Positions 1 through 64,000 of a stretch of 64,000 nucleotides of DNA are shown here, in pieces. The position numbers and the translations under genes were made by a program. The stretch covers positions 868,001 through 932,000 of the forward strand of contig JAOSJV010000001.1 in the NCBI GenBank assembly GCA_027493935.1. Direction: 5' to 3'. This DNA comes from Burkholderiales bacterium. GTDB taxonomy: Bacteria; Pseudomonadota; Gammaproteobacteria; Burkholderiales; SG8-39. A model generated the notes under the pieces. That model was not told the origin of the DNA and did not search any database. It saw nothing but the letters and a program-made list of their open reading frames with translations. Every line of letters begins with the position of its first letter. Position 1 is the first letter of the stretch.

Positions 1-183
1 TGCCTTGGCAATCGCGCGACCCTTGCCGGGCACATCGGCGCGCTGCATGCAGTCGATTGCCTGCCCGATTGCCACGACCGCCCCGTCGTAGAGCAGCAGG
101 ATCAGGGCGTGCGGGTCGGCCGTCGGCACCGCCGTCTCGACGGCGGTCTGGGCGTAGAGTCTGGCCTGTCGTGCGCCGATCAT
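1..183 (-). CDS. fliS: Flagellin export chaperone FliS (N-terminal part, runs off the window)
   Basis: Only the first 61 codons are present; the gene continues past the left edge. The visible protein begins MIGARQARLY and contains ETAVPTADPHALILLLYDGA, the conserved N-terminal segment of FliS, the cytoplasmic chaperone that binds flagellin C-termini and hands subunits to the export apparatus. The ATG overlaps the fliD stop codon in an ATGA arrangement, so the two are translationally coupled, and the position after fliD is the usual one. The call rests on the segment seen plus the neighbours. Confidence 0.9.
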   Translation of the reverse strand, partial: MIGARQARLYAQTAVETAVPTADPHALILLLYDGAVVAIGQAIDCMQRADVPGKGRAIAKA

Positions 184-2223
184 CGGTCCGAGCTCCCCGG
201 ATTCTGGACGAGGCTCGCGAGCTGCTGCTGCAGGAAGGCGCTCGTCTTGGTCATGCTCGCGAGCGCGGCGTCCAGCGCGGCGAACTGGGCGCGGTAGCGG
301 GTCTCGACGAGATCGAGGCGCCGTTCGAGCGCGTCCTTGCGCGACTGCAGCGCGCGGATCGAGCTGCTCACGCCGTCGGTGCGCGCTGCCAGCGGACCGT
401 CGGCGGCGAGCAGGCCGCTCACCAGGCGGTCGAGCTGGTAGGCGAAGCCCTGCGCATACTTCACGCTGCCGCGCGCGCCGGTGGCGCCGCCGTTCACCCG
501 GAGCTCGAGCTCGGCGGCGTCGCCGCTGCCGATCAGAGCCTGGCCGCTACCCGCGGCGGCGGCGCCACCGATCGATCCGGCGACGTCCGTCCCGGGCGCG
601 GCGAAGGCGGCGGCGCCGAAGATCGACGCCTGCGCGTATCCGCCGGTTACGCTGGCGCCCGAGGCCGCGCCGTAGCGGTTGGAGGTGATCACGAGCTCGT
701 TCGCGCCGGTGAGCGACACGCTCGCGGCGGCACTCGCGGCGACGAGCGGCGCCGCGCCGTTGATGGCGGACTGCAGGGCGGCGGCGAGCTGCGCGCGCGA
801 GTAGCTGCCTGCGCCGATCGTGACGCTGGCGGCGACGCCGTCGAGCACGATGTCGAGCGCGTCGTTCACGCCGGCCGTGATGAGCGTGGTCGCGCCGAGC
901 TGCACCGAACCGGCGGTCGCTCCGCGCGTCGCGATCTGGCTCACGCTCACCGCGTAGTCGCCCGACTTGGTCGCCGTGCCCGCGCGCGTGAACGCGATCA
1001 AGCTGTCGGTCGGCCTGCCCACCGCCGCGAAGAGCGTGGCCACGTCCTTGGTCGGGTCGTCCAGGACGCGCTGCAGTTTGGCCGCATCGAGCGCGAGGCG
1101 CCCGTCGCTTGCGAACGCGACGCCGATGTCGGAGAGCGTGGTAAGGCCGCCCCCGGCGGTCGTCAGCGCGGTGTTGAACACGGCGCGCAGCTGCGTCTGC
1201 ACCCCCGCGCAGCGCCGAATCGCCCTGCAGCGGACCGGCGTCCTTGGTGACCGGGTCGTACTTGCCGAGCTCGGCGAGCTGTCCGGCGAGGGTGTTGTAG
1301 GCATCCACGAAGCCCTCGACCGCGCTCGTCATGGCCTCCGCATCGCGCTCGATCGCGACGGTCGCGGGCGTGCCCGGGGCAGCCTTGGTTAGCGTGAGCG
1401 TCACACCCTCGATCACGTCGGTCCAGGTGTTCGACGCCTTGCGGACCAAGAGGCCGTTCACCGTCGCCTCGGCGTCCTGTGCGGCGACGGTCTGGGCGAG
1501 ATTCTGGCCGGCGTCGTCGGCCGGGTCGTGCTCGAGCAGGGCGGCGAGCGCGGCGTCCCCGCTGACGCTCACCTTGAGGCTGCCTGCCGCGCCGGCGGCG
1601 GTCGACGTCAGCACCAGGCGGTAGGGTGCGCCGCTGCCGTCGTTGACGATCGAAGCCGCGACGCCGATGCCGGCCGCGTTGATCGCGTCGCGAATGCCCG
1701 CGAGCGAGCTGCTCGCCGGATCGATCGTGACCGTCTTCGTCCCGGCGCCGTTTGCCGAGAACGCGGCACCGGTGTACTTGCCGCCGGCACCGGTGGCCGC
1801 ATCGTAGGCGGTGAAGCTGCCACCCGAAATGGTGCCGAATTCGAACGTGAGCGTGCCGGCGCCGATCGCGGTCACGGTGCTCGCCTGGCCGACGGCGACC
1901 AGATGCTGCGACTGCGCGAGCTGCCGGACCTCCACGGAATAGGTGCCGGCGGGCGCCCCGGCCGACGCCACCGCCGCGGCGGCGTCCGCATCCGAGACAC
2001 TCGCGCGTGCCGCGCGGAAGGTCGACGCCGAGGTGAGGCCGGTGAGCGCCTGCTGGAACGCGGCGAGCGCGCCCTTGAGCGTCCCGTAGGCCGAGAGCTT
2101 GGCGTTGTAGCTCGCCTCCGTCCGCTCGAGCGCATCGAGCGGTCGACGCTCGAGCGCCATCAGCTGGCTCACGATGCCGTTGACGTCCAGGCCCGAGCCG
2201 ATACCGGGGGAGGAGATACTCAT
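180..2223 (-). CDS. fliD: Flagellar filament capping protein FliD, broken by a +1 frameshift
   Basis: FliD caps the growing flagellar filament and folds incoming flagellin. The start reads MSISSPGIGSGLDVNGIVSQ, the hallmark N-terminus of FliD, and the C-terminal part ends in the helical region with SSSIRALQSRKDALERRLD typical of the family. The two halves lie in different frames. The first frame carries on to GPLQGDSALRG and the second picks up with VQTQLRAVFNTAL, so a single frame is restored by removing one C from the C5 run at 1202-1206. Corrected length is about 680 residues. The middle is Ala/Gly/Thr-rich, as expected for the variable surface-exposed domains. It is coupled to fliS downstream. 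The break may be a sequencing error in a homopolymer. Confidence 0.9.
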
Positions 2224-2299
2224 TGATGCTCCGATGCCAGGATCCTAGCGAGACGCGCCGGGCCGCCGCCCGCCGAATAGCGGGGGGAATCCGGGCCTG

Positions 2300-2653
2300 T
2301 CAGGCCTTTTGCCGCACCAGGACTCCCTGGAGGCGGTCGATCGCCCGAGCGATTGCCAGCATCTCCTCGCTCGGGATCTGGCGCAGCACCTGCTGGGTCG
2401 CCGCGTCGACTACCCGGACGACTGTCTGCCCGGTCTGGTCGTCGATCCGAAACTCCAGCATCGGCGTCGTGCGCTGCAGCGCCCGGTTGACGGTCTCCAC
2501 CGCGCGCCGCACCGCCTCGGCCGCGACCGCTGCGGGTGCCTTCCCCGCCGCCGAGCCCGCATCGCCGGCTGCGAGCGATTCGGCACGAGGCGCGCCGCGC
2601 GACGGGCGCGGTGCCCCCGCGTCGGTCGTGCCGCCGGTGCTTCGAATCGTCAT
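2300..2653 (-). CDS. flaG: FlaG family flagellar protein
   Basis: A 117-residue protein with a low-complexity Ala/Pro/Gly first half and a conserved C-terminal half (LEFRIDDQTGQTVVRVVDA, then VLRQIPSEEMLAIARAIDRL), which is the FlaG fold signature. FlaG proteins affect filament length or flagellin modification in other bacteria, but the biochemical role is poorly defined. The gene sits between fliC and fliD in the same orientation, its normal place in polar-flagellum clusters. The gap to fliD is 76 bases, with no strong ribosome binding site visible. Confidence 0.88.
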   Translation of the reverse strand: MTIRSTGGTTDAGAPRPSRGAPRAESLAAGDAGSAAGKAPAAVAAEAVRRAVETVNRALQRTTPMLEFRIDDQTGQTVVRVVDAATQQVLRQIPSEEMLAIARAIDRLQGVLVRQKA

Positions 2654-2684
2654 GGACGGCCTCTCGTGCTTGGCTGCGGCGAAG

Positions 2685-2712
2685 GCGCAGACCGCCTTGC
2701 GACGGTCTGCGC
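2685..2712 (-). terminator. Stem-loop between fliC and flaG
   Basis: Perfect 10-bp inverted repeat (GCGCAGACCG / CGGTCTGCGC) with an 8-base loop, 27 bases beyond the fliC stop. The sequence that follows has only a weak T content, so it may be an mRNA-stabilising or attenuating hairpin rather than a full terminator. Such a site would let fliC be expressed far above flaG-fliD-fliS. Confidence 0.55.
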
Positions 2713-2738
2713 GCCTCGCCTACCCTTGCGGCGACTGC

Positions 2739-3548
2739 TCAGCCGCGGAGCAGCGTGAGCACGCTCTGCGGCATCGCGTTCGCTTGCGCGAGCATCGCGG
2801 TGCCGGCCTGTTGCAGAATCTGGCCGCGAGCCAGGGCGGCGGTCTCGGCCGCGAAGTCCGCGTCGACGATGCGGCTGCGGGCGGCGGCCTGGTTCTCGAC
2901 CGCAACCTGGAGGTTGGAGATCACCGACTCGAAGCGGTTCTGGATCGCGCCGAACGTCGCGCGCAGGCCATTCACCGCGTTGAGCGCGGTGTCCATGTTG
3001 GTGATCGCGGTCTGGGCGTTCGCGGTCGAGGTCAGATCACCGGAGGTGAGCGTGAGCGCGCCGGCGGTGGTGACCGCGATCTGGTCGTTCGCCGAGTTGT
3101 TCGCGCCGACCTGGAACGTGAGGTTGATCGCGCCGCTCAGAAGCGCGGTGCCGCTGAAGCTGGTGACGTTGATGAGGCGGGTGTTCTCGGCCACCAGCTG
3201 CTGGTACTCGGCGTCGAGCGCGGTCAGGTCGTTCGACGCGGTGGCGTTGGCCGCCTGCACCGCGAGCTCGCGCATGCGCTGCAGGTTGTCGCCGATCTTG
3301 CCGAGCGCGCCTTCGGCTGTCTGCGCGAGCGAGATGCCGTCGGCGGCGTTGCGGATCGCGACGTTCATGCCGCGCACCTGGGCGTGCATCCGCTCGGAGA
3401 TCGCGAGACCGGCCGCGTCGTCCTTCGCGCTGTTCACGCGCAAGCCGGACGACAGGCGCTGCACCGACACCGCAAGCGCGGACTGCGAGGTGTTGAGATT
3501 GCGCTGAGCGTTCAGCGACATGATGTTCGTGTTGATGATCTGGGGCAT
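2739..3548 (-). CDS. fliC: Flagellin
   Basis: A 269-residue flagellin. The N-terminal D0/D1 region ([18 protein letters not shown], then [20 protein letters not shown]) and the C-terminal D1/D0 region ([20 protein letters not shown], ending VLTLLRG) are canonical. The central D2/D3 region is very short, so this is a minimal flagellin with little surface-exposed insert. The ATG at 3548 is chosen over the in-frame TTG 12 bases upstream because GGAG lies 6 bases before it. A sigma-28-type promoter precedes the gene. Flagellin is exported through the flagellar type III apparatus. Confidence 0.96.
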
Positions 3549-3641
3549 GACATTCTCCAATCGGTTGGTTGAACCTGACCGGCCTCGGGCCGGACCCTCC
3601 CGGCCCCACAGGAAGCGTGGTCCGGGCCGGTGATGAATGCG

Positions 3642-3669
3642 TTATCGGGTGGTGGGACCGGAAGCTTTA
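3642..3669 (-). promoter_or_regulatory. Sigma-28 (FliA) type promoter of fliC
   Basis: Read on the minus strand the site is TAAA, 16 bases, then CCCGATAA, close to the FliA consensus TAAA-N15-GCCGATAA. It lies about 94 bases upstream of the fliC start, which leaves a leader of roughly 85 bases. The rest of the gap (3670-3895) towards the divergent GGDEF-EAL gene shows no other feature I can support. Confidence 0.75.
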
Positions 3670-3895
3670 GCGAGCGCTCGATATTGCCGCCGCCGGTGGC
3701 CTCGTCTGGCACGAAATGGGCGAACAACCCGGACCCGGCCGCACTTCCGTGAAATATTCCTCCCCTGCGGCGACCGGCCTACCGCATTGCTGTAGTTCCG
3801 CACCGGCGGGCCGATAACCATCAGGACGGGTGCACCGCGGCCTGGCCGCCGGTGCCTCGCCCTTCAGCGTAATCGGCAGCAGGCGGCAGAACGGT

Positions 3896-5788
3896 ATGAG
3901 TCAGACCAAGAGTGCATTGCGCGCGGAGCGCATCGGGGGTTGCTCTCCAGGCGATCCGGCGGCGAAGGCCCCGCCGGTGCAAGTGCCCGAGCACGCCGCG
4001 TCCCGCGGCGATGCGCCGGTCGGTCTCGCCTTGGCGCGGGGCACGACCCTCGACGAGCGCGTGCTGCGCGAGTCCGAGGCGCACTTCCGCGCGCTGGCCG
4101 AGAACGCTCCGTTCGTGTTCTGGGTCGTCGACCTTCCCAGCCGGTGTCACGTGTACGTGAGCCCGGGCTACGCACGGGTCTGGGGACGGCCGCTCGCCGA
4201 GCTGGAGGCCGATCCGGCGAGCTGGAGGCGGGCGCTGCACCCGGACGACCGCGAGCGCGTGCTCAACGCCATGCGCGAGGCGCCTACCGACGGCTACGAC
4301 CTCGAGTATCGCATCGTCTGGCCGGACCAGAGCGTGCGCTGGGTGCGCGACCGGGCGTTCTCGGTTCGCGACGCCGGAGGCCGGCCGATTCGCTTGGCGG
4401 GCATCTGCGAGGACGTGACCCGGCGTCGGGCGGCCGAGGACGATCTGGTCCGGTTGGCGCACTACGACGTCCTGACCGGGCTGCCGAACCGCGTGCTGTT
4501 CCAGGATCGGGTGGCGCAGGAGATCGCGCGCGCGCGCCGCAACGGCGGCGGCGCGGCGCTCATGTTCATTGACCTCGATCGCTTCAAGGTGATCAATGAC
4601 ACGCTCGGCCACGACGTCGGCGACGAGCTGCTGAAACAGGTCGCCCGCAGGCTGACCGGCAGCCTGCGCGCGAGCGACACCGTGAGCCGGTTCGGCGGCG
4701 ACGAATTCGCCGTGCTGATGACCGAGCTGCGCGACTCGCAGGCTGCTGGCCACGTCGCCGACAAGGTGATCAGCGCTTTCGCACAGCCGTTCTTGCTCGG
4801 GGGCCAGGAGACCTACGTCACCGCGAGCATCGGAATCGCCCTGTACCCCGTCGACGGCGATCTGCCGGCGACACTCGTCAAACACGCGGACATCGCGATG
4901 TACCGCGCCAAGGAGCTGAACCGGAACAACGTCCAGTTCTATACGCCGAAGAACAACGCCCGTGCGATCGAACGTCTGCGGCTCGAGAACGATCTGCGCA
5001 AGGCGCTCGAGCGCGAGCAGTTCGTGCTCTACTTCCAGCCCAAGGTGGATCTCGCGACCCGGCACGTGTGCGGCGCCGAGGCGCTGCTGCGCTGGCGGCA
5101 CCCGGAACGCGGCCTCGTCTCGCCGGCCGAATTCATCCCGCTACTGGAGGAGACTGGCATGATCGTTCCGGTCGGGGAGTGGATCCTGCGCGCCGCCTGC
5201 CGGCAGATCAAGGAATGGGATGCGCAGGGGCTGCCACCGCTGCGCGTCGCGGTGAATCTCTCGGGCCGGCAGTTCCACATGAACGACCTGCCGGACATGG
5301 TGCGGCGCGTACTCGCCGAGTCGGGCGTCGAGCCCCAGCTGCTCGAGCTCGAGATCACCGAGAGCTTTCTGATGCGGAACGCCGACGAGGCGATCGGCGC
5401 GCTGAGGGAGCTCAAGGCCGAGGGCGTGCATCTGGCGGTGGACGACTTCGGCACCGGATACTCGAGCCTCGCGTACCTCAAGCGGTTCCCGCTCGACACG
5501 CTGAAGATTGACCGCTCGTTCGTGCGCGACATCACGACCGATCCGGACGACGCGGCGATTACCCGGACCGTCATCAACATGGCCCGCGGCCTGAAGCTCT
5601 CGACCGTCGCCGAAGGCGTCGAAACCGAGGCCCAGCTCGCATTCCTGACGGCCAACGGCTGCGACCACATGCAAGGGTACTTCTACTCCCCTCCGGTGCC
5701 GGCCGAGGAGTGCGCCAAGCTTGTCCGCGAGCGGCGCGCGCTGGTGCGGGCGGCGGTCGACACGCCCCCGGCGCCCGCGTGCTGCTGA
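3896..5788 (+). CDS. PAS-GGDEF-EAL bifunctional cyclic-di-GMP signalling protein
   Basis: A 630-residue soluble protein. A PAS domain with its PAC tail covers about residues 55-180, a diguanylate cyclase domain about 185-345 (GGDEF at 267-271 with an RxxD product-inhibition site at 258-261) and a phosphodiesterase domain about 365-620 (EAL at 395-397, ELEITES and DDFGTGYSSL present). Both catalytic motifs look intact, so it could make or degrade c-di-GMP; in many such tandems only one activity is used. No transmembrane segment is seen, so the PAS domain would sense a cytoplasmic cue. The ATG at 3896 is chosen because translation upstream of it loses family character; its ribosome binding site is weak. 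Location beside flagellin genes and overlap with the receiver gene point to a motility/sessility switch. Confidence 0.93.
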   Translation: MSQTKSALRAERIGGCSPGDPAAKAPPVQVPEHAASRGDAPVGLALARGTTLDERVLRESEAHFRALAENAPFVFWVVDLPSRCHVYVSPGYARVWGRPLAELEADPASWRRALHPDDRERVLNAMREAPTDGYDLEYRIVWPDQSVRWVRDRAFSVRDAGGRPIRLAGICEDVTRRRAAEDDLVRLAHYDVLTGLPNRVLFQDRVAQEIARARRNGGGAALMFIDLDRFKVINDTLGHDVGDELLKQVARRLTGSLRASDTVSRFGGDEFAVLMTELRDSQAAGHVADKVISAFAQPFLLGGQETYVTASIGIALYPVDGDLPATLVKHADIAMYRAKELNRNNVQFYTPKNNARAIERLRLENDLRKALEREQFVLYFQPKVDLATRHVCGAEALLRWRHPERGLVSPAEFIPLLEETGMIVPVGEWILRAACRQIKEWDAQGLPPLRVAVNLSGRQFHMNDLPDMVRRVLAESGVEPQLLELEITESFLMRNADEAIGALRELKAEGVHLAVDDFGTGYSSLAYLKRFPLDTLKIDRSFVRDITTDPDDAAITRTVINMARGLKLSTVAEGVETEAQLAFLTANGCDHMQGYFYSPPVPAEECAKLVRERRALVRAAVDTPPAPACC

Positions 5789-6252
5789 TCGTCGACGACG
5801 ACGAGGACGATCTCTACTTTCTGCGGAGCGCGTTCACCAACGACGATCTGCAAGTCCTCACGGCGCGCGACGCCCGCGGCGCCTTCGAGATCCTGGCTCG
5901 CGCACCGGTGGGCGTCGTGATTTCCGACGAGTCGATGCCCGGGCTGAACGGCGTGGACTTTCTGAGCCACGTCAAGGACCTCTACCCGGACACCGTGCGC
6001 ATCCTGCTCTCGGGACACGTGGACGTCGGGGTGCTGCTCGGCGCGATCAACGACGGGGCGATCTACAAGTTCTTCCCCAAGCCATGGAACGAGTCGGCGT
6101 TACGCGGCCGGGTCCGCGACGCGTTCCAGATGCGCGAGCGCGCCGCGCAGAATGCGCTGCTCACGCGTGACCTCGACGACAAGCGTGCCGAGCTCGCGCG
6201 CCTCGAGATTGAGATCAAGCGCCTTCGCGCAGACGCAGGCCGGAACCGCTGA
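5779..6252 (+). CDS. Stand-alone receiver-domain response regulator with C-terminal coiled coil
   Basis: The protein opens straight into a receiver domain (VLLIVDDDEDD acidic pocket, phosphoacceptor Asp in VVISDESMPG, conserved LSGH Thr/Ser position and the KPW lysine in FFPKPW). After it comes only a charged helical tail of about 45 residues (RDLDDKRAELARLEIEIKRL), probably a coiled coil, and no DNA-binding or HD-GYP domain. The KPW form is typical of receivers linked to HD-GYP or c-di-GMP signalling. GTG at 5779 overlaps the end of the GGDEF-EAL gene by 10 bases; an earlier GTG at 5710 is possible. It may be an adaptor that passes a phosphorylation signal to the upstream enzyme. Confidence 0.85.
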   Translation: MLLIVDDDEDDLYFLRSAFTNDDLQVLTARDARGAFEILARAPVGVVISDESMPGLNGVDFLSHVKDLYPDTVRILLSGHVDVGVLLGAINDGAIYKFFPKPWNESALRGRVRDAFQMRERAAQNALLTRDLDDKRAELARLEIEIKRLRADAGRNR

Positions 6253-6377
6253 CCCGGCGGAACTCTCGCCGGCCAGGCCGGCCGGGTGGGCTACACAACG
6301 TTGTGCCCGCGATTGCGCCGCCGCGCCAGTGGACGAGACTGGCACCGCCCGGGAGCACGCCTACGGCCGGGGGCCCC

Positions 6378-6623
6378 ATGACCGCGCTCCTGCCCCGCGC
6401 AACGATCGCGCGCGACCGGCCGCACCGCTACCCGCGGCTCGCCAAGCCGCCGGTGGTCACGCTGATCGTCTTCTGCGCACTCGTCGGCACGTTCCTCGCC
6501 ACGCCCGCCACCGCGCCTCCCTCCACGCTCGTAGCCGGCGCGCTCGGCGAGTCGGCGACACCGCGCCAAGGGCTCGGGCCGGTAAGCGTGCCGGCCGGGA
6601 CAGGCGCCACCGCGGCGCTGTGA
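6378..6623 (+). CDS. Small single-span membrane protein of unknown function
   Basis: An 81-residue frame beginning MTALLPRAT with almost uniform G/C third positions, which suggests real coding. One hydrophobic segment (VVTLIVFCALVGTFLATPA) occupies about residues 26-45 and is followed by a Pro/Ala/Gly-rich tail. I recognise no family. No clear ribosome binding site is seen. It sits alone between the receiver gene and the MFS gene. It could be a chance frame in GC-rich DNA. Confidence 0.35.
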   Translation: MTALLPRATIARDRPHRYPRLAKPPVVTLIVFCALVGTFLATPATAPPSTLVAGALGESATPRQGLGPVSVPAGTGATAAL

Positions 6624-6751
6624 GCTGAGCGGCGATGGCCGGCGCGGCGCTTGGGGCCGGCGGGCGGCCTTGCGTTCCCGCGGCGAATGCGAGGGGGCCG
6701 CAGCGGTCATTTGCGTTTCTCGCGCGGCGGGACTGTAATGCAGGCCGCGCC

Positions 6752-7987
6752 ATGACCACTCCCGACCGCCGCCGCGCGATGATCGTGCTGCTCGTGCTGA
6801 GTGCGCTGATCATCTCGATCTGCATGGGGCTGCGCCAGAGCCTCGGGCTCTTCATGCGCCCGATGACGCTCGAACTCGGCATCTCGGCGGCGACCTTCGG
6901 CTTCGCGATCGCGCTGCAGAACATCGTCTGGGGCGTGGCGCAGCCCTTGGTCGGCGCGCTTGCCGACCGCCACGGCGCGCGGCCGGTATTGGTCGGTACC
7001 GCGCTGGTATACGCCGGCGGCCTGCTGCTGATGGTGTTCTCGAAGACGGTGCCCGGGGGGCTGGAGATCTCGGGGTTCCTTGCGGGCGTGGGAACGGCCG
7101 GTACCGGCTTCGGCGTCCTCATCGGCACCGTGTCGCGCGCGACGCCGCCGGAGAAGCGCAGCCAGACGGTCGGACTCGTCGCCGCGGCCGGCTCGCTCGG
7201 CACGATGGTGCTCGCGCCCGTCGGCCAGGGGTTGATCGACGGCTTCGGCTGGAAGGCGGCGATGGTAGTCTTCGCGGCGGTCGCGGCCTCTATGGCGTTG
7301 CTCGCGCTGCCGATTCGCGAGCAGGTGCCGGCGGCGGGCGGCGCGCCCGCGGTCGACCAGAACCTCGGCGAGGCCGTGCGAGAGGCGATGGCGCACCGCG
7401 GCTACCTGTTCATGACGCTCGCATTCTTCGCCTGCGGCTTCCAGCTCGTTTTCATCACCACGCACCTGCCGGCCTACCTGCAGTACTGCGGCGTCGCGCC
7501 GGGCGTGGGCGCGAGCGCGCTGGCACTGATCGGGCTCTTCAACACCGTCGGCACGTACATCTTCGGCCTGCTCGGCGCGCGCTACAGCCAGAAGCACCTG
7601 CTCGCGCTGATCTACCTGCTGCGCACCCTCTTCATTGTCGTGTTCCTGCTCCTGCCGGTCAGCGCGACCTCGGCGCTCGTGTTCGCCGCGGCGATGGGCC
7701 TTCTCTGGCTGGGCGTCGCGCCCCTGGTCACCGGAATCATCGGGCGGGTCTTCGGCCTGACGCACTTCAACACGCTCTACGGTATCGTCTTCCTGAGCCA
7801 CCAGGTGGGCTCGTTCTTCGGCGCATGGATGGGCGGCGTGCTGTTCGATCGGCTGGGCAACTACGACCTCGCCTGGGGCGCGCTGATCGTAATCGGCGGC
7901 ACCGCCTTTCTGCTGCAGTGGTCCATGGACGAGCGGCCGCCGCGCGGCCGCAAGCCAATCGGCGAGTCCGCGCCGTTGCCGGCGTAG
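6752..7987 (+). CDS. MFS transporter, twelve-helix type
   Basis: A 411-residue polytopic inner-membrane protein. The loop 2-3 signature of the major facilitator superfamily is present (GALADRHGARPV), and the overall pattern (MGLRQSLGLFMRPM in helix 1, LVGLVAAAGSLGTM mid-protein) resembles the oxalate/formate and monocarboxylate type of MFS permeases. The substrate cannot be read from the sequence. ATG at 6752 is the first plausible start before helix 1; upstream in-frame codons are Arg/Gly/Ala rich and non-homologous. No operon partner is evident. Confidence 0.85.
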   Translation: MTTPDRRRAMIVLLVLSALIISICMGLRQSLGLFMRPMTLELGISAATFGFAIALQNIVWGVAQPLVGALADRHGARPVLVGTALVYAGGLLLMVFSKTVPGGLEISGFLAGVGTAGTGFGVLIGTVSRATPPEKRSQTVGLVAAAGSLGTMVLAPVGQGLIDGFGWKAAMVVFAAVAASMALLALPIREQVPAAGGAPAVDQNLGEAVREAMAHRGYLFMTLAFFACGFQLVFITTHLPAYLQYCGVAPGVGASALALIGLFNTVGTYIFGLLGARYSQKHLLALIYLLRTLFIVVFLLLPVSATSALVFAAAMGLLWLGVAPLVTGIIGRVFGLTHFNTLYGIVFLSHQVGSFFGAWMGGVLFDRLGNYDLAWGALIVIGGTAFLLQWSMDERPPRGRKPIGESAPLPA

Positions 7988-8213
7988 CGCCGCGGCGCGC
8001 GCGAGAGCGACCACGTGCACCGGCGTCGTAGCGCGCCGTGGAGGGCGCGCGCGGATGGATCGCGCCCCATGGGGATGACATATCGCTTGAGGATCGCATC
8101 GCAAGTCCAGGCGATGCGTGGCGATCGCGCGGTGGCGCGCTGCGCGAGCGCATTTCGACGCTTGCGCGAGCCGCTGTCACCGTTTATGTTGGATATATGA
8201 GATGCACTGAATT

Positions 8214-8714
8214 GTGAAATTTGTGACACGACGTGCTGACAGTGAAGACGGAACGGAACGCGCAAAGCGCGCCGCGGAAGACGTTGCGCAAGGGCGATGG
8301 ATCAAGCTTGCCGATACCGCGAGTCTCATCCGCGACGTGGGGTTTCTCGTGCTCGCGTGCGGGTTGCCGTGGTACGTCTATCACGTGGAGCAGCGGGAGA
8401 TCGCGCTCGTGGAGCAGTACGAGGCGCGCCAGGCGGCGTTCGACTGGTACGCGGGCATCGCGCTGAATGCGCTGAACCAGCGTTCGATGATGGTTGGCGG
8501 CGATATTCTGCTGCAATGCCAGAGCGTCGCGATCGTCGCGCCAGGAGGGCTGCGCGCAGCCGGCCGCGAAGACGGAGACCGGGCGGAATACGAGCGCGGT
8601 TACGACGAATCGGGAGAACTCGAGGAAGCGCCCGCCGCGGCGACGCGCCCGCCGCACCTGTTGCGGGCCGGGGACACCGAGACGAAGGTGCGCCCGGACG
8701 CCGGAGCGTCGTAG
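8214..8714 (+). CDS. Hypothetical protein with one membrane segment
   Basis: A 166-residue frame starting at GTG. The middle has natural protein composition: a hydrophobic stretch VGFLVLACGLPWYVYHV followed by an amphipathic, charged region (VEQREIALVEQYEARQAAFD). The first 25 codons and the DNA just upstream are noticeably richer in A/T than the neighbours, while later codons show normal G/C third positions, so the true start could be downstream or the 5' end may be of foreign origin. The C-terminal 50 residues are disordered in appearance. No family recognised. Confidence 0.45.
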   Translation: MKFVTRRADSEDGTERAKRAAEDVAQGRWIKLADTASLIRDVGFLVLACGLPWYVYHVEQREIALVEQYEARQAAFDWYAGIALNALNQRSMMVGGDILLQCQSVAIVAPGGLRAAGREDGDRAEYERGYDESGELEEAPAAATRPPHLLRAGDTETKVRPDAGAS

Positions 8715-8739
8715 GCGGCGCTTGCGCGCGCGCGGGCGG

Positions 8740-10512
8740 CTACGTTCGCAGGACGTAGTTCCCCGGCGCATCGCCGAGCGGAGCGTAGCCCCTTTCCGGC
8801 GCGCCGAGCGCAGGCACCGCCACCGGCTCGCCCGAGCGCGCGTTCAGCCAGGCGTCCCACTCCGGCCACCACGACCCGTCCTTGCGCGCCGCCTGCGCGA
8901 GGAAGGTGTCCGGATCGGCGTACTTGCCGTCGTAGGGCCGCGTCGTTACGCGGTAGCCGTGCGCGCGTCCGCCCGGCTCGCTCACGATCCCGGTGTTGTG
9001 TCCGCCGCTCGCCAGCACGAACGTGATGGCGCTGTCGGTGAGCAGGTGCAGCTTGTGGACCGACCGCCACGGCGCGACGTGGTCGCCGGCGGTGCCGAGG
9101 CAGAAGATCGGCACGCGAATGTCGGTCAGCGCGATCGGCCTGCCGCCCGCGCGATAGCGTCCCTCCGCGAGATCGTTCCGCAGGTAGAGCCGGCGCAGGT
9201 ACTCCGAGTGCATCCGGTAGGGCAGGCGGGTCGTGTCGGCGTTCCACGCCATCAGGTCCGACAGCGGGCGTCGCTCGCCGAGCAGGTACTCGCGCACCAT
9301 GCGCGACCAGACGAGATCGTTCGAGCGCAGCAGCTGGAACGCGCCGGCCATCTGTCCCGCACCGAGGAAGCCGCGGTCGGACATGATGCTCTCGAGGAAC
9401 GCGACCTCGGATTCGTCGATGAAGAGCGCGAGCTCGCCAGGCTCGGAGAAATCGGTCTGCGCGGCGAGCAGCGAGAGCGAGGCGAGGCGATCGTCCTCGT
9501 CGCGCGCCATCGCCGCGGCGCCGAGCGCGGCGAGCGTTCCGCCGAGGCAGTAGCCCACGCAGTGGACCTTGCGCTCCGGCACGAGCGCGGTCACGGCGTC
9601 GAGCGCGTCCATCATGCCCATGCGCAGATAGTCCTCCATCCCGCGGTCGCGATCGGCCGGGCCGGGGTTCTTCCACGAAATGCAGAAGACGGTGTGCCCT
9701 TGCCGCACCAGGTAGCCGATCAGCGAGTTGTGCGGGCTCAAGTCGAGAACGTAGTACTTCATGATCCAGGCCGGGACGATCAGGATCGGCTCCGGTCGGA
9801 CCCGCGCGGTGGCCGGGGCGTACTGGATCAGCTCCATCAGGCGATTGCGGAAGACCACCTTTCCGGGCGTCGTCGCAACCGTCTCGCCCACGCGGTGCGC
9901 ATCGGCGCCGGCGGGCGGCCGGCCGGCCTGTGCGCGCTCCCAGTCGTCGAGCCAGTGCAGCCAGCCCTGGACGAGGTTGGCGCCGCCGGTCTCGAGGGTG
10001 CGACGGAGCACCTCGGGGTTGGTCGGTACGAAGTTGCTCGGCGCGGCGATGTCGAGCAGCTGCCGCGCGACGAACGTGACCACCGCCTCGTGGTGGCGCG
10101 AAACGCCGCGCACTTCGGTCGTCGCGTTGTGCCACCACTGCTGCACCAGCAGGAAGGACTGCTGCATGAGGTTGAACGGCCAGCGCTGCCAGTCGGGATG
10201 CCCGAAGCGCCGGTCATGCTCGAGCGGCTCGATGCATCGCGGCGCGTCGGCCGAGAGCGACCGCGGCGCGTACAGCGCGAAGCGGTGCGCCTTGCGCAAC
10301 GCCTTCTGCGCGAGCTGCGTCTGCTTGGACGGCGAGAGCGCGAGATGCGACCACCAGTCGGTGTAGGCGAGCACGAGCGAGGTCGGCGAGATCGCGCGTG
10401 TCGCGCGGCCGAGGACGGCGTGCAGTGAGCGGTCGAGTCCGTCGAGCTGCAGCGTTCCGGTCTCGACATCGGCGCTCGGGAAGTCCGCGGGCGGCATGGG
10501 CGCGTCCATCAT
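8740..10512 (-). CDS. phaC: Poly(3-hydroxyalkanoate) synthase PhaC-like
   Basis: A 590-residue member of the class I/II PHA synthase family, which polymerises hydroxyacyl-CoA into storage polyester granules. The N-terminal helical PhaC_N region covers about residues 40-230. The alpha/beta hydrolase core carries the nucleophile Cys322 in the GYCLGG lipase-like box, Asp477 (GDHVAPW) and His505 (GGHNTGIV), so the triad is complete. A PHA synthase in the class I/II size range normally works without PhaE. No phaA or phaB lies nearby. It overlaps the upstream small gene by ATGA (start at 10512, with a second Met codon immediately after) and is probably coexpressed with it. Confidence 0.93.
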   Translation of the reverse strand: MMDAPMPPADFPSADVETGTLQLDGLDRSLHAVLGRATRAISPTSLVLAYTDWWSHLALSPSKQTQLAQKALRKAHRFALYAPRSLSADAPRCIEPLEHDRRFGHPDWQRWPFNLMQQSFLLVQQWWHNATTEVRGVSRHHEAVVTFVARQLLDIAAPSNFVPTNPEVLRRTLETGGANLVQGWLHWLDDWERAQAGRPPAGADAHRVGETVATTPGKVVFRNRLMELIQYAPATARVRPEPILIVPAWIMKYYVLDLSPHNSLIGYLVRQGHTVFCISWKNPGPADRDRGMEDYLRMGMMDALDAVTALVPERKVHCVGYCLGGTLAALGAAAMARDEDDRLASLSLLAAQTDFSEPGELALFIDESEVAFLESIMSDRGFLGAGQMAGAFQLLRSNDLVWSRMVREYLLGERRPLSDLMAWNADTTRLPYRMHSEYLRRLYLRNDLAEGRYRAGGRPIALTDIRVPIFCLGTAGDHVAPWRSVHKLHLLTDSAITFVLASGGHNTGIVSEPGGRAHGYRVTTRPYDGKYADPDTFLAQAARKDGSWWPEWDAWLNARSGEPVAVPALGAPERGYAPLGDAPGNYVLRT

Positions 10513-10817
10513 GCGCGGCGCCGCTCGGGCGTCCGGAGCGCGTCCCGGTGCCGCTCCTCGCAGCGCGGATGATCGCGGACGAAGTTGCGCAGCATCAGCT
10601 TCAGCGCGAGCGCGTGGTCGCGGTCGCCGCGCGCGGCTGCGGCCGCGACGTCGTCCCGGATCATCGCCTTGATGCGCAGCTCGCCATCGGCGGTCTGCAC
10701 GAGATAGTTGCCGAGCTCGGCGGCGGCGATCTCCGGGATGTGCTCGTGCTCGGCGATCGCGAGCACCTCATCTTCGCTCAGCCCGCACAGCGCGAGACAG
10801 TCCTCGAGGGTCAGCAT
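10509..10817 (-). CDS. Conserved small soluble protein coupled to phaC
   Basis: A 102-residue mostly helical protein beginning MLTLEDCLALCGLSEDEVLA, with an acidic first half and a basic, Arg-rich end. I know this type of sequence only as conserved hypothetical proteins of Betaproteobacteria. Its stop overlaps the phaC start in an ATGA arrangement, implying coupled translation, so a role in PHA granule formation or synthase control is possible but unproven. The ATG at 10817 is chosen because it begins the conserved segment; the frame continues upstream without recognisable content. Confidence 0.7.
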   Translation of the reverse strand: MLTLEDCLALCGLSEDEVLAIAEHEHIPEIAAAELGNYLVQTADGELRIKAMIRDDVAAAAARGDRDHALALKLMLRNFVRDHPRCEERHRDALRTPERRRA

Positions 10818-10972
10818 GGGATGGCGCCTCACGGGCGGGTGGTACGGTTCACGCGGCCATTGAACCGCAACCGCCGCCCTCCGGATCTGATCCAGCGCAA
10901 AGACTCCGCCGGTTCCGGCCCGCTGCTCCCCGCAGGGTCCGCCCGGCGTCGCTCCGCCCCGGCGGTTGGCGC

Positions 10973-10978
10973 TATGAT
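10973..10978 (+). promoter_or_regulatory. Candidate -10 element upstream of the Gfo/Idh-lpxA pair
   Basis: TATGAT, 36 bases before the proposed TTG start of the dehydrogenase gene, in otherwise G/C-rich DNA. No convincing -35 box was found at the standard distance. The remainder of the gap 10818-11014 has no other feature I can support. Confidence 0.35.
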
Positions 10979-11014
10979 CGGGGCTGGCAGCGGGTTCCTC
11001 GAGCGGAGAACGGG

Positions 11015-11983
11015 TTGACAGCAGCCTCGCGGCCTTCCGGGCCGCTGCGAACGGCCGTCGTCGGCGCCGGCTACCTCGGCCGCTTCCACGCGCAGAAGTA
11101 CGCCGGGCTGCCCGGCGTGCGCCTCGCCGCGGTGGTGGACGCCGACCCGGAGACGGCACGCAAGGTCGGCGCTGAGCTCGACGTGCCGGCGTTGACCGAC
11201 TTTCGCGAGATCCTCGATGAGGTGGATGCGGTCAGCCTTGCCGTGCCGACGCCGCAGCACTACGTCATCGGCGCCGAGCTCCTGCAGCGTGGCATCCACC
11301 TCCTCGTCGAGAAGCCGATCGCGGCCACCATCCCCGAGGCGCGCGCGCTCGTCGCCATCGCGCGTCGGCGCGGCTGCGTCCTGCAGGTCGGCCACCTCGA
11401 GCGGTTCAATCCGGCGGTGCTCGCGGCCGCGAGCTGCCTCGGCGCGGCGCGTTTCATCGAGGCGAGCCGGCTCGCGCCGTACCAGCGGCGCGGATCCGAC
11501 GTGAGCGTCGTGCTCGATCTGCTGATCCACGACATCGACCTGATCCAAGAGCTCGTCGCGCGGCCGGTCGAGAGCGTCGATGCGATCGGTGCGAGCGTGT
11601 TCTCCGGCGAGATCGACATCGTCAATGCACGCCTGCGTTTCGAAGGCGGCTGCGTGGCGAACACCACCGCGAGCCGGGTTAGCCTGAAGCAGGAACGCAA
11701 GCTGCGCATATTCCAGGACGATGCCTACCTCTCGATCGACCTGCACCAGAAGATCCTGACGGTCGTGCGAAAGAAGGACGATGCGCCGGTCGAGTCGCCT
11801 GCGCAGGTGGCGATCGAGGAGGAGTCGTTCGCCCAGGGCGATGCGCTGCTCGCGGAGATCGCGGCCTTCGTGGGTGCGATCCGCACGGGCACCGAGCCGA
11901 TCGTGACCGGCGAGCACGGCCTGCGCGCGCTCGAGACCGCGATGCGCATCACCGAGCTCGTGCAGCGCTCCACGGCGCGCTGA
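11015..11983 (+). CDS. Gfo/Idh/MocA family oxidoreductase, possibly UDP-GlcNAc 3-dehydrogenase
   Basis: A 322-residue NAD(P)-dependent sugar dehydrogenase. The N-terminal Rossmann fold has VGAGYLGRFHA and the conserved EKPIA motif follows around residue 100. The C-terminal half is the usual beta-sheet substrate domain. The start is taken as TTG at 11015, because GGAG lies 6 bases before it and the Rossmann motif follows after about 15 residues. It is separated from lpxA by only 3 bases. GnnA, a member of this family, oxidises UDP-GlcNAc at C3 on the way to 3-amino lipid A and is found next to lpxA in other bacteria. That makes GnnA the best specific guess, but the partner aminotransferase GnnB is not present here. 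Confidence 0.82.
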   Translation: MTAASRPSGPLRTAVVGAGYLGRFHAQKYAGLPGVRLAAVVDADPETARKVGAELDVPALTDFREILDEVDAVSLAVPTPQHYVIGAELLQRGIHLLVEKPIAATIPEARALVAIARRRGCVLQVGHLERFNPAVLAAASCLGAARFIEASRLAPYQRRGSDVSVVLDLLIHDIDLIQELVARPVESVDAIGASVFSGEIDIVNARLRFEGGCVANTTASRVSLKQERKLRIFQDDAYLSIDLHQKILTVVRKKDDAPVESPAQVAIEEESFAQGDALLAEIAAFVGAIRTGTEPIVTGEHGLRALETAMRITELVQRSTAR

Positions 11984-11986
11984 GCC

Positions 11987-12783
11987 GTGGAGCACGACGT
12001 ACCGGCGCGGGCGCTGATCGATCCCACGGCGTGCGTGGCGCCCGCCGCCCGGCTGGGCGGCGGCGTGCGGGTCGGGCCCTTCGCGGTGATCGAGGACGAC
12101 GTCGAGATCGGCGCGGATGCGAGATCGCCGCGCACGCGGTGATCAAGCGCCACACCCGGATGGGGCCGGACAACCGCATCGGCGAGCACGCGGTGATCGG
12201 CGGCGTGCCCCAGGATCTGGCCTTCCGCGGTCAGCGCAGCTACCTCGTGATCGGCGCCGGCAATGTGATCCGCGAGGGCGCGACGCTCAACCGGTCGAGC
12301 CGGGAAGACGAGGCCACCACGGTCGGCAACCGCTGCTACCTGATGGCCTACTCCCATCTCGGCCACGACTGCCGCGTCGGCGACCAGGTGATCGTCGCCA
12401 ACGGCGCGCTGCTCGCCGGCTTCGTCGAGGTGGGCGACCGGGCGTTCGTCTCCGGCAACGTCGCGATCCATCAGTTCGCGCGCGTCGGTCGCCTGGCGAT
12501 GGTGGGCGGGCTCGCGCGCGTGAGCCAGGACTGCCTGCCGCTCATGATCACCGAGGGTTCGCCGGCGCGGGCGCGCGCCGTGAACACTGTGGGCCTGCGC
12601 CGTGCGGGCTTCGCCGCCGGGGACATCCGCGCCGCGAAGTACGCACTTGGGATCCTCGCGAGGATGCCGCGGCTGGAGGACGCGCTCGCCGCGCTCGATG
12701 CCGATGCCTCGCCGCCCGCGCGGGAGATTGCGTACTTCATCCGCGGCTCCCGGCGCGGCTTCTCGCATCCCGTGCGCGGCTGA
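11987..12783 (+). CDS. lpxA: Acyl-ACP:UDP-N-acetylglucosamine O-acyltransferase LpxA, with a -1 frameshift
   Basis: LpxA catalyses the first step of lipid A synthesis in the cytoplasm. The protein is a left-handed beta-helix of hexapeptide repeats; the catalytic His lies in MAYSHLGHDC and the conserved HQF and MVGG motifs follow. The first 43 codons (GTG start at 11987) run VEHDVPARALIDPTACVAP to VEIGAD, then the frame must shift at about 12118-12121 to continue CEIAAHAVIKRH; one base is missing. Corrected length is about 265 residues, normal for LpxA. Since the gene is normally essential, either the indel is a sequencing error or a second intact copy exists elsewhere. It is preceded by the dehydrogenase gene in what looks like one operon. 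Confidence 0.88.
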
Positions 12784-12882
12784 GCTGCGGGCGTAACCTG
12801 CCTGCACGACGACGGTCCAACCGTGCACGGCGGCCGACGTTGGCCGCCTGCAGCCGTCGCGCACGCTTGGTATGGCCCCTCG

Positions 12883-13200
12883 ATGTCGCAGAACCGCGTG
12901 CTGCCGATGCTCGCGCGGGCGCTCGCGACGGCGGCGCTCGCCGGCGTCGCGGGTTGCAGCGCCGAGTCGAGCGGGAAGCCAGTGGCGCCGCCGCCGCGCG
13001 CGCATCTCGTCGAGCTCGCGGTGGTCGAGCCGGGGCGGCTCTCGTACGCGGCCGACCGCCCCGGCATCCTGCGCGCGCTGCGCGCTAGAATCGGGCGATG
13101 CCTCTTGCCCCGGCGTGCGCGCTCGGAGGAGAGGCGCCGAACGACAAGCTCCGCGGCGCAGGCCGCAGGGAAGAGGGAGAGCGGAGGTAGGCGGCCGTGA
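12883..13200 (+). pseudogene. Truncated RND efflux adaptor (membrane fusion lipoprotein) fragment
   Basis: The first 67 codons give a lipoprotein signal sequence with lipobox (LAGVAGC) followed by AHLVELAVVEPGRLSYAADR, which is characteristic of the N-terminus of periplasmic adaptor subunits of RND efflux pumps. Homology stops at about 13084. The frame then runs through Arg-rich, non-protein-like sequence to a stop at 13200, and no hairpin, lipoyl or barrel domain and no RND pump gene follow. The break coincides with what looks like the promoter (TAGAAT, 13086-13091) of the following GGDEF gene. It is best read as a deletion remnant; an assembly join is the alternative. Confidence 0.6.
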
Positions 13201-14637
13201 ACGGCGAGGGCATCGCGACCGGCCTGACCGTCGACCTGCTGGTCTACGGCGGGCTCATCGCGTTCGCAGCCTACCAGCTTCTGTTCTGGTTCGGCGAGCG
13301 CGAGCGCAGGTCGCTGCACCTCGCGGCCGCGGCGTTGTTCTTCGCGCTGGCGCACGCATTCTCCGGCGAGCTCGCCGCGCTCGTGCTGCCCGCGCGGCTG
13401 CGGCAGTGGCATGCTGAGCTTGCCGTGGCGCTGCCGCTGCTGGCGGCCGCCGCGCTGATGTCGTTCGCGCGGGTGCATCTGGCGATCGCGCACCTCGAGT
13501 CCGACCTGGCCGGCGCGATGCACGGCGTCGTACTGGCCGGCCTCGCCGCCGCCGCGTCGGCGCCCGCGTGGGCCGGCGCGGCGGTCGCACCCTGGGTGGC
13601 GTCGGCCATCGTGGCGGCGGCGCTCGGCCTGCTCGCGGTGATGGCGGCGCGCCTGTGGCGCAGCATCTACCGTGCGCCGCGCTACTGGTGGCCGATGCTC
13701 GCGGCGCTCATCGGGCTGCTCGCGATGCTCGCCGCGCGGCCGCACCGGGTGCTGTCCGCCGATGCCCGACTCGAGTACGCGCACGAGCTCGGCACGGTCG
13801 CGCTGCTGCTCGCGCTCGGCTATGCGGTGGCCGCGCGCGCACGCGTGGAGCGGCGCGCCGGCCGCGACGCTGCGCTGCGATCGTACATCGGCGAGGCGCT
13901 CGCCGCGGAGGCTGTGGCGCGCGCCGAGCAGGACGCCAAGGCGGCCCCTCGCCCGGCGCGTCGAGGAGCTCGCCGCGCTCGCGGTGGCGGGTGTCGGCGC
14001 GCAAGGCGCCGGCGCGATCGATCCGCACTGGGACCGCGAGTTCCTGTCCGCCGAGCGGCTGCGCGCGCTCGCAGCACGCAACGCGCTGCTCGAGCGGGAG
14101 GTGCGCTTCAGGCGCGACGTTGAGGGGCGCATGCGCGCGATGGCCTACCAGGACGCCCTGACCGGACTGCCGAACCGGGCGCTGCTCGCCGACCGGTTCG
14201 CGGTGACTTCGGCCCAGGCACGTCGGCACGGGCACATGCTCGCGGTGCTGATGCTGGACCTGGACGACTTCAAGCGCGTGAACGACACGCTCGGCCACGA
14301 CGCCGGCGACCGGCTGCTCGCCCACGCAGCTGAGGTCATCCGCCACGGCGTGCGCGAGTCGGACACGGTGGCGCGATTCGGCGGCGACGAGTTCGTCGTG
14401 CTGCTCGGTGAGCTGCATCACTTCGCCGAGGCGGGCATGGTCGCCCAGAAGCTGGTCGCGCGCCTCTGCGAACCGGTGACGATCGCCGGCCATGCGACCG
14501 AGCCGGGCGCGAGCATCGGCATCGCCATGTGGCCGGAGCACGGCATCGAACTCGGCGAGCTCCTGCGCCTGGCCGACCAGGGACTCTACGCCGCCAAGGC
14601 GAGTGGAAAGCGCACCTACCGCTACTACGGCGAGTGA
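13197..14637 (+). CDS. Membrane-anchored diguanylate cyclase, with a +1 frameshift
   Basis: The N-terminal 220 residues form about six hydrophobic helices of an unassigned membrane sensor region. A helical linker and a C-terminal GGDEF domain (RFGGDEF intact, RxxD I-site present as RESD just before it) follow. It should convert two GTP to c-di-GMP at the inner membrane. The sensor and catalytic halves are in different frames; the linker reads through correctly (QDAKAALARRVEELAALAVA) if one C is removed from the C4 run at 13945-13948. Corrected length is about 479 residues. GTG at 13197 has a GGAGG sequence nine bases upstream. No EAL domain is present. Confidence 0.87.
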
Positions 14638-14715
14638 GAGCGGGAGCGAGGCGCGTGGTCTGCCTGTCCTTACGGAGCGCGTCCCCTGCGGCGGGGCGGC
14701 CGCGGCCGGACCCGG

Positions 14716-14721
14716 TACAAT
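14716..14721 (+). promoter_or_regulatory. Candidate -10 element upstream of ccmE
   Basis: TACAAT in the 248-base gap between the GGDEF gene and ccmE, about 165 bases before the ccmE start. No convincing -35 was seen. The gap otherwise holds only GC-rich sequence with no reading frame I would support. Confidence 0.3.
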
Positions 14722-14885
14722 CCGCGCGCGGGCGGCTGCGGGGGCGGCCGCCCGCTTGCGGGAGATCAAGATCCGCGCGTCCGGGGCCGCTAGGATGGAC
14801 CGCGCGCGGAACTCCGTGCCGCCGCCGCAGTCTTGGTTAAGGTACTGCCGTGACGGCGGTTCTTCCGACCGGCCACCCCACACGC

Positions 14886-15335
14886 ATGAAGCCCCGACAC
14901 AAGCGCATCGCCATCATCGTCGCCGGACTCGCGGTGCTGGGCATCGCCGCGGGCCTCGTGCTGAACGCTTTCCAGTCGAACCTGGTGTTCTTCTTCACCC
15001 CGACCCAGGTCGAGGCGAAGGAGGCGCCGATCGGCAAGACCTTCCGCATCGGCGGCATGGTCGAGGCAGGCAGCCTCAAGCGAGAGGCGGATGGGCTGAC
15101 GGTGCACTTCAAGGTGACCGACACCGCCCAGGCGATTCGGGTCGTCTACACCGGCATCCTCCCCGACCTCTTCCGCGAGGGTAAGGGCGTGGTCGCGCAG
15201 GGGCGGCTGGGCGCGGACGGCGTTTTCCGCGCGAGCGAGGTGCTTGCCAAGCACGACGAGAACTACATGCCGCCGGAGGCCGCGCACGCCGTCGAGCAGG
15301 CCCACAAGGCCGCGCGGACGACGAAGACGGATTAG
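14886..15335 (+). CDS. ccmE: Cytochrome c maturation heme chaperone CcmE
   Basis: A 149-residue periplasmic heme chaperone anchored by one N-terminal helix (residues about 7-28, [20 protein letters not shown]). The OB-fold domain follows, and the heme-binding motif HDENY has His123 and Tyr127, the residues that bind heme covalently and ligate it. CcmE takes heme from CcmC and delivers it to CcmF. ATG at 14886 is chosen as the family start (MKPRHKRI); an in-frame GTG 36 bases earlier is possible, as no strong ribosome binding site marks either. It opens the ccmEFGHI run. Confidence 0.95.
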
Positions 15336-15395
15336 GTCGCGGTCGAAAATAGTCCGAAGCAGCGTATGCGCCATACGGGGAAGCGAACCCGATAG

Positions 15396-17365
15396 ATGAT
15401 CCCCGAGATCGGCCACTTCGCCCTCATCCTCGCGCTGCTGCTCGCGCTCGCGCAAGGCACGCTACCGCTGGTGGGCGCCACGCGCGGCGACAGCGCGTGG
15501 ATGGCCCTCGCGCGTCCGGCGGCGCAGGGCCAGTTTCTGTTCGTCGCGCTCGCCTTCGGTTGCCACGCGTACTCGTTCATCGCGAACGATTTCTCGGTCC
15601 TGAACGTCGCCAGCCACTCGAACGCGCAGCTCCCGGGGCACTACAGGTTCGCGGCGAGCTGGGGCTCGCACGAGGGCTCGCTCCTCCTGTGGGTGCTGAT
15701 GCTCGCGGGCTGGTCGACCGCGGTGTCGCTCGCGAGCCGCCACCTGCCGCAGGAGATGGTCGCGCGCGTGCTCGGCGTGATGGGGCTCGTCGCGGTCGGG
15801 TTCCTGCTCTTCATGCTGCTCACCTCGAACCCGTTCGAGCGGCTCTTTCCGGCGCCGGCCGACGGCCGCGATCTGAATCCGCTCCTGCAGGACCCGGGAA
15901 TGGTGTTCCACCCGCCGCTCCTCTACATGGGATACGTCGGCTTCTCGGTCGCGTTCGCGTTCGCGATCGCGGCGCTACTCGGCGGGCGGCTGGACGCGAC
16001 CTGGGCGCGCTGGTCGCGGCCGTGGACGACCGCGGCCTGGTGCTTCCTCACGCTCGGCATCATGCTCGGGAGCTGGTGGGCCTACTACGAGCTCGGCTGG
16101 GGCGGCTGGTGGTTCTGGGACCCGGTCGAGAACGCGTCGTTCATGCCGTGGCTGGTCGGCACCGCGCTGATCCACTCGCTCGCGGTCACCGAGAAGCGCG
16201 GCGCGTTCAAGAGCTGGACCGTGCTGCTCGCAATCGCGGCGTTCTCGCTCTCGCTGCTCGGCACCTTCCTCGTGCGCTCGGGCGTGCTCACCTCCGTGCA
16301 CGCGTTCGCCACCGATCCGAAGCGCGGCGTATTCATCCTCGCGTTCCTCGCGATCGTGATCGGCTTCTCGCTCGCGCTCTTCGCCGTGCGCGCGCCCAGG
16401 GTCGGGCTCGGCGGGCGCTTCGAGCTCGTCTCGCGCGAGTCGACCCTGCTCGCGAACAACGTACTGCTGCTGGTCGCCGCCGGCTCGGTGCTGCTCGGCA
16501 CGCTCTATCCGCTCTTCCTCGACGCGCTCAACCTCGGCAAGATCTCGGTCGGCCCGCCGTACTTCGAGACGGTCTTCGCGCCGGTCATGGCCGCGGTCAT
16601 GTTCCTGATGGGCGTCGGCCCGCTCGCGCGCTGGAAGGAGGCGAGCCTGCCGGAGCTCGCGGTGCGCCTGCGCTGGGCCGCCGCGGTCGCGCTCGTCACC
16701 GCGCTCGTCGTACCGCTCCTCGCCGGCGACTGGACGCCGCTCAAGAGCTTCGGCTACCTCCTCGCGTTCTGGGTGTTCGCCGCCTCCGCGGTGTCGGTGT
16801 GGGAGCGCGTCGGCAAGGGCGCCGGCGGACCGTGGGCGAAGCTGCGCCAGCAGCCGCGCGCCTACTGGGGATGCTGCTCGCGCACGTCGGTATCGGCGTG
16901 TTCGTCGTCGGCGTCACCACGGTCAAGGGCTACGAGGTCGAGCGCGACGTACGCATGGACGTCGGCGACACGGTCGCGGTCGGCGGCTACACGTTCAAGT
17001 TCCAGGGCACGCGCGAGGTGGCAGGCCCGAACTACCGCGCCTCGCGCGGCGCGGTCGAGGTGAGCAAGGGCGGCCGCCCGGTGCGCACCCTGCATCCCGA
17101 GAAGCGCATCTACACCGTCCAGCAGATGCCGATGACCGAGGCGGCGATCTCGAGCGGTCTTCTCGGCGACATCTACGTGTCGCTCGGCGAGCCGGTCGCC
17201 GGCGGCGCCTGGAGCGTGCGCGTGTACTACAAGCCGTTCGTCACCTGGATCTGGGGCGGTTGCGTGCTGATGGCGTTCGGCGGACTCCTTGCGCTGCTCG
17301 ACCGCCGCTACCGGACGCTCGCGCGGCGCGACGAGCGTGCCCTCGCCGCGGCGCGCGCAGCCTGA
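15396..17365 (+). CDS. ccmF: Cytochrome c heme lyase subunit CcmF, with a -1 frameshift
   Basis: A large polytopic inner-membrane protein that ligates heme to apocytochrome c with CcmH. The tryptophan-rich heme-handling motif GGWWFWDPVENASFMPW is intact and conserved His residues of the family are visible. The first 490 residues and the last 165 are in different frames; one G is missing from the run at 16867-16870 (expected AYWGMLLAHVGIGVFV). Corrected length is about 656 residues, normal for CcmF. Start ATG at 15396. It lies 60 bases after ccmE and 16 before ccmG. The indel is probably a sequencing error, because the downstream ccm genes are intact. Confidence 0.93.
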
Positions 17366-17381
17366 CGCCGCGGAGCCGGCC

Positions 17382-17909
17382 ATGAACAAGTTCATCATCC
17401 CGCTCGCGATCTTCATGGCGCTCGTCGGCTTCCTGTTCGTCGGCCTGGGTCTGAACCCGCGCGAGGTGCCCTCGCCGTTCATCGGCAGGCCCGCGCCCGC
17501 GTTCGAGCTCGCGCGGCTCGACGCGCCGGGCGAGCGGTTCGCGCACACGGACATGGCCGGCAAGGTCTGGCTGCTGAACGTGTGGGCGTCCTGGTGCGTC
17601 GCCTGCCGGCAGGAGCACCCGCTGCTCGTCGAGCTCGCCGAGCGCAAGACCCTCCCGCTCGTCGGCCTGAACTACAAGGACGAGCCGGCGGACGCGCGGC
17701 GGTGGCTCGAGCAGTTCGGCGATCCCTACCAGCTCTCGGTGATGGATCGCGACGGCCGCGTCGGCATCGACTACGGCGTGTACGGCGTCCCCGAGACCTT
17801 CGTGATCGACCGCAAGGGCGTCATCCGCTACAAGCACATCGGGCCGATCACGCCCGAGACGCTCGAGAAGAAGATCCTGCCGCTCGTGCGCGAGCTCGAG
17901 AAATCGTGA
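17382..17909 (+). CDS. ccmG: Thiol:disulfide interchange protein CcmG (DsbE)
   Basis: A 175-residue membrane-anchored periplasmic thioredoxin-fold protein. One N-terminal helix (about residues 4-23) is followed by the active site WCVAC (Cys72, Cys75) and the cis-Pro segment GVPETFVID. CcmG reduces the CXXCH cysteines of apocytochromes or the disulfide of CcmH. ATG at 17382 directly precedes the membrane helix. The stop codon overlaps the ccmH GTG. Confidence 0.95.
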   Translation: MNKFIIPLAIFMALVGFLFVGLGLNPREVPSPFIGRPAPAFELARLDAPGERFAHTDMAGKVWLLNVWASWCVACRQEHPLLVELAERKTLPLVGLNYKDEPADARRWLEQFGDPYQLSVMDRDGRVGIDYGVYGVPETFVIDRKGVIRYKHIGPITPETLEKKILPLVRELEKS

Positions 17910-18391
17910 AGACCGCTCTCGCAGCGCTTCTCGCGCTCGCCGCGGCGGCCGCACCCGCGATCGCGGCCGCCGACGCGGCGAAGCCGACCGCGCTCGACCC
18001 GGTGGCCGAGCGCCGCACGATGGCGCTCGCGGACGAGCTGCGCTGCCTGGTCTGCCAGAACCAGACGATCGCCGACTCCAACGCCGACCTCGCGGTGGAC
18101 CTGCGCCGCGAGATCCGCGCGCAGGTCGCCGCCGGCAGGTCGGACGCCGAGATCCTCGACTTCATGACGACGCGCTACGGCGACTTCGTGCTCTACAATC
18201 CGCCGCTCAAGGCGACGACCGTTGCACTGTGGTTCGGGCCGGGCGCGCTCTTCGTGATCGGCTTCGTGGTGCTCTACCGCGTGCTGCGCGGGCGGCGCGA
18301 GCGCATCGCCGACGACCGGCCGCTCTCCGAGGCCGAGCGTGCGCGCGCCGAGGCGCTGCTCGCCGGCGATTCCGGAAGGGACCGCGTGTGA
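17906..18391 (+). CDS. ccmH: Cytochrome c maturation protein CcmH
   Basis: A 161-residue protein with a cleavable signal peptide (residues 1-21), the invariant LRCLVCQNQTIADSNADLA motif with redox Cys47 and Cys50, and a C-terminal membrane helix (WFGPGALFVIGFVVLYRVL). It holds the apocytochrome thiols for heme attachment. The short form implies that the TPR part is supplied by the separate CcmI that follows. It overlaps the genes on both sides by 4 bases (GTGA junctions). Confidence 0.95.
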   Translation: MKTALAALLALAAAAAPAIAAADAAKPTALDPVAERRTMALADELRCLVCQNQTIADSNADLAVDLRREIRAQVAAGRSDAEILDFMTTRYGDFVLYNPPLKATTVALWFGPGALFVIGFVVLYRVLRGRRERIADDRPLSEAERARAEALLAGDSGRDRV

Positions 18392-19671
18392 CCGCGTTCG
18401 TCGTCGCGGCGGGCTTGCTCGTGATCGTCGCGCTCGGGTGGCTCATCGTGCCGCTGATGCGCACCGGGCGCGCGCCCGGGATCGAGCGCGGTGCGTCCAA
18501 CGTCGCAATCCTGCGCGACCAGCTCGCCGAGCTCGACGCGGACCTCGCGGCCGGAACGCTCTCGCGGGCGCAGTACGACCCGGCGCGCGAGGAGCTCGAG
18601 CGACGCGTCCTCGAGGAGACGGCGCAGGAGGAACGGCGGACGGCGTCGACCGCCCGCGCCGGCCCGTGGACCGCGGTCGCGCTCGCGGTCACGATCCCGC
18701 TCGCCGCCGGCCTCCTGTACCTTCAACTGGGCAGCCTCGACGCGTTCAGCCCGCAGGCGAGCGCCTGGCAAGGGTCGCGGCACCGGTTCGGCCAGGAGGA
18801 GATCGACGGATTGATCGCCAGGCTCGAGGCGCGGCTGCGCGAGAACCCGGATCCGCAGGGTTTCCTGATCCTCGCGCGCACCTATTACGCGCTGCAGCGT
18901 TTTCACGAGGCGGTGGCCGCGTTCGAGCGCGTCGGCGAGTCGGGCATCCGCGATCCGGACTATCTCGCCGACTATGCCGACGCGCTGGCCGTCGTGGAGG
19001 GCGGCAAGCTCGCGGGCAAGCCGCTCGCGCTCGTCGAGCGCGCCCTCGCGCTCGACCCGGACCACGTCAAGGCGCTCGCGCTCGCCGGCAGCGAGGCGTT
19101 CGCGCGCCAGGACTACAAGACCGCGGTCGCGTATTGGGAGCGCCTCCGCGCTGTCGCGGCCTCTGATTCGGAGTTCGCCCGAGCGGTCGTCGCGAGCATC
19201 GATGAGGCGCGCAGGCTCGGCAGTCTCGGCGCGGCCGCGCCGGCCACGCCCGCGGCGCTCGCGCCTGCGGTACCGCATCCGCCGATGAGCAGGGACGCGC
19301 CGGAGGCGTCAGTGGCCGTCGCCTCCGGCGCGCGCGTGGCGGGCGTCGTGAGGCTTGCGCCTGCGCTCGCCGCGAAGACCGATCCGAACGACACGCTGTT
19401 CGTCTTCGCGCGCGCGGCCGAGGGGCCGCGCATCCCGCTCGCGATCGTGAAGCGTCGGGTGAAAGACCTGCCGTTCGAGTTCAGCCTTGACGACTCGCAG
19501 GCGATGGCGCCCGGCATGGCGCTCTCGAACTTCGCCGACGTCGTCGTCGGCGCGCGCATCTCCAAGACCGCCAACGCCACGCCGCAGGCGGGCGACCTCG
19601 AGGGCCTCTCCCAGACCGTACGCGTCGGGTCGACCGACGTCGCGGTCGTCATCGACAAAGTGCTGCCGTAG
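18388..19671 (+). CDS. ccmI: Cytochrome c biogenesis protein CcmI (CycH)
   Basis: A 427-residue apocytochrome chaperone. Two membrane helices lie near residues 3-21 and 94-112, with a cytoplasmic loop between them (AILRDQLAELDADLAAGTLS). TPR-like helices follow at about 140-280, and a C-terminal beta domain begins near 310 (VAGVVRLAPALAAKTDPNDT) as in full-length CcmI proteins. It presents the apocytochrome C-terminus to the CcmFH heme ligation complex. GTG at 18388 overlaps ccmH. The 279-base gap that follows (19672-19950) holds no feature I can support. Confidence 0.93.
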   Translation: MTAFVVAAGLLVIVALGWLIVPLMRTGRAPGIERGASNVAILRDQLAELDADLAAGTLSRAQYDPAREELERRVLEETAQEERRTASTARAGPWTAVALAVTIPLAAGLLYLQLGSLDAFSPQASAWQGSRHRFGQEEIDGLIARLEARLRENPDPQGFLILARTYYALQRFHEAVAAFERVGESGIRDPDYLADYADALAVVEGGKLAGKPLALVERALALDPDHVKALALAGSEAFARQDYKTAVAYWERLRAVAASDSEFARAVVASIDEARRLGSLGAAAPATPAALAPAVPHPPMSRDAPEASVAVASGARVAGVVRLAPALAAKTDPNDTLFVFARAAEGPRIPLAIVKRRVKDLPFEFSLDDSQAMAPGMALSNFADVVVGARISKTANATPQAGDLEGLSQTVRVGSTDVAVVIDKVLP

Positions 19672-19950
19672 CGCACTCGCTCTGTGCCGCGTGCAGAGGC
19701 GCGTCTGCGGCTGCCGATACCGCGCGAACGCTGTGCGAGCACTGCAACGCGACTTGTGCGCCCGGCGCCAAAGAGCTCGCGATGCTCGCCGCCGAGCACC
19801 GCCACGCGGCCTGCGCGTGCGCGTGCGCGCGCGGCGCGGGCCGACGGGCCCTCGTCCCGGGTTCGGGACGCGCTGGATTGATCTCGGTTAAGCTCTGCGA
19901 CGGCTGGGCGTGGCAAGGTAGCGCCGGCGGACAACCGGGAGGGGAGCCCT

Positions 19951-21135
19951 GTGGAAGAGATCTTCATCGTGAACGAGGACCAGCGCGCGATCCTCGAGAC
20001 GGTCGCGCGTTTCGTCGAGGAAGAAGTGGCGCCGCGCGCCGCGGCGCTCGATGCGAACCCCGATCCGGCGGCCGGCTTCTCGTGGGAGATCGTCGAGCGC
20101 GCGCACGAGCTCGGCATCCGCACCATGACGCTATCGGAGGAGTGGGGCGGTCTCGGCACCGATTCGCTCACCACTGCGATGGTGATCGAGGAGCTCGCCA
20201 AGGGCGACATCGGCGTCTCGGTCATCTTCGCGCAGACGCTCAAGATCGCGCAGATCATGCAGAAGGCGCTCGACGCCGAGCAGCGCGCGCGCGTGCTGCC
20301 GAAGTTCGCAGCCGATCCGCGCGGAATGCTCGCGATCGGCATCACCGAGCCTGACAACGCCTCGAATTACTTCCTCCCGTACCCGACGCCGTTCCGCACC
20401 AGCGCGCAGAAGGTGCCGGGCGGCTGGGCCGTGAACGGCATGAAGCACTTCATCTCGAACGGCAACCGCGCGAGCCTCTATCTCCTCTTCGTGCAGACCG
20501 AGAAAGGCCGGCCGCTGAACGAGGGCGCGACCTGCTTTCTGGTCGAGCGCGACCGCCCCGGCTTCACCATCGGCCGGGTGCACGACAAGATGGGCGAGCG
20601 CCTCGCCAACAACGCCGAACTCGTGTTCCAGGACTGCTTCATCCCGGACGAGAACGTGGTGGGGCGGGTCGGCGCCGGCTTCAAGGTGCTGGCCGATTTC
20701 TTCCCGCAGTCGAACGCGTACGCCGGTGCGACGATCCTGGGCGTGGCGGGTGCGCTGCACGAGAAGGCGATCGATTGGGCGAAGGTGCGGGTGCAGGGCG
20801 GCAAGCCCTTGATCCAGCACGACGGCATCCGTGCGCAACTCGCCGAGATGCGCATGCTGATCGACGCCTCGCGCGCCTACGTGCACCGCGCGTGCTGGCT
20901 CGCCGACCACCAGGAGCGCGGCTGGGACCGCACGCTCGGCGCGCTGCCGAAGGCGATGGCTGCGCAGGCAGCGTGGAAGATCGCCACCTGGACGATGGAG
21001 ATCCACGGCGGTCACGGCTACATGAAGGAGTTCGGGGTCGAGAAGCTGATGCGCGACGCCGCCGCCTTTCTGCACTCCGACGGCGTGAACCGCACGCTCT
21101 TCCTCAAGGCCGCGAACTTCATGTTCACCGACTGA
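19951..21135 (+). CDS. Acyl-CoA dehydrogenase
   Basis: A 394-residue flavoprotein of the acyl-CoA dehydrogenase family, which introduces a 2,3-double bond into acyl-CoA with FAD. Family features are the N-terminal helical domain, an ITEPDNAS-type segment corresponding to the usual GLTEP/GxD flavin loop, and the C-terminal helices with QIHGGHGY-type TMEIHGGHGYMKEF. I could not assign the catalytic base with confidence. GTG start with GGAGGGGAG 6-7 bases upstream. Substrate unknown. It is followed after 14 bases by a zinc-type dehydrogenase, so the two probably act in one catabolic route, and it lies inside the divided ccm region without obvious functional link to it. Confidence 0.88.
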   Translation: MEEIFIVNEDQRAILETVARFVEEEVAPRAAALDANPDPAAGFSWEIVERAHELGIRTMTLSEEWGGLGTDSLTTAMVIEELAKGDIGVSVIFAQTLKIAQIMQKALDAEQRARVLPKFAADPRGMLAIGITEPDNASNYFLPYPTPFRTSAQKVPGGWAVNGMKHFISNGNRASLYLLFVQTEKGRPLNEGATCFLVERDRPGFTIGRVHDKMGERLANNAELVFQDCFIPDENVVGRVGAGFKVLADFFPQSNAYAGATILGVAGALHEKAIDWAKVRVQGGKPLIQHDGIRAQLAEMRMLIDASRAYVHRACWLADHQERGWDRTLGALPKAMAAQAAWKIATWTMEIHGGHGYMKEFGVEKLMRDAAAFLHSDGVNRTLFLKAANFMFTD

Positions 21136-21149
21136 CGCGGAGCGCGCCG

Positions 21150-22181
21150 ATGAAGGCGATGGTGCTGCGGGGGCCGAACACCCCGTTCGAGCTGACCGAG
21201 GTTCCCGACCCCGTGCCGGGCGCGGGCGAGGCGGTGGCGCGCGTGCTCGCCTGCGGCTCCGGCCTGACGATCCAGCACGTCAAGGCGGGCCGCGTGCGCG
21301 CGACCTTCCCGCGCATCATCGGCCACGAGATCGCGGCCGAGATCGTGGCGGTCGGCGCCGGCGCGACCGGGCTCGCCGTCGGCGACGGCGTCACCGCCTA
21401 CTTCTACCTGAACTGCGGCCACTGCCGTTGGTGCCTCGCGAACCTCGAGCCGCTCTGCGTGAACCTGGCCGGCAACGTCGGCAAGGAATGCGACGGCGGC
21501 TATGCCGAGTACATCAGGCTGCCGGCGCACGTCTTTCTCAAGCTGCCCGAGGGCCTCGACTACAAGGCCCATCCGGTCGAGGTCGGCGTCGTCACCGACG
21601 CGCTCGCGACGCCCTACAAGGTGCTGCGCCGCGCGCGCGTCAAGGCCGGCGAGACGGTCGCGGTGTTCGGCGCGGGCGGCGGACTCGGCATCCACCAGGT
21701 GATGCTCGCCAAGTGGGCGCGCGCGCACGTCGTTGCGGTGGACGTCGCCGCCGACAAGTTCGAGGCGTGCCGCAAGGCGGGTGCAGACGAGGTCGTCGAC
21801 GCCTCCTGCTCCGACGTGGTTGAGGCGCTGCTCGACCTCACGCGCGGGGCGGGCGTCGACGTCGCGATCGACTACGTGTCGACCAGTGCCACGCTCGAGG
21901 CGGGCGCGCGCTCGCTCGGCCGCCACGGGCGCCTGGTCACGCTCGGCGGAGCCGGGCAGCCGTTCAATCTCTCGTCGCTCGACCTCCTGTACAAGGAGCA
22001 GGACATCCTCGGCAGCCGCTACGTCACGCGCGTCGAGGTGCTCGAGACGCTGGAACTGGTCGCGCGCGGCGAGCTCTGGCCGATCGTCAGCGACGTGCGG
22101 CCGCTCGCCGAGGCCGAGGCGCTGCACGCGCGCGTCGAGCGGGGCGAGGTGATCGGCCGCGCGGCGCTGCGCGTCGCGTAG
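21150..22181 (+). CDS. Zinc-dependent medium-chain alcohol dehydrogenase
   Basis: A 343-residue MDR superfamily dehydrogenase. The structural zinc site NCGHCRWCLANLEPLC has all four cysteines, catalytic GHEIAAE follows the family pattern, and the NAD-binding motif FGAGGGLG is at about residue 172. Substrate is not evident; relatives act on cyclic or short-chain hydroxyacyl compounds as well as simple alcohols. GGAG lies 7 bases before the ATG. It is cotranscribed with the acyl-CoA dehydrogenase and its end converges with ccmD. Confidence 0.88.
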   Translation: MKAMVLRGPNTPFELTEVPDPVPGAGEAVARVLACGSGLTIQHVKAGRVRATFPRIIGHEIAAEIVAVGAGATGLAVGDGVTAYFYLNCGHCRWCLANLEPLCVNLAGNVGKECDGGYAEYIRLPAHVFLKLPEGLDYKAHPVEVGVVTDALATPYKVLRRARVKAGETVAVFGAGGGLGIHQVMLAKWARAHVVAVDVAADKFEACRKAGADEVVDASCSDVVEALLDLTRGAGVDVAIDYVSTSATLEAGARSLGRHGRLVTLGGAGQPFNLSSLDLLYKEQDILGSRYVTRVEVLETLELVARGELWPIVSDVRPLAEAEALHARVERGEVIGRAALRVA

Positions 22182-22288
22182 TCGCGTCGCTCCCGCGCGG
22201 GCGGGAATCCAGCGAGCGTCTGAAGGTTCCGCGGAGTCCGTCTGGGCTCCCGCTTTCGCGGGCGCGACGACGCTTCACGCGTCGTCGC
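22182..22288. repeat. REP-like inverted repeat pair and hairpin between convergent adh and ccmD
   Basis: Two hairpin-forming arms in opposite orientation: CTCCCGCGCGGGCGGGAATCC near 22190-22209 and GGGCTCCCGCTTTCGCGGG at 22244-22262. This is the layout of a bacterial interspersed mosaic element built on the common CCCGC...GCGGG palindrome. It is followed by a perfect 10-bp stem GCGACGACGC/GCGTCGTCGC at 22264-22288 that overlaps the ccmD stop and may terminate transcription from both sides. Confidence 0.6.
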
Positions 22289-22451
22289 CCGGCACCGGCG
22301 CCGCCGCGGCGGCGCGGCGCGCCGCCTTCGTGCGCGCGCGCAGCAGCGCGAGCTCGAGCGCGACGACTGCCACGGTCACCGCGTAGGAGCCCCACACGTA
22401 CAGGGCGTAACCGCCCATCGCGAGGAAATGCTCGAGGCTCTGCCACTTCAT
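22275..22451 (-). CDS. ccmD: Heme exporter accessory protein CcmD
   Basis: A 58-residue protein with one membrane helix (GGYALYVWGSYAVTVAVVAL, about residues 13-32) and a positively charged tail (RARTKAARRA), the exact layout of CcmD, which releases holo-CcmE from the CcmABC complex. The ATG overlaps the ccmC stop (ATGA). The length and the conserved Tyr-Val-Trp core support the call despite its small size. Confidence 0.93.
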   Translation of the reverse strand: MKWQSLEHFLAMGGYALYVWGSYAVTVAVVALELALLRARTKAARRAAAAAPVPGDDA

Positions 22452-23203
22452 GCCGAGGCCTCCTTGCCCGCCTTCGCGCCGCGCGCGAGATCGCGCGCCC
22501 AGTCGCTGCGCCGCTCGCGCTCGAGGATGATCGCGCGCACGCGGGTCAGCGTCGCGCCGAGGCAGTACATCCAGAAGGCGAGCGCCATCACCAGCATGCC
22601 CCAGAGCATGGTGGTCGCCATGCTCGGGCTGCGCGTGAGCGAGACCGAAGCGCCCTGGTGCAGCGTGTTCCACCACTGGACCGAGAAGTAGATGATCGGC
22701 ACGTTGACGACGCCCACGATCGCGAGCATCGCGCCGGCGCGATCGGCGCGGCGCGGGTCGTCGATCGCGGCCTGCAGCGCCATGAAGCCGAGGTAGAGGA
22801 ACAGCAGGATCAGCTCGGAGGTGAGCCGTGCGTCCCACACCCACCAGGTGCCCCACATCGGCTTGCCCCACAGCGCGCCGGTCCACAGCGCGAGGAAGGT
22901 CATCCACGCGCCGGTCGGTGCGATCGCCTGCGCCATCATCGCCGAGAGCCGCGTGTTGAAGGAGAGGCCGACCGCCGCCCAGAAAGCCATCACGACGTAG
23001 AGGAACATCGACATCCAGGCGGTGGGGACGTGGATGAAGATGATCCGGTAGCCCTCGCCCTGCTGGGCGTCGGTCGGCGCGACGAAGAAGCCGATGTACA
23101 GGCCGGCCGCGCCGAGCGCGGCCGCGAGGGCGTAGAAGACGCGCGCCATCCGCCCGGCCAGCGGATAGAACGTCTGCGGTGCGGCGTAGTAGAAGAGATT
23201 CAT
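22448..23203 (-). CDS. ccmC: Heme handling membrane protein CcmC
   Basis: A 251-residue protein with six membrane helices and the WWD heme-handling motif (WGTWWVWDARLTSELIL). The flanking axial-ligand histidines are visible in FIHVP (His58) and NTLHQG. CcmC loads heme onto CcmE at the periplasmic face. It lies 4 bases after ccmB and overlaps ccmD. Start ATG at 23203. Confidence 0.95.
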   Translation of the reverse strand: MNLFYYAAPQTFYPLAGRMARVFYALAAALGAAGLYIGFFVAPTDAQQGEGYRIIFIHVPTAWMSMFLYVVMAFWAAVGLSFNTRLSAMMAQAIAPTGAWMTFLALWTGALWGKPMWGTWWVWDARLTSELILLFLYLGFMALQAAIDDPRRADRAGAMLAIVGVVNVPIIYFSVQWWNTLHQGASVSLTRSPSMATTMLWGMLVMALAFWMYCLGATLTRVRAIILERERRSDWARDLARGAKAGKEASA

Positions 23204-23207
23204 TGCC

Positions 23208-23892
23208 TCATTCCAGGGAGATCCTCAGCGCCGCCGCCGCCGCCCACGGGGCGAAGAACAGCGCGAGCGCGAGCAGCGCGCCGAGCACCGAGAGATGCGC
23301 GCCGGCGCCGAGCCCCGCGGCCACCGCCTCGACGGCCCCTGCGCCGAAGATCAGCACCGGAATGTAGAGCGGTAGCACGAGTAGCGAAAGCAGCGCGCCC
23401 GCCCCGCGCAACCCGAGCGTGAGCGCGGCGCCGATGGCGCCGACCAGCCCGAGCGTGGGCGTGCCGAGGAGCAGCGTGAGGGCGAGCACGCCGAGCGCGC
23501 GCGGCCCGAGATCGAACGCGAGGCCGAGCAGCGGCGCGAGCACGACGAGCGGCAGCCCGGTGACGAGCCAGTGCGCAGCCACCTTCGCGCCGACTAGCAG
23601 CCCGAGCGGATGCGGCGCGAGCACAATCTGCTCGAGCGTGCCGTCGGCGTAGTCGCCCGCGAACAGGCGCCCGAGCGCGAGCATCGAGGCGAGGAGCGCC
23701 GCGACCCACACGACGCCCGGCGCCATCGTGCGCAGCAGGTTCGCCTCCGGGACCGACGCCGAGCGGAAAAAGGCTCACGACGATGACGAAGAAGAAGAGC
23801 GTGGTGGCGAGGTCGGAGCGGCGCCTGAGCGCGAGCAGGAGGTCGCGGCGCAGGACGCAGGCGAACGCCGCCAGCGGCGCAGACGCGCTCAC
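23208..23892 (-). CDS. ccmB: Heme exporter membrane subunit CcmB, with a +1 frameshift
   Basis: CcmB is the membrane part of the CcmAB ABC complex. The N-terminus (MSASAPLAAFACVLRRDLLL, from GTG at 23892) and first helix FFFVIVVSLFPLGVG are in one frame and the remainder (MAPGVVWVAALLASMLALGR onward) in another. Removing one base from the GGG at 23749-23751 (plus strand) restores GPEANLLRTMAPG. Corrected length is about 227 residues with six helices, normal for CcmB. The GTG overlaps the ccmA stop. Probable homopolymer sequencing error. Confidence 0.92.
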
Positions 23893-24509
23893 CTGCCGAG
23901 CCTGAGCGCGACGCGCTTCGGCGCCGCGACGGAGACTTCCTGGTGGGTCGTGCAGACCACGATGCCGCCGCCGCCGAGCTGGCCCGTGATGATGCCGGCG
24001 ACGTCGCGCACTGCCTGCGCGTCGAGCGCGGCGAACGGCTCGTCGAGCACCCACAGCCGGCAGCGCTCGCGGAACAGCAGGCGCGCGAGCGCCGCGCGGC
24101 GCTTCTGGCCCTGCGACAGCACGCGCGTCGGCAGTTCGTCGTGCCCCCGCAGGCCGAGCCGGGCGAGCGCCTCGCGTGCGGACGCGCGCGTCACGGCGGC
24201 CTCGGCCAGCGTCTCGGAAACGAGCAGGTTCTCGATCGCGGTGAGATCGTGCTTGATCGCGTTCTGGTGCCCGAGGTAGGCGAGCTCGCCGCGGTACGCC
24301 TCGCCGAGCGCGCCGATGCCGGCGCCGTTCCACAGGATCTCGCCTGCCGCCGGCGCGAGCAGGCCGCAGAGCATGCGCAGCAGGCTCGTCTTGCCGCTGC
24401 CGTTGGCGCCCAGCACCTCGAGCAGCGTACCCGGCTCGAGCTCGAAGCCGACGTCGCGGAAGAGCCGCCGCTCGCCGCGCAGGCATTCGAGACCGTTCGC
24501 TACGAGCAT
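23889..24509 (-). CDS. ccmA: Cytochrome c biogenesis ABC transporter ATPase CcmA
   Basis: A 206-residue ATPase with Walker A GANGSGKTS, ABC signature LSQGQKRRAALARL and Walker B LWVLDEPFAALD, plus the switch His in TTHQ. With CcmB it powers release of heme-loaded CcmE. ATG at 24509 is chosen because it starts the conserved MLVANGLECLRG segment; the frame continues 84 bases upstream without homology. First gene of ccmABCD. Confidence 0.95.
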   Translation of the reverse strand: MLVANGLECLRGERRLFRDVGFELEPGTLLEVLGANGSGKTSLLRMLCGLLAPAAGEILWNGAGIGALGEAYRGELAYLGHQNAIKHDLTAIENLLVSETLAEAAVTRASAREALARLGLRGHDELPTRVLSQGQKRRAALARLLFRERCRLWVLDEPFAALDAQAVRDVAGIITGQLGGGGIVVCTTHQEVSVAAPKRVALRLGR

Positions 24510-24688
24510 CGACAGTGATCTGGGGGAAGCGCGGCGCCGGCCGCGCCCAGCGGCGGGCGAGGTCGCCATGCCGCCCGGCGGCTCGCCCAGCACGGGCCGA
24601 TTATACCGGCGGGCGGGTGGGGGACTTCGCTGTCGCGCGACCTGGTCCGCACGGCCGTGGGGTATGCTTCGCAGCCCGGCGGGAGTCT

Positions 24689-24864
24689 GGAACCTGTCTC
24701 AAAATCTAGAACCGGTCTCAATATGAGAATGCAACGGCGGAAGAGGGGATTCACAAGGGGTCGCCCGTTGCTCGGTCGGGGACATACAAGGGGCAATTTG
24801 CCCCTTGTTCGTACGACCGCAGTTGACGCAGAAGCACAGCCGCGATTCTGCAGTAGCTTCTAGA
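24689..24864 (+). repeat. MITE-like interspersed element, copy 1 (upstream of gor)
   Basis: About 175 bases of low-GC sequence unlike its surroundings. It begins with GGAACCTGTCTCAAAATC (a second partial copy of this end follows at 24708) and ends with TCTAGA 12 bases before the gor start. It contains a perfect 10-bp palindrome around 24787-24807 (CAAGGGGCAA/TTGCCCCTTG) followed by TTCGTACGA. A second copy in inverted orientation lies at 42773-42897. No coding capacity. A TTGACG hexamer at 24823-24828 could act as a -35 for gor. Confidence 0.65.
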
Positions 24865-24876
24865 GCGGAGAGCGCG

Positions 24877-26220
24877 ATGCCCGGGTTCGACTTCGACTTC
24901 TTCGTGATCGGCGCCGGCTCGGGCGGTGTACGCGCCAGTCGCGTCGCGGCCGCGCACCGCGCGCGCGTCGCGATCGCCGAGGACCGCGACGTCGGGGGCA
25001 CCTGCGTGATCCGCGGCTGCATCCCGAAGAAGCTCTTCGTCTACGCCGCGCACTTCGCCGAGGACTTCGACGATGCGGCGGGCTACGGCTGGACCGTCGG
25101 GCACCGCCGGTTCGACTGGGCGGCGCTCGTCGCCGCCAAGGACCGCGAGATCGCGCGCCTGAACGGCGTGTACAAGCAGCTGCTCGCGAGGTCCGGCGTC
25201 GAGCTCTTCGAGGCGCGCGCCGCCGTGGTCGATCCGCACACGGTGAGCGTCGGTGGCCGCCAGGTGAGCGCACGGCACATCCTGGTCGCCACCGGCAGCA
25301 GGCCGTGGCGGCCGCAGATCCCGGGCGCCGAGCTCGGGATCACCTCCGACGAGGCGTTCCACCTGCCGCGCCTGCCGCGGCGCGTCGTGATCGAGGGCGG
25401 TGGGTACATCGCGGTGGAGTTCGCCGGTATCTTCCACGGCCTGGGCGCGGAGGTTGTGGTCGTCTACCGTGGCGAGCCGCTCCTGCGCGGATTCGACATG
25501 GACGTGCGCCGGCATCTCGGCGAGGAGCTCGCCAGGAAGGGCATCGAGCTCCGGTTCAAGTGCGAGATCGCGCGCATCGAGCGCGGCGCGGGCGGACGGC
25601 TGGTAGCGCGCCTGGTGAGCGGCGCCGCACTAGACTGCGACGCGGTCATGTTCGCGACCGGTCGCAAGCCGAGCACCGCGGGGCTCGGACTCGAGCGGCT
25701 CGGCGTCGCGCTCGACGCGAGCGGCGGCGTGATCGTGGACGAGCACTCCCACACGAGCGTCGCGTCGATCCACGCGGTCGGCGACGTGACCGGGCGGCCC
25801 CAGCTCACGCCGGTCGCGATCAAGGACGGCGCCAAGCTCGCCGCGACGCTTTTCGCGAACAAACCCTCCGCAGTCGATCACGAGACGATTGCGACCGCGG
25901 TATTCAGCCAGCCGCCGGTGGCCACCGTCGGCCTCACGGAGGAGGAGGCGCGCGCGCGCCGTCTCGACGTGCAGGTCCACCGCAGCACGTTCGCGCCGCT
26001 CAAGCACACGTTGTCAGGACGGGCCGAGCGGACGCTGATGAAGCTCGTAGTCGACGCCGCGAGCGGCCGCGTCGTGGGCGCGCACATGGTCGGCGCGGAC
26101 GCGCCCGAGATCATCCAGGGCGTCGCCATCGCCGTGAAGCTCGGCGCGACGAAGGCACAGTTCGACGCCACGGTCGGGATCCACCCGACCGCGGCGGAGG
26201 AGTTCGTCACGATGGCGTGA
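24877..26220 (+). CDS. gor: Glutathione-disulfide reductase
   Basis: A 447-residue FAD- and NADPH-dependent disulfide reductase. It has the FAD motif VIGAGSGG, the redox-active pair in GGTCVIRGCIPKK (Cys43, Cys48), the second dinucleotide motif IEGGGYIAVEF followed by YRGEPLLR, whose Arg residues favour NADPH, FAD motif GDVTGRPQLTP and the C-terminal catalytic His-Glu segment GIHPTAAEE. These mark glutathione reductase rather than lipoamide dehydrogenase. ATG at 24877 has GGAG 7 bases upstream. It stands alone, between a MITE-like element and a repeat cluster. Confidence 0.93.
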   Translation: MPGFDFDFFVIGAGSGGVRASRVAAAHRARVAIAEDRDVGGTCVIRGCIPKKLFVYAAHFAEDFDDAAGYGWTVGHRRFDWAALVAAKDREIARLNGVYKQLLARSGVELFEARAAVVDPHTVSVGGRQVSARHILVATGSRPWRPQIPGAELGITSDEAFHLPRLPRRVVIEGGGYIAVEFAGIFHGLGAEVVVVYRGEPLLRGFDMDVRRHLGEELARKGIELRFKCEIARIERGAGGRLVARLVSGAALDCDAVMFATGRKPSTAGLGLERLGVALDASGGVIVDEHSHTSVASIHAVGDVTGRPQLTPVAIKDGAKLAATLFANKPSAVDHETIATAVFSQPPVATVGLTEEEARARRLDVQVHRSTFAPLKHTLSGRAERTLMKLVVDAASGRVVGAHMVGADAPEIIQGVAIAVKLGATKAQFDATVGIHPTAAEEFVTMA

Positions 26221-26232
26221 CCGCGGTCCCCG

Positions 26233-26404
26233 CCTCTCCGAGGTGGGGTGGCCGCGCGAGCGGCCGGGGTGGTGCGTAGGTCGTGCCATCGCCGCCAACC
26301 ACCCCCCGGCCTGCGGCCGGACCCCTCCTTGGGAAGGAGGGACCTAGACTTCCCCTGCTTGGGAAGGAGGGGGATCTAGACCTCCCCTCATTGGGAAGGA
26401 GGGG
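26233..26404. repeat. BIME-like inverted repeat cluster A
   Basis: Contains a forward unit (CCTCTCCGAGG then GTGGCCGCGCGAGCGGCC and GGGTGGT) and its inverted partner (AACCACCCCCCGGCCTGCGG then ACCCCTCCTTGGGAAGGAGG), followed by two more CCTCC..GGAAGGAGG hairpins at about 26352-26373 and 26381-26404. The same building blocks recur at 51198-51359 and 62136-62316. It lies in the gap between convergent gor and the phasin-like gene and could also stop transcription. Confidence 0.75.
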
Positions 26405-26418
26405 ATGCGCTGCGCTCG

Positions 26419-26916
26419 CTAGCGGGCGCGACTCTTGCGGGCGGTGCGCTTCGCTCGCTTCGCCGCGCCGGCGCGGGGCTTGCGGCCAGCGCGCTTGACC
26501 ATGCGCGCGCTCGCGCCCTCGATGCGCAGCGTCAGGCCGCGGACCGGGCCCATCACCGGCAGCGTCACCGTCTGCAGCGGGCGGGCGATGCGAGGCGGCA
26601 CGGCGCCCAGGCCGCCGACCACGATCTGCTCGGCGACGCGCGCGACGCCGTCCACGATCGCGTTCGCCTGCCCGGCGGCGCCGTCGACCACGGTCGCGGC
26701 GAAGCCGGTCACGTCGCGGTTCATGCGGCCGAAGCTCGCGAGCACCTGGCCGCCGGTCTTCAGGCGGGCGCCGACGAATCCGATTCCGGCGCTCACCGCC
26801 TGGCGCTCGAGTGCCACGCCGCGGTGCGCGACGAGGCGGTAGGTCTCGACGACGTTCCGCGCAGTGCCGCGCGCGTGCTTGAGCGCGTCCTTGCTGAGGG
26901 TTGAAACGCGTTGCAT
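26419..26916 (-). CDS. Phasin-like protein with histone-like basic tail
   Basis: A 165-residue protein. The first two thirds are amphipathic and Ala/Val/Gly rich (VDGAAGQANAIVDGVARVA). The last 25 residues are Lys/Arg/Ala rich (GAAKRAKRTARKSRAR). This combination of an amphipathic part and a basic tail recalls PhaF-type phasins, which coat PHA granules and bind DNA, and a PHA synthase is encoded 16 kb away. I cannot confirm family membership from sequence alone. AAGGAG lies 8 bases before the ATG. A palindromic site lies in the divergent region shared with the glutamate dehydrogenase gene. Confidence 0.6.
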   Translation of the reverse strand: MQRVSTLSKDALKHARGTARNVVETYRLVAHRGVALERQAVSAGIGFVGARLKTGGQVLASFGRMNRDVTGFAATVVDGAAGQANAIVDGVARVAEQIVVGGLGAVPPRIARPLQTVTLPVMGPVRGLTLRIEGASARMVKRAGRKPRAGAAKRAKRTARKSRAR

Positions 26917-27028
26917 GAAGATCTCCTTGCTGGACTAAGAGCCCCTGCCGCGCGCCGGCGTGCCCGCCTTGCTGCGCCGCACATCGCGCAAGGTTACGCA
27001 GCGCCGCTAGAGGAAAGAACCTAAAAAC

Positions 27029-27046
27029 CTAGGCAGTTCGCCCTAG
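27029..27046. promoter_or_regulatory. Palindromic operator candidate in the divergent region
   Basis: CTAGG-8 bases-CCTAG within a more A/T-rich stretch (AACCTAAAAACCTAGGCAG...). It is midway between two divergently transcribed genes (the phasin-like gene at 26916 and NAD-glutamate dehydrogenase at 27169). The dyad resembles binding sites of NarL/LuxR-type regulators. A candidate -10 (TAGACT, 27130-27135) for the dehydrogenase is about 85 bases downstream. Confidence 0.4.
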
Positions 27047-27168
27047 CCTGCGCCGGCCTGGACCGGTGGCCGCGCTCCCGGAAGCAGGCCGCGCCCGGCA
27101 CGCCGCCGGTTTGCGTCGTGCGGCGCTGCTAGACTAGGCGCGCCACGCAGGTGCACGCAGGAGACGCC

Positions 27169-30100
27169 ATGCGCAGGAACGCCCGGGAATCGACGGTCGA
27201 GCGGATCGAGCAGATCGCGGGGCTCGTACGCGAGCGCGTCGCGCGCGGCGAGCGCGCCGCGGTCGAGGCGTTCGTGCGGGCGTACTTCCGCGGCGTCGAC
27301 CCCGGGGACCTCGAGCGCGAGGCGCTAGAGGACCTCTACGGAGCGGCGCTCTCGCACTGGAGCTTCGCGCACAAGCGCGTGCCCGGCACGGCGAAGGTGC
27401 GCGTGCTCAACCCCGCGGTCGACGAGCACGGCTGGCAGAGCACCCACAGCGTCGTCGAGATCGTGAACGACGACATGCCGTTCCTCGTCGACTCGGTGAC
27501 GATGGCGGTGAACCGCAGGGGTCTCGCACTGCACCTGCTGATCCATCCGGTGCTCGACGTCGCGCGCGACGCCGAGGGAGGCTGACCGGCCTGGCCGCAG
27601 GCGATGCCGCCGACGCGCGCCGCGAGTCGTTCATGCACGTCGAGGTGGACCGGCTCGGCGATCCGGCGCAGGCGGGAGCGCTCGCCGACGAGATCGCGCG
27701 CGCGCTCGCCGACGTGCGCGTCGCCGTGAGCGACTGGAAGGCAATCTGCGTGCGCATGCGCGAGGTGCTCGCCGAGCTCGCGCGACGACCGCCGCCGGTG
27801 GCCGCGGCCGAGCTCGCCGAGGCATGCGCGTTCCTCGAGTGGCTGCTCGACAACCACTTCACGTTCATCGGCTACCGGTGCCACGAGCTCGTGACCGTCG
27901 AGGGCGAGGACGGGCTGCGCGTCGTCACCGGCTCGGGGCTCGGCGTGCTGCGCGAATCCGAGACCGACCGGATGTCGGCGAGCTTCGCCAAGCTGCCGCC
28001 GGGCGTGCGCGAGCGCGCCCGCGTGCCCGAGGTGCTCGTCGTCACCAAGTCGAACTCGCGCTCGACGGTGCACCGCAGTGGCTACTTCGACTACGTCGGC
28101 GTGAAGCGCTTCGACGAGCGCGGGCAGGTGTGCGGCGAGCACCGCTTCCTCGGGCTCTACACCTCCACCGCATACATGGCGATGCCGGCCGAGATCCCGC
28201 TCCTGCGGCGCAAGGTCGCGGTGGTGGTCGCGCGCGCCGGGCTCGCGCCGCAGAGCCACGCCGGCAAAGCGCTCGCGAACATCCTCGATTCCTATCCACG
28301 CGACGAGCTGTTCCAGATCGATGTCGAGGACCTGGTCGACATCGCGACCGGCATCCTGCAGCTCGGCGAGCGGCAGCGCATCCGGCTCTTCGTGCGCCGC
28401 GATGCGTTCGATCGCTTCCTGACCTGCCTGATCTACGTCCCGCGCGATCGCTACGACACCGCGATGCGGCGCCGCTGGCAGGCGATTCTCGAGCAGGCGT
28501 TCCATGGCGACGCCTCCGATTACAACGTTTTCCTGTCCGATTCGCCGCTCGCCCGGATCCTGATCACCGTACGCACCACGCCGGGCGCGATCCCGGACTA
28601 CGATGTGCGCGAGATCGAATCGCGCCTGGCGGCGGCCGCGCGCCGCTGGGAGGACGACCTGAAGAGTGCGCTCGTGGTCGCGTTGGGCGAGGCGCACGGC
28701 AATCTCCTGCATGCACAGTATGCCAACGCGTTTCCGGCCGCCTACCGGGAGGACTTCCCGGCGAGGAGCGCGGTCCCGGACGTCGGGACGATGGCGCGGC
28801 TCAACGAAGCCCAGCCGCTCGGCCTGAGCCTGTATCGGCCGCTCGAGGCCCTCCCCGGGATGCTGCGGTTCAAGCTCTTCCTGCACGGCGCGCCGCTCGC
28901 GCTGTCCGACTCGCTGCCGATGCTCGAGCGCATGGGGCTGCGGGTGATGGAGGAGCGGCCCTACCGGATCCAGCCGGAGGCAGGCACCCCGGTGTGGCTG
29001 CACGACTTCGGACTTGCCGCCGGCGAGGATGCCGAGCTCGACATCGACGCGATCGACGAGATCTTCGAGGACGCGTTCGCGCGGGTGCACCGCGGCGAGA
29101 TCGAGAACGACGACTTCAACCGCCTCGTGCTGCGCGCGCGCCTCGCCGCCGACGAGGTGGTGGTGCTACGCGCCTACGCACGCTACCTGCAGCAGCTCGG
29201 CTTCGGCCTGCCGCAGACGTTCATCCAGCAGACGCTTGCCGCGCACCCGGGCGTGGCACGCATGCTGGTCAACCTGTTCAAGCTGCGGTTCGACCCGGAG
29301 CAGCCCGGCGCCGAGGCCGCCATCCGTCAGGTGAGCGCGATCGAGGCGGCGCTCGAGAAGGTCGTCAACCTGAACGAGGACCGCGTCCTGCGCCAATACC
29401 TCGCGCTGGTGCTCGCGACGCTGCGCACGAACTGGTTCCACCGCGAGGGCGGCGCGCGCCGGCCGTTCCTCGCGCTCAAGCTGGATCCGGCCAAGGTGCC
29501 CGGCATGCCCGAGCCGAAGCCGATGTTCGAGGTGTTCGTGTACTCGCCGCGCTTCGAGGGCGTGCACCTGCGCGGCGGCAAGGTCGCGCGCGGCGGCCTG
29601 CGCTGGTCCGACCGGCCGGAGGATTTCCGCACCGAGGTGCTCGGTCTGGTCAAGGCGCAGATGGTGAAGAACACCGTGATCGTGCCGGTCGGCTCGAAGG
29701 GCGGCTTCGTGCTGAAGCGCGCGCCGTCCCCTGCCGACCGGGAGGCGTACGCGAGGGAGGGCATCGCCTGCTACAAGGAGTATCTGCGCGGGCTGCTCGA
29801 CCTCACCGACAATCTCGTCGACGGCAAGGTCGTGCCGCCGCCCGGCGTGCTACGGCACGACCCGGACGATCCGTACCTGGTGGTCGCAGCCGACAAGGGC
29901 ACCGCGACCTTCTCGGACCATGCGAACGCGGTCGCGCAAGAGTACGGCTTCTGGCTCGACGACGCGTTCGCCTCCGGCGGCTCGGCCGGCTACGACCACA
30001 AGGGCATGGGCATCACCGCGCGCGGCGCGTGGGAGTCGGTCAAGCGCCACTTCCGCGAGATGGGCGTCGACACCCAGACCACCGGCTTCACCGTCGTCGG

Positions 30101-31988
30101 CATCGGCGACATGTCGGGCGACGTCTTCGGCAACGGCATGCTGCTCTCCGAACACATCCGGCTGGTGGCGGCATTCGACCATCGCCACGTCTTCATCGAC
30201 CCGGAGCCGGATCCGGCGGCGGGCTTTGCGGAACGCAAGCGGTTGTTCGCGCTCGCCCGCTCCTCGTGGGCCGACTACGACCCCCAGCTGATCTCGCGCG
30301 GCGGTGGCGTGTGGCCGCGCTCGGCCAAGTCGATTCCGCTCTCGCCCGAGGTGCGGCGCGCGCTCGGAGTCGCATCCGAGCGCCTCGCCCCGAGTGCGCT
30401 GATCAGCGCTATTCTCAAAGCGCCGGTGGATCTCCTGTACAACGGCGGGATCGGCACCTACGTCAAGGCCGCCGCCGAGACCCACGCCGAGGTCGGCGAC
30501 CGCTTGAACGACGCTGTGCGCGTGAACGGGGCGGAGCTGCGCTGCAAGGCGGTCGCCGAAGGCGGCAATCTCGGCTTCACCCAGCGCGGCCGCATCGAGT
30601 ACGCGCTCGCGGGCGGGCGCATCTACACCGACGCGATCGATAACTCGGCCGGGGTGGCCACCTCCGACCACGAGGTGAACATCAAGATCCTGCTCGGGCT
30701 CGCGGTCGCCGACGGCGAGCTCACGCTGAAGCAGAGGAACCAGCTGCTCGCCGGGATGACCAGCGACGTCGCGAGGCTCGTGCTGCGCGACAACTACTTC
30801 CAGACCCAGTCGCTCTCGATCGCGCGCCGCGTGGGGGTGAAGCTCGCCGACGCGCAGATCCGCTTCATGCGCTTCCTGGAGAAGTCGGGACGCCTCAACC
30901 GCGCCCTCGAGTTCCTGCCCGACGACGAGGCGCTCGCGGAGCGGCGCACGCGCGGGGTCGGGCTCACCGCGCCGGAGCTCGCTGTCCTGCTCGCCTACTG
31001 CAAGCTGTGGCTGTACGACGCGCTGCTCGCCTCGCCGCTGCCCGAGGACCCGTGGATTGCGACCGCGCTCGAGCGCTACTTCCCGGCCGAGCTGCGCAAG
31101 CGCTGCGGGGCGTATCTGCCGCGGCATCCGCTGCGGCGCGAGATCATCGCCACGCACGTCCTGAACAGCACGGTGAACCGGGTCGGCAGCACGTTCGTGC
31201 ACGCCCTGATGGAGGCGACCGGCGCGCCGCCGCACGACATCGTGCGCGCCTATCTCCTGCAGCGCGAGATCTTCGGCTACGTTGCGCTCTGGCAGGCGAT
31301 CGAGGCCCTCGACAGCCGGGTGCCCGAAGACGCGCAGGCCGGCATGCTGATCGAGGCCGGACGTCTCACAGTGCGCGCGACCGTCTGGCTGCTGCGCTCA
31401 AAGCGGCTCGGCGACGATATGGCCGCGACCATCGCGCACTTCCACCCGGCGGTCGAGGCGATTGCCGGCGACATGCCGGCGCTGCTCGACGAGTCGTCGC
31501 GCGCCAACCTCGACGCGCGGGCGGCCCGGTTTGCGGGCCAGGGCGTGCCCGAGGCGCTCGCGCGGCGCGTCGCCTCGCTCGAGAACCTGTTCTCCACGCT
31601 CGACATCGTCGAGATCGCCGGCACGTCCGGGCAGGCGGTCGCGACCGTCGCCGCGGTCTACTTCCGGCTCTCGGCGGAGCTCGGCCTGCCGTGGCTGCGG
31701 GAACGGATCGGCCAGCTTCCGGGCGAGGGGCACTGGCCTACGCTCGCGCGGAGCGCGATGCGCGACGACCTCGGCGACCTGCAACGCACGCTGACGGCGC
31801 AGGTGATGGTGCGCGCCGGCGGCGAGAGCGGGGTCACCGAACCCGGGGCGCTGATCGCCGCGTGGCGGCGCGAACGGGGCGCCGTGGTGGAGCGCGCGAA
31901 CCACCTCATGGCCGAGCTCAGGAGCGGCCCGGCGCCCGACATCGCGATGCTCTCGGTCGCGTTGCGAGAGCTGCGCAATCTCGCCTGA
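27169..31988 (+). CDS. gdhB: NAD-specific glutamate dehydrogenase, large (180-kDa) type, with a -1 frameshift
   Basis: Oxidises glutamate to 2-oxoglutarate and ammonium with NAD+. The corrected protein is about 1606 residues, the size of the large L-GDH family. N-terminal regulatory ACT-like segments (MPFLVDSVTMAVNRRGLALH) precede the catalytic core, which has VGSKGGFVLKRAP with the substrate-binding Lys and the NAD domain with SGYDHKGMGIT-type GSAGYDHKGMG and FGNGMLLS. The first 136 codons and the rest lie in different frames; one base is missing at about 27576-27582 (expected DAEGRLTGLAAG). ATG at 27169 has AGGAG 6 bases upstream. The large catabolic enzyme suggests growth on amino acids. 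Confidence 0.93.
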
Positions 31989-31995
31989 AGCGGCC

Positions 31996-32274
31996 GTGAC
32001 CGAGAACGGGGCTGAGGCGAGGGTCACCGGACTGCGCGACCGCGCCGTCGACGAGCCGATGCGCCGGCCGTTGCCGACCGCGAGGCTGCTCGTCGGGACG
32101 GCCTCGCTCGCGCTGGTCCGAATCCAGGCCGACGGCGGGAGCGCCGGCCTGAGCTGCCTCTTCTATGCCGCCGGCGCACCGCTCGAGCCGGTCGGCGCGA
32201 CGCTCGAGGCGATCGCCGCGTCACGAGGCGGCGGCCGCGCGCCGCTTCGCGGCCCGAGCACGTCGGCGCGATAG
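31996..32274 (+). CDS. Hypothetical small protein downstream of glutamate dehydrogenase
   Basis: A 92-residue frame starting at GTG 7 bases after the dehydrogenase stop. The codons show the same strong G/C third-position bias as neighbouring genes, which supports coding. The centre (LPTARLLVGTASLALVRIQA) could be two short beta strands or a weak helix. There is no recognisable domain and no clear ribosome binding site. Translational coupling to the upstream gene is plausible from spacing only. Confidence 0.4.
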   Translation: MTENGAEARVTGLRDRAVDEPMRRPLPTARLLVGTASLALVRIQADGGSAGLSCLFYAAGAPLEPVGATLEAIAASRGGGRAPLRGPSTSAR

Positions 32275-32277
32275 AAT
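32272..32277 (+). promoter_or_regulatory. Candidate -10 element of the SIMPL-domain gene
   Basis: TAGAAT, 78 bases before the SIMPL gene start; it overlaps the last codons of the small upstream frame. No clear -35 hexamer. Confidence 0.3.
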
Positions 32278-32355
32278 GCGCTCCGCGGCGCGCGCCCGTC
32301 GGGCACCGCCCGCGGTCATTCGCGGCCTGCCGCCGCGTCACGAAAGGACCTCCGG

Positions 32356-33069
32356 ATGTCGATGCTCCCGCACGTTCCCGCCGCTGCATTGGTCGCGCCG
32401 ACGCTGGCCTTCCTCCTCGCCGCCGCGCCGGCGCGCGCTGCCGAGGAGCCGCGCTACAACCAGGTCGAGCTGGAGGCCGTCGCTTCGCGCGAGGTGCCGA
32501 ACGACCTGATGAGCGCGACGCTCTTCGCGGAGGCGAACGCCGCAACGCCGGCCGAGGTCGCCGCGGCGCTCAACCGAGCCACCGCCGAGGCGGTGGCGGT
32601 GGCGGCGAAGTCCGGGGGCATCAAGGCGTCGAGCGGGCAGACGCACACCTTCCCGGTCTACGACCGCAACCAGAAGCTCGTCGGCTGGCGCGGACGTGCC
32701 GAGGTCCGGCTCGAGAGCCGGAACTTCCAGGCGGTCGCCGAGCTCACCGCGACGCTGCAGCCGTCGATGCAGCTCGGTGGCATCGCCTTCGGCGTGTCGC
32801 CCGAGCTGCGCCGGCGGGTCGAGGACGAGCTCATCACCGAGGCGATCGCGGCGTTCCGCGCGCGCGCCGACGTCGCGCGCCGGGCGCTCGGCGGACAGTC
32901 CTACCGCATCCGCCGCGTCGCGCTCGGCTCGGGCGCCGCCGCGCCGCCGCCGCGGGCGATGGCGATGGCGCGTGCGGCGCCGGCAGCGGCCGACGTGCCG
33001 CCGCCGGTGTTCGAGGGCGGGGAGACGCGCGTGCAGGTCGTCGCGCGCGGGACGATCGAGGTGGAGTGA
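32356..33069 (+). CDS. Periplasmic SIMPL domain protein (DUF541, YggE-like)
   Basis: A 237-residue exported protein. The signal peptide covers residues 1-28 (ends ARAAEEP). The SIMPL domain follows: VELEAVASREVPNDLMSATL at the start of the mature protein, AQTHTFPVYD-like SSGQTHTFPVYDRNQKLVGW and the repeated YRIRRVALGSG near the end. Members are periplasmic or outer-membrane associated; E. coli YggE has been linked to oxidative stress, but no reaction is known. The Ala/Pro stretch near residues 195-215 is an added linker. It stands alone, 46 bases before an MFS gene. Confidence 0.88.
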   Translation: MSMLPHVPAAALVAPTLAFLLAAAPARAAEEPRYNQVELEAVASREVPNDLMSATLFAEANAATPAEVAAALNRATAEAVAVAAKSGGIKASSGQTHTFPVYDRNQKLVGWRGRAEVRLESRNFQAVAELTATLQPSMQLGGIAFGVSPELRRRVEDELITEAIAAFRARADVARRALGGQSYRIRRVALGSGAAAPPPRAMAMARAAPAAADVPPPVFEGGETRVQVVARGTIEVE

Positions 33070-33115
33070 TCGCGTCCCGCGTGCGGCCTGCGAGCGCTCC
33101 GGCCAGGTCGACTGA

Positions 33116-34412
33116 ATGAACCGCCGGATGGTGCTCGCGGTCGCCGTCACGCTGGCGACCCAGACCCTCGCGGCGACCGCAATCATCGCGCCGGCGGTCC
33201 TCGCGCCGGCGGCGGCGGCCGATCTCGGCGTCGCCCCCAGGCGATCGGCATCTTCGTCGCCGGGGCATACTTGTTCGCGATGCTGTCGGGGCTGGCGGCT
33301 GGCGGGCTGATCGACGGCCTCGGCGCGCTGCGCGTCTGCCAGCTCGCGCTTGCGCTCTGCGCGCTCGGGCTGGCCGCCGGCGCGCCGGGCGAGTCCGCGC
33401 TGATCGCAGCCGCGGCGATCCTGATCGGCTACGGCTATGGGTTCGTCACGCCGACCAGCTCGCACATCCTCGCCGCAGCTACGCCGCGCCCGATGATGGC
33501 GCTCATCTTCTCGATCAAGCAGACCGGCGTGCCGATCGGCGGCGCGCTCGCCGGCGCGGTGGCCCCGCCGCTCGCGCTCGCGATCGGCTGGCAGCGCACG
33601 CTCGTCGTTCTCGCCGCGGCCTGCCTCGTCGCCGCGGTGGCGATGCAGCCGCTGCGCGCACGGTTCGATGCGCGGCGCACCCGTGCAGCTCGGCGTGAGG
33701 GTCCGACGGCCTCGGGCGCAGTTCCTGCATCGCACGCGAAGCCGCGCGCGAGCGAGCTTCCGCAGAGGGTTCCCCGCGCGCCGCGCGGGGGTCTCGCGCG
33801 CATGGGCGCGCCGGTGCGCCTGGTGCTCGCCACGCCGGCGCTGCGCGACCTCGCGGTCTCCTCGTTCGTGCTCGCCCAGGTGCAGCTCGTGGTGATCACC
33901 TACCTCGTGCCGTTTCTCAACCTCGGGCTCGGACTGTCCCTGGTGAGCGCGGGGCTCATCTACTCGGTAGCGCATGCGGCCGGCGTCATCGGCCGCGTCG
34001 TCTGGGGGCGATCGCCGACCGGCTGCTCGCACCGCGCATCGTGCTCGCGCTGCTGGGGCTCCTCGCGGCGGCGTGCGGGCTCGCAACCGCTGTTGCCGCG
34101 CCCGCGTGGCCGGTGGGTGCACTCGTCGCGCTCGGCGCCGTGTACGGCGCCTCGGCGGTCGGGTGGAACGGCGTGTACCTCGCCGAGGTCGCGCGCCGCG
34201 CGCCCGAGGGCCAGGTCGGCGCCGCGACCGGCGGCACGCAGTTCTTCACCTTCTTCGGCGCGCTGTCCGGGCCGCCGATCTTCGCCGCGCTGGTCTGGGC
34301 GACCGGCGGCTACCAGTGGGGCTTCGCGGCGTTCGCGGCGCTGCCGCTCGCGGTCGGCGTGCGCCTGCTCGCCGCCGGCCGCGCGGACGTCGGCGCGGGA
34401 GCGCGCGCGTGA
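33116..34412 (+). CDS. MFS transporter, broken by two -1 frameshifts
   Basis: The pieces MNRRMVLAVAVTLATQTLAA, AMLSGLAAGGLIDGLGALRV and ALLGLLAAACGLATAVAAPA belong to one twelve-helix permease spread over three frames. One base is missing from the C run at 33234-33238 (expected GVAPQAIGIFVAGAYLF) and one from the G run at 34004-34008 (expected WGAIADRLLAPRIV, the second MFS loop). Corrected length is about 432 residues. The substrate is not evident. It overlaps the following hydrolase by GTGA. Two errors in one gene may mean decay, but both are in homopolymers and the remaining sequence is well preserved. Confidence 0.82.
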
Positions 34413-35062
34413 GCGCCGGTGCGCATGACGGCGCGCGCGCGCGCGAGGCGGTGGTGCTCCTGCACGGCCTGTGGATGAACCGCTTCATCATGCTCCCGCT
34501 CGCGCGCCGCCTCGCGGCGCAGGGCTACGCGACGCATCTCTTCGGCTATTCCTCGCTCGCGCGCGACATCGATGCCAACGCGGCTTCGCTTGCCCGCCTT
34601 CTCGGCGAAATCGACGCGCCGGTGCTGCACCTCGTCGGCCACAGTCTCGGCGGCGTGACACTGCTCGCGAGCTTGCGCGCGCGCCCGGATCCGCGCGTGC
34701 GCCGGGTCGTGCTGCTCGGCGCGCCGGTGCGCGGCGCGGCCGCGGTGCGCCGGCTGCTCGCGAGCGCGTGGGGCCGCAAGCTGATCGGCGCCGGCGCCCG
34801 GCGTCTCGCCGCGCCGCCCTCGCTCGAGATCGACCGGCGCATCGAGATCGGCACGCTCGCCGGCACGCGGCGTCTCGGCATGGCGGCGGTGCTTGCGCCG
34901 GTGCCGGGCGCGGGCGACGGCGCCGTGCTGGTCGAGGAGACGAGGCACCCGCAGGCGCGCGACGCGATCGCGCTCCGCGTGAGCCACAGCGGCATGCTGT
35001 TCTCGCCGGAAGTCGCGCGGCAGGTCGCGCACTTCCTGCGGTACGGGCGGTTCGCGCGATGA
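34409..35062 (+). CDS. Alpha/beta hydrolase, lipase-like
   Basis: A 217-residue cytoplasmic protein with the oxyanion segment LLHGLWMN near residue 17 and nucleophile Ser79 in GHSLGG. The catalytic His is probably in SHSGMLFSPE near the C-terminus. Small hydrolases of this pattern often act on acyl esters or esterified lipids; the substrate is unknown. GTG overlaps the MFS stop and its own stop overlaps the next start, so three genes are coupled. Confidence 0.85.
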   Translation: MSAGAHDGARAREAVVLLHGLWMNRFIMLPLARRLAAQGYATHLFGYSSLARDIDANAASLARLLGEIDAPVLHLVGHSLGGVTLLASLRARPDPRVRRVVLLGAPVRGAAAVRRLLASAWGRKLIGAGARRLAAPPSLEIDRRIEIGTLAGTRRLGMAAVLAPVPGAGDGAVLVEETRHPQARDAIALRVSHSGMLFSPEVARQVAHFLRYGRFAR

Positions 35063-36138
35063 GGCGGGCGCGCGCCGTGCGGCTGATCGGCGCACTTGCG
35101 ACGGCCGGAGCGCTTGCCGGCTGCGCGAGCACCGGGTACTACGCGCAGGCGGCCCGTGGGCACCTCGAGGTCATGCGGCGCGCGCAGCCGATCCCCGAGC
35201 GGCTCGCCGACCCGTCGACCCCGCCCGCGCTGCGGGTGCGCCTCGAGCGGGTCCTCGCGATCCGCGAGTTCGCGAGCCGCGAGCTCGGACTGCCCGACAA
35301 CGGCAGCTATCGCAGCTACGCCGCGCTCGGCCGGCCGTACGTCGTGTGGAACGTCGTCGCCGCGCCCGAGCTCTCGGTGGCGCCGAAGCAGTCGTGCTTC
35401 CCGGTGGCGGGCTGCGTGAGCTATCGCGGTTACTACGCCGTCGCGCACGCCGAGCGCCACGGCGCCGGGCTCGCCGCCCAGGGGCTCGACGTGTACATCG
35501 GCGGCGTGCCGGCGTACTCGACGCTCGGCTGGTTCGACGACCCGGTGCTTGACACCTTCATCGGCTATCCCGAGGGCGAGCTCGCGCGGATCATCTTCCA
35601 CGAGCTCGCGCACCAGGTCGTCTACGTCAAGGACGACACGACGTTCAACGAGTCCTTCGCGGTGGCGGTCGAGCGCGCCGGGGTGCAAGCGTGGTTCGCG
35701 CGCGGCGCGCCGGACGCCGACCGGCGCGCCTACGAAACGCTGCAGGCGCGCAAGCGCGAGTTCGTCGCGCTCGTGCTGCGCTACCGCGCCCGCGCCGAGG
35801 CGCTGTATGCGGCGCCCGTTCCGGACGCCGCGAAGCGCGCGGGGAAGTCGCGGCTCTTCGACGAGCTCGCGCACGACTACGCGGCGCTCAGGGCCGCCTG
35901 GGGCGGCTACGCCGGCTTCGACCCGTTCTTCGCGCGCAAGCCCGGAAACGCGCACCTCGCCGCGGTCGCCTCCTACGCGGAGCGCGTGCCGGCGTTCGAG
36001 CGCTTGCTCGCGCGCGAGGGCGGTGATCTTCCGCGCTTCTACGCCGCGGTGAAGCGGCTCGCTGCGCTGCCGAGGCCGCAGCGAGACGCCGCGCTCGCGG
36101 AGCTCGCTGCCGGCGCGCCGCAAGCGAATGGACGGTGA
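35059..36138 (+). CDS. Putative aminopeptidase lipoprotein (PF10023 type)
   Basis: A 359-residue lipoprotein. Its signal peptide ends in LAGC with Cys22 as the lipidation site. The zinc-peptidase motif FHELAHQ gives His181, Glu182 and His185, and the NESFA Glu198 some 13 residues later is the likely third ligand, so the gluzincin site is complete. It matches the proteobacterial putative aminopeptidase family with FDDPVLDTFI before the active site. It should act in the periplasm, anchored to a membrane. ATGA overlap with the hydrolase gene. The 122-base gap after it (36139-36260) holds a small hairpin (CGCTCGC/GCGAGCG) and nothing else I can support. Confidence 0.85.
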   Translation: MRRARAVRLIGALATAGALAGCASTGYYAQAARGHLEVMRRAQPIPERLADPSTPPALRVRLERVLAIREFASRELGLPDNGSYRSYAALGRPYVVWNVVAAPELSVAPKQSCFPVAGCVSYRGYYAVAHAERHGAGLAAQGLDVYIGGVPAYSTLGWFDDPVLDTFIGYPEGELARIIFHELAHQVVYVKDDTTFNESFAVAVERAGVQAWFARGAPDADRRAYETLQARKREFVALVLRYRARAEALYAAPVPDAAKRAGKSRLFDELAHDYAALRAAWGGYAGFDPFFARKPGNAHLAAVASYAERVPAFERLLAREGGDLPRFYAAVKRLAALPRPQRDAALAELAAGAPQANGR

Positions 36139-36260
36139 CGCTCGCTTCGCGAGCGCGGACAGCGGACCGTGGGAAGTAGGCTGCGGGAACGCGGCCCGGA
36201 TCGCTCCTGGCCGACTGCGCACTACCCGCTACCCACCGTCTACTGTCCCCTTTCTTTCAC

Positions 36261-37403
36261 TCACTCCGGCGCAGAAGGCGTTCCGGCGCCGCGGCCGCGG
36301 CCACCCCGTGCCACCGCGATCGCAGTGCCGGCGATGAACAGCGCCAGCGCGAGCGCGTTCAGCATGCCGCCAGCCGCGCGCCACGCGTAGCTCGCGGCGA
36401 GATCGCCCGCGAGGCGCACGACGAGCGAGGCGTGCAGCACCGCGAGCGCACCGTAGAAGGCCGGCGTGTAAGGCACCGCGACCTTGAGCACCGCCGGGAA
36501 GATCACCGGCGCGTGACCGAACACCATCGAGAAGACGAAGCCCAGCATCACTGCGTGCAGCGCGGCGTCGTAGCTCGCTGTGCCGGGTACGAGCCCGCCG
36601 GCCGCGACGATGATCGCCCCGGCGAGACCGAGCCAGAAATAACCCGAGAGGAGGCACACGGCGATGAAGCGCGTGAGCCCGCGCTGGCGCACGGTGCGCC
36701 GTGCGATGTCCTGTTTCAGGAGCCAGGCCGCGAGGGCGAGCAGGGCGGTGCCGAGGACAAGCGTGCCGGCCTCCGGCGCGGGGAGTGCGAGCGCGGCGCC
36801 GCCGATCACGGTCGCGACGATCGCGAGAAAGAGCGCGCGGGCGCGCGGGGCCGGCGGCAGGAAACGCGTGAGCTCGAGCCGCTCTCCCGCGATCGTTAGG
36901 ACGAGGAAGCCGGTCCACCATGGCACGGCGAGCGCGACCGGCTGGCCGGCGAGCCACAGCACGTTGCCCACGAGCCAGCAGCCGGCGCCGAGCGCGAGAC
37001 ATGCCATGTGCAGCGCGGGCTGGCGCGCCAGCACCACGAGCGAGCCGGCGGCGAGCACCGCGCCAGCCAGGGTCGCCGCCGATGCCGCCGCGGTCCCGGG
37101 CGCGCCGAACGCCGCACCGACGCCGGCCAGCCCGGCGGCGAGCGGGCCGAGATAGGCCCAGCGGCGCGCAAGCGCGACCGCACGCTCGAGGCTGATCACG
37201 GTGCCGAAGAAGCCCACGATCATCAGCGGGCCGTGCGCGGCCGGATCGAGCGCCGCCGGCCGCGGAACGTCCCAGCCGAGCCGCACGAGCCCCGCGGCCA
37301 CGCCGGCCGCGAGCGAGAGAAAGCCGAGCACGAGCAGCGGCACGCGCGCGGCGACCGGGAGATCGACCGCGGCGTGGCCTTGCGGTGCGGCGGGCGGGGT
37401 CAC
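36261..37403 (-). CDS. nnrS: NnrS family heme-copper membrane protein
   Basis: A 380-residue protein with about twelve membrane helices. Characteristic segments are HGPLMIVGFFGTVISLERAV and HAVMLGFVFSMVFGHAPVIF, whose histidines fit the heme/copper ligands of NnrS proteins. NnrS is associated with nitric oxide resistance and denitrification regulons. No nor, nir or nos gene is visible in the window. The GTG start overlaps the stop of the (frame-corrected) DUF59 gene, so the two are coupled. Confidence 0.85.
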   Translation of the reverse strand: MTPPAAPQGHAAVDLPVAARVPLLVLGFLSLAAGVAAGLVRLGWDVPRPAALDPAAHGPLMIVGFFGTVISLERAVALARRWAYLGPLAAGLAGVGAAFGAPGTAAASAATLAGAVLAAGSLVVLARQPALHMACLALGAGCWLVGNVLWLAGQPVALAVPWWTGFLVLTIAGERLELTRFLPPAPRARALFLAIVATVIGGAALALPAPEAGTLVLGTALLALAAWLLKQDIARRTVRQRGLTRFIAVCLLSGYFWLGLAGAIIVAAGGLVPGTASYDAALHAVMLGFVFSMVFGHAPVIFPAVLKVAVPYTPAFYGALAVLHASLVVRLAGDLAASYAWRAAGGMLNALALALFIAGTAIAVARGGRGRGAGTPSAPE

Positions 37404-37806
37404 CGCTTCGACCAGCCGAACGTCATGCGCGCCATCTCCGACATCCGGTCCGGCGTCCAGGGGGGTCCCAGACGACGTCCACGGCGACGCGCGCGTCGCG
37501 CGGCATGATGCGCTGGATCGCGGCGCGCGCCTCGTCCACGACCTGCCCGGTCGCCGGGCAGGCCGGCGAGGTCATCGTGATCTCGACGTAGACGCCGTCG
37601 GCCTTGAACTCGACGCCGTAGACGAGGCCGAGATCGACGATGTTCATGCCGGCCTCGGGATCCATCACGGTCATGAGCGCGTCGCGCACCTCGTCCTCGG
37701 TCGGCATCGGCTTGTCGGTCTGCGGTGCTGACGCCGCGGGCGCGGCCTCGCGCGGCGGCGGCGCGCCGCCGCCGAGCAGCCGCTTCAGCGCGCCGATGAT
37801 GCTCAT
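37400..37806 (-). CDS. DUF59 iron-sulfur assembly factor (SufT/PaaD-like), with a -1 frameshift
   Basis: A protein of about 135 residues with an Ala/Pro-rich N-terminal linker and a conserved DUF59 domain (EDEVRDALMTVMDPEAGMNI, then ITMTSPACPATGQVVDEA with the conserved Cys). DUF59 proteins help mature Fe-S proteins. The end reads VDVVWDPPGRR in the observed frame. Adding one base to the run at 37460-37465 gives VVWDPPWTPDRMSEMARMTF and a stop that overlaps the nnrS GTG, which is the family's normal C-terminus. Coupling with NnrS suggests maturation of NO- or nitrogen-related metalloproteins. Confidence 0.85.
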
Positions 37807-38078
37807 GCGCGCAGCGGCATCACCCGGCGACCGGCCGCGGACCGCTCCGCGTGCCGTGCAGACCGGGCGGCGAGGTGCGGCGTGGCCGGCCGCTCGACTG
37901 GCCGCGTCGCCTGGTCGCGCACGCCGCAGCCGGACGCGCCGTCGCCCGTGGCGAACGCATCGCCGGCGAGAGGTGCGCGCCCGGCGGGCGCCCCGCCGGC
38001 GGTCCGCACCGCCTCCCGGAGGCACTGCCGCGCCCGCTCGAGGTGGACCGAATCGCGCCGGCTCGGCAAATTCGGCAT
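37803..38078 (-). CDS. Hypothetical small protein between ggt and the DUF59 gene
   Basis: A 91-residue frame with strong G/C third positions. It starts 4 bases after the gamma-glutamyltransferase stop and ends in an ATGA overlap with the DUF59 start, so its position is exactly that of an operon member. It is rich in Arg, Ala and Gly with two Cys and no membrane segment. No family recognised. The spacing is the main argument for it being real. Confidence 0.45.
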   Translation of the reverse strand: MPNLPSRRDSVHLERARQCLREAVRTAGGAPAGRAPLAGDAFATGDGASGCGVRDQATRPVERPATPHLAARSARHAERSAAGRRVMPLRA

Positions 38079-38082
38079 CGCG

Positions 38083-39660
38083 TCACAACCCGATCGAGAT
38101 GCTGTCGCGCCGCATGTCGCAGCAGCCCATGAATCCGTCGGCCATGCGGCGGACGATCTGCGCGCAGCCGAAATCCATGTATGCCTCGTCGAGCGCAGCG
38201 ATGCGGTGGCCGCGGCGCGCGAGCTCCGCGAGCGTCGGCGCGCCGAACCCGCCCTCGAGGTTCACGCTGAGCCCATGCACGATCCGGAAGCGCGGCGCGT
38301 CGATCGCGCTCTGCGGCGACTGGTCGTAGTCGGCCATCCGCACCATCAGCTGCGCATGGCCCTGCGCCTGCATCGTGCCGCCCATCAGGCCAAGCGTCAT
38401 CACCGGGGCACCGTCCCTGGTCACGAACCCGGGAATGATGGTCTGGAACGGCCGCTTGCCCGGCGCCACGCGGTTCGGATGGCCCGGCGTGAGCACGAAT
38501 CCCGCGCCGCGGTTGTGCAGGCTGATACCGGTCCCGGGCACCACGACGCCCGCGCCGAAGCCCATGTAGTTCGACTGGATGAAGGAAACCATTCGGCCCG
38601 CAGCGTCGGTTGCGGTGAGGTAGACCGTGCCGCCGCGCGGCGGCGTGCCGTGGCCGAAGTCCTGCGCCCGCTGCAGGTCGATCAGCGCGGCGCGCGACTT
38701 GAGGTAACCCGGGTCGAGCAGGCGCTCGGGCGGAAACGCCATCGCCGGCGCGTCCGCCACGTGGCGGAGCGCGTCCGCCAGCGCGAGCTTGGTCGCCTCG
38801 ATCTGCAGGTGGAGGCTGTCGGGCGAGTCGACCGGATGCGCCGCGAGGTCGAAGTTCGCCAGGATGCCGAGCGCCATCAGCGCGACGATGCCCTGACCGT
38901 TCGGCGGTATTTCGTGCAGGGTGTAGCCGCGGTAGTCCACGGTGAGCGGCGTCACCCAGTCGGCGGCGTGCTGGGCGAGGTCGGCGCGCGTCAGTGCGCC
39001 GCCGCAGGCCGCCGAGTGCGCCTCGAGGCGTTCGGCAAGCGCGCCGCGGTAGAACGCATCGCCGCGGCTCGCCGCGATCAGCTCGAGCGAGCGCGCGGCG
39101 TCCGGGAGCCGGAACCCCTCGCCCGCGCGCGGCGCGCGCCCGTCCGGCATGAACGCTTGCGCGAAGCCGGGCTGGTCCTTGAGCTCCGGGATCTGCAGTT
39201 CCCAGCGCCGCGCGACGAACTCCGACACCGGGAAGCCGTCGCGCGCGTACGCGATGGCCGCCTCGAACAGGGCCGGGAAGGGCAGCACGCCGAAACGCTC
39301 GGAAAGTGCCACCCACGCCGAGACCGCGCCCGGCACGGTCACCGTGTCCCAGCCGCGCGACGGCAGGCTCGCGCCGAAGCGCTCGGGCGTCCACCCGGCG
39401 GGTGCGCGCCCGGACGCGTTAAGCGCGTGCACTTGCTCGCCGTCCCACACGATCGCGAATGCGTCGGCGCCGATGCCGTTCGAGATCGGTTCGACGATCG
39501 TGAGCGCGATCGCGGTCGCGAGCGCCGCGTCGATCGCGTTGCCGCCGGCGGCAAGCGCGCGCAAGCCCGCCTGCGCCGCGAGCGGCTGCGAGGTCGAGAC
39601 CACGCTGCGCGCGAAAGTCGGGCGGTGGAAGGTCGGATAGACGGAGGCCCACCGTGTCAT
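38083..39660 (-). CDS. Gamma-glutamyltransferase family protein (YwrD type)
   Basis: A 525-residue N-terminal nucleophile hydrolase. The N-terminal part carries STSQPLAAQAGLRALAAGGN. The autocleavage site is before Thr at about residue 344 (GGTVYLTATD), followed by FIQSNYMGFGAGVVVPGTG and LGLMGGTMQAQGH. No signal peptide is seen, so it is probably cytoplasmic, unlike the periplasmic E. coli Ggt; the cytoplasmic YwrD-type enzymes act on glutathione or gamma-glutamyl compounds. It lies 13 bases after the alcohol dehydrogenase gene. The dehydrogenase plus a glutathione-acting enzyme could reflect thiol-linked aldehyde metabolism, which is inference. Confidence 0.88.
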   Translation of the reverse strand: MTRWASVYPTFHRPTFARSVVSTSQPLAAQAGLRALAAGGNAIDAALATAIALTIVEPISNGIGADAFAIVWDGEQVHALNASGRAPAGWTPERFGASLPSRGWDTVTVPGAVSAWVALSERFGVLPFPALFEAAIAYARDGFPVSEFVARRWELQIPELKDQPGFAQAFMPDGRAPRAGEGFRLPDAARSLELIAASRGDAFYRGALAERLEAHSAACGGALTRADLAQHAADWVTPLTVDYRGYTLHEIPPNGQGIVALMALGILANFDLAAHPVDSPDSLHLQIEATKLALADALRHVADAPAMAFPPERLLDPGYLKSRAALIDLQRAQDFGHGTPPRGGTVYLTATDAAGRMVSFIQSNYMGFGAGVVVPGTGISLHNRGAGFVLTPGHPNRVAPGKRPFQTIIPGFVTRDGAPVMTLGLMGGTMQAQGHAQLMVRMADYDQSPQSAIDAPRFRIVHGLSVNLEGGFGAPTLAELARRGHRIAALDEAYMDFGCAQIVRRMADGFMGCCDMRRDSISIGL

Positions 39661-39673
39661 CGCAAGCGCGCGC

Positions 39674-40745
39674 CTACCGCTCGGGGTCGGTCTCGAAGTC
39701 GAGCGCGACGCGGCCGAGCACCGTGCCCGCCTTCAGCGCCTCGAGCGCCTGGTTCACTTCCTTGGCGGGCCGCGTCGCGACCGGAAGGGGCGCGATCTTG
39801 CGCTTGCGCGCCAGCGCGACCACGGCCTTCAGCTCCGCGAGCGATCCCACGTAGGAGCCCATCACCGCCACGGCGCGCTGCGCGATCGGCGGCAACGGCA
39901 GCGTGATCTCGCCGCCGAAGAGCCCGCACAGAACGAGGCGCCCGCCCTTGCGCAGCGCGGCGAGGCCGAGCCCCACGGTGTCCGGCATGCCGACGAAATC
40001 GATCGCAGCGGCGAGGTTGCCGCCGGCGAGCGCCTGCAGCTCGCGCGCACCGCCTCCGCGGAGCGCGTGTCGAGCGTGCGCTTCGCGCCGAGCCTCGCGC
40101 CGCGGCGAGCTTGTCCGGAGCGACGTCGCAGGCGATGACGTTGCGCGCGCCCTTTGCGCGCAGGATCGAGATGCCGATCAGCCCCAGCCCGCCGCAGCCG
40201 AGCACCGCGACCCAGTCGCGCGACCCGAGCCCGGGCAGCTTGGCGGTCGCGCTGTACGCGGTGAGGCCGGAGCAGGAGAGGGTCGCGGCGAAGGCGTCGT
40301 CGAGGCCCGCCGTGTCGACGAGGTAGCGCGGGTGCGGCACCACCAGGTGCGAGGCGTAGCCGCCGGGGCGCATCACGCCGACGAAGCGCGGCGCGAGGCA
40401 GTAGTTCTCCTGGCCGACCTTGCAGACCGCGCACTTGCCGCAGCCGATCCACGGATAGACGAGCCGTCGCGCGCCGCGCTTCACGCCGCGCGCTGCCGGG
40501 CCGAGCGCCTCGACCACGCCGAACGGCTCGTGGCCGAGCGTGAACGGCGGCACGCAGCCGCGCTCCTTCACGTAGAAACGCCTGCCGCCGCCGAGGTCGA
40601 AGTAGCCGTCCCAGATGTGCAGGTCGCTGTGACACACTCCGCAGCGCGTGATCCGCAGCAGCACCTCGGTGCCTTGCGGCCGCGGCGTTGCCTTCTCCAC
40701 CCGCTGGAGCGGCCGGCCGTGCTCGACGATGTCGTAGCTGTACAT
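39674..40745 (-). CDS. Zinc-dependent alcohol dehydrogenase, broken by two -1 frameshifts
   Basis: An MDR dehydrogenase of about 357 residues after correction. The catalytic zinc region CGVCHSDLHIWDG and the structural zinc site CGKCAVCKVGQENYC are intact, as is the NAD motif LGCGGLGLIG. The NAD domain is then split over three frames. One base is missing at about 40095-40098 (expected AAAARLGAKRTLD) and one at about 40041-40043 (expected VRAELQALAGGN), after which AAIDFVGMPDTVGLGLAALR continues to the stop. Substrate unknown. It is first in the run adh-ggt-orf-DUF59-nnrS. Confidence 0.87.
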
Positions 40746-40761
40746 GAGCGCGCACCGTGGG

Positions 40762-40785
40762 CAGTGGACAGTGGACAGTGGACAG
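40762..40785. repeat. Short tandem repeat of CAGTGGA
   Basis: Three consecutive 7-bp units between the metY stop and the alcohol dehydrogenase start. It may move the distance between a promoter and the dehydrogenase start by slippage; no direct evidence of function. Confidence 0.6.
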
Positions 40786-40810
40786 CGGATGGCGAGCGGC
40801 GGCTATCGCC

Positions 40811-42100
40811 CTATGCCCTCGCGGCAGCGTGGAGCGCCTGGTCTATGTCCCACAGGATGTCGTCGAGCGTCTCGATGCCGACCGAGATGCGGATCATGTC
40901 GGGTGCGACGCCGGCCCGGATCTGCTCCTCCTCCGAGAGCTGCCGGTGCGTGGTGGAGGCGGGGTGGATCACCAGCGTCTTCGCATCGCCGATGTTCGCG
41001 AGGTGGCTCATGAACCGTGCGGCCTCGATGAAGCACTCGCCGGCCCGCGCGCCGCCTTTGACGCCGAAAGTGAGCAGCCCGCTCGCCCCGTGCGGCAGGT
41101 ATCGCTGCGCCAGCGCGTGGTAGCGGTTGCCCGGCAGGCCGGGGTAGTTGACCCACGCGACCTGCGGGTGCCCCTGCAGGTGCTGTGCGACCGCCAGCGC
41201 GTTCTGCGAGTGCCGCTCCATGCGCACGTGCAGCGTCTCGAGCCCCTGCAGCAGCAGCCACGCGTTGAACGGCGAGAGCGCCGGACCGTACACGCGCAGC
41301 GTCTCCATGCGCACCTTCATGCTGTAGCCGAAGTCGCCGAAGGTCTCGTAGAAGCGCACGCCGTGGTAGCCGCGCGAGGGCTCGGTCATCTCCGGGAACC
41401 CGCCGTTGTCCCACGGGAATTTCCCCGACTCGACGATCACGCCGCCCATCGTCGTGCCGTGCCCGCCGATGTACTTGGTCGCCGAGTGCACGACGATGTC
41501 GGCGCCGTGCTCGATCGGCCGGCACAGGCACGGCGAGGGCACCGTGTTGTCCACGATGAGCGGCACGCCTGCCTCGTGCGCGATCGCCGCCACCGCCTCG
41601 ATGTCGAGCACGTTGATCAGCGGGTTGCCGAGCGTCTCGCCGTACAGCGCCTTGGTGTTCGGACGCAGCGCGCGGCGGAAGTTCTCGGGTTCGTCGGGAT
41701 CGACCAGGGTCGCCTCGATGCCGAGCTTGCGCAGGTTGACCTCGAACAGCGTGTAAGTGCCGCCGTAGAGCGTGCTCGAGGAGACGATGTGATCGCCCGA
41801 CTTGAGCAGCGTCAGAAGGGCGGCCGACTCGGCCGCCTGTCCGCTCGCCGCTGCGACCGCCGCACGCCCGTTCTCCAGCGCCGCCATGCGCTCCTCGAAC
41901 ACCGCGGTGGTCGGGTTCGAGAGCCGCGTATAGACGTTGCCGAAGGTCTGCAGATTGAAGAGGCTCGACGCGTGGTCGGCCGAGTCGAAGACGAACGAAG
42001 TCGTCTGGTAGAGCGGCACCGCGCGCGCGCCCGTCGCCGGGTCGGGGAGCTGCCCGGCGTGCAGGCACAAGGTGCCGAAGCCGAACTTGCGGTCAGGCAT
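40811..42100 (-). CDS. metY: O-acetylhomoserine aminocarboxypropyltransferase (sulfhydrylase)
   Basis: A 429-residue PLP enzyme of the Cys/Met metabolism family that makes homocysteine or methionine from O-acetylhomoserine and sulfide or methanethiol. It has FGTLCLHAGQ at the N-terminus, YGGTYTLF, the cofactor Asp in IVDNTVPSP and the PLP lysine at about residue 209 in SATKYIGGHG. The length and the GGH insertion after the lysine favour MetY over MetB/MetC. It is followed by the tandem repeat and preceded by a 171-base gap (42101-42271) in which I see nothing supportable. Confidence 0.93.
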   Translation of the reverse strand: MPDRKFGFGTLCLHAGQLPDPATGARAVPLYQTTSFVFDSADHASSLFNLQTFGNVYTRLSNPTTAVFEERMAALENGRAAVAAASGQAAESAALLTLLKSGDHIVSSSTLYGGTYTLFEVNLRKLGIEATLVDPDEPENFRRALRPNTKALYGETLGNPLINVLDIEAVAAIAHEAGVPLIVDNTVPSPCLCRPIEHGADIVVHSATKYIGGHGTTMGGVIVESGKFPWDNGGFPEMTEPSRGYHGVRFYETFGDFGYSMKVRMETLRVYGPALSPFNAWLLLQGLETLHVRMERHSQNALAVAQHLQGHPQVAWVNYPGLPGNRYHALAQRYLPHGASGLLTFGVKGGARAGECFIEAARFMSHLANIGDAKTLVIHPASTTHRQLSEEEQIRAGVAPDMIRISVGIETLDDILWDIDQALHAAARA

Positions 42101-42271
42101 GCGGAAGAAAGTCGGCAGTGCTCAGTGGAGATGGGGCGTTGGCAGCGACCAAGCGCCGTCCGAGTCGTGCCGGGCTGGCTCCCGCCACGTTCTTCGGTCG
42201 CCGAGAACAATGATCCGCCATGGACGCTATCGGGCTCACCGCCGACCGTGCACTGTCAACCGTCCGCTTCC

Positions 42272-42745
42272 CTAGTACGCCAGCCACCGCGGCCGCTTGG
42301 CCGAGATGACCCGGGTGTTCACCCCGACCCAACTGAGCCCGCCGAACAGACGGCCGTGCTCGATCTTCATGCAGCGGTCCATCACCGTCTGCATCCCGGC
42401 CGCCTCGGCCTTGCGCGCGGCGTCCATGTTCTTCACGCCGATCTGCTGCCACAGGACGCGAGCGCCGATCGCGATCGCGTCCTCGGCGATCGGCATCACG
42501 TCTTCGGTCTTGCGGAACACGTCGACGACGTCGACCTTGACCGGGATGTCGCGCAGTGACTTGTAGCAGCGCTGCCCGAGGATCGCCTCGTACTTCGGGT
42601 TCACCGGGATCACGGTATAGCCGTGATCGAGCAGGTACTTGGCGGCGAAATAGCTCGGCCGGAACCAGTCGGCCGACAGCCCGACCATGGCGATGACCCG
42701 GTTCTCGGCGAGGATGCGGCGCAGGCTCTCGATGTCGTCGTGCAT
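42272..42745 (-). CDS. CoA-binding domain protein
   Basis: A 157-residue protein with a Rossmann-type CoA_binding domain: VIAMVGLSADWFRPSYFAAK at the N-terminus, the VIPVNPKYEAILGQRCY segment and WQQIGVKN. Such stand-alone proteins (YccU/YneT type) bind CoA; the physiological role is unknown. ATG at 42745 is chosen because family members start with this MHDDIESL-like segment. An in-frame ATG at 42772 sits exactly at the edge of the MITE-like element and would add nine residues. No operon partner. Confidence 0.82.
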   Translation of the reverse strand: MHDDIESLRRILAENRVIAMVGLSADWFRPSYFAAKYLLDHGYTVIPVNPKYEAILGQRCYKSLRDIPVKVDVVDVFRKTEDVMPIAEDAIAIGARVLWQQIGVKNMDAARKAEAAGMQTVMDRCMKIEHGRLFGGLSWVGVNTRVISAKRPRWLAY

Positions 42746-42772
42746 GGGCGCGGCACGTAGCTCGGCCGTCAT

Positions 42773-42897
42773 TCTAGAACTTATCTCAAAATCGTGGCCG
42801 TGCTCGTTCCGGAATCGGGATCGTACGAACAAGGGACGAGCCCCTTGTCCTCGCAGATCCCCGTTCCGCGGACGCGCTCGTAGCCTGAGACAGGATC
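42773..42897 (-). repeat. MITE-like interspersed element, copy 2 (upstream of the CoA-binding gene)
   Basis: On the minus strand it begins GATCCTGTCTCAGGCT, contains ACAAGGGGCTCGTCCCTTG and TTCGTACGA, and ends ...GATTTTGAGATAAG then TTCTAGA. This parallels copy 1 at 24689-24864 along most of its length. The plus-strand end TAGAACTTATCTCAAAATC is an imperfect inverted repeat of the copy-1 end GGAACCTGTCTCAAAATC, so the element has terminal inverted repeats of about 18 bases. No coding capacity. Confidence 0.62.
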
Positions 42898-43058
42898 TGG
42901 CCGAAACGGCTGCGATGGCGCGCGCCGCGGCCGGTTATTTCCCGGGCCGAAACGGTCCGTTTTCCATATGCCGCGAACGCAGGCCGCGTCGTGCGGCCAC
43001 AGCGTCAGCGGCGGCGCATTCGCCGTCCGCGGCATCGACCGGACGAAAGGAGACCGTC

Positions 43059-43271
43059 ATGATGAACAAGCTCACCATTTCCGTCGCGACGCTCGCGCTG
43101 GCGCTCGTCTCGCCGCTTGCAGCGGCCGCGACCGCCCAACTCGAGCTGCTCCCGGAAGGCGCGCGTGCATCGTTCGTGCCGCCGCAGGTCGAAGACCCTG
43201 CAAACGGGTCAGATATCGAGAACGCCAAGCGGTTCTTCAACCGCGGCACCGGGGGCCTGCCGTCGCGCTGA
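43059..43271 (+). CDS. Small exported peptide 1 of a tandem triplet
   Basis: A 70-residue protein with a clear signal peptide (hydrophobic LTISVATLALALVSPLAAA, cleavage probably after ALAAAA). The mature peptide has about 47 residues: TAQLELLPEGARASFVPPQV followed by an acidic stretch and FFNRGTGGLP. AAAGGAG lies 7 bases before the ATG. The mature part is closely related to that of the next gene (TAQLELLP, [FY]VPPQ[IV]E, FF.R.TGG.P shared). I recognise no known family. It is followed by a strong terminator, so it has its own transcript. Confidence 0.72.
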   Translation: MMNKLTISVATLALALVSPLAAAATAQLELLPEGARASFVPPQVEDPANGSDIENAKRFFNRGTGGLPSR

Positions 43272-43290
43272 CGGCCGCTCCGGCGGGCGA

Positions 43291-43315
43291 AGCCCGGCCG
43301 TGGCCGGGCTTTCTT
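43291..43315 (+). terminator. Rho-independent terminator after peptide gene 1
   Basis: GCCCGGCC-GT-GGCCGGGC stem (8 bp) followed by TTTCTT, 20 bases after the peptide 1 stop. Textbook layout. Confidence 0.8.
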
Positions 43316-43466
43316 GCGCCGGCGGAGTGCTCGGAGCGGAAACGAGGTGTTCACGCGCTGGCTGCTAATGGACCCGGCCCTCGCGCGTACCAACAGTATC
43401 GGCGTCGCGCGCGGGTGTCGCATCGGCGCGCTGCAGTCGAGCCCATCCGATCGAAAGGAGCACATC

Positions 43467-43691
43467 ATGAGGAAATTCCGCATCTTGATCCCCGCCCTCG
43501 CGCTCGCCGCGACCGCACCGCTGGCTGCAGCCGACACTGCCCAGCTCGAGCTGCTGCCGCGCGTCGGCGGCGCGGAGCTGACGACCTACGTACCGCCGCA
43601 GATCGAGAACCCTGCGCCCCGTGCCGGGGGCACTGCCCAGGTGGGCGACACGTTTTTCTACCGGCATACCGGCGGCGTTCCGCCGCTGTGA
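43467..43691 (+). CDS. Small exported peptide 2 of a tandem triplet
   Basis: A 74-residue protein. The signal peptide (FRILIPALALAATAPLAAA) is followed by a mature peptide of about 53 residues with TAQLELLPRVGG, LTTYVPPQIENP and a C-terminal FFYRHTGGVPPL. The start has the same GAAAGGAG ribosome binding site at the same distance as peptide gene 1. The shared signal-peptide end, TAQLELLP block, VPPQ block and aromatic/TGG end show recent common descent with gene 1. Function unknown; a structural, signalling or metal/heme-related peptide cannot be told apart by reading. Confidence 0.72.
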   Translation: MRKFRILIPALALAATAPLAAADTAQLELLPRVGGAELTTYVPPQIENPAPRAGGTAQVGDTFFYRHTGGVPPL

Positions 43692-43706
43692 GCGCGCCGC
43701 GACGTC

Positions 43707-43736
43707 GGCACGCCCGGCCGCCCGGTCGGGCGTGCC
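43707..43736 (+). terminator. GC-rich stem-loop after peptide gene 2
   Basis: GGCACGCCCGGCC / GGTCGGGCGTGCC, 13 bp with one G-T pair and a 4-base loop, 15 bases after the stop. No T run follows, so it may be an mRNA-protecting hairpin or a weak terminator. Confidence 0.55.
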
Positions 43737-43927
43737 GGTGCGCGCGCCGCGCCTGGACGCGACATCTGCGCCGCCACAAGCGCCTCAAGCGGCGCCGGCG
43801 TCCGCCTCGTGACCGGAACGAAAGGCGTTGCGTCGCGTCGCGGAGACACCGCGTGTACGAAACCGGGCGTAATGGCGACGCGCTTCGGCCCTACTAAGGG
43901 ACTGAGGCCGACGAAAGGAGTACGAAG

Positions 43928-44359
43928 ATGAAGCCAAGCGTGATCCTGCCCTTGATGGCGGGGATGATCGTGGCCGGGTTGCACGGCGGCGCGCCGCAGG
44001 CGCGGCCCGAGCGGCTCGCGCTCATCGGCGGCGCCGAGACCACCATTTACGTGCCGGCACGGATCGAAGCGCGGCACGGCGAGGGCGCGAGCGCCGATCT
44101 CCATCGCACCCCGAGCGCGCTCGACCGCCACCTTCCCCGCCGCATCTCATTGGCGAGCAGGCGGCGCGCCTACTTTGCTAGGCTGGTTTCGGCCGGATTC
44201 GCGGCGGAGGGCGACGCGGCGCACGCATCCTTGCTCGGCGCGGGCAGCGCGCGCAGCCACTCGTCCCAGTACGGTTCCGGCCCGTACTTCTCGGCCAGGA
44301 AATCGATGAACGCCTTGACCTTGGCCGACAGATGCTTTCGGCTCAGGTACACCGCGTAG
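43928..44359 (+). CDS. Third, divergent member of the small exported peptide group
   Basis: ATG at 43928 with GAAAGGAG 8 bases upstream, as in the two preceding genes. The N-terminus is a weaker signal sequence (SVILPLMAGMIVAGLHGG). The following RLALIGGAETTIYVPARIE matches the core of peptide 2 (GGAELTTYVPPQIE), but the FF.R.TGG end is missing. The frame runs on to 143 residues and overlaps the 3' end of the convergent LysR gene by 190 bases. The last 60 or so residues are therefore suspect; the original stop may have been lost by mutation or an indel. Confidence 0.5.
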   Translation: MKPSVILPLMAGMIVAGLHGGAPQARPERLALIGGAETTIYVPARIEARHGEGASADLHRTPSALDRHLPRRISLASRRRAYFARLVSAGFAAEGDAAHASLLGAGSARSHSSQYGSGPYFSARKSMNALTLADRCFRLRYTA

Positions 44360-45165
44360 ATGCCGTACTCCTGGACGCGGTAGTCGGTCAGCACCGCCTT
44401 CAGCCGCCCGGACTCGAGGTCGCTCCCGGCGAAGAAGGTCGGCAGCAGCATGACGCCGATCCCGCTCGCCGCGGACACGCGCAGCACGTCGCCGCTGTTG
44501 CTGCGCAGCGGCCCGCTGACGTTCACGACGTGTCGCTGGTTCTGCGCGCAGGCGAAATTCCAGACGCGCTCGCGCGGCGAGAGCGTGTAGCCGAGGCACG
44601 CGTGCCGCGCGAGGTCGTCCGGCACGCGCGGCTCGCCGTGGCGCTTGAAGTACTCCGGCGAGCCGCAGACCACGAACCGGCACGGCGCGAGCCGACGCGC
44701 GACGAGCGACGACTCGGCGAGGGTGTCGGAGATTCGGATCGCGAGGTCGAACCCTTCCTCGATCAGATCGATGAACCGGTCACTGAGCGAGACGTCGAGT
44801 TCCACTTCCGGGTGACGTCGGCGGAACTCGGCCAGGAACGGCGCGATGTGCGCGGTGCCGAAGTGGTGCGGCGCGCTCAGGCGCAGCGTGCCGCGCGGAA
44901 CCGCGGTGGCCTGCTGCGCTTCGCGCTCGGCGTCCTCTAGCTCGGCGAGGATCTGCACCGCACGGTCGTAGTAGCGCCCGCCGGCCTCGGTGACCGAGAG
45001 CTTGCGCGTCGTGCGCTCGAGCAGCCGCACGTGCAGGCGGTCCTCGAGCGAGGACACGTGCTTGGTGACCACGGCGCGGGAGAGCTTCAGGCGCCTCGCC
45101 GCGGCGGCGAAGCTCGCCGACTCGACGACCGCGCAGTAGACCCTTATGCTGGTGAGCGAATCCAT
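44170..45165 (-). CDS. LysR family transcriptional regulator
   Basis: A 331-residue regulator. The winged helix-turn-helix covers residues 1-60 (VYCAVVESASFAAAARRLKL and SRAVVTKHVSSLEDRL) and the effector-binding domain starts near residue 90 with GTLRLSAPHHFGTAHIAPFL. It belongs to the CrgA/AaeR-like LysR subgroup by the MDSLTSIRVYCAVVE opening. AGGAG lies 6 bases before the ATG. It is divergent from the thiamine-diphosphate enzyme gene with a 190-base shared control region, so that gene is its most likely target. Its 3' end overlaps the third peptide frame. Confidence 0.9.
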   Translation of the reverse strand: MDSLTSIRVYCAVVESASFAAAARRLKLSRAVVTKHVSSLEDRLHVRLLERTTRKLSVTEAGGRYYDRAVQILAELEDAEREAQQATAVPRGTLRLSAPHHFGTAHIAPFLAEFRRRHPEVELDVSLSDRFIDLIEEGFDLAIRISDTLAESSLVARRLAPCRFVVCGSPEYFKRHGEPRVPDDLARHACLGYTLSPRERVWNFACAQNQRHVVNVSGPLRSNSGDVLRVSAASGIGVMLLPTFFAGSDLESGRLKAVLTDYRVQEYGIYAVYLSRKHLSAKVKAFIDFLAEKYGPEPYWDEWLRALPAPSKDACAASPSAANPAETSLAK

Positions 45166-45329
45166 TGCGGCTCCTGGTGACCGGCGCGACCGCAGCCGGA
45201 CGGCGGCAGCCCCGATTATGACGCGCGTGGCAGGACGCGGTTCCCCGGAACCGGGGAATCGTCGGCGCCGTGGCCCGATCCTTGGGTCGGGCCGCACCGA
45301 CCGGCGCGTGGGGGCACGCCCGCCGAGGT

Positions 45330-45335
45330 TACAAT
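45330..45335 (+). promoter_or_regulatory. Candidate -10 element of the thiamine-diphosphate enzyme gene
   Basis: TACAAT within the lysR divergent region, 20 bases before the possible GTG start at 45356 and 68 before the ATG at 45404. The short distance to the GTG favours the later start. Confidence 0.4.
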
Positions 45336-45355
45336 CGGCGCCGCACGGATGCCGG

Positions 45356-47086
45356 GTGAATGCCGCACCGGCGCGGTGCGTCTGCGCGAAGGGGTCGGCC
45401 GATCATGAACGCACCGCCCAAGTCGAGGTCGGGGGCGAGATTCTCGTCGATGCGCTCCGAATCCACGGCGTCGATACGGTCTTCTGCGTTCCGGGGGAGA
45501 GCTATCTCGCGGCGCTCGACGCGCTCTACGGGGCTCGCGCAGCGATCCGCCTCATCGTCTGCCGGCAGGACGGCGGCGCCGCTTTCATGGCCGAGGCCTA
45601 CGGCAAGGTCACCGGCCAGCCGGGAATCTGCTTCGTCACGCGCGGTCCGGGTGCGACGAACGCCTCCATCGGGGTGCATGCGGCGCACCAGGACTCGACG
45701 CCGATGATCCTGTTCGTCGGGCAGGTCGGGTCCGACTTCGCGGAACGGGAGGCCTTCCAGGAGGTCGATTTCCGGCGCATGTTCGGCCAGATGACGAAGT
45801 GGGTTGCGCAGATCGACCGCGCCGACCGCATCCCGGAGTATGTGAGCCGCGCCTTCCACACCGCGACCGCCGGCCGCCCCGGGCCGGTGGTGCTCGCGCT
45901 GCCCGAGGATATGCTCGCCGCGAGCGTGCAGGTGGCGGACGCCGGGCCGTACCGCGTCGTCGAGGCACATCCGGCGCCGGCGGACATGGGACGGCTGCGC
46001 GAGCTGCTCGCCGGCGCGCGGCACCCGCTCTTGCTGCTCGGCGGTTCGGTCTGGGATGTCGCCGCGTGCGCGAACATGCAGCGCTTCGCGGAGGCGAACC
46101 GCCTGCCGGTCGCGTGCGCCTGGCGCTACCAGGACCTGTTCGACAACGCGCATCCGCAGTACGTCGGCGACGTCGGGCTGGGCATCAATCCGAAGCTCGC
46201 GCAGCGCGTCAAGGATGCCGACCTCCTGCTCGTGGTCGGACCGCGCCTCGGCGAGATGACGACCGGCGGCTACACGCTGCTCGAGGTGCCGCGCCCGCGC
46301 CAGCGGCTCGTGCATGTGCACGCCGGCGCCGAGGAACTCGGCCGCGTGTACCAGGCTGACCTGCCGATCAACGCGTCGATGAGGGCATTCGCGGCCGCGG
46401 CGGCCGGTCTCGCACCGGTGGAAAGCGGGGCGTGGCACGGGGCGCTCGCGCAGGCGCGCCAGGAATATCTCGACTACAACGCGAAGCGCGCGCTGCCGGG
46501 GGAGCTCGACCTGTGGGAGGCGATGCGCGTCTTCCGCGAGACCGTGCCGGCGGACACGATCATCGCTAGCGGCGCGGGAAACTTCAGCGCGTGGGCCGGG
46601 CGGTTCTACGCCTACCGCAGCTTCCGGACTCAGCTGGCGACCTCTTCGGGTGCGATGGGCTACGGCGTGCCGGCCGGCGTCGCGGCGAAGGCCGCGCGGC
46701 CGGAGCGCACCGTCGTGTCGTTCAACGGCGACGGCGACTTTCTGATGAACGGCCAGGAGCTCGCGACCGCCGTGCAACACGCGCTGCCGGTCGTGTTCCT
46801 GGTGTTCAACAACGGCCTGTACGGGACGATCCGCATGCACCAGGAGCGCGAGTACCCGGGGCGGGTGTGGGGCACCTCGCTCGTCAACCCGGACTTCGCC
46901 GCGCTCGCGCGCGCGTACGGCGCGCACGGCGAGACGGTGCGGCGCACCGCGGAGTTCGGTCCGGCACTCGAGCGCGCGCTCGCCTGCGGCAAGCCGGCGC
47001 TCCTCGAGCTCGTGTACGACCCGCAGATCATCACGCCGAACATCACGCTGGATGCGATCCGCGCGCAAGCGCTCGGATCGCGGTGA
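45356..47086 (+). CDS. Thiamine-diphosphate enzyme, acetolactate synthase-like
   Basis: About 576 residues with the three-domain ThDP decarboxylase/ligase fold. The catalytic Glu is in CVPGESYLAALDALY, the central FAD-like domain follows, and the cofactor-binding GDGDFLMNGQEL...FNN motif is at the C-terminal domain. It resembles acetolactate synthase large-subunit paralogues, but no small subunit gene is adjacent, so the 2-oxoacid substrate is open. The start is uncertain. The intact frame reaches GTG at 45356, but ATG at 45404 reads MNAPPK and would join to VEVGGEILVDALRIHG if one G were added after 45415, so a further indel is possible. Divergent from lysR. Confidence 0.85.
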   Translation: MNAAPARCVCAKGSADHERTAQVEVGGEILVDALRIHGVDTVFCVPGESYLAALDALYGARAAIRLIVCRQDGGAAFMAEAYGKVTGQPGICFVTRGPGATNASIGVHAAHQDSTPMILFVGQVGSDFAEREAFQEVDFRRMFGQMTKWVAQIDRADRIPEYVSRAFHTATAGRPGPVVLALPEDMLAASVQVADAGPYRVVEAHPAPADMGRLRELLAGARHPLLLLGGSVWDVAACANMQRFAEANRLPVACAWRYQDLFDNAHPQYVGDVGLGINPKLAQRVKDADLLLVVGPRLGEMTTGGYTLLEVPRPRQRLVHVHAGAEELGRVYQADLPINASMRAFAAAAAGLAPVESGAWHGALAQARQEYLDYNAKRALPGELDLWEAMRVFRETVPADTIIASGAGNFSAWAGRFYAYRSFRTQLATSSGAMGYGVPAGVAAKAARPERTVVSFNGDGDFLMNGQELATAVQHALPVVFLVFNNGLYGTIRMHQEREYPGRVWGTSLVNPDFAALARAYGAHGETVRRTAEFGPALERALACGKPALLELVYDPQIITPNITLDAIRAQALGSR

Positions 47087-47134
47087 CGCGCCGCGCGAGA
47101 CCGCGGCCTGCTGCCCGGCGTCGACGGTCCACTC

Positions 47135-47275
47135 TCAGTGATGCAGGATCCTCGACAGAAAGCGCGCCGCCCGCGCGCTGCGCGGCCTGCCGAAGAAGTC
47201 CTCGCGCGGCGCGTCCCTCAGCACCTGGAACGTGCCGAACCACTTGCCCACCCGGCTCATCTCGATCACGGCCAT
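47135..47275 (-). pseudogene. Deletion remnant of an amino acid ABC transporter ATPase (GltL/GlnQ type)
   Basis: A 46-codon frame reading MAVIEMSRVGKWFGTFQVL, which is the N-terminus of polar amino acid ABC ATPases, directly followed by EDFFGRPRSARAARFLSRIL, which is their extreme C-terminus. The whole catalytic centre (Walker A, signature, Walker B) is missing, and the two ends are joined in frame. It is a relic of an internal deletion of roughly 600 bases, or an assembly collapse. No substrate-binding or permease genes lie next to it. Confidence 0.7.
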
Positions 47276-48233
47276 CGGCGGCCAGCTTGAGCCGCGCGTG
47301 CGGCAAAGCGCAATCCGCGCGTGCCACTATTCCGATGTCATCGAGCTGCATGCATGCCGCGCCACGCCACCCTGCGCTGCCTCGACCCGAACGGGTTCCA
47401 CCGTATCGCCTACAGCGAGTGGGGCGACCCCGCCAACCCGCGCGTCGTGATCTGCGCGCACGGGCTCGCGCGTAACCGGCGCGACTTCGACTTCCTCGCG
47501 CGGCATCTCGCCGATGCGTTCCGCGTGGTGGCATTCGACGCGGCCGGCCGCGGCGAGAGCGACTGGCTGCCGGTGAAGGAGGACTACCGGTTCGGCCAGT
47601 ACCTCGCCGACGGCGCGGCACTGATGGCGCGCGCAACCGCGCCCGCGAGCGGCGTGCTGGCGCGCCTCGCCCGTCTGTTCGGCATCGGCCGGGGAGCCTC
47701 GCTCGACTGGGTCGGCACGTCAATGGGCGGTCTGGTCGGGATGATGCTTGCCGCGCGCGCGGGCACGCCGATCCGGCGCCTGGTCCTGAACGACATCGGG
47801 CCGCTGGTGCCGTGGTCGAGCCTCGTGCGCCTGAAGGGCTACGTCGGGCGCGCGACGCGGTTCGAGACCATGTGCGAGGTCGAGCAGTGGGTGCGCGAGG
47901 TGTGCGCGCCGTGGGGCCCCCTCGCCGATGCGCACGTCGCGCACCTCGCGCGCCACGGCGTGCGGCCGGACCCCGCCGGCGGCTACGTGCTGCACTACGA
48001 TCCGGACATCGTGAGCGGCCTGCGCCGGCGCGCCGACGTCGACCTGCCGATCGGCGACCGCTACTTCGAGGGCGTCGACCTGTGGCCGCTGTGGGATGCG
48101 ATCCGCACGCCGACCCTCGCGCTGCGCGGCGGGGAGTCGGACGTGCTGCTCGCGGCGACCGCGGAGGAGATGAAGCGCCGCGGCCCGCGCGCCGAGGTGC
48201 TCGAGCTGCCCGGCATCGGCCACGCACCGGCGC

Positions 48234-51116
<2,883 letters not shown>

Positions 51117-51197
51117 CTGCGAAATCCGGCCCCGCGCGGGGGAACCAGCCACTATACAAAAAAGCGCGGTTCCGGCGCTAGCGCTGCATCGAGCCCG

Positions 51198-51359
51198 AAC
51201 CACCCCGCCGCGCGTTCGCGCGGCACCCCTCCTGGAGAAGGAGGGGACGGGGTTCTGCGCAGCGCCGTGCGTTCTGTCCCCTCCTCTCCGAGGGGTGGCC
51301 GCGCGAGCGGGCGGGGTGGTGGCGCCGCAGGCGCGGGGCCCCTCCTCTCTGCGGAGGGC
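51198..51359. repeat. BIME-like inverted repeat cluster B
   Basis: Inverted unit (AACCACCCCGCCGCGCG...ACCCCTCCTGGAGAAGGAGG) followed by the forward unit (CCCCTCCTCTCCGAGGGG, GGCCGCGCGAGCGGGC, GGGGTGGT) and a further CCCCTCCTCTCTGCGGAGGG hairpin. Same family as clusters at 26233 and 62136. It lies between uvrA and the YkgJ-type gene, at the left border of the accessory block. Confidence 0.75.
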
Positions 51360-51401
51360 ATGGCTGGGCGAGCGGCGCAGGTGGCGCGGCCGCTGCGCGC
51401 G

Positions 51402-52007
51402 CTATTCGCGCGCGTCGTTCACCTTGCACCAGAACTCGGCGGCGGTGCGCACTTGCTCCGCCACCCACCGCGCGCGCTCCGCGGGCGGCATGGCTGCGAG
51501 CTCGCGCCGTGCCAGGATCACCTCGTCCTCGGATATACCGGCGGCCGCGTATCCGGCGTCGACGGCATCCACGCCGGGTGACTGCCCGACGATCCACTGC
51601 AGCCGCCGGTGAACGGCGGTTGCGTAGGCGACGTCCTCCGCGTCGCGCGGCGGGGCGACCCGTGCGAAGCCCGCGCGCGTCACGCCTGGGGCGCTGAGCG
51701 CACTGCTCAGCGCGACCGCCAGGGAGCGGCAATCGAACTTGCGGCAAGCTTGCGGGCGCTCGCCGTAGACCTCGCAGGCGCCGTCGACCAGGTGCGTGCA
51801 GGCGCCGTCGGGCTGGCGCAGCAGGTGCTTGCCGTCGTGGCGCAGGGCCGGGTTGGCGAGCTCGCCCGGCGCGAGCGCGACGCGCTGCGGCTCCCGGCAG
51901 CACCGGGTGCAGATGCCGCAGTCGACAACCGCGGGTGCGCCGCTCGCGCGGTCGCGTGCGATGCGCCGCGCGACCGCCGCGAACTTGAGCGGCTTGGGCG
52001 CGCTCAT
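51402..52007 (-). CDS. YkgJ family cysteine cluster protein
   Basis: A 201-residue soluble protein with an N-terminal Cys cluster ([13 protein letters not shown], Cys30/33/36/37) and later cysteines in [19 protein letters not shown] and ACRKFDCRS. This is the zinc/iron-chelating CxxCxxCC domain family. The function of the family is not established. The ATG at 52007 is chosen because it opens the conserved part; an upstream extension is Arg-rich and without similarity. It is divergent from the six-gene operon across a 243-base gap (52008-52250) in which I see no clear promoter. Confidence 0.85.
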
Positions 52008-52250
52008 CAGGTCGCACCGTGCGCGCGGATACGGGTCATGGCTTCCTGCGTTCTGGCTCGGTCGGCGCGGCGAAAGCGCGGAATCACGACGGGTTCTCAT
52101 GATAGTGCACCGCGCCGGCTCCGGGGGTCGGCGATCCGCCCACGCGGACGTGAGCGGCGCCACCGCGGGTGTCGCTGGACGCGTCCGGGCACTGTGCCCT
52201 TGTGAGACGGCTCGCGCGCCACTACGCTTGGCATCTGCCCTGGGGCGGCG

Positions 52251-53240
52251 ATGGGAGAAAGCGGACAACAAGCCAGTGCGACCGGCGCGGCAGGTGAGCA
52301 CGCCGCGGCCGGTGCGCGACCGCGCGGGCTCGCGCGCTGGTGGGTGTATCAGCACGAGCGCTTTCCGGTCGCCGCGCACGGGCCGCTGATCGCGGCATTC
52401 AGCCTGTCGGCGGTGTGCTACTCCGCCCTCGTGCGCGGTGCGACGGGCATTACGCCCGCAGCGGCGCTAGTCGCGTTCGCGACCGCGTTCCTGTTCTTCC
52501 TGCAGCTGCGCGTCGCCGACGAGTTCAAGGACGCGGAGGAGGACGCGCGCTTCCGGCCCTATCGTCCGGTGCCGCGCGGACTGGTGACGCTGCGCGAGCT
52601 CGGGATGCTCGGCGCCGCGGCGGCGCTCGTCCAGCTCGCGCTTGCCGCCGGCTACGACCCGCGGCTGCTCGCGATCCTCGCCGTCGTGCTCGGCTATCTC
52701 GCGCTGATGTCGGTCGAGTTCTTCGCGCCGGCGTGGCTGCGCGCGCGGCCGTTCTGCTACATGGCGAGCCACATGCTCGTCATGCCGCTCGTCGACTTCT
52801 ACGCAACCGCCTGCGATTGGCTGCCGGCCGGCGCCGGGGTCGCGCCCGCGCTCGCGTGGTTCCTGCTGATCTCGTACTTCAACGGCATGGTGATCGAGAT
52901 CGGCCGCAAGATCCGGGCGCCGGCGGACGAGGAGACGGGCGTCGAGACCTACAGCGCGCTCTGGGGCCGGCGCCGCGCGGTCGCGGCGTGGCTCGGCGCG
53001 ATGGCGCTCTGCGCGGCGTGCGCGCTGATGGCCGCGCGCGAGATCCGCTTCATGGTCCCCGTCGTGGCGGTGCTTACGCTGCTCGCGGTGGCGGCGGCGA
53101 TCGTCGCCGCGGGCTACCTGCGCGCGGCGCGCGCCGGCGCCGGCAAGCGCTTCGAACTCGTATCGGGCGTGTGGACGCTCGCGATGTACGTGTCCGTGGG
53201 CGTCGTGCCGCTCGCGCTGCGCCACTGGGGCACCGCGTGA
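52251..53240 (+). CDS. UbiA-superfamily prenyltransferase
   Basis: A 329-residue membrane protein with about eight or nine helices. The first Asp-rich motif for prenyl diphosphate and Mg2+ is ADEFKDAEED (Asp90, Asp94, Asp98); the second region is IEIGRKIRAPADEETGVETY. Enzymes of this superfamily attach an isoprenoid chain to an aromatic ring, sugar, glyceryl or tetrapyrrole acceptor. The divergence of both motifs from UbiA and COQ2 argues against the housekeeping ubiquinone enzyme. It is the first gene of a six-gene coupled operon; its stop overlaps the next start by GTGA. The first 28 residues are probably an unconserved extension. Confidence 0.8.
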   Translation: MGESGQQASATGAAGEHAAAGARPRGLARWWVYQHERFPVAAHGPLIAAFSLSAVCYSALVRGATGITPAAALVAFATAFLFFLQLRVADEFKDAEEDARFRPYRPVPRGLVTLRELGMLGAAAALVQLALAAGYDPRLLAILAVVLGYLALMSVEFFAPAWLRARPFCYMASHMLVMPLVDFYATACDWLPAGAGVAPALAWFLLISYFNGMVIEIGRKIRAPADEETGVETYSALWGRRRAVAAWLGAMALCAACALMAAREIRFMVPVVAVLTLLAVAAAIVAAGYLRAARAGAGKRFELVSGVWTLAMYVSVGVVPLALRHWGTA

Positions 53241-55933
53241 GCCCGATGACCCAGCGCGCTGCCTCGTACGTCATCGGGCCGGGGCCGGGAGCGGTTGCCG
53301 TGGCGGTCGGCGGCAAGGCGGCCGCGCTGAATGCGCTCGCGCGCGCGGAGTTCCCGGTGCCGCGCTGGTTCGCGGTGCGCCCCGAGGCGTTCCGCGCGAG
53401 CTTGCCGCCGGAGGCGGCCGCCGCGCTCGACCAAGCCGGTAACTGGGACGCGGCGCGCGCCGTGCTCGGCGCGGTCGCGATGCCGCGGCGTCTGCTCGAC
53501 GAGATCGAGACCTGGCTCATGCGCCTGGGAGGTGCCGACCGGGTGGCGGTGCGCTCCTCGGCGATCGACGAGGACTCGAGCGGCCACTCGTTCGCCGGCC
53601 AGCTCGAGAGCTTCCTCTACGTGCCGCGCGAGGCCGTGCCGGCGCGCATCGTCGACGTGTGGCGCTCGGCGTTCACCGAGCGCGTGCTCGCCTACCGGCG
53701 GGAGCACGGCCTTGCGCTCGCGCCGCGGGCGCCCGGCGTGCTCGTCCAGGCGATGGTCGACGCGGACGCGGCCGGGGTGGCGTTCAGCGCCGACCCGGTG
53801 AGCGGCGCGCGGGCGGTACGGGTCGTCAGCGCGGTGTTCGGCCTCGGCACGGCGCTCGTCTCCGGCGAGGCGGATGCGGACACCTGGCGCATCGGGCGCG
53901 ACGGCGCGATCCGGGCGCGCGCGATCGCGACCAAGCGTATCGAGCACCGGATCGACGCGGCCGCGCCGGCGGGCGTCTCGGCGCACGAGGTCGACGCCGA
54001 CCGCGCGGCCGCACCGGCGATCGCCGACGACCTCGCGGTGGAGGTCGCGCGCCTCGCCGCGCGCGCCGAGCATCACTTCGGCCGGCCGCAGGACATCGAG
54101 TGGGCGGTGCGCGGCGCCAAGGTCTACTTGCTCCAGTCGCGCCCGATCACCACGCTCGCCGCACTCGCCGACCCCGAGGGCGAGCGCATCATCTGGGACA
54201 ACTCGAACATCGTGGAGAGCTACGGCGGCGTCACCTCGCCGTTCACGTACTCCTTCGCCCGGCGCGCCTACGAGGAGGTGTACCGCGAGTTCTGCCGCCT
54301 GATGGGCGTGCCGCGCTGGCGCATCGAGTCGAACCGCCGCACGTTCCGCAACATGCTCGGCCTCATCCGCGGGCGCGTGTATTACAACCTGAACAGCTGG
54401 TACCGCACGCTCGCGCTGCTGCCGGGCTATCGCACGAACCGCCGCTTCATGGAGCAGATGATGGGCGTGCGCGAGTCGATTCCCGAACAGCTGGCCGACG
54501 CGCTCGCCGCGTCCGTCGGCGGCGCGAGCCGGCTGGCGCGGGCCGGCGACGCGCTCTTGCTCGCGCGGACCGTCGCCGGCCTCGTCTACAACCACCTGAC
54601 GGTCGGGCGCCGGATCAGCGCGTTCCACGCCCGCCTCGAGCGGGTGCTCGCCGAGCCGCCCGCGCCGCTCGCCGACATGCGCATCGAGGAGCTGGTCGCA
54701 CACTACCGCGACCTCGAGCGGCGCCTGCTCACGCGCTGGGACGCGCCGCTCGTGAACGACTTCCTCGCGATGATCTTCTACGGCGTGCTGCGCAGGCTCA
54801 CGCAGAAGTGGTGCGGCGACGCCGACGGCACGCTGCAGAACAACCTGCTCTGCGGCGAGGGCGGCATGGTGAGCGCGGAGCCGGCGCGGCTGGTGCGCGA
54901 AATGGCCGAGACGGCCGCGGAGGAGCCGGAGCTCGCGCGGTTCCTCGCCGAGGCGCCCGCGGACGAGCTCGTGCGCGGCCTCGCCCGCTTTCCCGCGTTC
55001 CGCGTGCGGTTCGACGCCTACGTCGCAAGATTCGGCGACCGCTGTCTGGAGGAGCTCAAGCTCGAGAGCCCGTCGCTGCACGAGGACCCGACGACGCTGC
55101 TGCGCTCGGTGGCGAGCTACGCGCGACGCGGACTCGGCGGCGAGCGCGCGTCCGCCGTCGAGCGGCGCATGCGCGCGACCGCCGAGGAGGAGGTCGGCGT
55201 GCGGCTGCGAGACGCGCCGCTGCGGCGGACCGTCTTCCGCTGGGTGCTGGCGAACGCCCGCGCGCGCGTGCGCGACCGCGAGAACCTCAGGTTCGAGCGC
55301 ACCCGCGTGTTCGGCCGCGTGCGCGCGATCGCACTCGAGCTCGGCCGCCGGCTCGCGGCGCTCGACCGGCTGGAGGCGCCGCGCGACGTCTTCTTCCTCG
55401 AGGTCGAGGAGCTGCTCGGCTTCGTCGAGGGCACGGCCACCGCCGTCGACCTCGCCGCGCTCGCGCGCGTCCGCAAGAGCGAGTTCGCGCGCTTTGCCGA
55501 GCTGCCGCCGCCGGCCGATCGGTTCGAGACGACCGGCGCGGTGCATCAGGGCAACGCCTTCGCCGCGGCGCACGCGCCGCCGGCCGCGGGCGGCGACGTC
55601 GTGCGCGGCACCGGCGCGTGTCCCGGAGTCGTGCGGGCACGCGTGCGGGTCGTGCACGATCCGCGCAATGCCGCCCTCGAACACGGCGAGATTCTCGTCG
55701 CGCGCTACACCGACCCGGGCTGGATCGTGCTGTTTCCCTCGTGTGCCGGGCTGCTGGTCGAGCGCGGAAGCCTGCTCTCGCACTCGGCGATCGTCGCGCG
55801 CGAGATGGCGATCCCGGCGATCGTCGGCCTCGCCGGGGTGACGCACTGGCTCGCGACCGGCGACCTGGTCGAGATGGACGGCACGACCGGCACCGTGCGC
55901 AAGGTCTCGGCCGGTGCGGAGGCCGCCGCGTGA
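53237..55933 (+). CDS. PEP synthase-like phosphotransferase (ATP-grasp plus phosphohistidine domain)
   Basis: An 898-residue protein. The N-terminal PPDK-type ATP-grasp domain spans about residues 10-310 (RVAVRSSAIDEDSSGHSFAG, then GVAFSADPVSG and QDIEWAVRGAKVYLLQSRPI). A long central domain of unknown fold spans about 330-770, and a C-terminal swivelling phosphohistidine domain has CAGLLVERGSLLSHSAIVAR with the phospho-carrying His. The order ATP-grasp, acceptor domain, His domain is that of phosphotransferases that move a phosphate from ATP through His to a small molecule (as in rifampin phosphotransferase) or to pyruvate. The central domain differs from PEP synthase, so the acceptor is probably a pathway-specific compound. 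GTG overlaps ubiA stop; ATG at 53246 is an alternative. Confidence 0.82.
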   Translation: MSPMTQRAASYVIGPGPGAVAVAVGGKAAALNALARAEFPVPRWFAVRPEAFRASLPPEAAAALDQAGNWDAARAVLGAVAMPRRLLDEIETWLMRLGGADRVAVRSSAIDEDSSGHSFAGQLESFLYVPREAVPARIVDVWRSAFTERVLAYRREHGLALAPRAPGVLVQAMVDADAAGVAFSADPVSGARAVRVVSAVFGLGTALVSGEADADTWRIGRDGAIRARAIATKRIEHRIDAAAPAGVSAHEVDADRAAAPAIADDLAVEVARLAARAEHHFGRPQDIEWAVRGAKVYLLQSRPITTLAALADPEGERIIWDNSNIVESYGGVTSPFTYSFARRAYEEVYREFCRLMGVPRWRIESNRRTFRNMLGLIRGRVYYNLNSWYRTLALLPGYRTNRRFMEQMMGVRESIPEQLADALAASVGGASRLARAGDALLLARTVAGLVYNHLTVGRRISAFHARLERVLAEPPAPLADMRIEELVAHYRDLERRLLTRWDAPLVNDFLAMIFYGVLRRLTQKWCGDADGTLQNNLLCGEGGMVSAEPARLVREMAETAAEEPELARFLAEAPADELVRGLARFPAFRVRFDAYVARFGDRCLEELKLESPSLHEDPTTLLRSVASYARRGLGGERASAVERRMRATAEEEVGVRLRDAPLRRTVFRWVLANARARVRDRENLRFERTRVFGRVRAIALELGRRLAALDRLEAPRDVFFLEVEELLGFVEGTATAVDLAALARVRKSEFARFAELPPPADRFETTGAVHQGNAFAAAHAPPAAGGDVVRGTGACPGVVRARVRVVHDPRNAALEHGEILVARYTDPGWIVLFPSCAGLLVERGSLLSHSAIVAREMAIPAIVGLAGVTHWLATGDLVEMDGTTGTVRKVSAGAEAAA

Positions 55934-57027
55934 GGAGCGAGGCCGCCGGCCGTGCGAGCTTCGACATCATCCGCTACGCCCAGTGCTGGGAGGACGCGGA
56001 TGTCCTGCTCGGCGCGATGCACGCGCGCGCCGGCCAGACGCTCGTCTCGATCGCCTCGGCCGGCGACAACACGCTCGCGCTCTTGACGCTCGATCCGGAG
56101 CGCGTCTACGCACTCGACCTCTCGAGCGCGCAGCTCGCCTGCCTCGAGCTGCGCGTCGCGGCCTACCGGGCACTCGACCATGCGGGGCTGCTCGAGCTCG
56201 TCGGGTCGCGTCCGAGCGCGCGACGCCGCGACCTGTACGCCGCCTGCCGGCCGGGGCTCTGCGCGGCGGTGCGCGACTTCTGGGACGCGCACGGCGCGCA
56301 GATCGACGCGGGCATCGGCGGAGCGGGGAAGTTCGAGCGCTATTTCGCGCTCTTCCGCGATCGCGTGCTTCCGCTGGTGCACGCCCGGCGCACCGTGCTG
56401 CGGCTGCTCGAGCCGCGCGCGCGCGAGGCGCGCGAGGCGTTCTACGCGCGCGAGTGGAACACTTGGCGCTGGCGGCTGCTCTTTCGCCTGTTCTTCTCGC
56501 GCTTCGTCATGGGACGGCTCGGGCGCGACACGAGCTTCTTCCGCTACGTCGAGGGCGGCGTCGCCGACCGGATCCTCGCGCGCACGCGCTACGCGCTCAC
56601 CGAGCTCGACCCGGCAAAGAACCCGTATCTCGGCTGGATTCTCACCGGGACGCACGGCGCGGCGCTGCCGCTCGCCCTGCGCGCCGAGCACTTCGAGGCG
56701 ATCCGCGCGCGGGTCGACCGGGTTGCGTGGCACGCCGAGCCGCTCGAGGCGTTCGTCGAACGGCTCGGCCCGCGCGCCGTCGACGGCTTCAACCTGAGCG
56801 ACATCTTCGAGTACATGTCGGAGGCGAACTACGCGCGGCTCCTCGAGCGCCTGCTCGGCGCGGCGCGTCCCGGCGCCCGCATCGCCTACTGGAACATGCT
56901 AGCGCCGCGGCGCCGCCCGGAAGCGCTCGCCGGGCAGCTCACGCCGCGCCGCGACCTCTCCGAGCCGCTGTTCGCGGCGGACAAGGCGTTCTTCTACAGC
57001 GATTTCGTCGTCGAGGAGGCGGTCTGA
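55930..57027 (+). CDS. DUF3419 protein, BtaA-like 3-amino-3-carboxypropyltransferase
   Basis: A 365-residue protein of the DUF3419 family. The opening IIRYAQCWEDADVLL and the SAM-binding IASAGDNTLALL and VYALDLSSAQLACLELR segments are those of BtaA, which transfers the 3-amino-3-carboxypropyl group of S-adenosylmethionine to diacylglycerol in betaine lipid synthesis. The later GFNLSDIFEYMS is also conserved. The methyltransferase partner BtaB is not present anywhere in the window, so the product would stay unmethylated or the acceptor is a different lipid. GTGA overlap with the upstream gene. Confidence 0.85.
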   Translation: MRSEAAGRASFDIIRYAQCWEDADVLLGAMHARAGQTLVSIASAGDNTLALLTLDPERVYALDLSSAQLACLELRVAAYRALDHAGLLELVGSRPSARRRDLYAACRPGLCAAVRDFWDAHGAQIDAGIGGAGKFERYFALFRDRVLPLVHARRTVLRLLEPRAREAREAFYAREWNTWRWRLLFRLFFSRFVMGRLGRDTSFFRYVEGGVADRILARTRYALTELDPAKNPYLGWILTGTHGAALPLALRAEHFEAIRARVDRVAWHAEPLEAFVERLGPRAVDGFNLSDIFEYMSEANYARLLERLLGAARPGARIAYWNMLAPRRRPEALAGQLTPRRDLSEPLFAADKAFFYSDFVVEEAV

Positions 57028-57029
57028 CC

Positions 57030-58360
57030 GTGCACCCGGTCGTCGGCATCCTGCTGGTGCTCGTGGTCCTCGGCGGCCTCTCCGGCGGCTGCCGGTGGTA
57101 CGCCGCGCGGTACCAGCCGCATCCCGAGATCGCGCGCAAGTCCCTGCACGTCGCGTTGGGTCTCGTCACGCTCTCGTTCCCGTGGCTGTTCGACGCGCCG
57201 TGGCCGGTGATTACGCTCGCCGTGCTCGCGGTCGGCGCGCTGACCGCCGTGCGGCACGTGAAGGCGATGCGCGAGACGGTCGGCGAGGTCATCCACGGGG
57301 TCCGCCGCGAGTCGACCGGGGAGCTCGTGTTCCCGATCGCGGTGGCGGCGGTGTTCACGCTCGCGCGGGGCGACGCGGTGCTGTTCGTCGTACCGATGCT
57401 CCTGCTCACGATCTCGGACGCGCTCGCGGCACTGATCGGTGTGCGCTACGGCAAGACGCATTACGCCTCGACCGAGGGCACCACCAAGTCGATCGAGGGA
57501 TCGGCTGCGTTCTTCCTCTCGGCGTTCCCTGCGACGCACATCGCGCTGCTGCTCGCGACCGGCACCGGGCGCGCAGAGTCGCTGCTGATCGGCCTGCAGA
57601 TGGGCCTGCTGATGACGCTGGTCGAGGCGGTGGCGTGGCGGGGCCTGGACAACCTGCTCGTGCCGCTCGCCGGCTTTGCGCTCCTGAAGGACGCCGCGCA
57701 CCGCTCGATGACCGAGCTTGCAACCGGGCTGGTCGTGCTCGGGCTGCTCGCGCTAGCGATCGCGGTGTGGCGCCGGCGCACGACGCTCGACACCAGCGGC
57801 GCGGTCGCCTCGGTGCTGGTCGGATTCGTCACGTGGACGATCGGTGGGCTTGCCTGGCTGGTCGCTCCGTTTGCGGCACTGGTCTCGTACGCGGCGCTGT
57901 GGCCGCCGGGCGAGCAGGAGAAGGCGCCGATCCACAACGCGCAGGCGGTGCTCGCGGTCAACGCCCCGGGCTGGCCTGGCTGTACGCCTCGACGCGGCTG
58001 CCCGGCGTGGATTTCCTCTACATGTCGGTGGTGTGCTACGCGATCCAGCTCGCCATGATCGGCCGCGCCGGAGCGGCGCGGCCGGCCGGGCCGGCGGGCG
58101 GTTGGAAGCGCATCGGCGCGGTGAGCGCGATCGGCTGGTTCCTCGCGTTCGTCCCGTACGTGCTGATCGCGCACGGCGCGGGGATCGAGCTCGTGCGCGC
58201 ATTCTGCGCGGCTCCGGTGGTGGCGGTCACCGCGATCGTCTTCGCGCACCGCTACCGCTGGCTCGGCGACCAATTCGCCGGGGCGAGCCGGTGGGTCATG
58301 CAGGGCCTGGTCGGGCTCGTCGGCTCGCTGCTCGCGCTGCCGGCGTGGCTTCTCTTATGA
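57030..58360 (+). CDS. Polytopic lipid/polyprenol kinase-like protein (phytol or dolichol kinase plus DUF92-like part), with a -1 frameshift
   Basis: About 443 residues after correction, with 12 or more membrane helices. The first half (PEIARKSLHVALGLVTLSFP, then ISDALAALIGVRYGKT and GTTKSIEGSAAFFLSA) matches the CTP-dependent phytol/dolichol/diacylglycerol kinase and CdsA-like superfamily. The second half begins TTLDTSGAVASVLVGFVTWT, which recalls the DUF92/TMEM19 family (plant VTE6 phytyl-phosphate kinase). A G is missing in the run at 57968-57970 (expected NAPGLAWLYASTRLPG). The GTG start at 57030 has GAGGAGG 11 bases upstream. If both halves are active it could turn a prenyl alcohol into its diphosphate for the UbiA-type enzyme. 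Confidence 0.75.
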
Positions 58361-59367
58361 GCGAGATCGTGCGCGTCGAGCGTCCCGAGGACCTCGCCGC
58401 GCTGCCGGCCGGCGGTGAGATCGCGCCCCTCGAGCCCGCGCTCGCCGCGCGACACCGGCCGGACCTGCATCTCGCGCTGGTGGACGCGGAGCGCCTCGCT
58501 GCGCGGGCTTCGCTCTTCTGGCACGACGTGCCGGCGTGGCCGGACGCGCGTCTCGGCGCGATCGGCCACTACGCGGCGCGCACCGCCGTCGACGGACACG
58601 CGCTGCTCGAAGCCGCGTGCGCGGCGCTCGCCGAGGCCGGCTGCGGCGTCGCGGTCGGGCCGATGGACGGCAACACGTGGCGGTCGTACCGCCTGGTGAC
58701 CGAGCGCGGCGTCGAGCCGCCGTTCCTGATGGAGCCTACGAACCCCGACGACTGGCCGCGGCACTTCGCGGGCGCCGGGTTCGAGGTCATCGCGACCTAC
58801 CACTCCTCGGTGGCCGAGCCACCGCAGCCGGCCGACCCGCGGCTCGCGGCCGCGCGCGCTCGGCTCGAGGCGGCCGGCGTGCGCGTGCGCGAGATCGACC
58901 TGACACGCTTCGCCGCGGAGCTCGACGGCATCTTCGCGCTCGCTCGCGCGGCCTTCGCGCGCAACTACCTCTACACGCCGATCACGCGCGAGGAGTTCGT
59001 GGCGCAGTATCTGCCGTACGCCGAGCGCATCGAGCCTCGGTTCGTGCTCGTGGCCGAGCGGGGTGGGCGCGCGATCGGCTTTCTGTTCGCGATTCCCGAC
59101 TGGCTGGAGGCCGCCCGCACCGGCCGCGCGACCACGGTGATCGCGAAGACGGTCGCGGTCGATCCGGCGCGGCGCCACGCCGGGCTCGGCGCCGTGCTCG
59201 TCGGACTGGTCCACGAGCGCGCCGCGGCGCTCGGCTACCGGCGCGTCATCCACGCGCTGATGCACGACGCGAACGTCTCGACCAGCATCGGCCGCCGCCA
59301 CACGCGCGTGATGCGCCGCTATGCGCTCTACGCGCGGCGGCTCGCGGCCTCGGGAAGCACGGCTTGA
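58357..59367 (+). CDS. GNAT family N-acyltransferase
   Basis: A 336-residue protein with a C-terminal GNAT fold. The acetyl-CoA binding segment is TVIAKTVAVDPARRHAGLGA (R/Q-x-x-G-x-G/A pattern), and FVLVAERGGRAIGFLFAIPD gives strands 4-5. An N-terminal half of about 150 residues (GPMDGNTWRSYRLVTE) is conserved-looking, possibly a second degenerate GNAT lobe. It probably acylates an amine or hydroxyl of the pathway product. ATGA overlap with the kinase-like gene. Confidence 0.8.
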   Translation: MSEIVRVERPEDLAALPAGGEIAPLEPALAARHRPDLHLALVDAERLAARASLFWHDVPAWPDARLGAIGHYAARTAVDGHALLEAACAALAEAGCGVAVGPMDGNTWRSYRLVTERGVEPPFLMEPTNPDDWPRHFAGAGFEVIATYHSSVAEPPQPADPRLAAARARLEAAGVRVREIDLTRFAAELDGIFALARAAFARNYLYTPITREEFVAQYLPYAERIEPRFVLVAERGGRAIGFLFAIPDWLEAARTGRATTVIAKTVAVDPARRHAGLGAVLVGLVHERAAALGYRRVIHALMHDANVSTSIGRRHTRVMRRYALYARRLAASGSTA

Positions 59368-60953
59368 ACCTGTGCGAGGTCCTCGTGCGCCAGGCGGTGG
59401 CGCGACCCGACGCGCCGGCGATCGTCGAGGGCGCGCCCGGACGCGAGCGCACGACGACATTCGCCGGTCTCGCGGTGGCGAGCGCGCGCATCGCGGCGGC
59501 GCTCGCTGCGGCGGGGTTGGGGCCGGGCGAGGCGGCGCTCGTCTTCGTGCCGATGGGCGCGAAGCTCTACGCTGTGATCCTCGCGCTCCTGCGAATCGGC
59601 GCGACTGCGATGATGGTCGACCCGTCCGCCGGCCCGCGCCACATCGGCCGTTGCTGCGCCCGCGCGCGGCCGCGCGCGTTCGTCGCGGTGCCGAAGGCGC
59701 ATTTGCTGCGCCTCGCGGTTCCGGAGATCCGCGCGGTGCCGCGGAAGTTCACGACGCACGGCTGGATCCCGGGGGCGGCGCGGCTCGATCCCGGCGCGGG
59801 CGCGCGTGAGGCGCCGATCGCGCCGGTCGCGGTGGACGCACCGGCGCTCATCACCTTCACCAGCGGCAGCACCGGCGAGCCGAAGGCAGTGGTGCGCTCG
59901 CACGGCTTCCTCGTCGAGCAGCACCGCGTGCTCGCGCGCACGCTCGAGGACCGGCCGGGCGAGCGCGATCTCGCCACCTTGCCCGTGTTCCTGCTCGCGA
60001 ATCTCGCCTCCGGCATCACGAGCGTGATTGCGCACGCCGACCTGCGGCGGCCCGGCCGGATCGATCCGGTGCCGGTGATCGAGCAGATCGCGCGCCAGCG
60101 CGTCGAGCGCATGGCCGCGTCGCCCGCGTTCCTCGAGCGCCTGGTGGAGCGCTGCGAGGCCGAAGGCGGCGTGCTCGACGGCCTCAAGCGCGTCTACGTC
60201 GGCGGCGCGCCGGTGTTTCCCGGGTTCGTACGGCGCGCGCAGGCGGTCTTGCCCCACGGCGAGCTCGTCGCGGTCTACGGCTCGACCGAGGCCGAGCCGA
60301 TCGCGCACGTCGGCGCGCGCGAGATCGCCGACGACGACTATGCGGCGATGCTCGCCGGTCGCGGGCTCCTGGCCGGCGCGCCGGTGGCCGAGATCGAGGC
60401 GCGGGTGATCGCGAACCGGTGGGGCACGCCGATCGGGCCGCTCACGCGCGCGGCGTTCGACGCCGAGCGGCTCGCGCCAGGCACGCCCGGCGAGATCGTC
60501 GTCAGCGGTCCGCACGTCGTGCGCGGGTATCTGGACGGACGCGGCGACGCCGAGACGAAGTTCGAAGTCGACGGCGTGCGCTGGCACCGCACCGGGGATC
60601 TCGGCTATTTCGACGCGCGCGGACGGCTCTGGCTGCTCGGGCGCTGCGCAGGGCTGGTGAACGACGCGCGCGGCACGCTCTACCCGTTCGCGGTCGAGTG
60701 CTCGGCGCTCGGCGTCGCCGGCGTGCGGCGTGCGGCACTCGCCGCGGGCGTCGGGTGGCGCCTCCTGCTCGTCGAGCCGATGCCGAACGGGCCGGTGCCG
60801 GATCCCGAGGCGTTACGCCATCGGCTGGCGTGGGCAGAGCTCGATCGCGTGGTGCTCGTCGAGGCGATCCCGATGGACCCGCGCCACAACGCCAAGGTGG
60901 ACTACGCAGCGCTCGAGCGCGTCGTGCGGCGGCTGCCCGAGCCCGTTGCGTAG
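59364..60953 (+). CDS. Adenylate-forming acyl ligase (AMP-dependent synthetase family)
   Basis: A 529-residue ANL-family enzyme with phosphate loop FTSGSTGEPKAVVRSH, YGSTEAEP, adenylate-binding HRTGDLGYFDARGRLWLLGR and the C-terminal catalytic Lys in RHNAKVDY. It activates a carboxylic acid with ATP, then forms a CoA thioester or another ester. The DPRHNAKV end reminds me of fatty acyl and OleC-type ligases, but this is recollection only. TTG start in a TTGA overlap with the GNAT gene. Last gene of the coupled run. Confidence 0.85.
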   Translation: MNLCEVLVRQAVARPDAPAIVEGAPGRERTTTFAGLAVASARIAAALAAAGLGPGEAALVFVPMGAKLYAVILALLRIGATAMMVDPSAGPRHIGRCCARARPRAFVAVPKAHLLRLAVPEIRAVPRKFTTHGWIPGAARLDPGAGAREAPIAPVAVDAPALITFTSGSTGEPKAVVRSHGFLVEQHRVLARTLEDRPGERDLATLPVFLLANLASGITSVIAHADLRRPGRIDPVPVIEQIARQRVERMAASPAFLERLVERCEAEGGVLDGLKRVYVGGAPVFPGFVRRAQAVLPHGELVAVYGSTEAEPIAHVGAREIADDDYAAMLAGRGLLAGAPVAEIEARVIANRWGTPIGPLTRAAFDAERLAPGTPGEIVVSGPHVVRGYLDGRGDAETKFEVDGVRWHRTGDLGYFDARGRLWLLGRCAGLVNDARGTLYPFAVECSALGVAGVRRAALAAGVGWRLLLVEPMPNGPVPDPEALRHRLAWAELDRVVLVEAIPMDPRHNAKVDYAALERVVRRLPEPVA

Positions 60954-60967
60954 CGCAGCCGAGACGG

Positions 60968-60973
60968 TATAGT
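60968..60973 (+). promoter_or_regulatory. Candidate -10 element of the AhpD-like gene
   Basis: TATAGT, 40 bases before the ATG at 61013, in the 59-base gap after the ligase gene. It suggests that the last two genes of the block have their own promoter. Confidence 0.4.
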
Positions 60974-61012
60974 GTGCCGCTAGACGCGAACTGCTGCGAA
61001 AGGAGGAAACGG

Positions 61013-61753
61013 ATGGGAGGTTCGATATTCGACGGCTGCGAGGTTCCGGTGCGCGCCGACCTTGCCGAGTCGCACGAGCGCGCCTGGACGGCGATCGCCG
61101 CGCCGGGCACCTGGCTCACCGGTGCCCGGCGCGTGGCGATCGCGGCCGAGGTGCGCCGCGCGCGCGAGTGCGCGCTCTGCGCCGAGGTCAAGGCCGCGCT
61201 CTCGCCGGGCGCGGTGCGCGGTGCGCACGACACGGCTGGCGCGTTGACGGAGGCCGAGGTCGAGCTCGTGCATCGCGTGGTCGCCGATCCGGGGCGGCTC
61301 TCCGAGCGCTGGGCGCAGTCGGTGCTCGCGCGCGGCCTCGCCGAGGGCGAGTACGTCGAGATCGTCGGCGTGGTGGCGATGGTGATGATCATGGACGCCT
61401 GCACGCGCGCGCTCGGGCTGCCCGACCGCGCGCTGCCCGCGCCGCTGGATGGCGCGTCGTCCGGCTATCGCCCGCCGGGCGCGAAGAAGCAGGCCGCCTG
61501 GCTGCCGCTCGTCGAACCGGAGGACGCGGTCGAGGCGGACGGCCCGATGTACCCGTCGCCGAAGGCCGGCTACATCTACCGCGCGCTCTCGCTCGTGCCG
61601 CAGTCGCTGCGCGACTACTGGGCGCTCGCGAGCTGCCACTACCTGCCCGGTGACGTCGTCTACCAGTTCGACCGGACGATCCGTGCGATCAGCCGGCCGC
61701 AGACCGAGGTGATCGCGGCGCGGGTCTCCGCGCTGCATCAGTGCGTGTACTGA
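61013..61753 (+). CDS. AhpD/carboxymuconolactone decarboxylase-like protein
   Basis: A 246-residue all-helical protein. VRRARECALCAEVKAALSPG contains the CxxC pair (Cys53, Cys56) in the context seen in AhpD-like alkylhydroperoxidase proteins, and ALTEAEVELVHRVVADPGRL follows as expected for the helical repeat. Whether the proton-relay residues of AhpD are present I cannot say. A strong AAAGGAGG ribosome binding site lies 6-7 bases before the ATG, unlike the coupled genes upstream. It probably reduces a peroxide or disulfide. It is followed after 18 bases by a probable partner gene. Confidence 0.72.
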   Translation: MGGSIFDGCEVPVRADLAESHERAWTAIAAPGTWLTGARRVAIAAEVRRARECALCAEVKAALSPGAVRGAHDTAGALTEAEVELVHRVVADPGRLSERWAQSVLARGLAEGEYVEIVGVVAMVMIMDACTRALGLPDRALPAPLDGASSGYRPPGAKKQAAWLPLVEPEDAVEADGPMYPSPKAGYIYRALSLVPQSLRDYWALASCHYLPGDVVYQFDRTIRAISRPQTEVIAARVSALHQCVY

Positions 61754-61771
61754 ACGACCGCGCACACTTAC

Positions 61772-62125
61772 ATGCTCCGTGAGAGCATGCAATCGAGCGG
61801 TCGGGAAGTGGATGTCGCCCAGGTGACCCGCGGATTCGGCGAGGCGGCCGAGGTCCCGCATGCCGCGGCGCTCGCCGAGTTCGCCGAGGCGGTCGTGGTA
61901 CGCGATGCGGCCCGCATCGCCGCGGCGCGCGCTCGGCTGCGCGCGGTGCTCGGGCCCGAGGGACTGGTGGACGCGGCGGCGACCGCCGCTGCGTTCCATG
62001 GCTTCGTGCGCCTCGCCGACGCGATCGGCATTCCCTACACCACGGCGGCGCGCGGTCAGGACGTGCCGGAGCTGCGCGAGGCGGCCGGCATCAACGCCTT
62101 CCACCGCGTGCGCGGCGACGCATAG
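61772..62125 (+). CDS. Small helical protein, possible partner of the AhpD-like protein
   Basis: A 117-residue protein, Ala-rich and helical: AALAEFAEAVVVRDAARIAA, then LVDAAATAAAFHGFVRLADA. The second segment resembles the helix that follows the active site in carboxymuconolactone decarboxylase-like proteins, but the CxxC pair is absent. It may be a non-catalytic half of a split AhpD-like enzyme. The start is uncertain (ATG 61772 or 61787). The start region contains an ATGCTC/GAGCAT hairpin that could mask translation. Confidence 0.6.
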   Translation: MLRESMQSSGREVDVAQVTRGFGEAAEVPHAAALAEFAEAVVVRDAARIAAARARLRAVLGPEGLVDAAATAAAFHGFVRLADAIGIPYTTAARGQDVPELREAAGINAFHRVRGDA

Positions 62126-62135
62126 CGCCGGTGTT

Positions 62136-62316
62136 CCCCTCCTCTTCGAGGAGGGGCGGCTGCGGAGCAGCCGGGGTGGTGCGGGCGCGGGGAGAATCGC
62201 TGTCGTCGCAACCACCCCCCGGCCTGCGGCCGGACCCCTCCTTGGCAAGGAGGGGTCGGCGCTATCGCGCCGAACCACTCCGCCGGCTTCGCCGGCACCC
62301 CTTGAGAAGGAGGGGA
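62136..62316. repeat. BIME-like inverted repeat cluster C
   Basis: Forward unit (CCCCTCCTCTTCGAGGAGGGG, GCTGCGGAGCAGC, GGGGTGGT), inverted unit (AACCACCCCCCGGCCTGCGG, ACCCCTCCTTGGCAAGGAGG) and a second inverted unit (GAACCACTCCGCCGGCTTCG, ACCCCTTGAGAAGGAGGGG). Same family as at 26233 and 51198. It marks the right border of the accessory block, before the MFS-ssb pair. Confidence 0.78.
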
Positions 62317-62376
62317 CCAGACCGGTCAACCCCGCCGCCCTGCTACCATACGCGCGGTTCCCCTCCTTCCTTCTCC

Positions 62377-63747
62377 ATGCAGTCCGACACGCTTCGCTCG
62401 CGCATGTCGCGCGAGGAGCTCCGCGCCAGCCTGTCGCTCGCATCGCTCTTCGCGCTGCGCATGCTCGGGCTGTTCCTGATCCTGCCGGTCTTCGCGGTGC
62501 ACGCGCCGCAGCTCGCTGGCGGCGACAACCTCGTGCTGGTCGGCCTCGCGCTCGGCGCGTACGGCCTGACGCAGGCGCTGCTGCAGATCCCGTTCGGCAT
62601 CGCGTCGGACCGCTATGGCCGCAAGCGCGTGATCGTCCTCGGGCTCGTGCTGTTCGCGGCGGGCGGATTCGTCGCCGCCGCCGCGACCGACATCTACTGG
62701 ACGATCGTCGGCCGCGCGGTGCAGGGCGCCGGCGCGATTTCGGCCGCGGTCACCGCGTTCGTGGCCGACCTCACGCGCGACGAGCAGCGCACCAAGGCGA
62801 TGGCGATCATCGGCGCGTCGATCGGCGCCATGTTCGCCGTCTCGCTGGTGGCGGCGCCCGCGCTGTACCGCGCGATCGGCATGTCCGGGATCTTCGCGCT
62901 CACCGGCGTGCTGGCCGTGGCGGCGATCGTGATGGTGCTCGGGATCGTGCCCGCCGAGCCGGCGCGCCGCCCCGAGGCGCCGCCGGAGGCTGGGTTCGGC
63001 GCGGTGCTCGCCGAGGGCGAGCTCGCGCGGCTCGACTTCGGTGTGTTCGCGCTGCACGCGGTGCAGATGGCCATGTTCGTGGTCGTGCCGCACGCGCTCG
63101 TTGCGAGGGGCGGATTGCCGGTCGCCGAGCACTGGAAAGTGTACCTGCCCGCACTCGCCGCCTCGCTCGTGCTGATCCTGCCGGTGATCCTGCACGTCGA
63201 GCGCAAGCGCCAGGTGAAGGCCGCGTTCCTCGGCGCGATCGCGCTCCTTGCGCTCGTGCAGGGCGGCTTCCTCGCCTTCGGCGGCACCCTGGCCGGGCTC
63301 GCGGTGCTGCTCGTCGCGTTCTTCGCCGCGTTCAACGTGCTCGAGGCGGTCCTGCCGTCGCTCGTGTCGCGCGCCGCGCCCGCCGCCGCACGGGGTGCCG
63401 CGCTCGGCATCTATAATACGAGCCAGTCGCTGGGCCTCTTCGCGGGCGGCGCGATCGGCGGGTGGATCGCGCAGGGGGCCGGCGCCGGCGGCGTGCACCT
63501 GTCCGCGGCGGGGCTGACGGCGGTCTGGGCGATCATCGCGGCCTCGATGCGCGTGCCGCCGCACACCGCCAGCCGGACGATTCAGATCGGACGGGTGGAC
63601 GATCCGGAGCGGCTGCGCGCCGCGCTCGCGCGTGTCAACGGTGTGCGCGAAGCGATCGTTATCCCGGAGCGTGGGGTGGCGCACCTGACGGTCACGCCCG
63701 GCTGGGACGAGCGGAGCGTGGAAGAACTCGTTCGAGGAGGAGCGTAA
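62377..63747 (+). CDS. MFS transporter with C-terminal YAM-like domain (YajR type)
   Basis: A 456-residue protein. Twelve membrane helices carry the MFS motif [20 protein letters not shown], and a soluble C-terminal domain of about 65 residues ([32 protein letters not shown]) has the ferredoxin-like beta-alpha-beta pattern of the YAM domain of E. coli YajR. The substrate is unknown. The stop overlaps the ssb start (TAATG), so ssb is probably cotranslated. In many Betaproteobacteria this gene stands between uvrA and ssb. Confidence 0.9.
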
Positions 63748-64000
63748 TGGCATCGGTCAACAAGGTCATCCTGATCGGCAATCTCGGCGCCGACCCCGAG
63801 ACGCGGTATTCGCCCGACGGCGCAGCGATCGCCAACATCCGTATCGCCACCACCGAGAAATGGAAGGACAAGGGCTCGGGCGAGATGCGCGAGCAGACCG
63901 AGTGGCACCGCGTGGTGTTCTTCGGTCGCCTGGCGGAGATTGCGGGCGAGTACCTGAAGAAGGGCTCGCCGGTGTACGTCGAGGGCCGGCTGCGCACGCG
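63747..64000 (+). CDS. ssb: Single-stranded DNA-binding protein SSB (N-terminal part, runs off the window)
   Basis: The first 84 codons are present: [40 protein letters not shown] and VYVEGRLRT, the OB-fold of bacterial SSB, which coats single-stranded DNA in replication and repair. GAGGAGG lies 6 bases before the ATG. The acidic C-terminal tail is outside the window. Confidence 0.96.

Follow-up and report, generated by a model that had tools for sequence, protein, structure and literature searches.

The systems closest to the locus described here make lipid A with 2,3-diamino-2,3-dideoxyglucose (GlcN3N) by the GnnA-GnnB-LpxA route, as in Acidithiobacillus ferrooxidans and Leptospira. Capnocytophaga canimorsus is reported to have two lpxA genes together with gnnA and gnnB and a hybrid GlcN3N-GlcN backbone, the two LpxA copies of the genome being predicted to serve two precursors (PMC3342949). 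In M. loti, gnnA and gnnB lie far from each other and from lpxA (PMC5644692). Within the portions of open-licence papers covered, no report was found of a GnnA paired with an LpxA without GnnB.

It is this pairing that differs here, the GnnA-GnnB-LpxA route itself being already known. Like that of A. ferrooxidans and Leptospira, the present locus places a GnnA-type dehydrogenase beside an LpxA of the Leptospira clade. Unlike it, there is no GnnB adjacent or elsewhere, the dehydrogenase (Gfo) belongs to a lone subfamily, and a complete ordinary lpx operon is present as well. Two LpxA copies per genome are shared with C. canimorsus, which has both gnnA and gnnB, whereas the genome studied here is without gnnB (PMC3342949).

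The locus and its counterpart in a congener

The window, by which we mean the whole 64,000-nucleotide stretch of DNA analysed, is C1:868001-932000 of a 17-contig, 5.19 Mb genome (G000) listed as 86.6% complete. The original prediction placed a Gfo/Idh/MocA dehydrogenase directly before lpxA, and this arrangement was borne out: the upstream protein matches PF01408 (E 3.1e-29), the downstream one reaches 236.2 bits on TIGR01852, and the two genes are 3 nt apart. The features are as follows.

11015..11983, + strand: GnnA-like Gfo/Idh/MocA dehydrogenase of the lone-GnnA subfamily, 322 aa (PF01408; 7bvj match; clade 100/99)
11987..12121, + strand: 5' part of lpxA2, first frame (TIGR01852 positions 1-35; alignment with the intact copy of the congener G003)
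12112..12783, + strand: 3' part of lpxA2, shifted frame, acyltransferase of the LpxA2 clade (TIGR01852 positions 33-253; trees; dN 0.064/dS 0.256)

The gfo gene opens with TTG at 11015, where G003 has ATG, and stops at 11981-11983; lpxA2 begins on the same strand with GTG at 11987. The lpxA start at 12031 given previously lies in the wrong frame, as the N-terminus is read from 11987 in another one. The TIGR01852 pieces in two frames indicate a frame shift of 1 nt in the region of about 12112 to 12121, and alignment with the G003 copy displays the break as a 1-nt gap. The score of the larger piece is above the curated cut-off of 231.05 bits, and the G003 protein (265 aa, frame intact) gets 286.5 bits. 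Two further genes within 5 kb are also frame-split. One is ccmF (window 15396-17365; CcmF_C positions 1-179 in one frame and 162-323 in the other), where the split is probably an assembly indel, and the other is one apparent gene at 13197-14637 whose 7TM-DISM and GGDEF domains lie in different frames. With these as neighbours, the lpxA2 shift may be an assembly error, which is a fair but unproven explanation. Downstream of lpxA2, a short lipoprotein-like frame (12884-13110) aligns with the start of a longer G003 frame, which extends to the contig end, and then diverges. Neither piece has a Pfam match, and the window's frame may be a truncated gene.

In G003, listed as 100% complete with 5% contamination, the same pair lies in frame beside the same phaC, its two proteins being 88% and 89% identical to those of the window, and the 3-nt junction is common to both species. 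Between G000 and G003, gfo has dN 0.064 and dS 0.314 (dN/dS about 0.2), and over 220 codons lpxA2 has the same dN with dS 0.256 (about 0.25). Because these values are low for both genes, we regard the pair as real and as more than a chance adjoining. In the congeners G001 and G002, a search at E <= 1e-20 found no Gfo of this kind, and each has a single LpxA. No DegT match adjoins the pair in G000 or G003, in agreement with the absence of GnnB from the locus noted at the outset.

It had also been proposed that the genome be searched for another lpxA, and one was found in a complete lpxD-fabZ-lpxA-lpxB cluster at C1:2156-2159 kb. This locus carries the sole LpxB match of the genome, with LpxD and FabA-like domains by Pfam. 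The window LpxA is therefore a second copy (LpxA2), and lpxA1 in this cluster rules out its being the genome's sole one; LpxA2 of G003 is 42% identical to LpxA1 of G000.

The dehydrogenase and the LpxA2 clade

Only one solved structure is closely related to the window Gfo, namely 7bvj/7bvk (E 5.9e-58; the next best is at 4.2e-19). The entry is titled 'Oxidoreductase, NAD-binding', and we take it to be A. ferrooxidans GnnA. The top NCBIfam model is UDP-N-acetylglucosamine 3-dehydrogenase, at 193 bits, below the cut-off of 450; a Geobacter GnnA that adjoins GnnB gets 225 bits on the same model. Of the 44 positions invariant in 42 GnnB-linked GnnAs, a list built on these rows alone, 43 are retained in the window protein and one differs (M to L at 170), and three alignment columns distinguish the lone-Gfo clade by the cut-offs applied. 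As judged by sequence, it is a GnnA-type UDP-GlcNAc 3-dehydrogenase. With 43 of 44 positions kept and few clade-specific columns, its chemistry is most likely still oxidation at C3.

The 83-row Gfo tree (26 rows of an earlier tree dropped, being distant groups, outgroups and one duplicate, and 11 added; the earlier tree had excluded one of 80 loci, L168, with less than 220 aa) nests the window protein among the GnnAs as a lone subfamily. Its clade of 11 rows (100/99) consists of the window, G003, G712, G456 and the metagenome-assembled genome (MAG) loci L097-L102 and L153. The nearest relative outside the genus is that of G712, 74% identical. G712 and G456 represent another family of the same class, outside the window's order, which is most simply explained by horizontal transfer into the window's genus. 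At the other nine loci of the clade, neither an LpxA nor a DegT match was seen next to the gene, L153 being visible downstream only because its contig begins inside gfo. A DegT gene is directly downstream of Gfo in 30 of the 80 loci of the first set and in 23 of 29 further loci examined, among 46 other matches.

Some loci show other neighbours. Two lone Gfo genes (L097 2472-3395 and L098 5959-6879) are closely followed by a carbon-nitrogen hydrolase, assigned by PF00795 in L097 and by eye in L098. In 13 of the 80 loci (L134, L143, L151, L171 and others), about 0.8-1.3 kb separate lpxA from a GnnA-like gfo, lpxB comes next and there is no DegT gene. In L134, the one locus of this type tested, the intervening stretch holds LpxI by Pfam, and three genomes with such loci had no DegT protein scoring higher than 454 bits against the GnnB profile described below.

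A second possible identity for the window Gfo was WlbA. The WlbA-WlbC/WbpE route to UDP-GlcNAc3NA, encoded in a separate cluster of the same genome, likewise has a Gfo and a DegT protein acting on C3 of a UDP-GlcNAc derivative. It differs in that the genome's own WlbA-like protein (3q2i, E 4.8e-185) shares only about 26% identity with the window Gfo across the matched region. WlbA-like rows also fall outside the GnnA clade (100/97, long branches), and this candidate was rejected.

The LpxA tree has 63 rows, six earlier ones having been dropped (four identical duplicates, the long-branched L176 and the Geobacter LpxA of G436, previously placed outside the LpxA2 clade). The 16-row clade (100/97) that holds the LpxA2 proteins of the window and G003 also takes in the LpxAs of G083, G065, G409, L144 and L160; the second LpxAs of the gnnA- and gnnB-bearing (gnnAB) genomes G562, G650, G771 and G772; the LpxA of gnnAB genome G518 and two Methylococcaceae LpxAs; and the second LpxAs of the lone-Gfo genomes G428 and G432. 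A 185-aa fragment of Leptospira LpxA, an enzyme which we take to be selective for UDP-GlcNAc3N, joins this clade (100/98), and the E. coli and B. thailandensis proteins go with LpxA1. Outside it are the LpxAs of Geobacter (L114), Limnohabitans (L111) and L105, although these lie in gnnA-gnnB operons, together with those of gnnAB genomes G563 and G700 and both LpxAs of gnnAB genome G786. The clade may be usable to predict amide-linked lipid A from genomes, as an incomplete marker, since it does not take in every LpxA of gnnA-gnnB operons. In G019 (L228 8003-9867), a member of the family, there is a second lpxA-lpxB pair, whose LpxA is outside the clade.

Most genomes in the tree were picked for holding GnnA, and the co-occurrence of LpxA2 and GnnA in it is thus partly built in. 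A less biased sample is the search of 399 genomes of the order, in which LpxA2 was found at E <= 1e-72 in four, including G000 (G003 is not in the set). Two of the other three adjoin gnnB: G083 has the operon lpxL-gnnA-gnnB-lpxA2-lpxL (LpxL by similarity to a Pfam-tested protein), and in G065 gnnB precedes lpxA2 at the end of a contig. The 9.8 kb examined in G409 showed neither gnnA nor gnnB. The order gnnA-gnnB-lpxA2 recurs in the Rhodocyclales MAGs L144 and L160. These operons and that of G083 resemble the window in having an LpxA2 that is 61-65% identical or of the same clade, GnnA upstream and a second LpxA in the genome. Unlike the window, they have gnnB between gnnA and lpxA2, and a gnnA that is not of the lone clade.

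Among lone-Gfo genomes, LpxA2 was found in 4 of 11 and not in the remaining 7, of which G431 is without any LpxA; G712 and G456 each have a single LpxA, of LpxA1 type. The unlinked lpxA2 of G432 (L225 601-2954) is divergent from a class III aminotransferase gene (PF00202), with a second one 3.6 kb further.

Residues 76 and 144 of LpxA2 (E. coli numbers) are A or G and F in the window and G003, being A and F in the window. In P. aeruginosa LpxA, the 6-OH of GlcNAc is held by the equivalent residues, Lys72 and His140 (PMC7072397). Residue 76 is G in Leptospira and residue 144 is F in G083, which has GnnB. A residue signature of UDP-GlcNAc3N selectivity would be suggestive at most, as the changes at 76, 144, 200 and 205 also occur singly in other LpxAs. 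Those at 76 and 144 may hint at a changed sugar and decide nothing.

The search for an aminotransferase

In G000, PF01041 gives 11 matches, three of them clear (367-427 bits) and the next at 67. The first clear DegT protein (C1:198.4-199.5 kb) is of WbpE type (3nu7, E 5.1e-133; 8e75, E 4.6e-136). It lies in a wbp/wlb-like cluster near the WlbA-like gene, whose match 3q2i is presumably a WlbA, together with a UDP-sugar dehydrogenase and an acetyltransferase read by eye from open reading frames (ORFs). The second resembles ArnB in an arn-like operon and the third belongs to an O-antigen-like cluster, both contexts again read by eye from ORFs. Eight GnnBs that adjoin GnnA are 52-82% identical to one another and the three DegT proteins are 30-50% identical to them, so none of the three was accepted as GnnB; the row from L076, translated in the wrong frame and without a match, was left out of this comparison.

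A profile was built from ten GnnBs. Five full-length GnnBs, all of them rows of the profile, score 656-664 bits, and the sole positive from outside it, the G065 GnnB, gives 469 and 212 bits as two pieces on two contigs. Where no GnnB adjoins a GnnA, scores reach at most 454 bits (G433). The original prediction had allowed for a GnnB elsewhere in the genome. This did not hold, as the profile search found no orthologue in G000 (best DegT 427 bits; genome 86.6% complete) or in G003 (best DegT 402 bits, adjoining a sugar epimerase; genome listed as 100% complete). Nor was GnnB found in any of the nine lone-Gfo genomes searched (G000, G003 and G426-G432, the last seven without stated completeness), where nothing exceeds 427 bits and where G430 and G432 have no profile match at E <= 1e-60. 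WbpE-like or other DegT proteins are present in most of these genomes. ArnB is the only clear DegT protein common to G000 and G003, and any aminotransferase serving the pair would thus differ between the congeners or be of another class.

A proposed GnnB-less module and the readings beside it

The interpretation as 3-amino lipid A is partly supported. Its LpxA half appears to fit well, and the dehydrogenase fits by its conserved positions, not by the habit of its subfamily. The likeness to the GnnA-lpxA association that the original prediction saw holds for the 7bvj match and the Leptospira-type LpxA clade, and fails for GnnB, of which there is no orthologue, and for the placement of Gfo in a lone subfamily. 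A second complete lpx locus and the lack of any aminotransferase partner had together been named as counting against the idea. The locus is there, while DegT aminotransferases exist (three clear, none a GnnB). Neither the second operon nor a distant partner refutes a 3-amino sugar, given the precedents of C. canimorsus, with two lpxA genes, gnnA, gnnB and a hybrid backbone, and of M. loti.

We put at about even the chance that the pair represents a variant GnnA-LpxA module without GnnB, dependent on an unlinked aminotransferase. The dehydrogenase, going by its family and conserved positions, would oxidise the 3-OH of UDP-GlcNAc with NAD+ to UDP-3-keto-GlcNAc. An aminotransferase encoded elsewhere and not orthologous to GnnB would then make UDP-GlcNAc3N, the best candidate being the WbpE-type enzyme in G000 and the DegT protein of contig C5 in G003. 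LpxA2, to judge from its clade, would put a 3-hydroxyacyl chain on the 3-amine as an amide, and the lpxD-fabZ-lpxA1-lpxB operon would still make the ester-linked product, giving mixed or hybrid lipid A. Horizontal transfer probably brought the gfo-lpxA2 operon together, joining a lone-type dehydrogenase, with its nearest relatives outside the order, to an lpxA2 whose relatives within the order sit in gnnA-gnnB-lpxA2 operons. In favour of such a module are the 3-nt spacing, the conservation in two species and the low dN/dS of both genes, along with the GnnA-like match and positions of Gfo and the position of LpxA2 in the clade of Leptospira LpxA, as far as sequence comparison goes. Against it stand the lack of GnnB in lone-Gfo genomes, congeners that share only ArnB, the presence of LpxA2 in just 4 of 11 of those genomes, the LpxAs of some gnnA-gnnB genomes outside the clade and the broken frame of the window's lpxA2.

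The lack of GnnB from all nine lone-Gfo genomes, including the LpxA2-bearing G428 and G432 outside the window's genus, could also mean that a lone-type GnnA needs no aminotransferase, its 3-keto product being reduced to the C3 epimer or self-aminated with ammonia before LpxA2 acylates it. The lack of profile matches at E <= 1e-60 in G430 and G432 points the same way, as does the A/F pair of the window LpxA2 at positions whose P. aeruginosa equivalents hold the 6-OH (PMC7072397). We nevertheless find this account unlikely: of the positions invariant in GnnB-linked GnnAs only one has changed, conservatively; Leptospira itself has G at 76, and G083, with its GnnB, F at 144; the LpxA2 clade is otherwise largely found in genomes with GnnB; and most lone-Gfo genomes tested have WbpE-like or other DegT proteins. 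That the subfamily is a UDP-GlcNAc 3-dehydrogenase working without GnnB or any DegT protein, by self-amination or through the C3 epimer, and that LpxA2 builds its precursor on a sugar new to lipid A, we hold to be very unlikely.

The frameshift in lpxA2, the absence of gnnB and the congeners G001 and G002, with no such Gfo and a single LpxA, would also suit a relic, in which gnnB was lost and the pair is decaying and now makes no product. The dN/dS ratios between G000 and G003 speak against decay, both genes are intact in G003, and the split ccmF and GGDEF genes allow the shift to be an assembly error, which leaves a relic quite unlikely. It also seems rather improbable that the dehydrogenase serves another pathway and merely landed beside lpxA2. 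The G712 gene and other members of the lone clade do occur in unrelated contexts, and the single LpxAs of G712 and G456 are of LpxA1 type. However, both species share the 3-nt junction, and the neighbour belongs to the LpxA2 clade, members of which also adjoin a GnnA in G083, L144 and L160 and occur unlinked in G428 and G432, two further lone-Gfo genomes.

The lack of GnnB in nine of nine lone-Gfo genomes tested raises the question of how the reaction of a UDP-GlcNAc 3-dehydrogenase is completed without its aminotransferase, and the same may be asked of the lpxA-lpxI-gfo-lpxB operons without a DegT gene (13 of 80 loci, LpxI by Pfam in one). If the GnnB-less pair does make 3-N-acyl lipid A, the genus would have a second, optional lipid A route, put together from genes of different origin.
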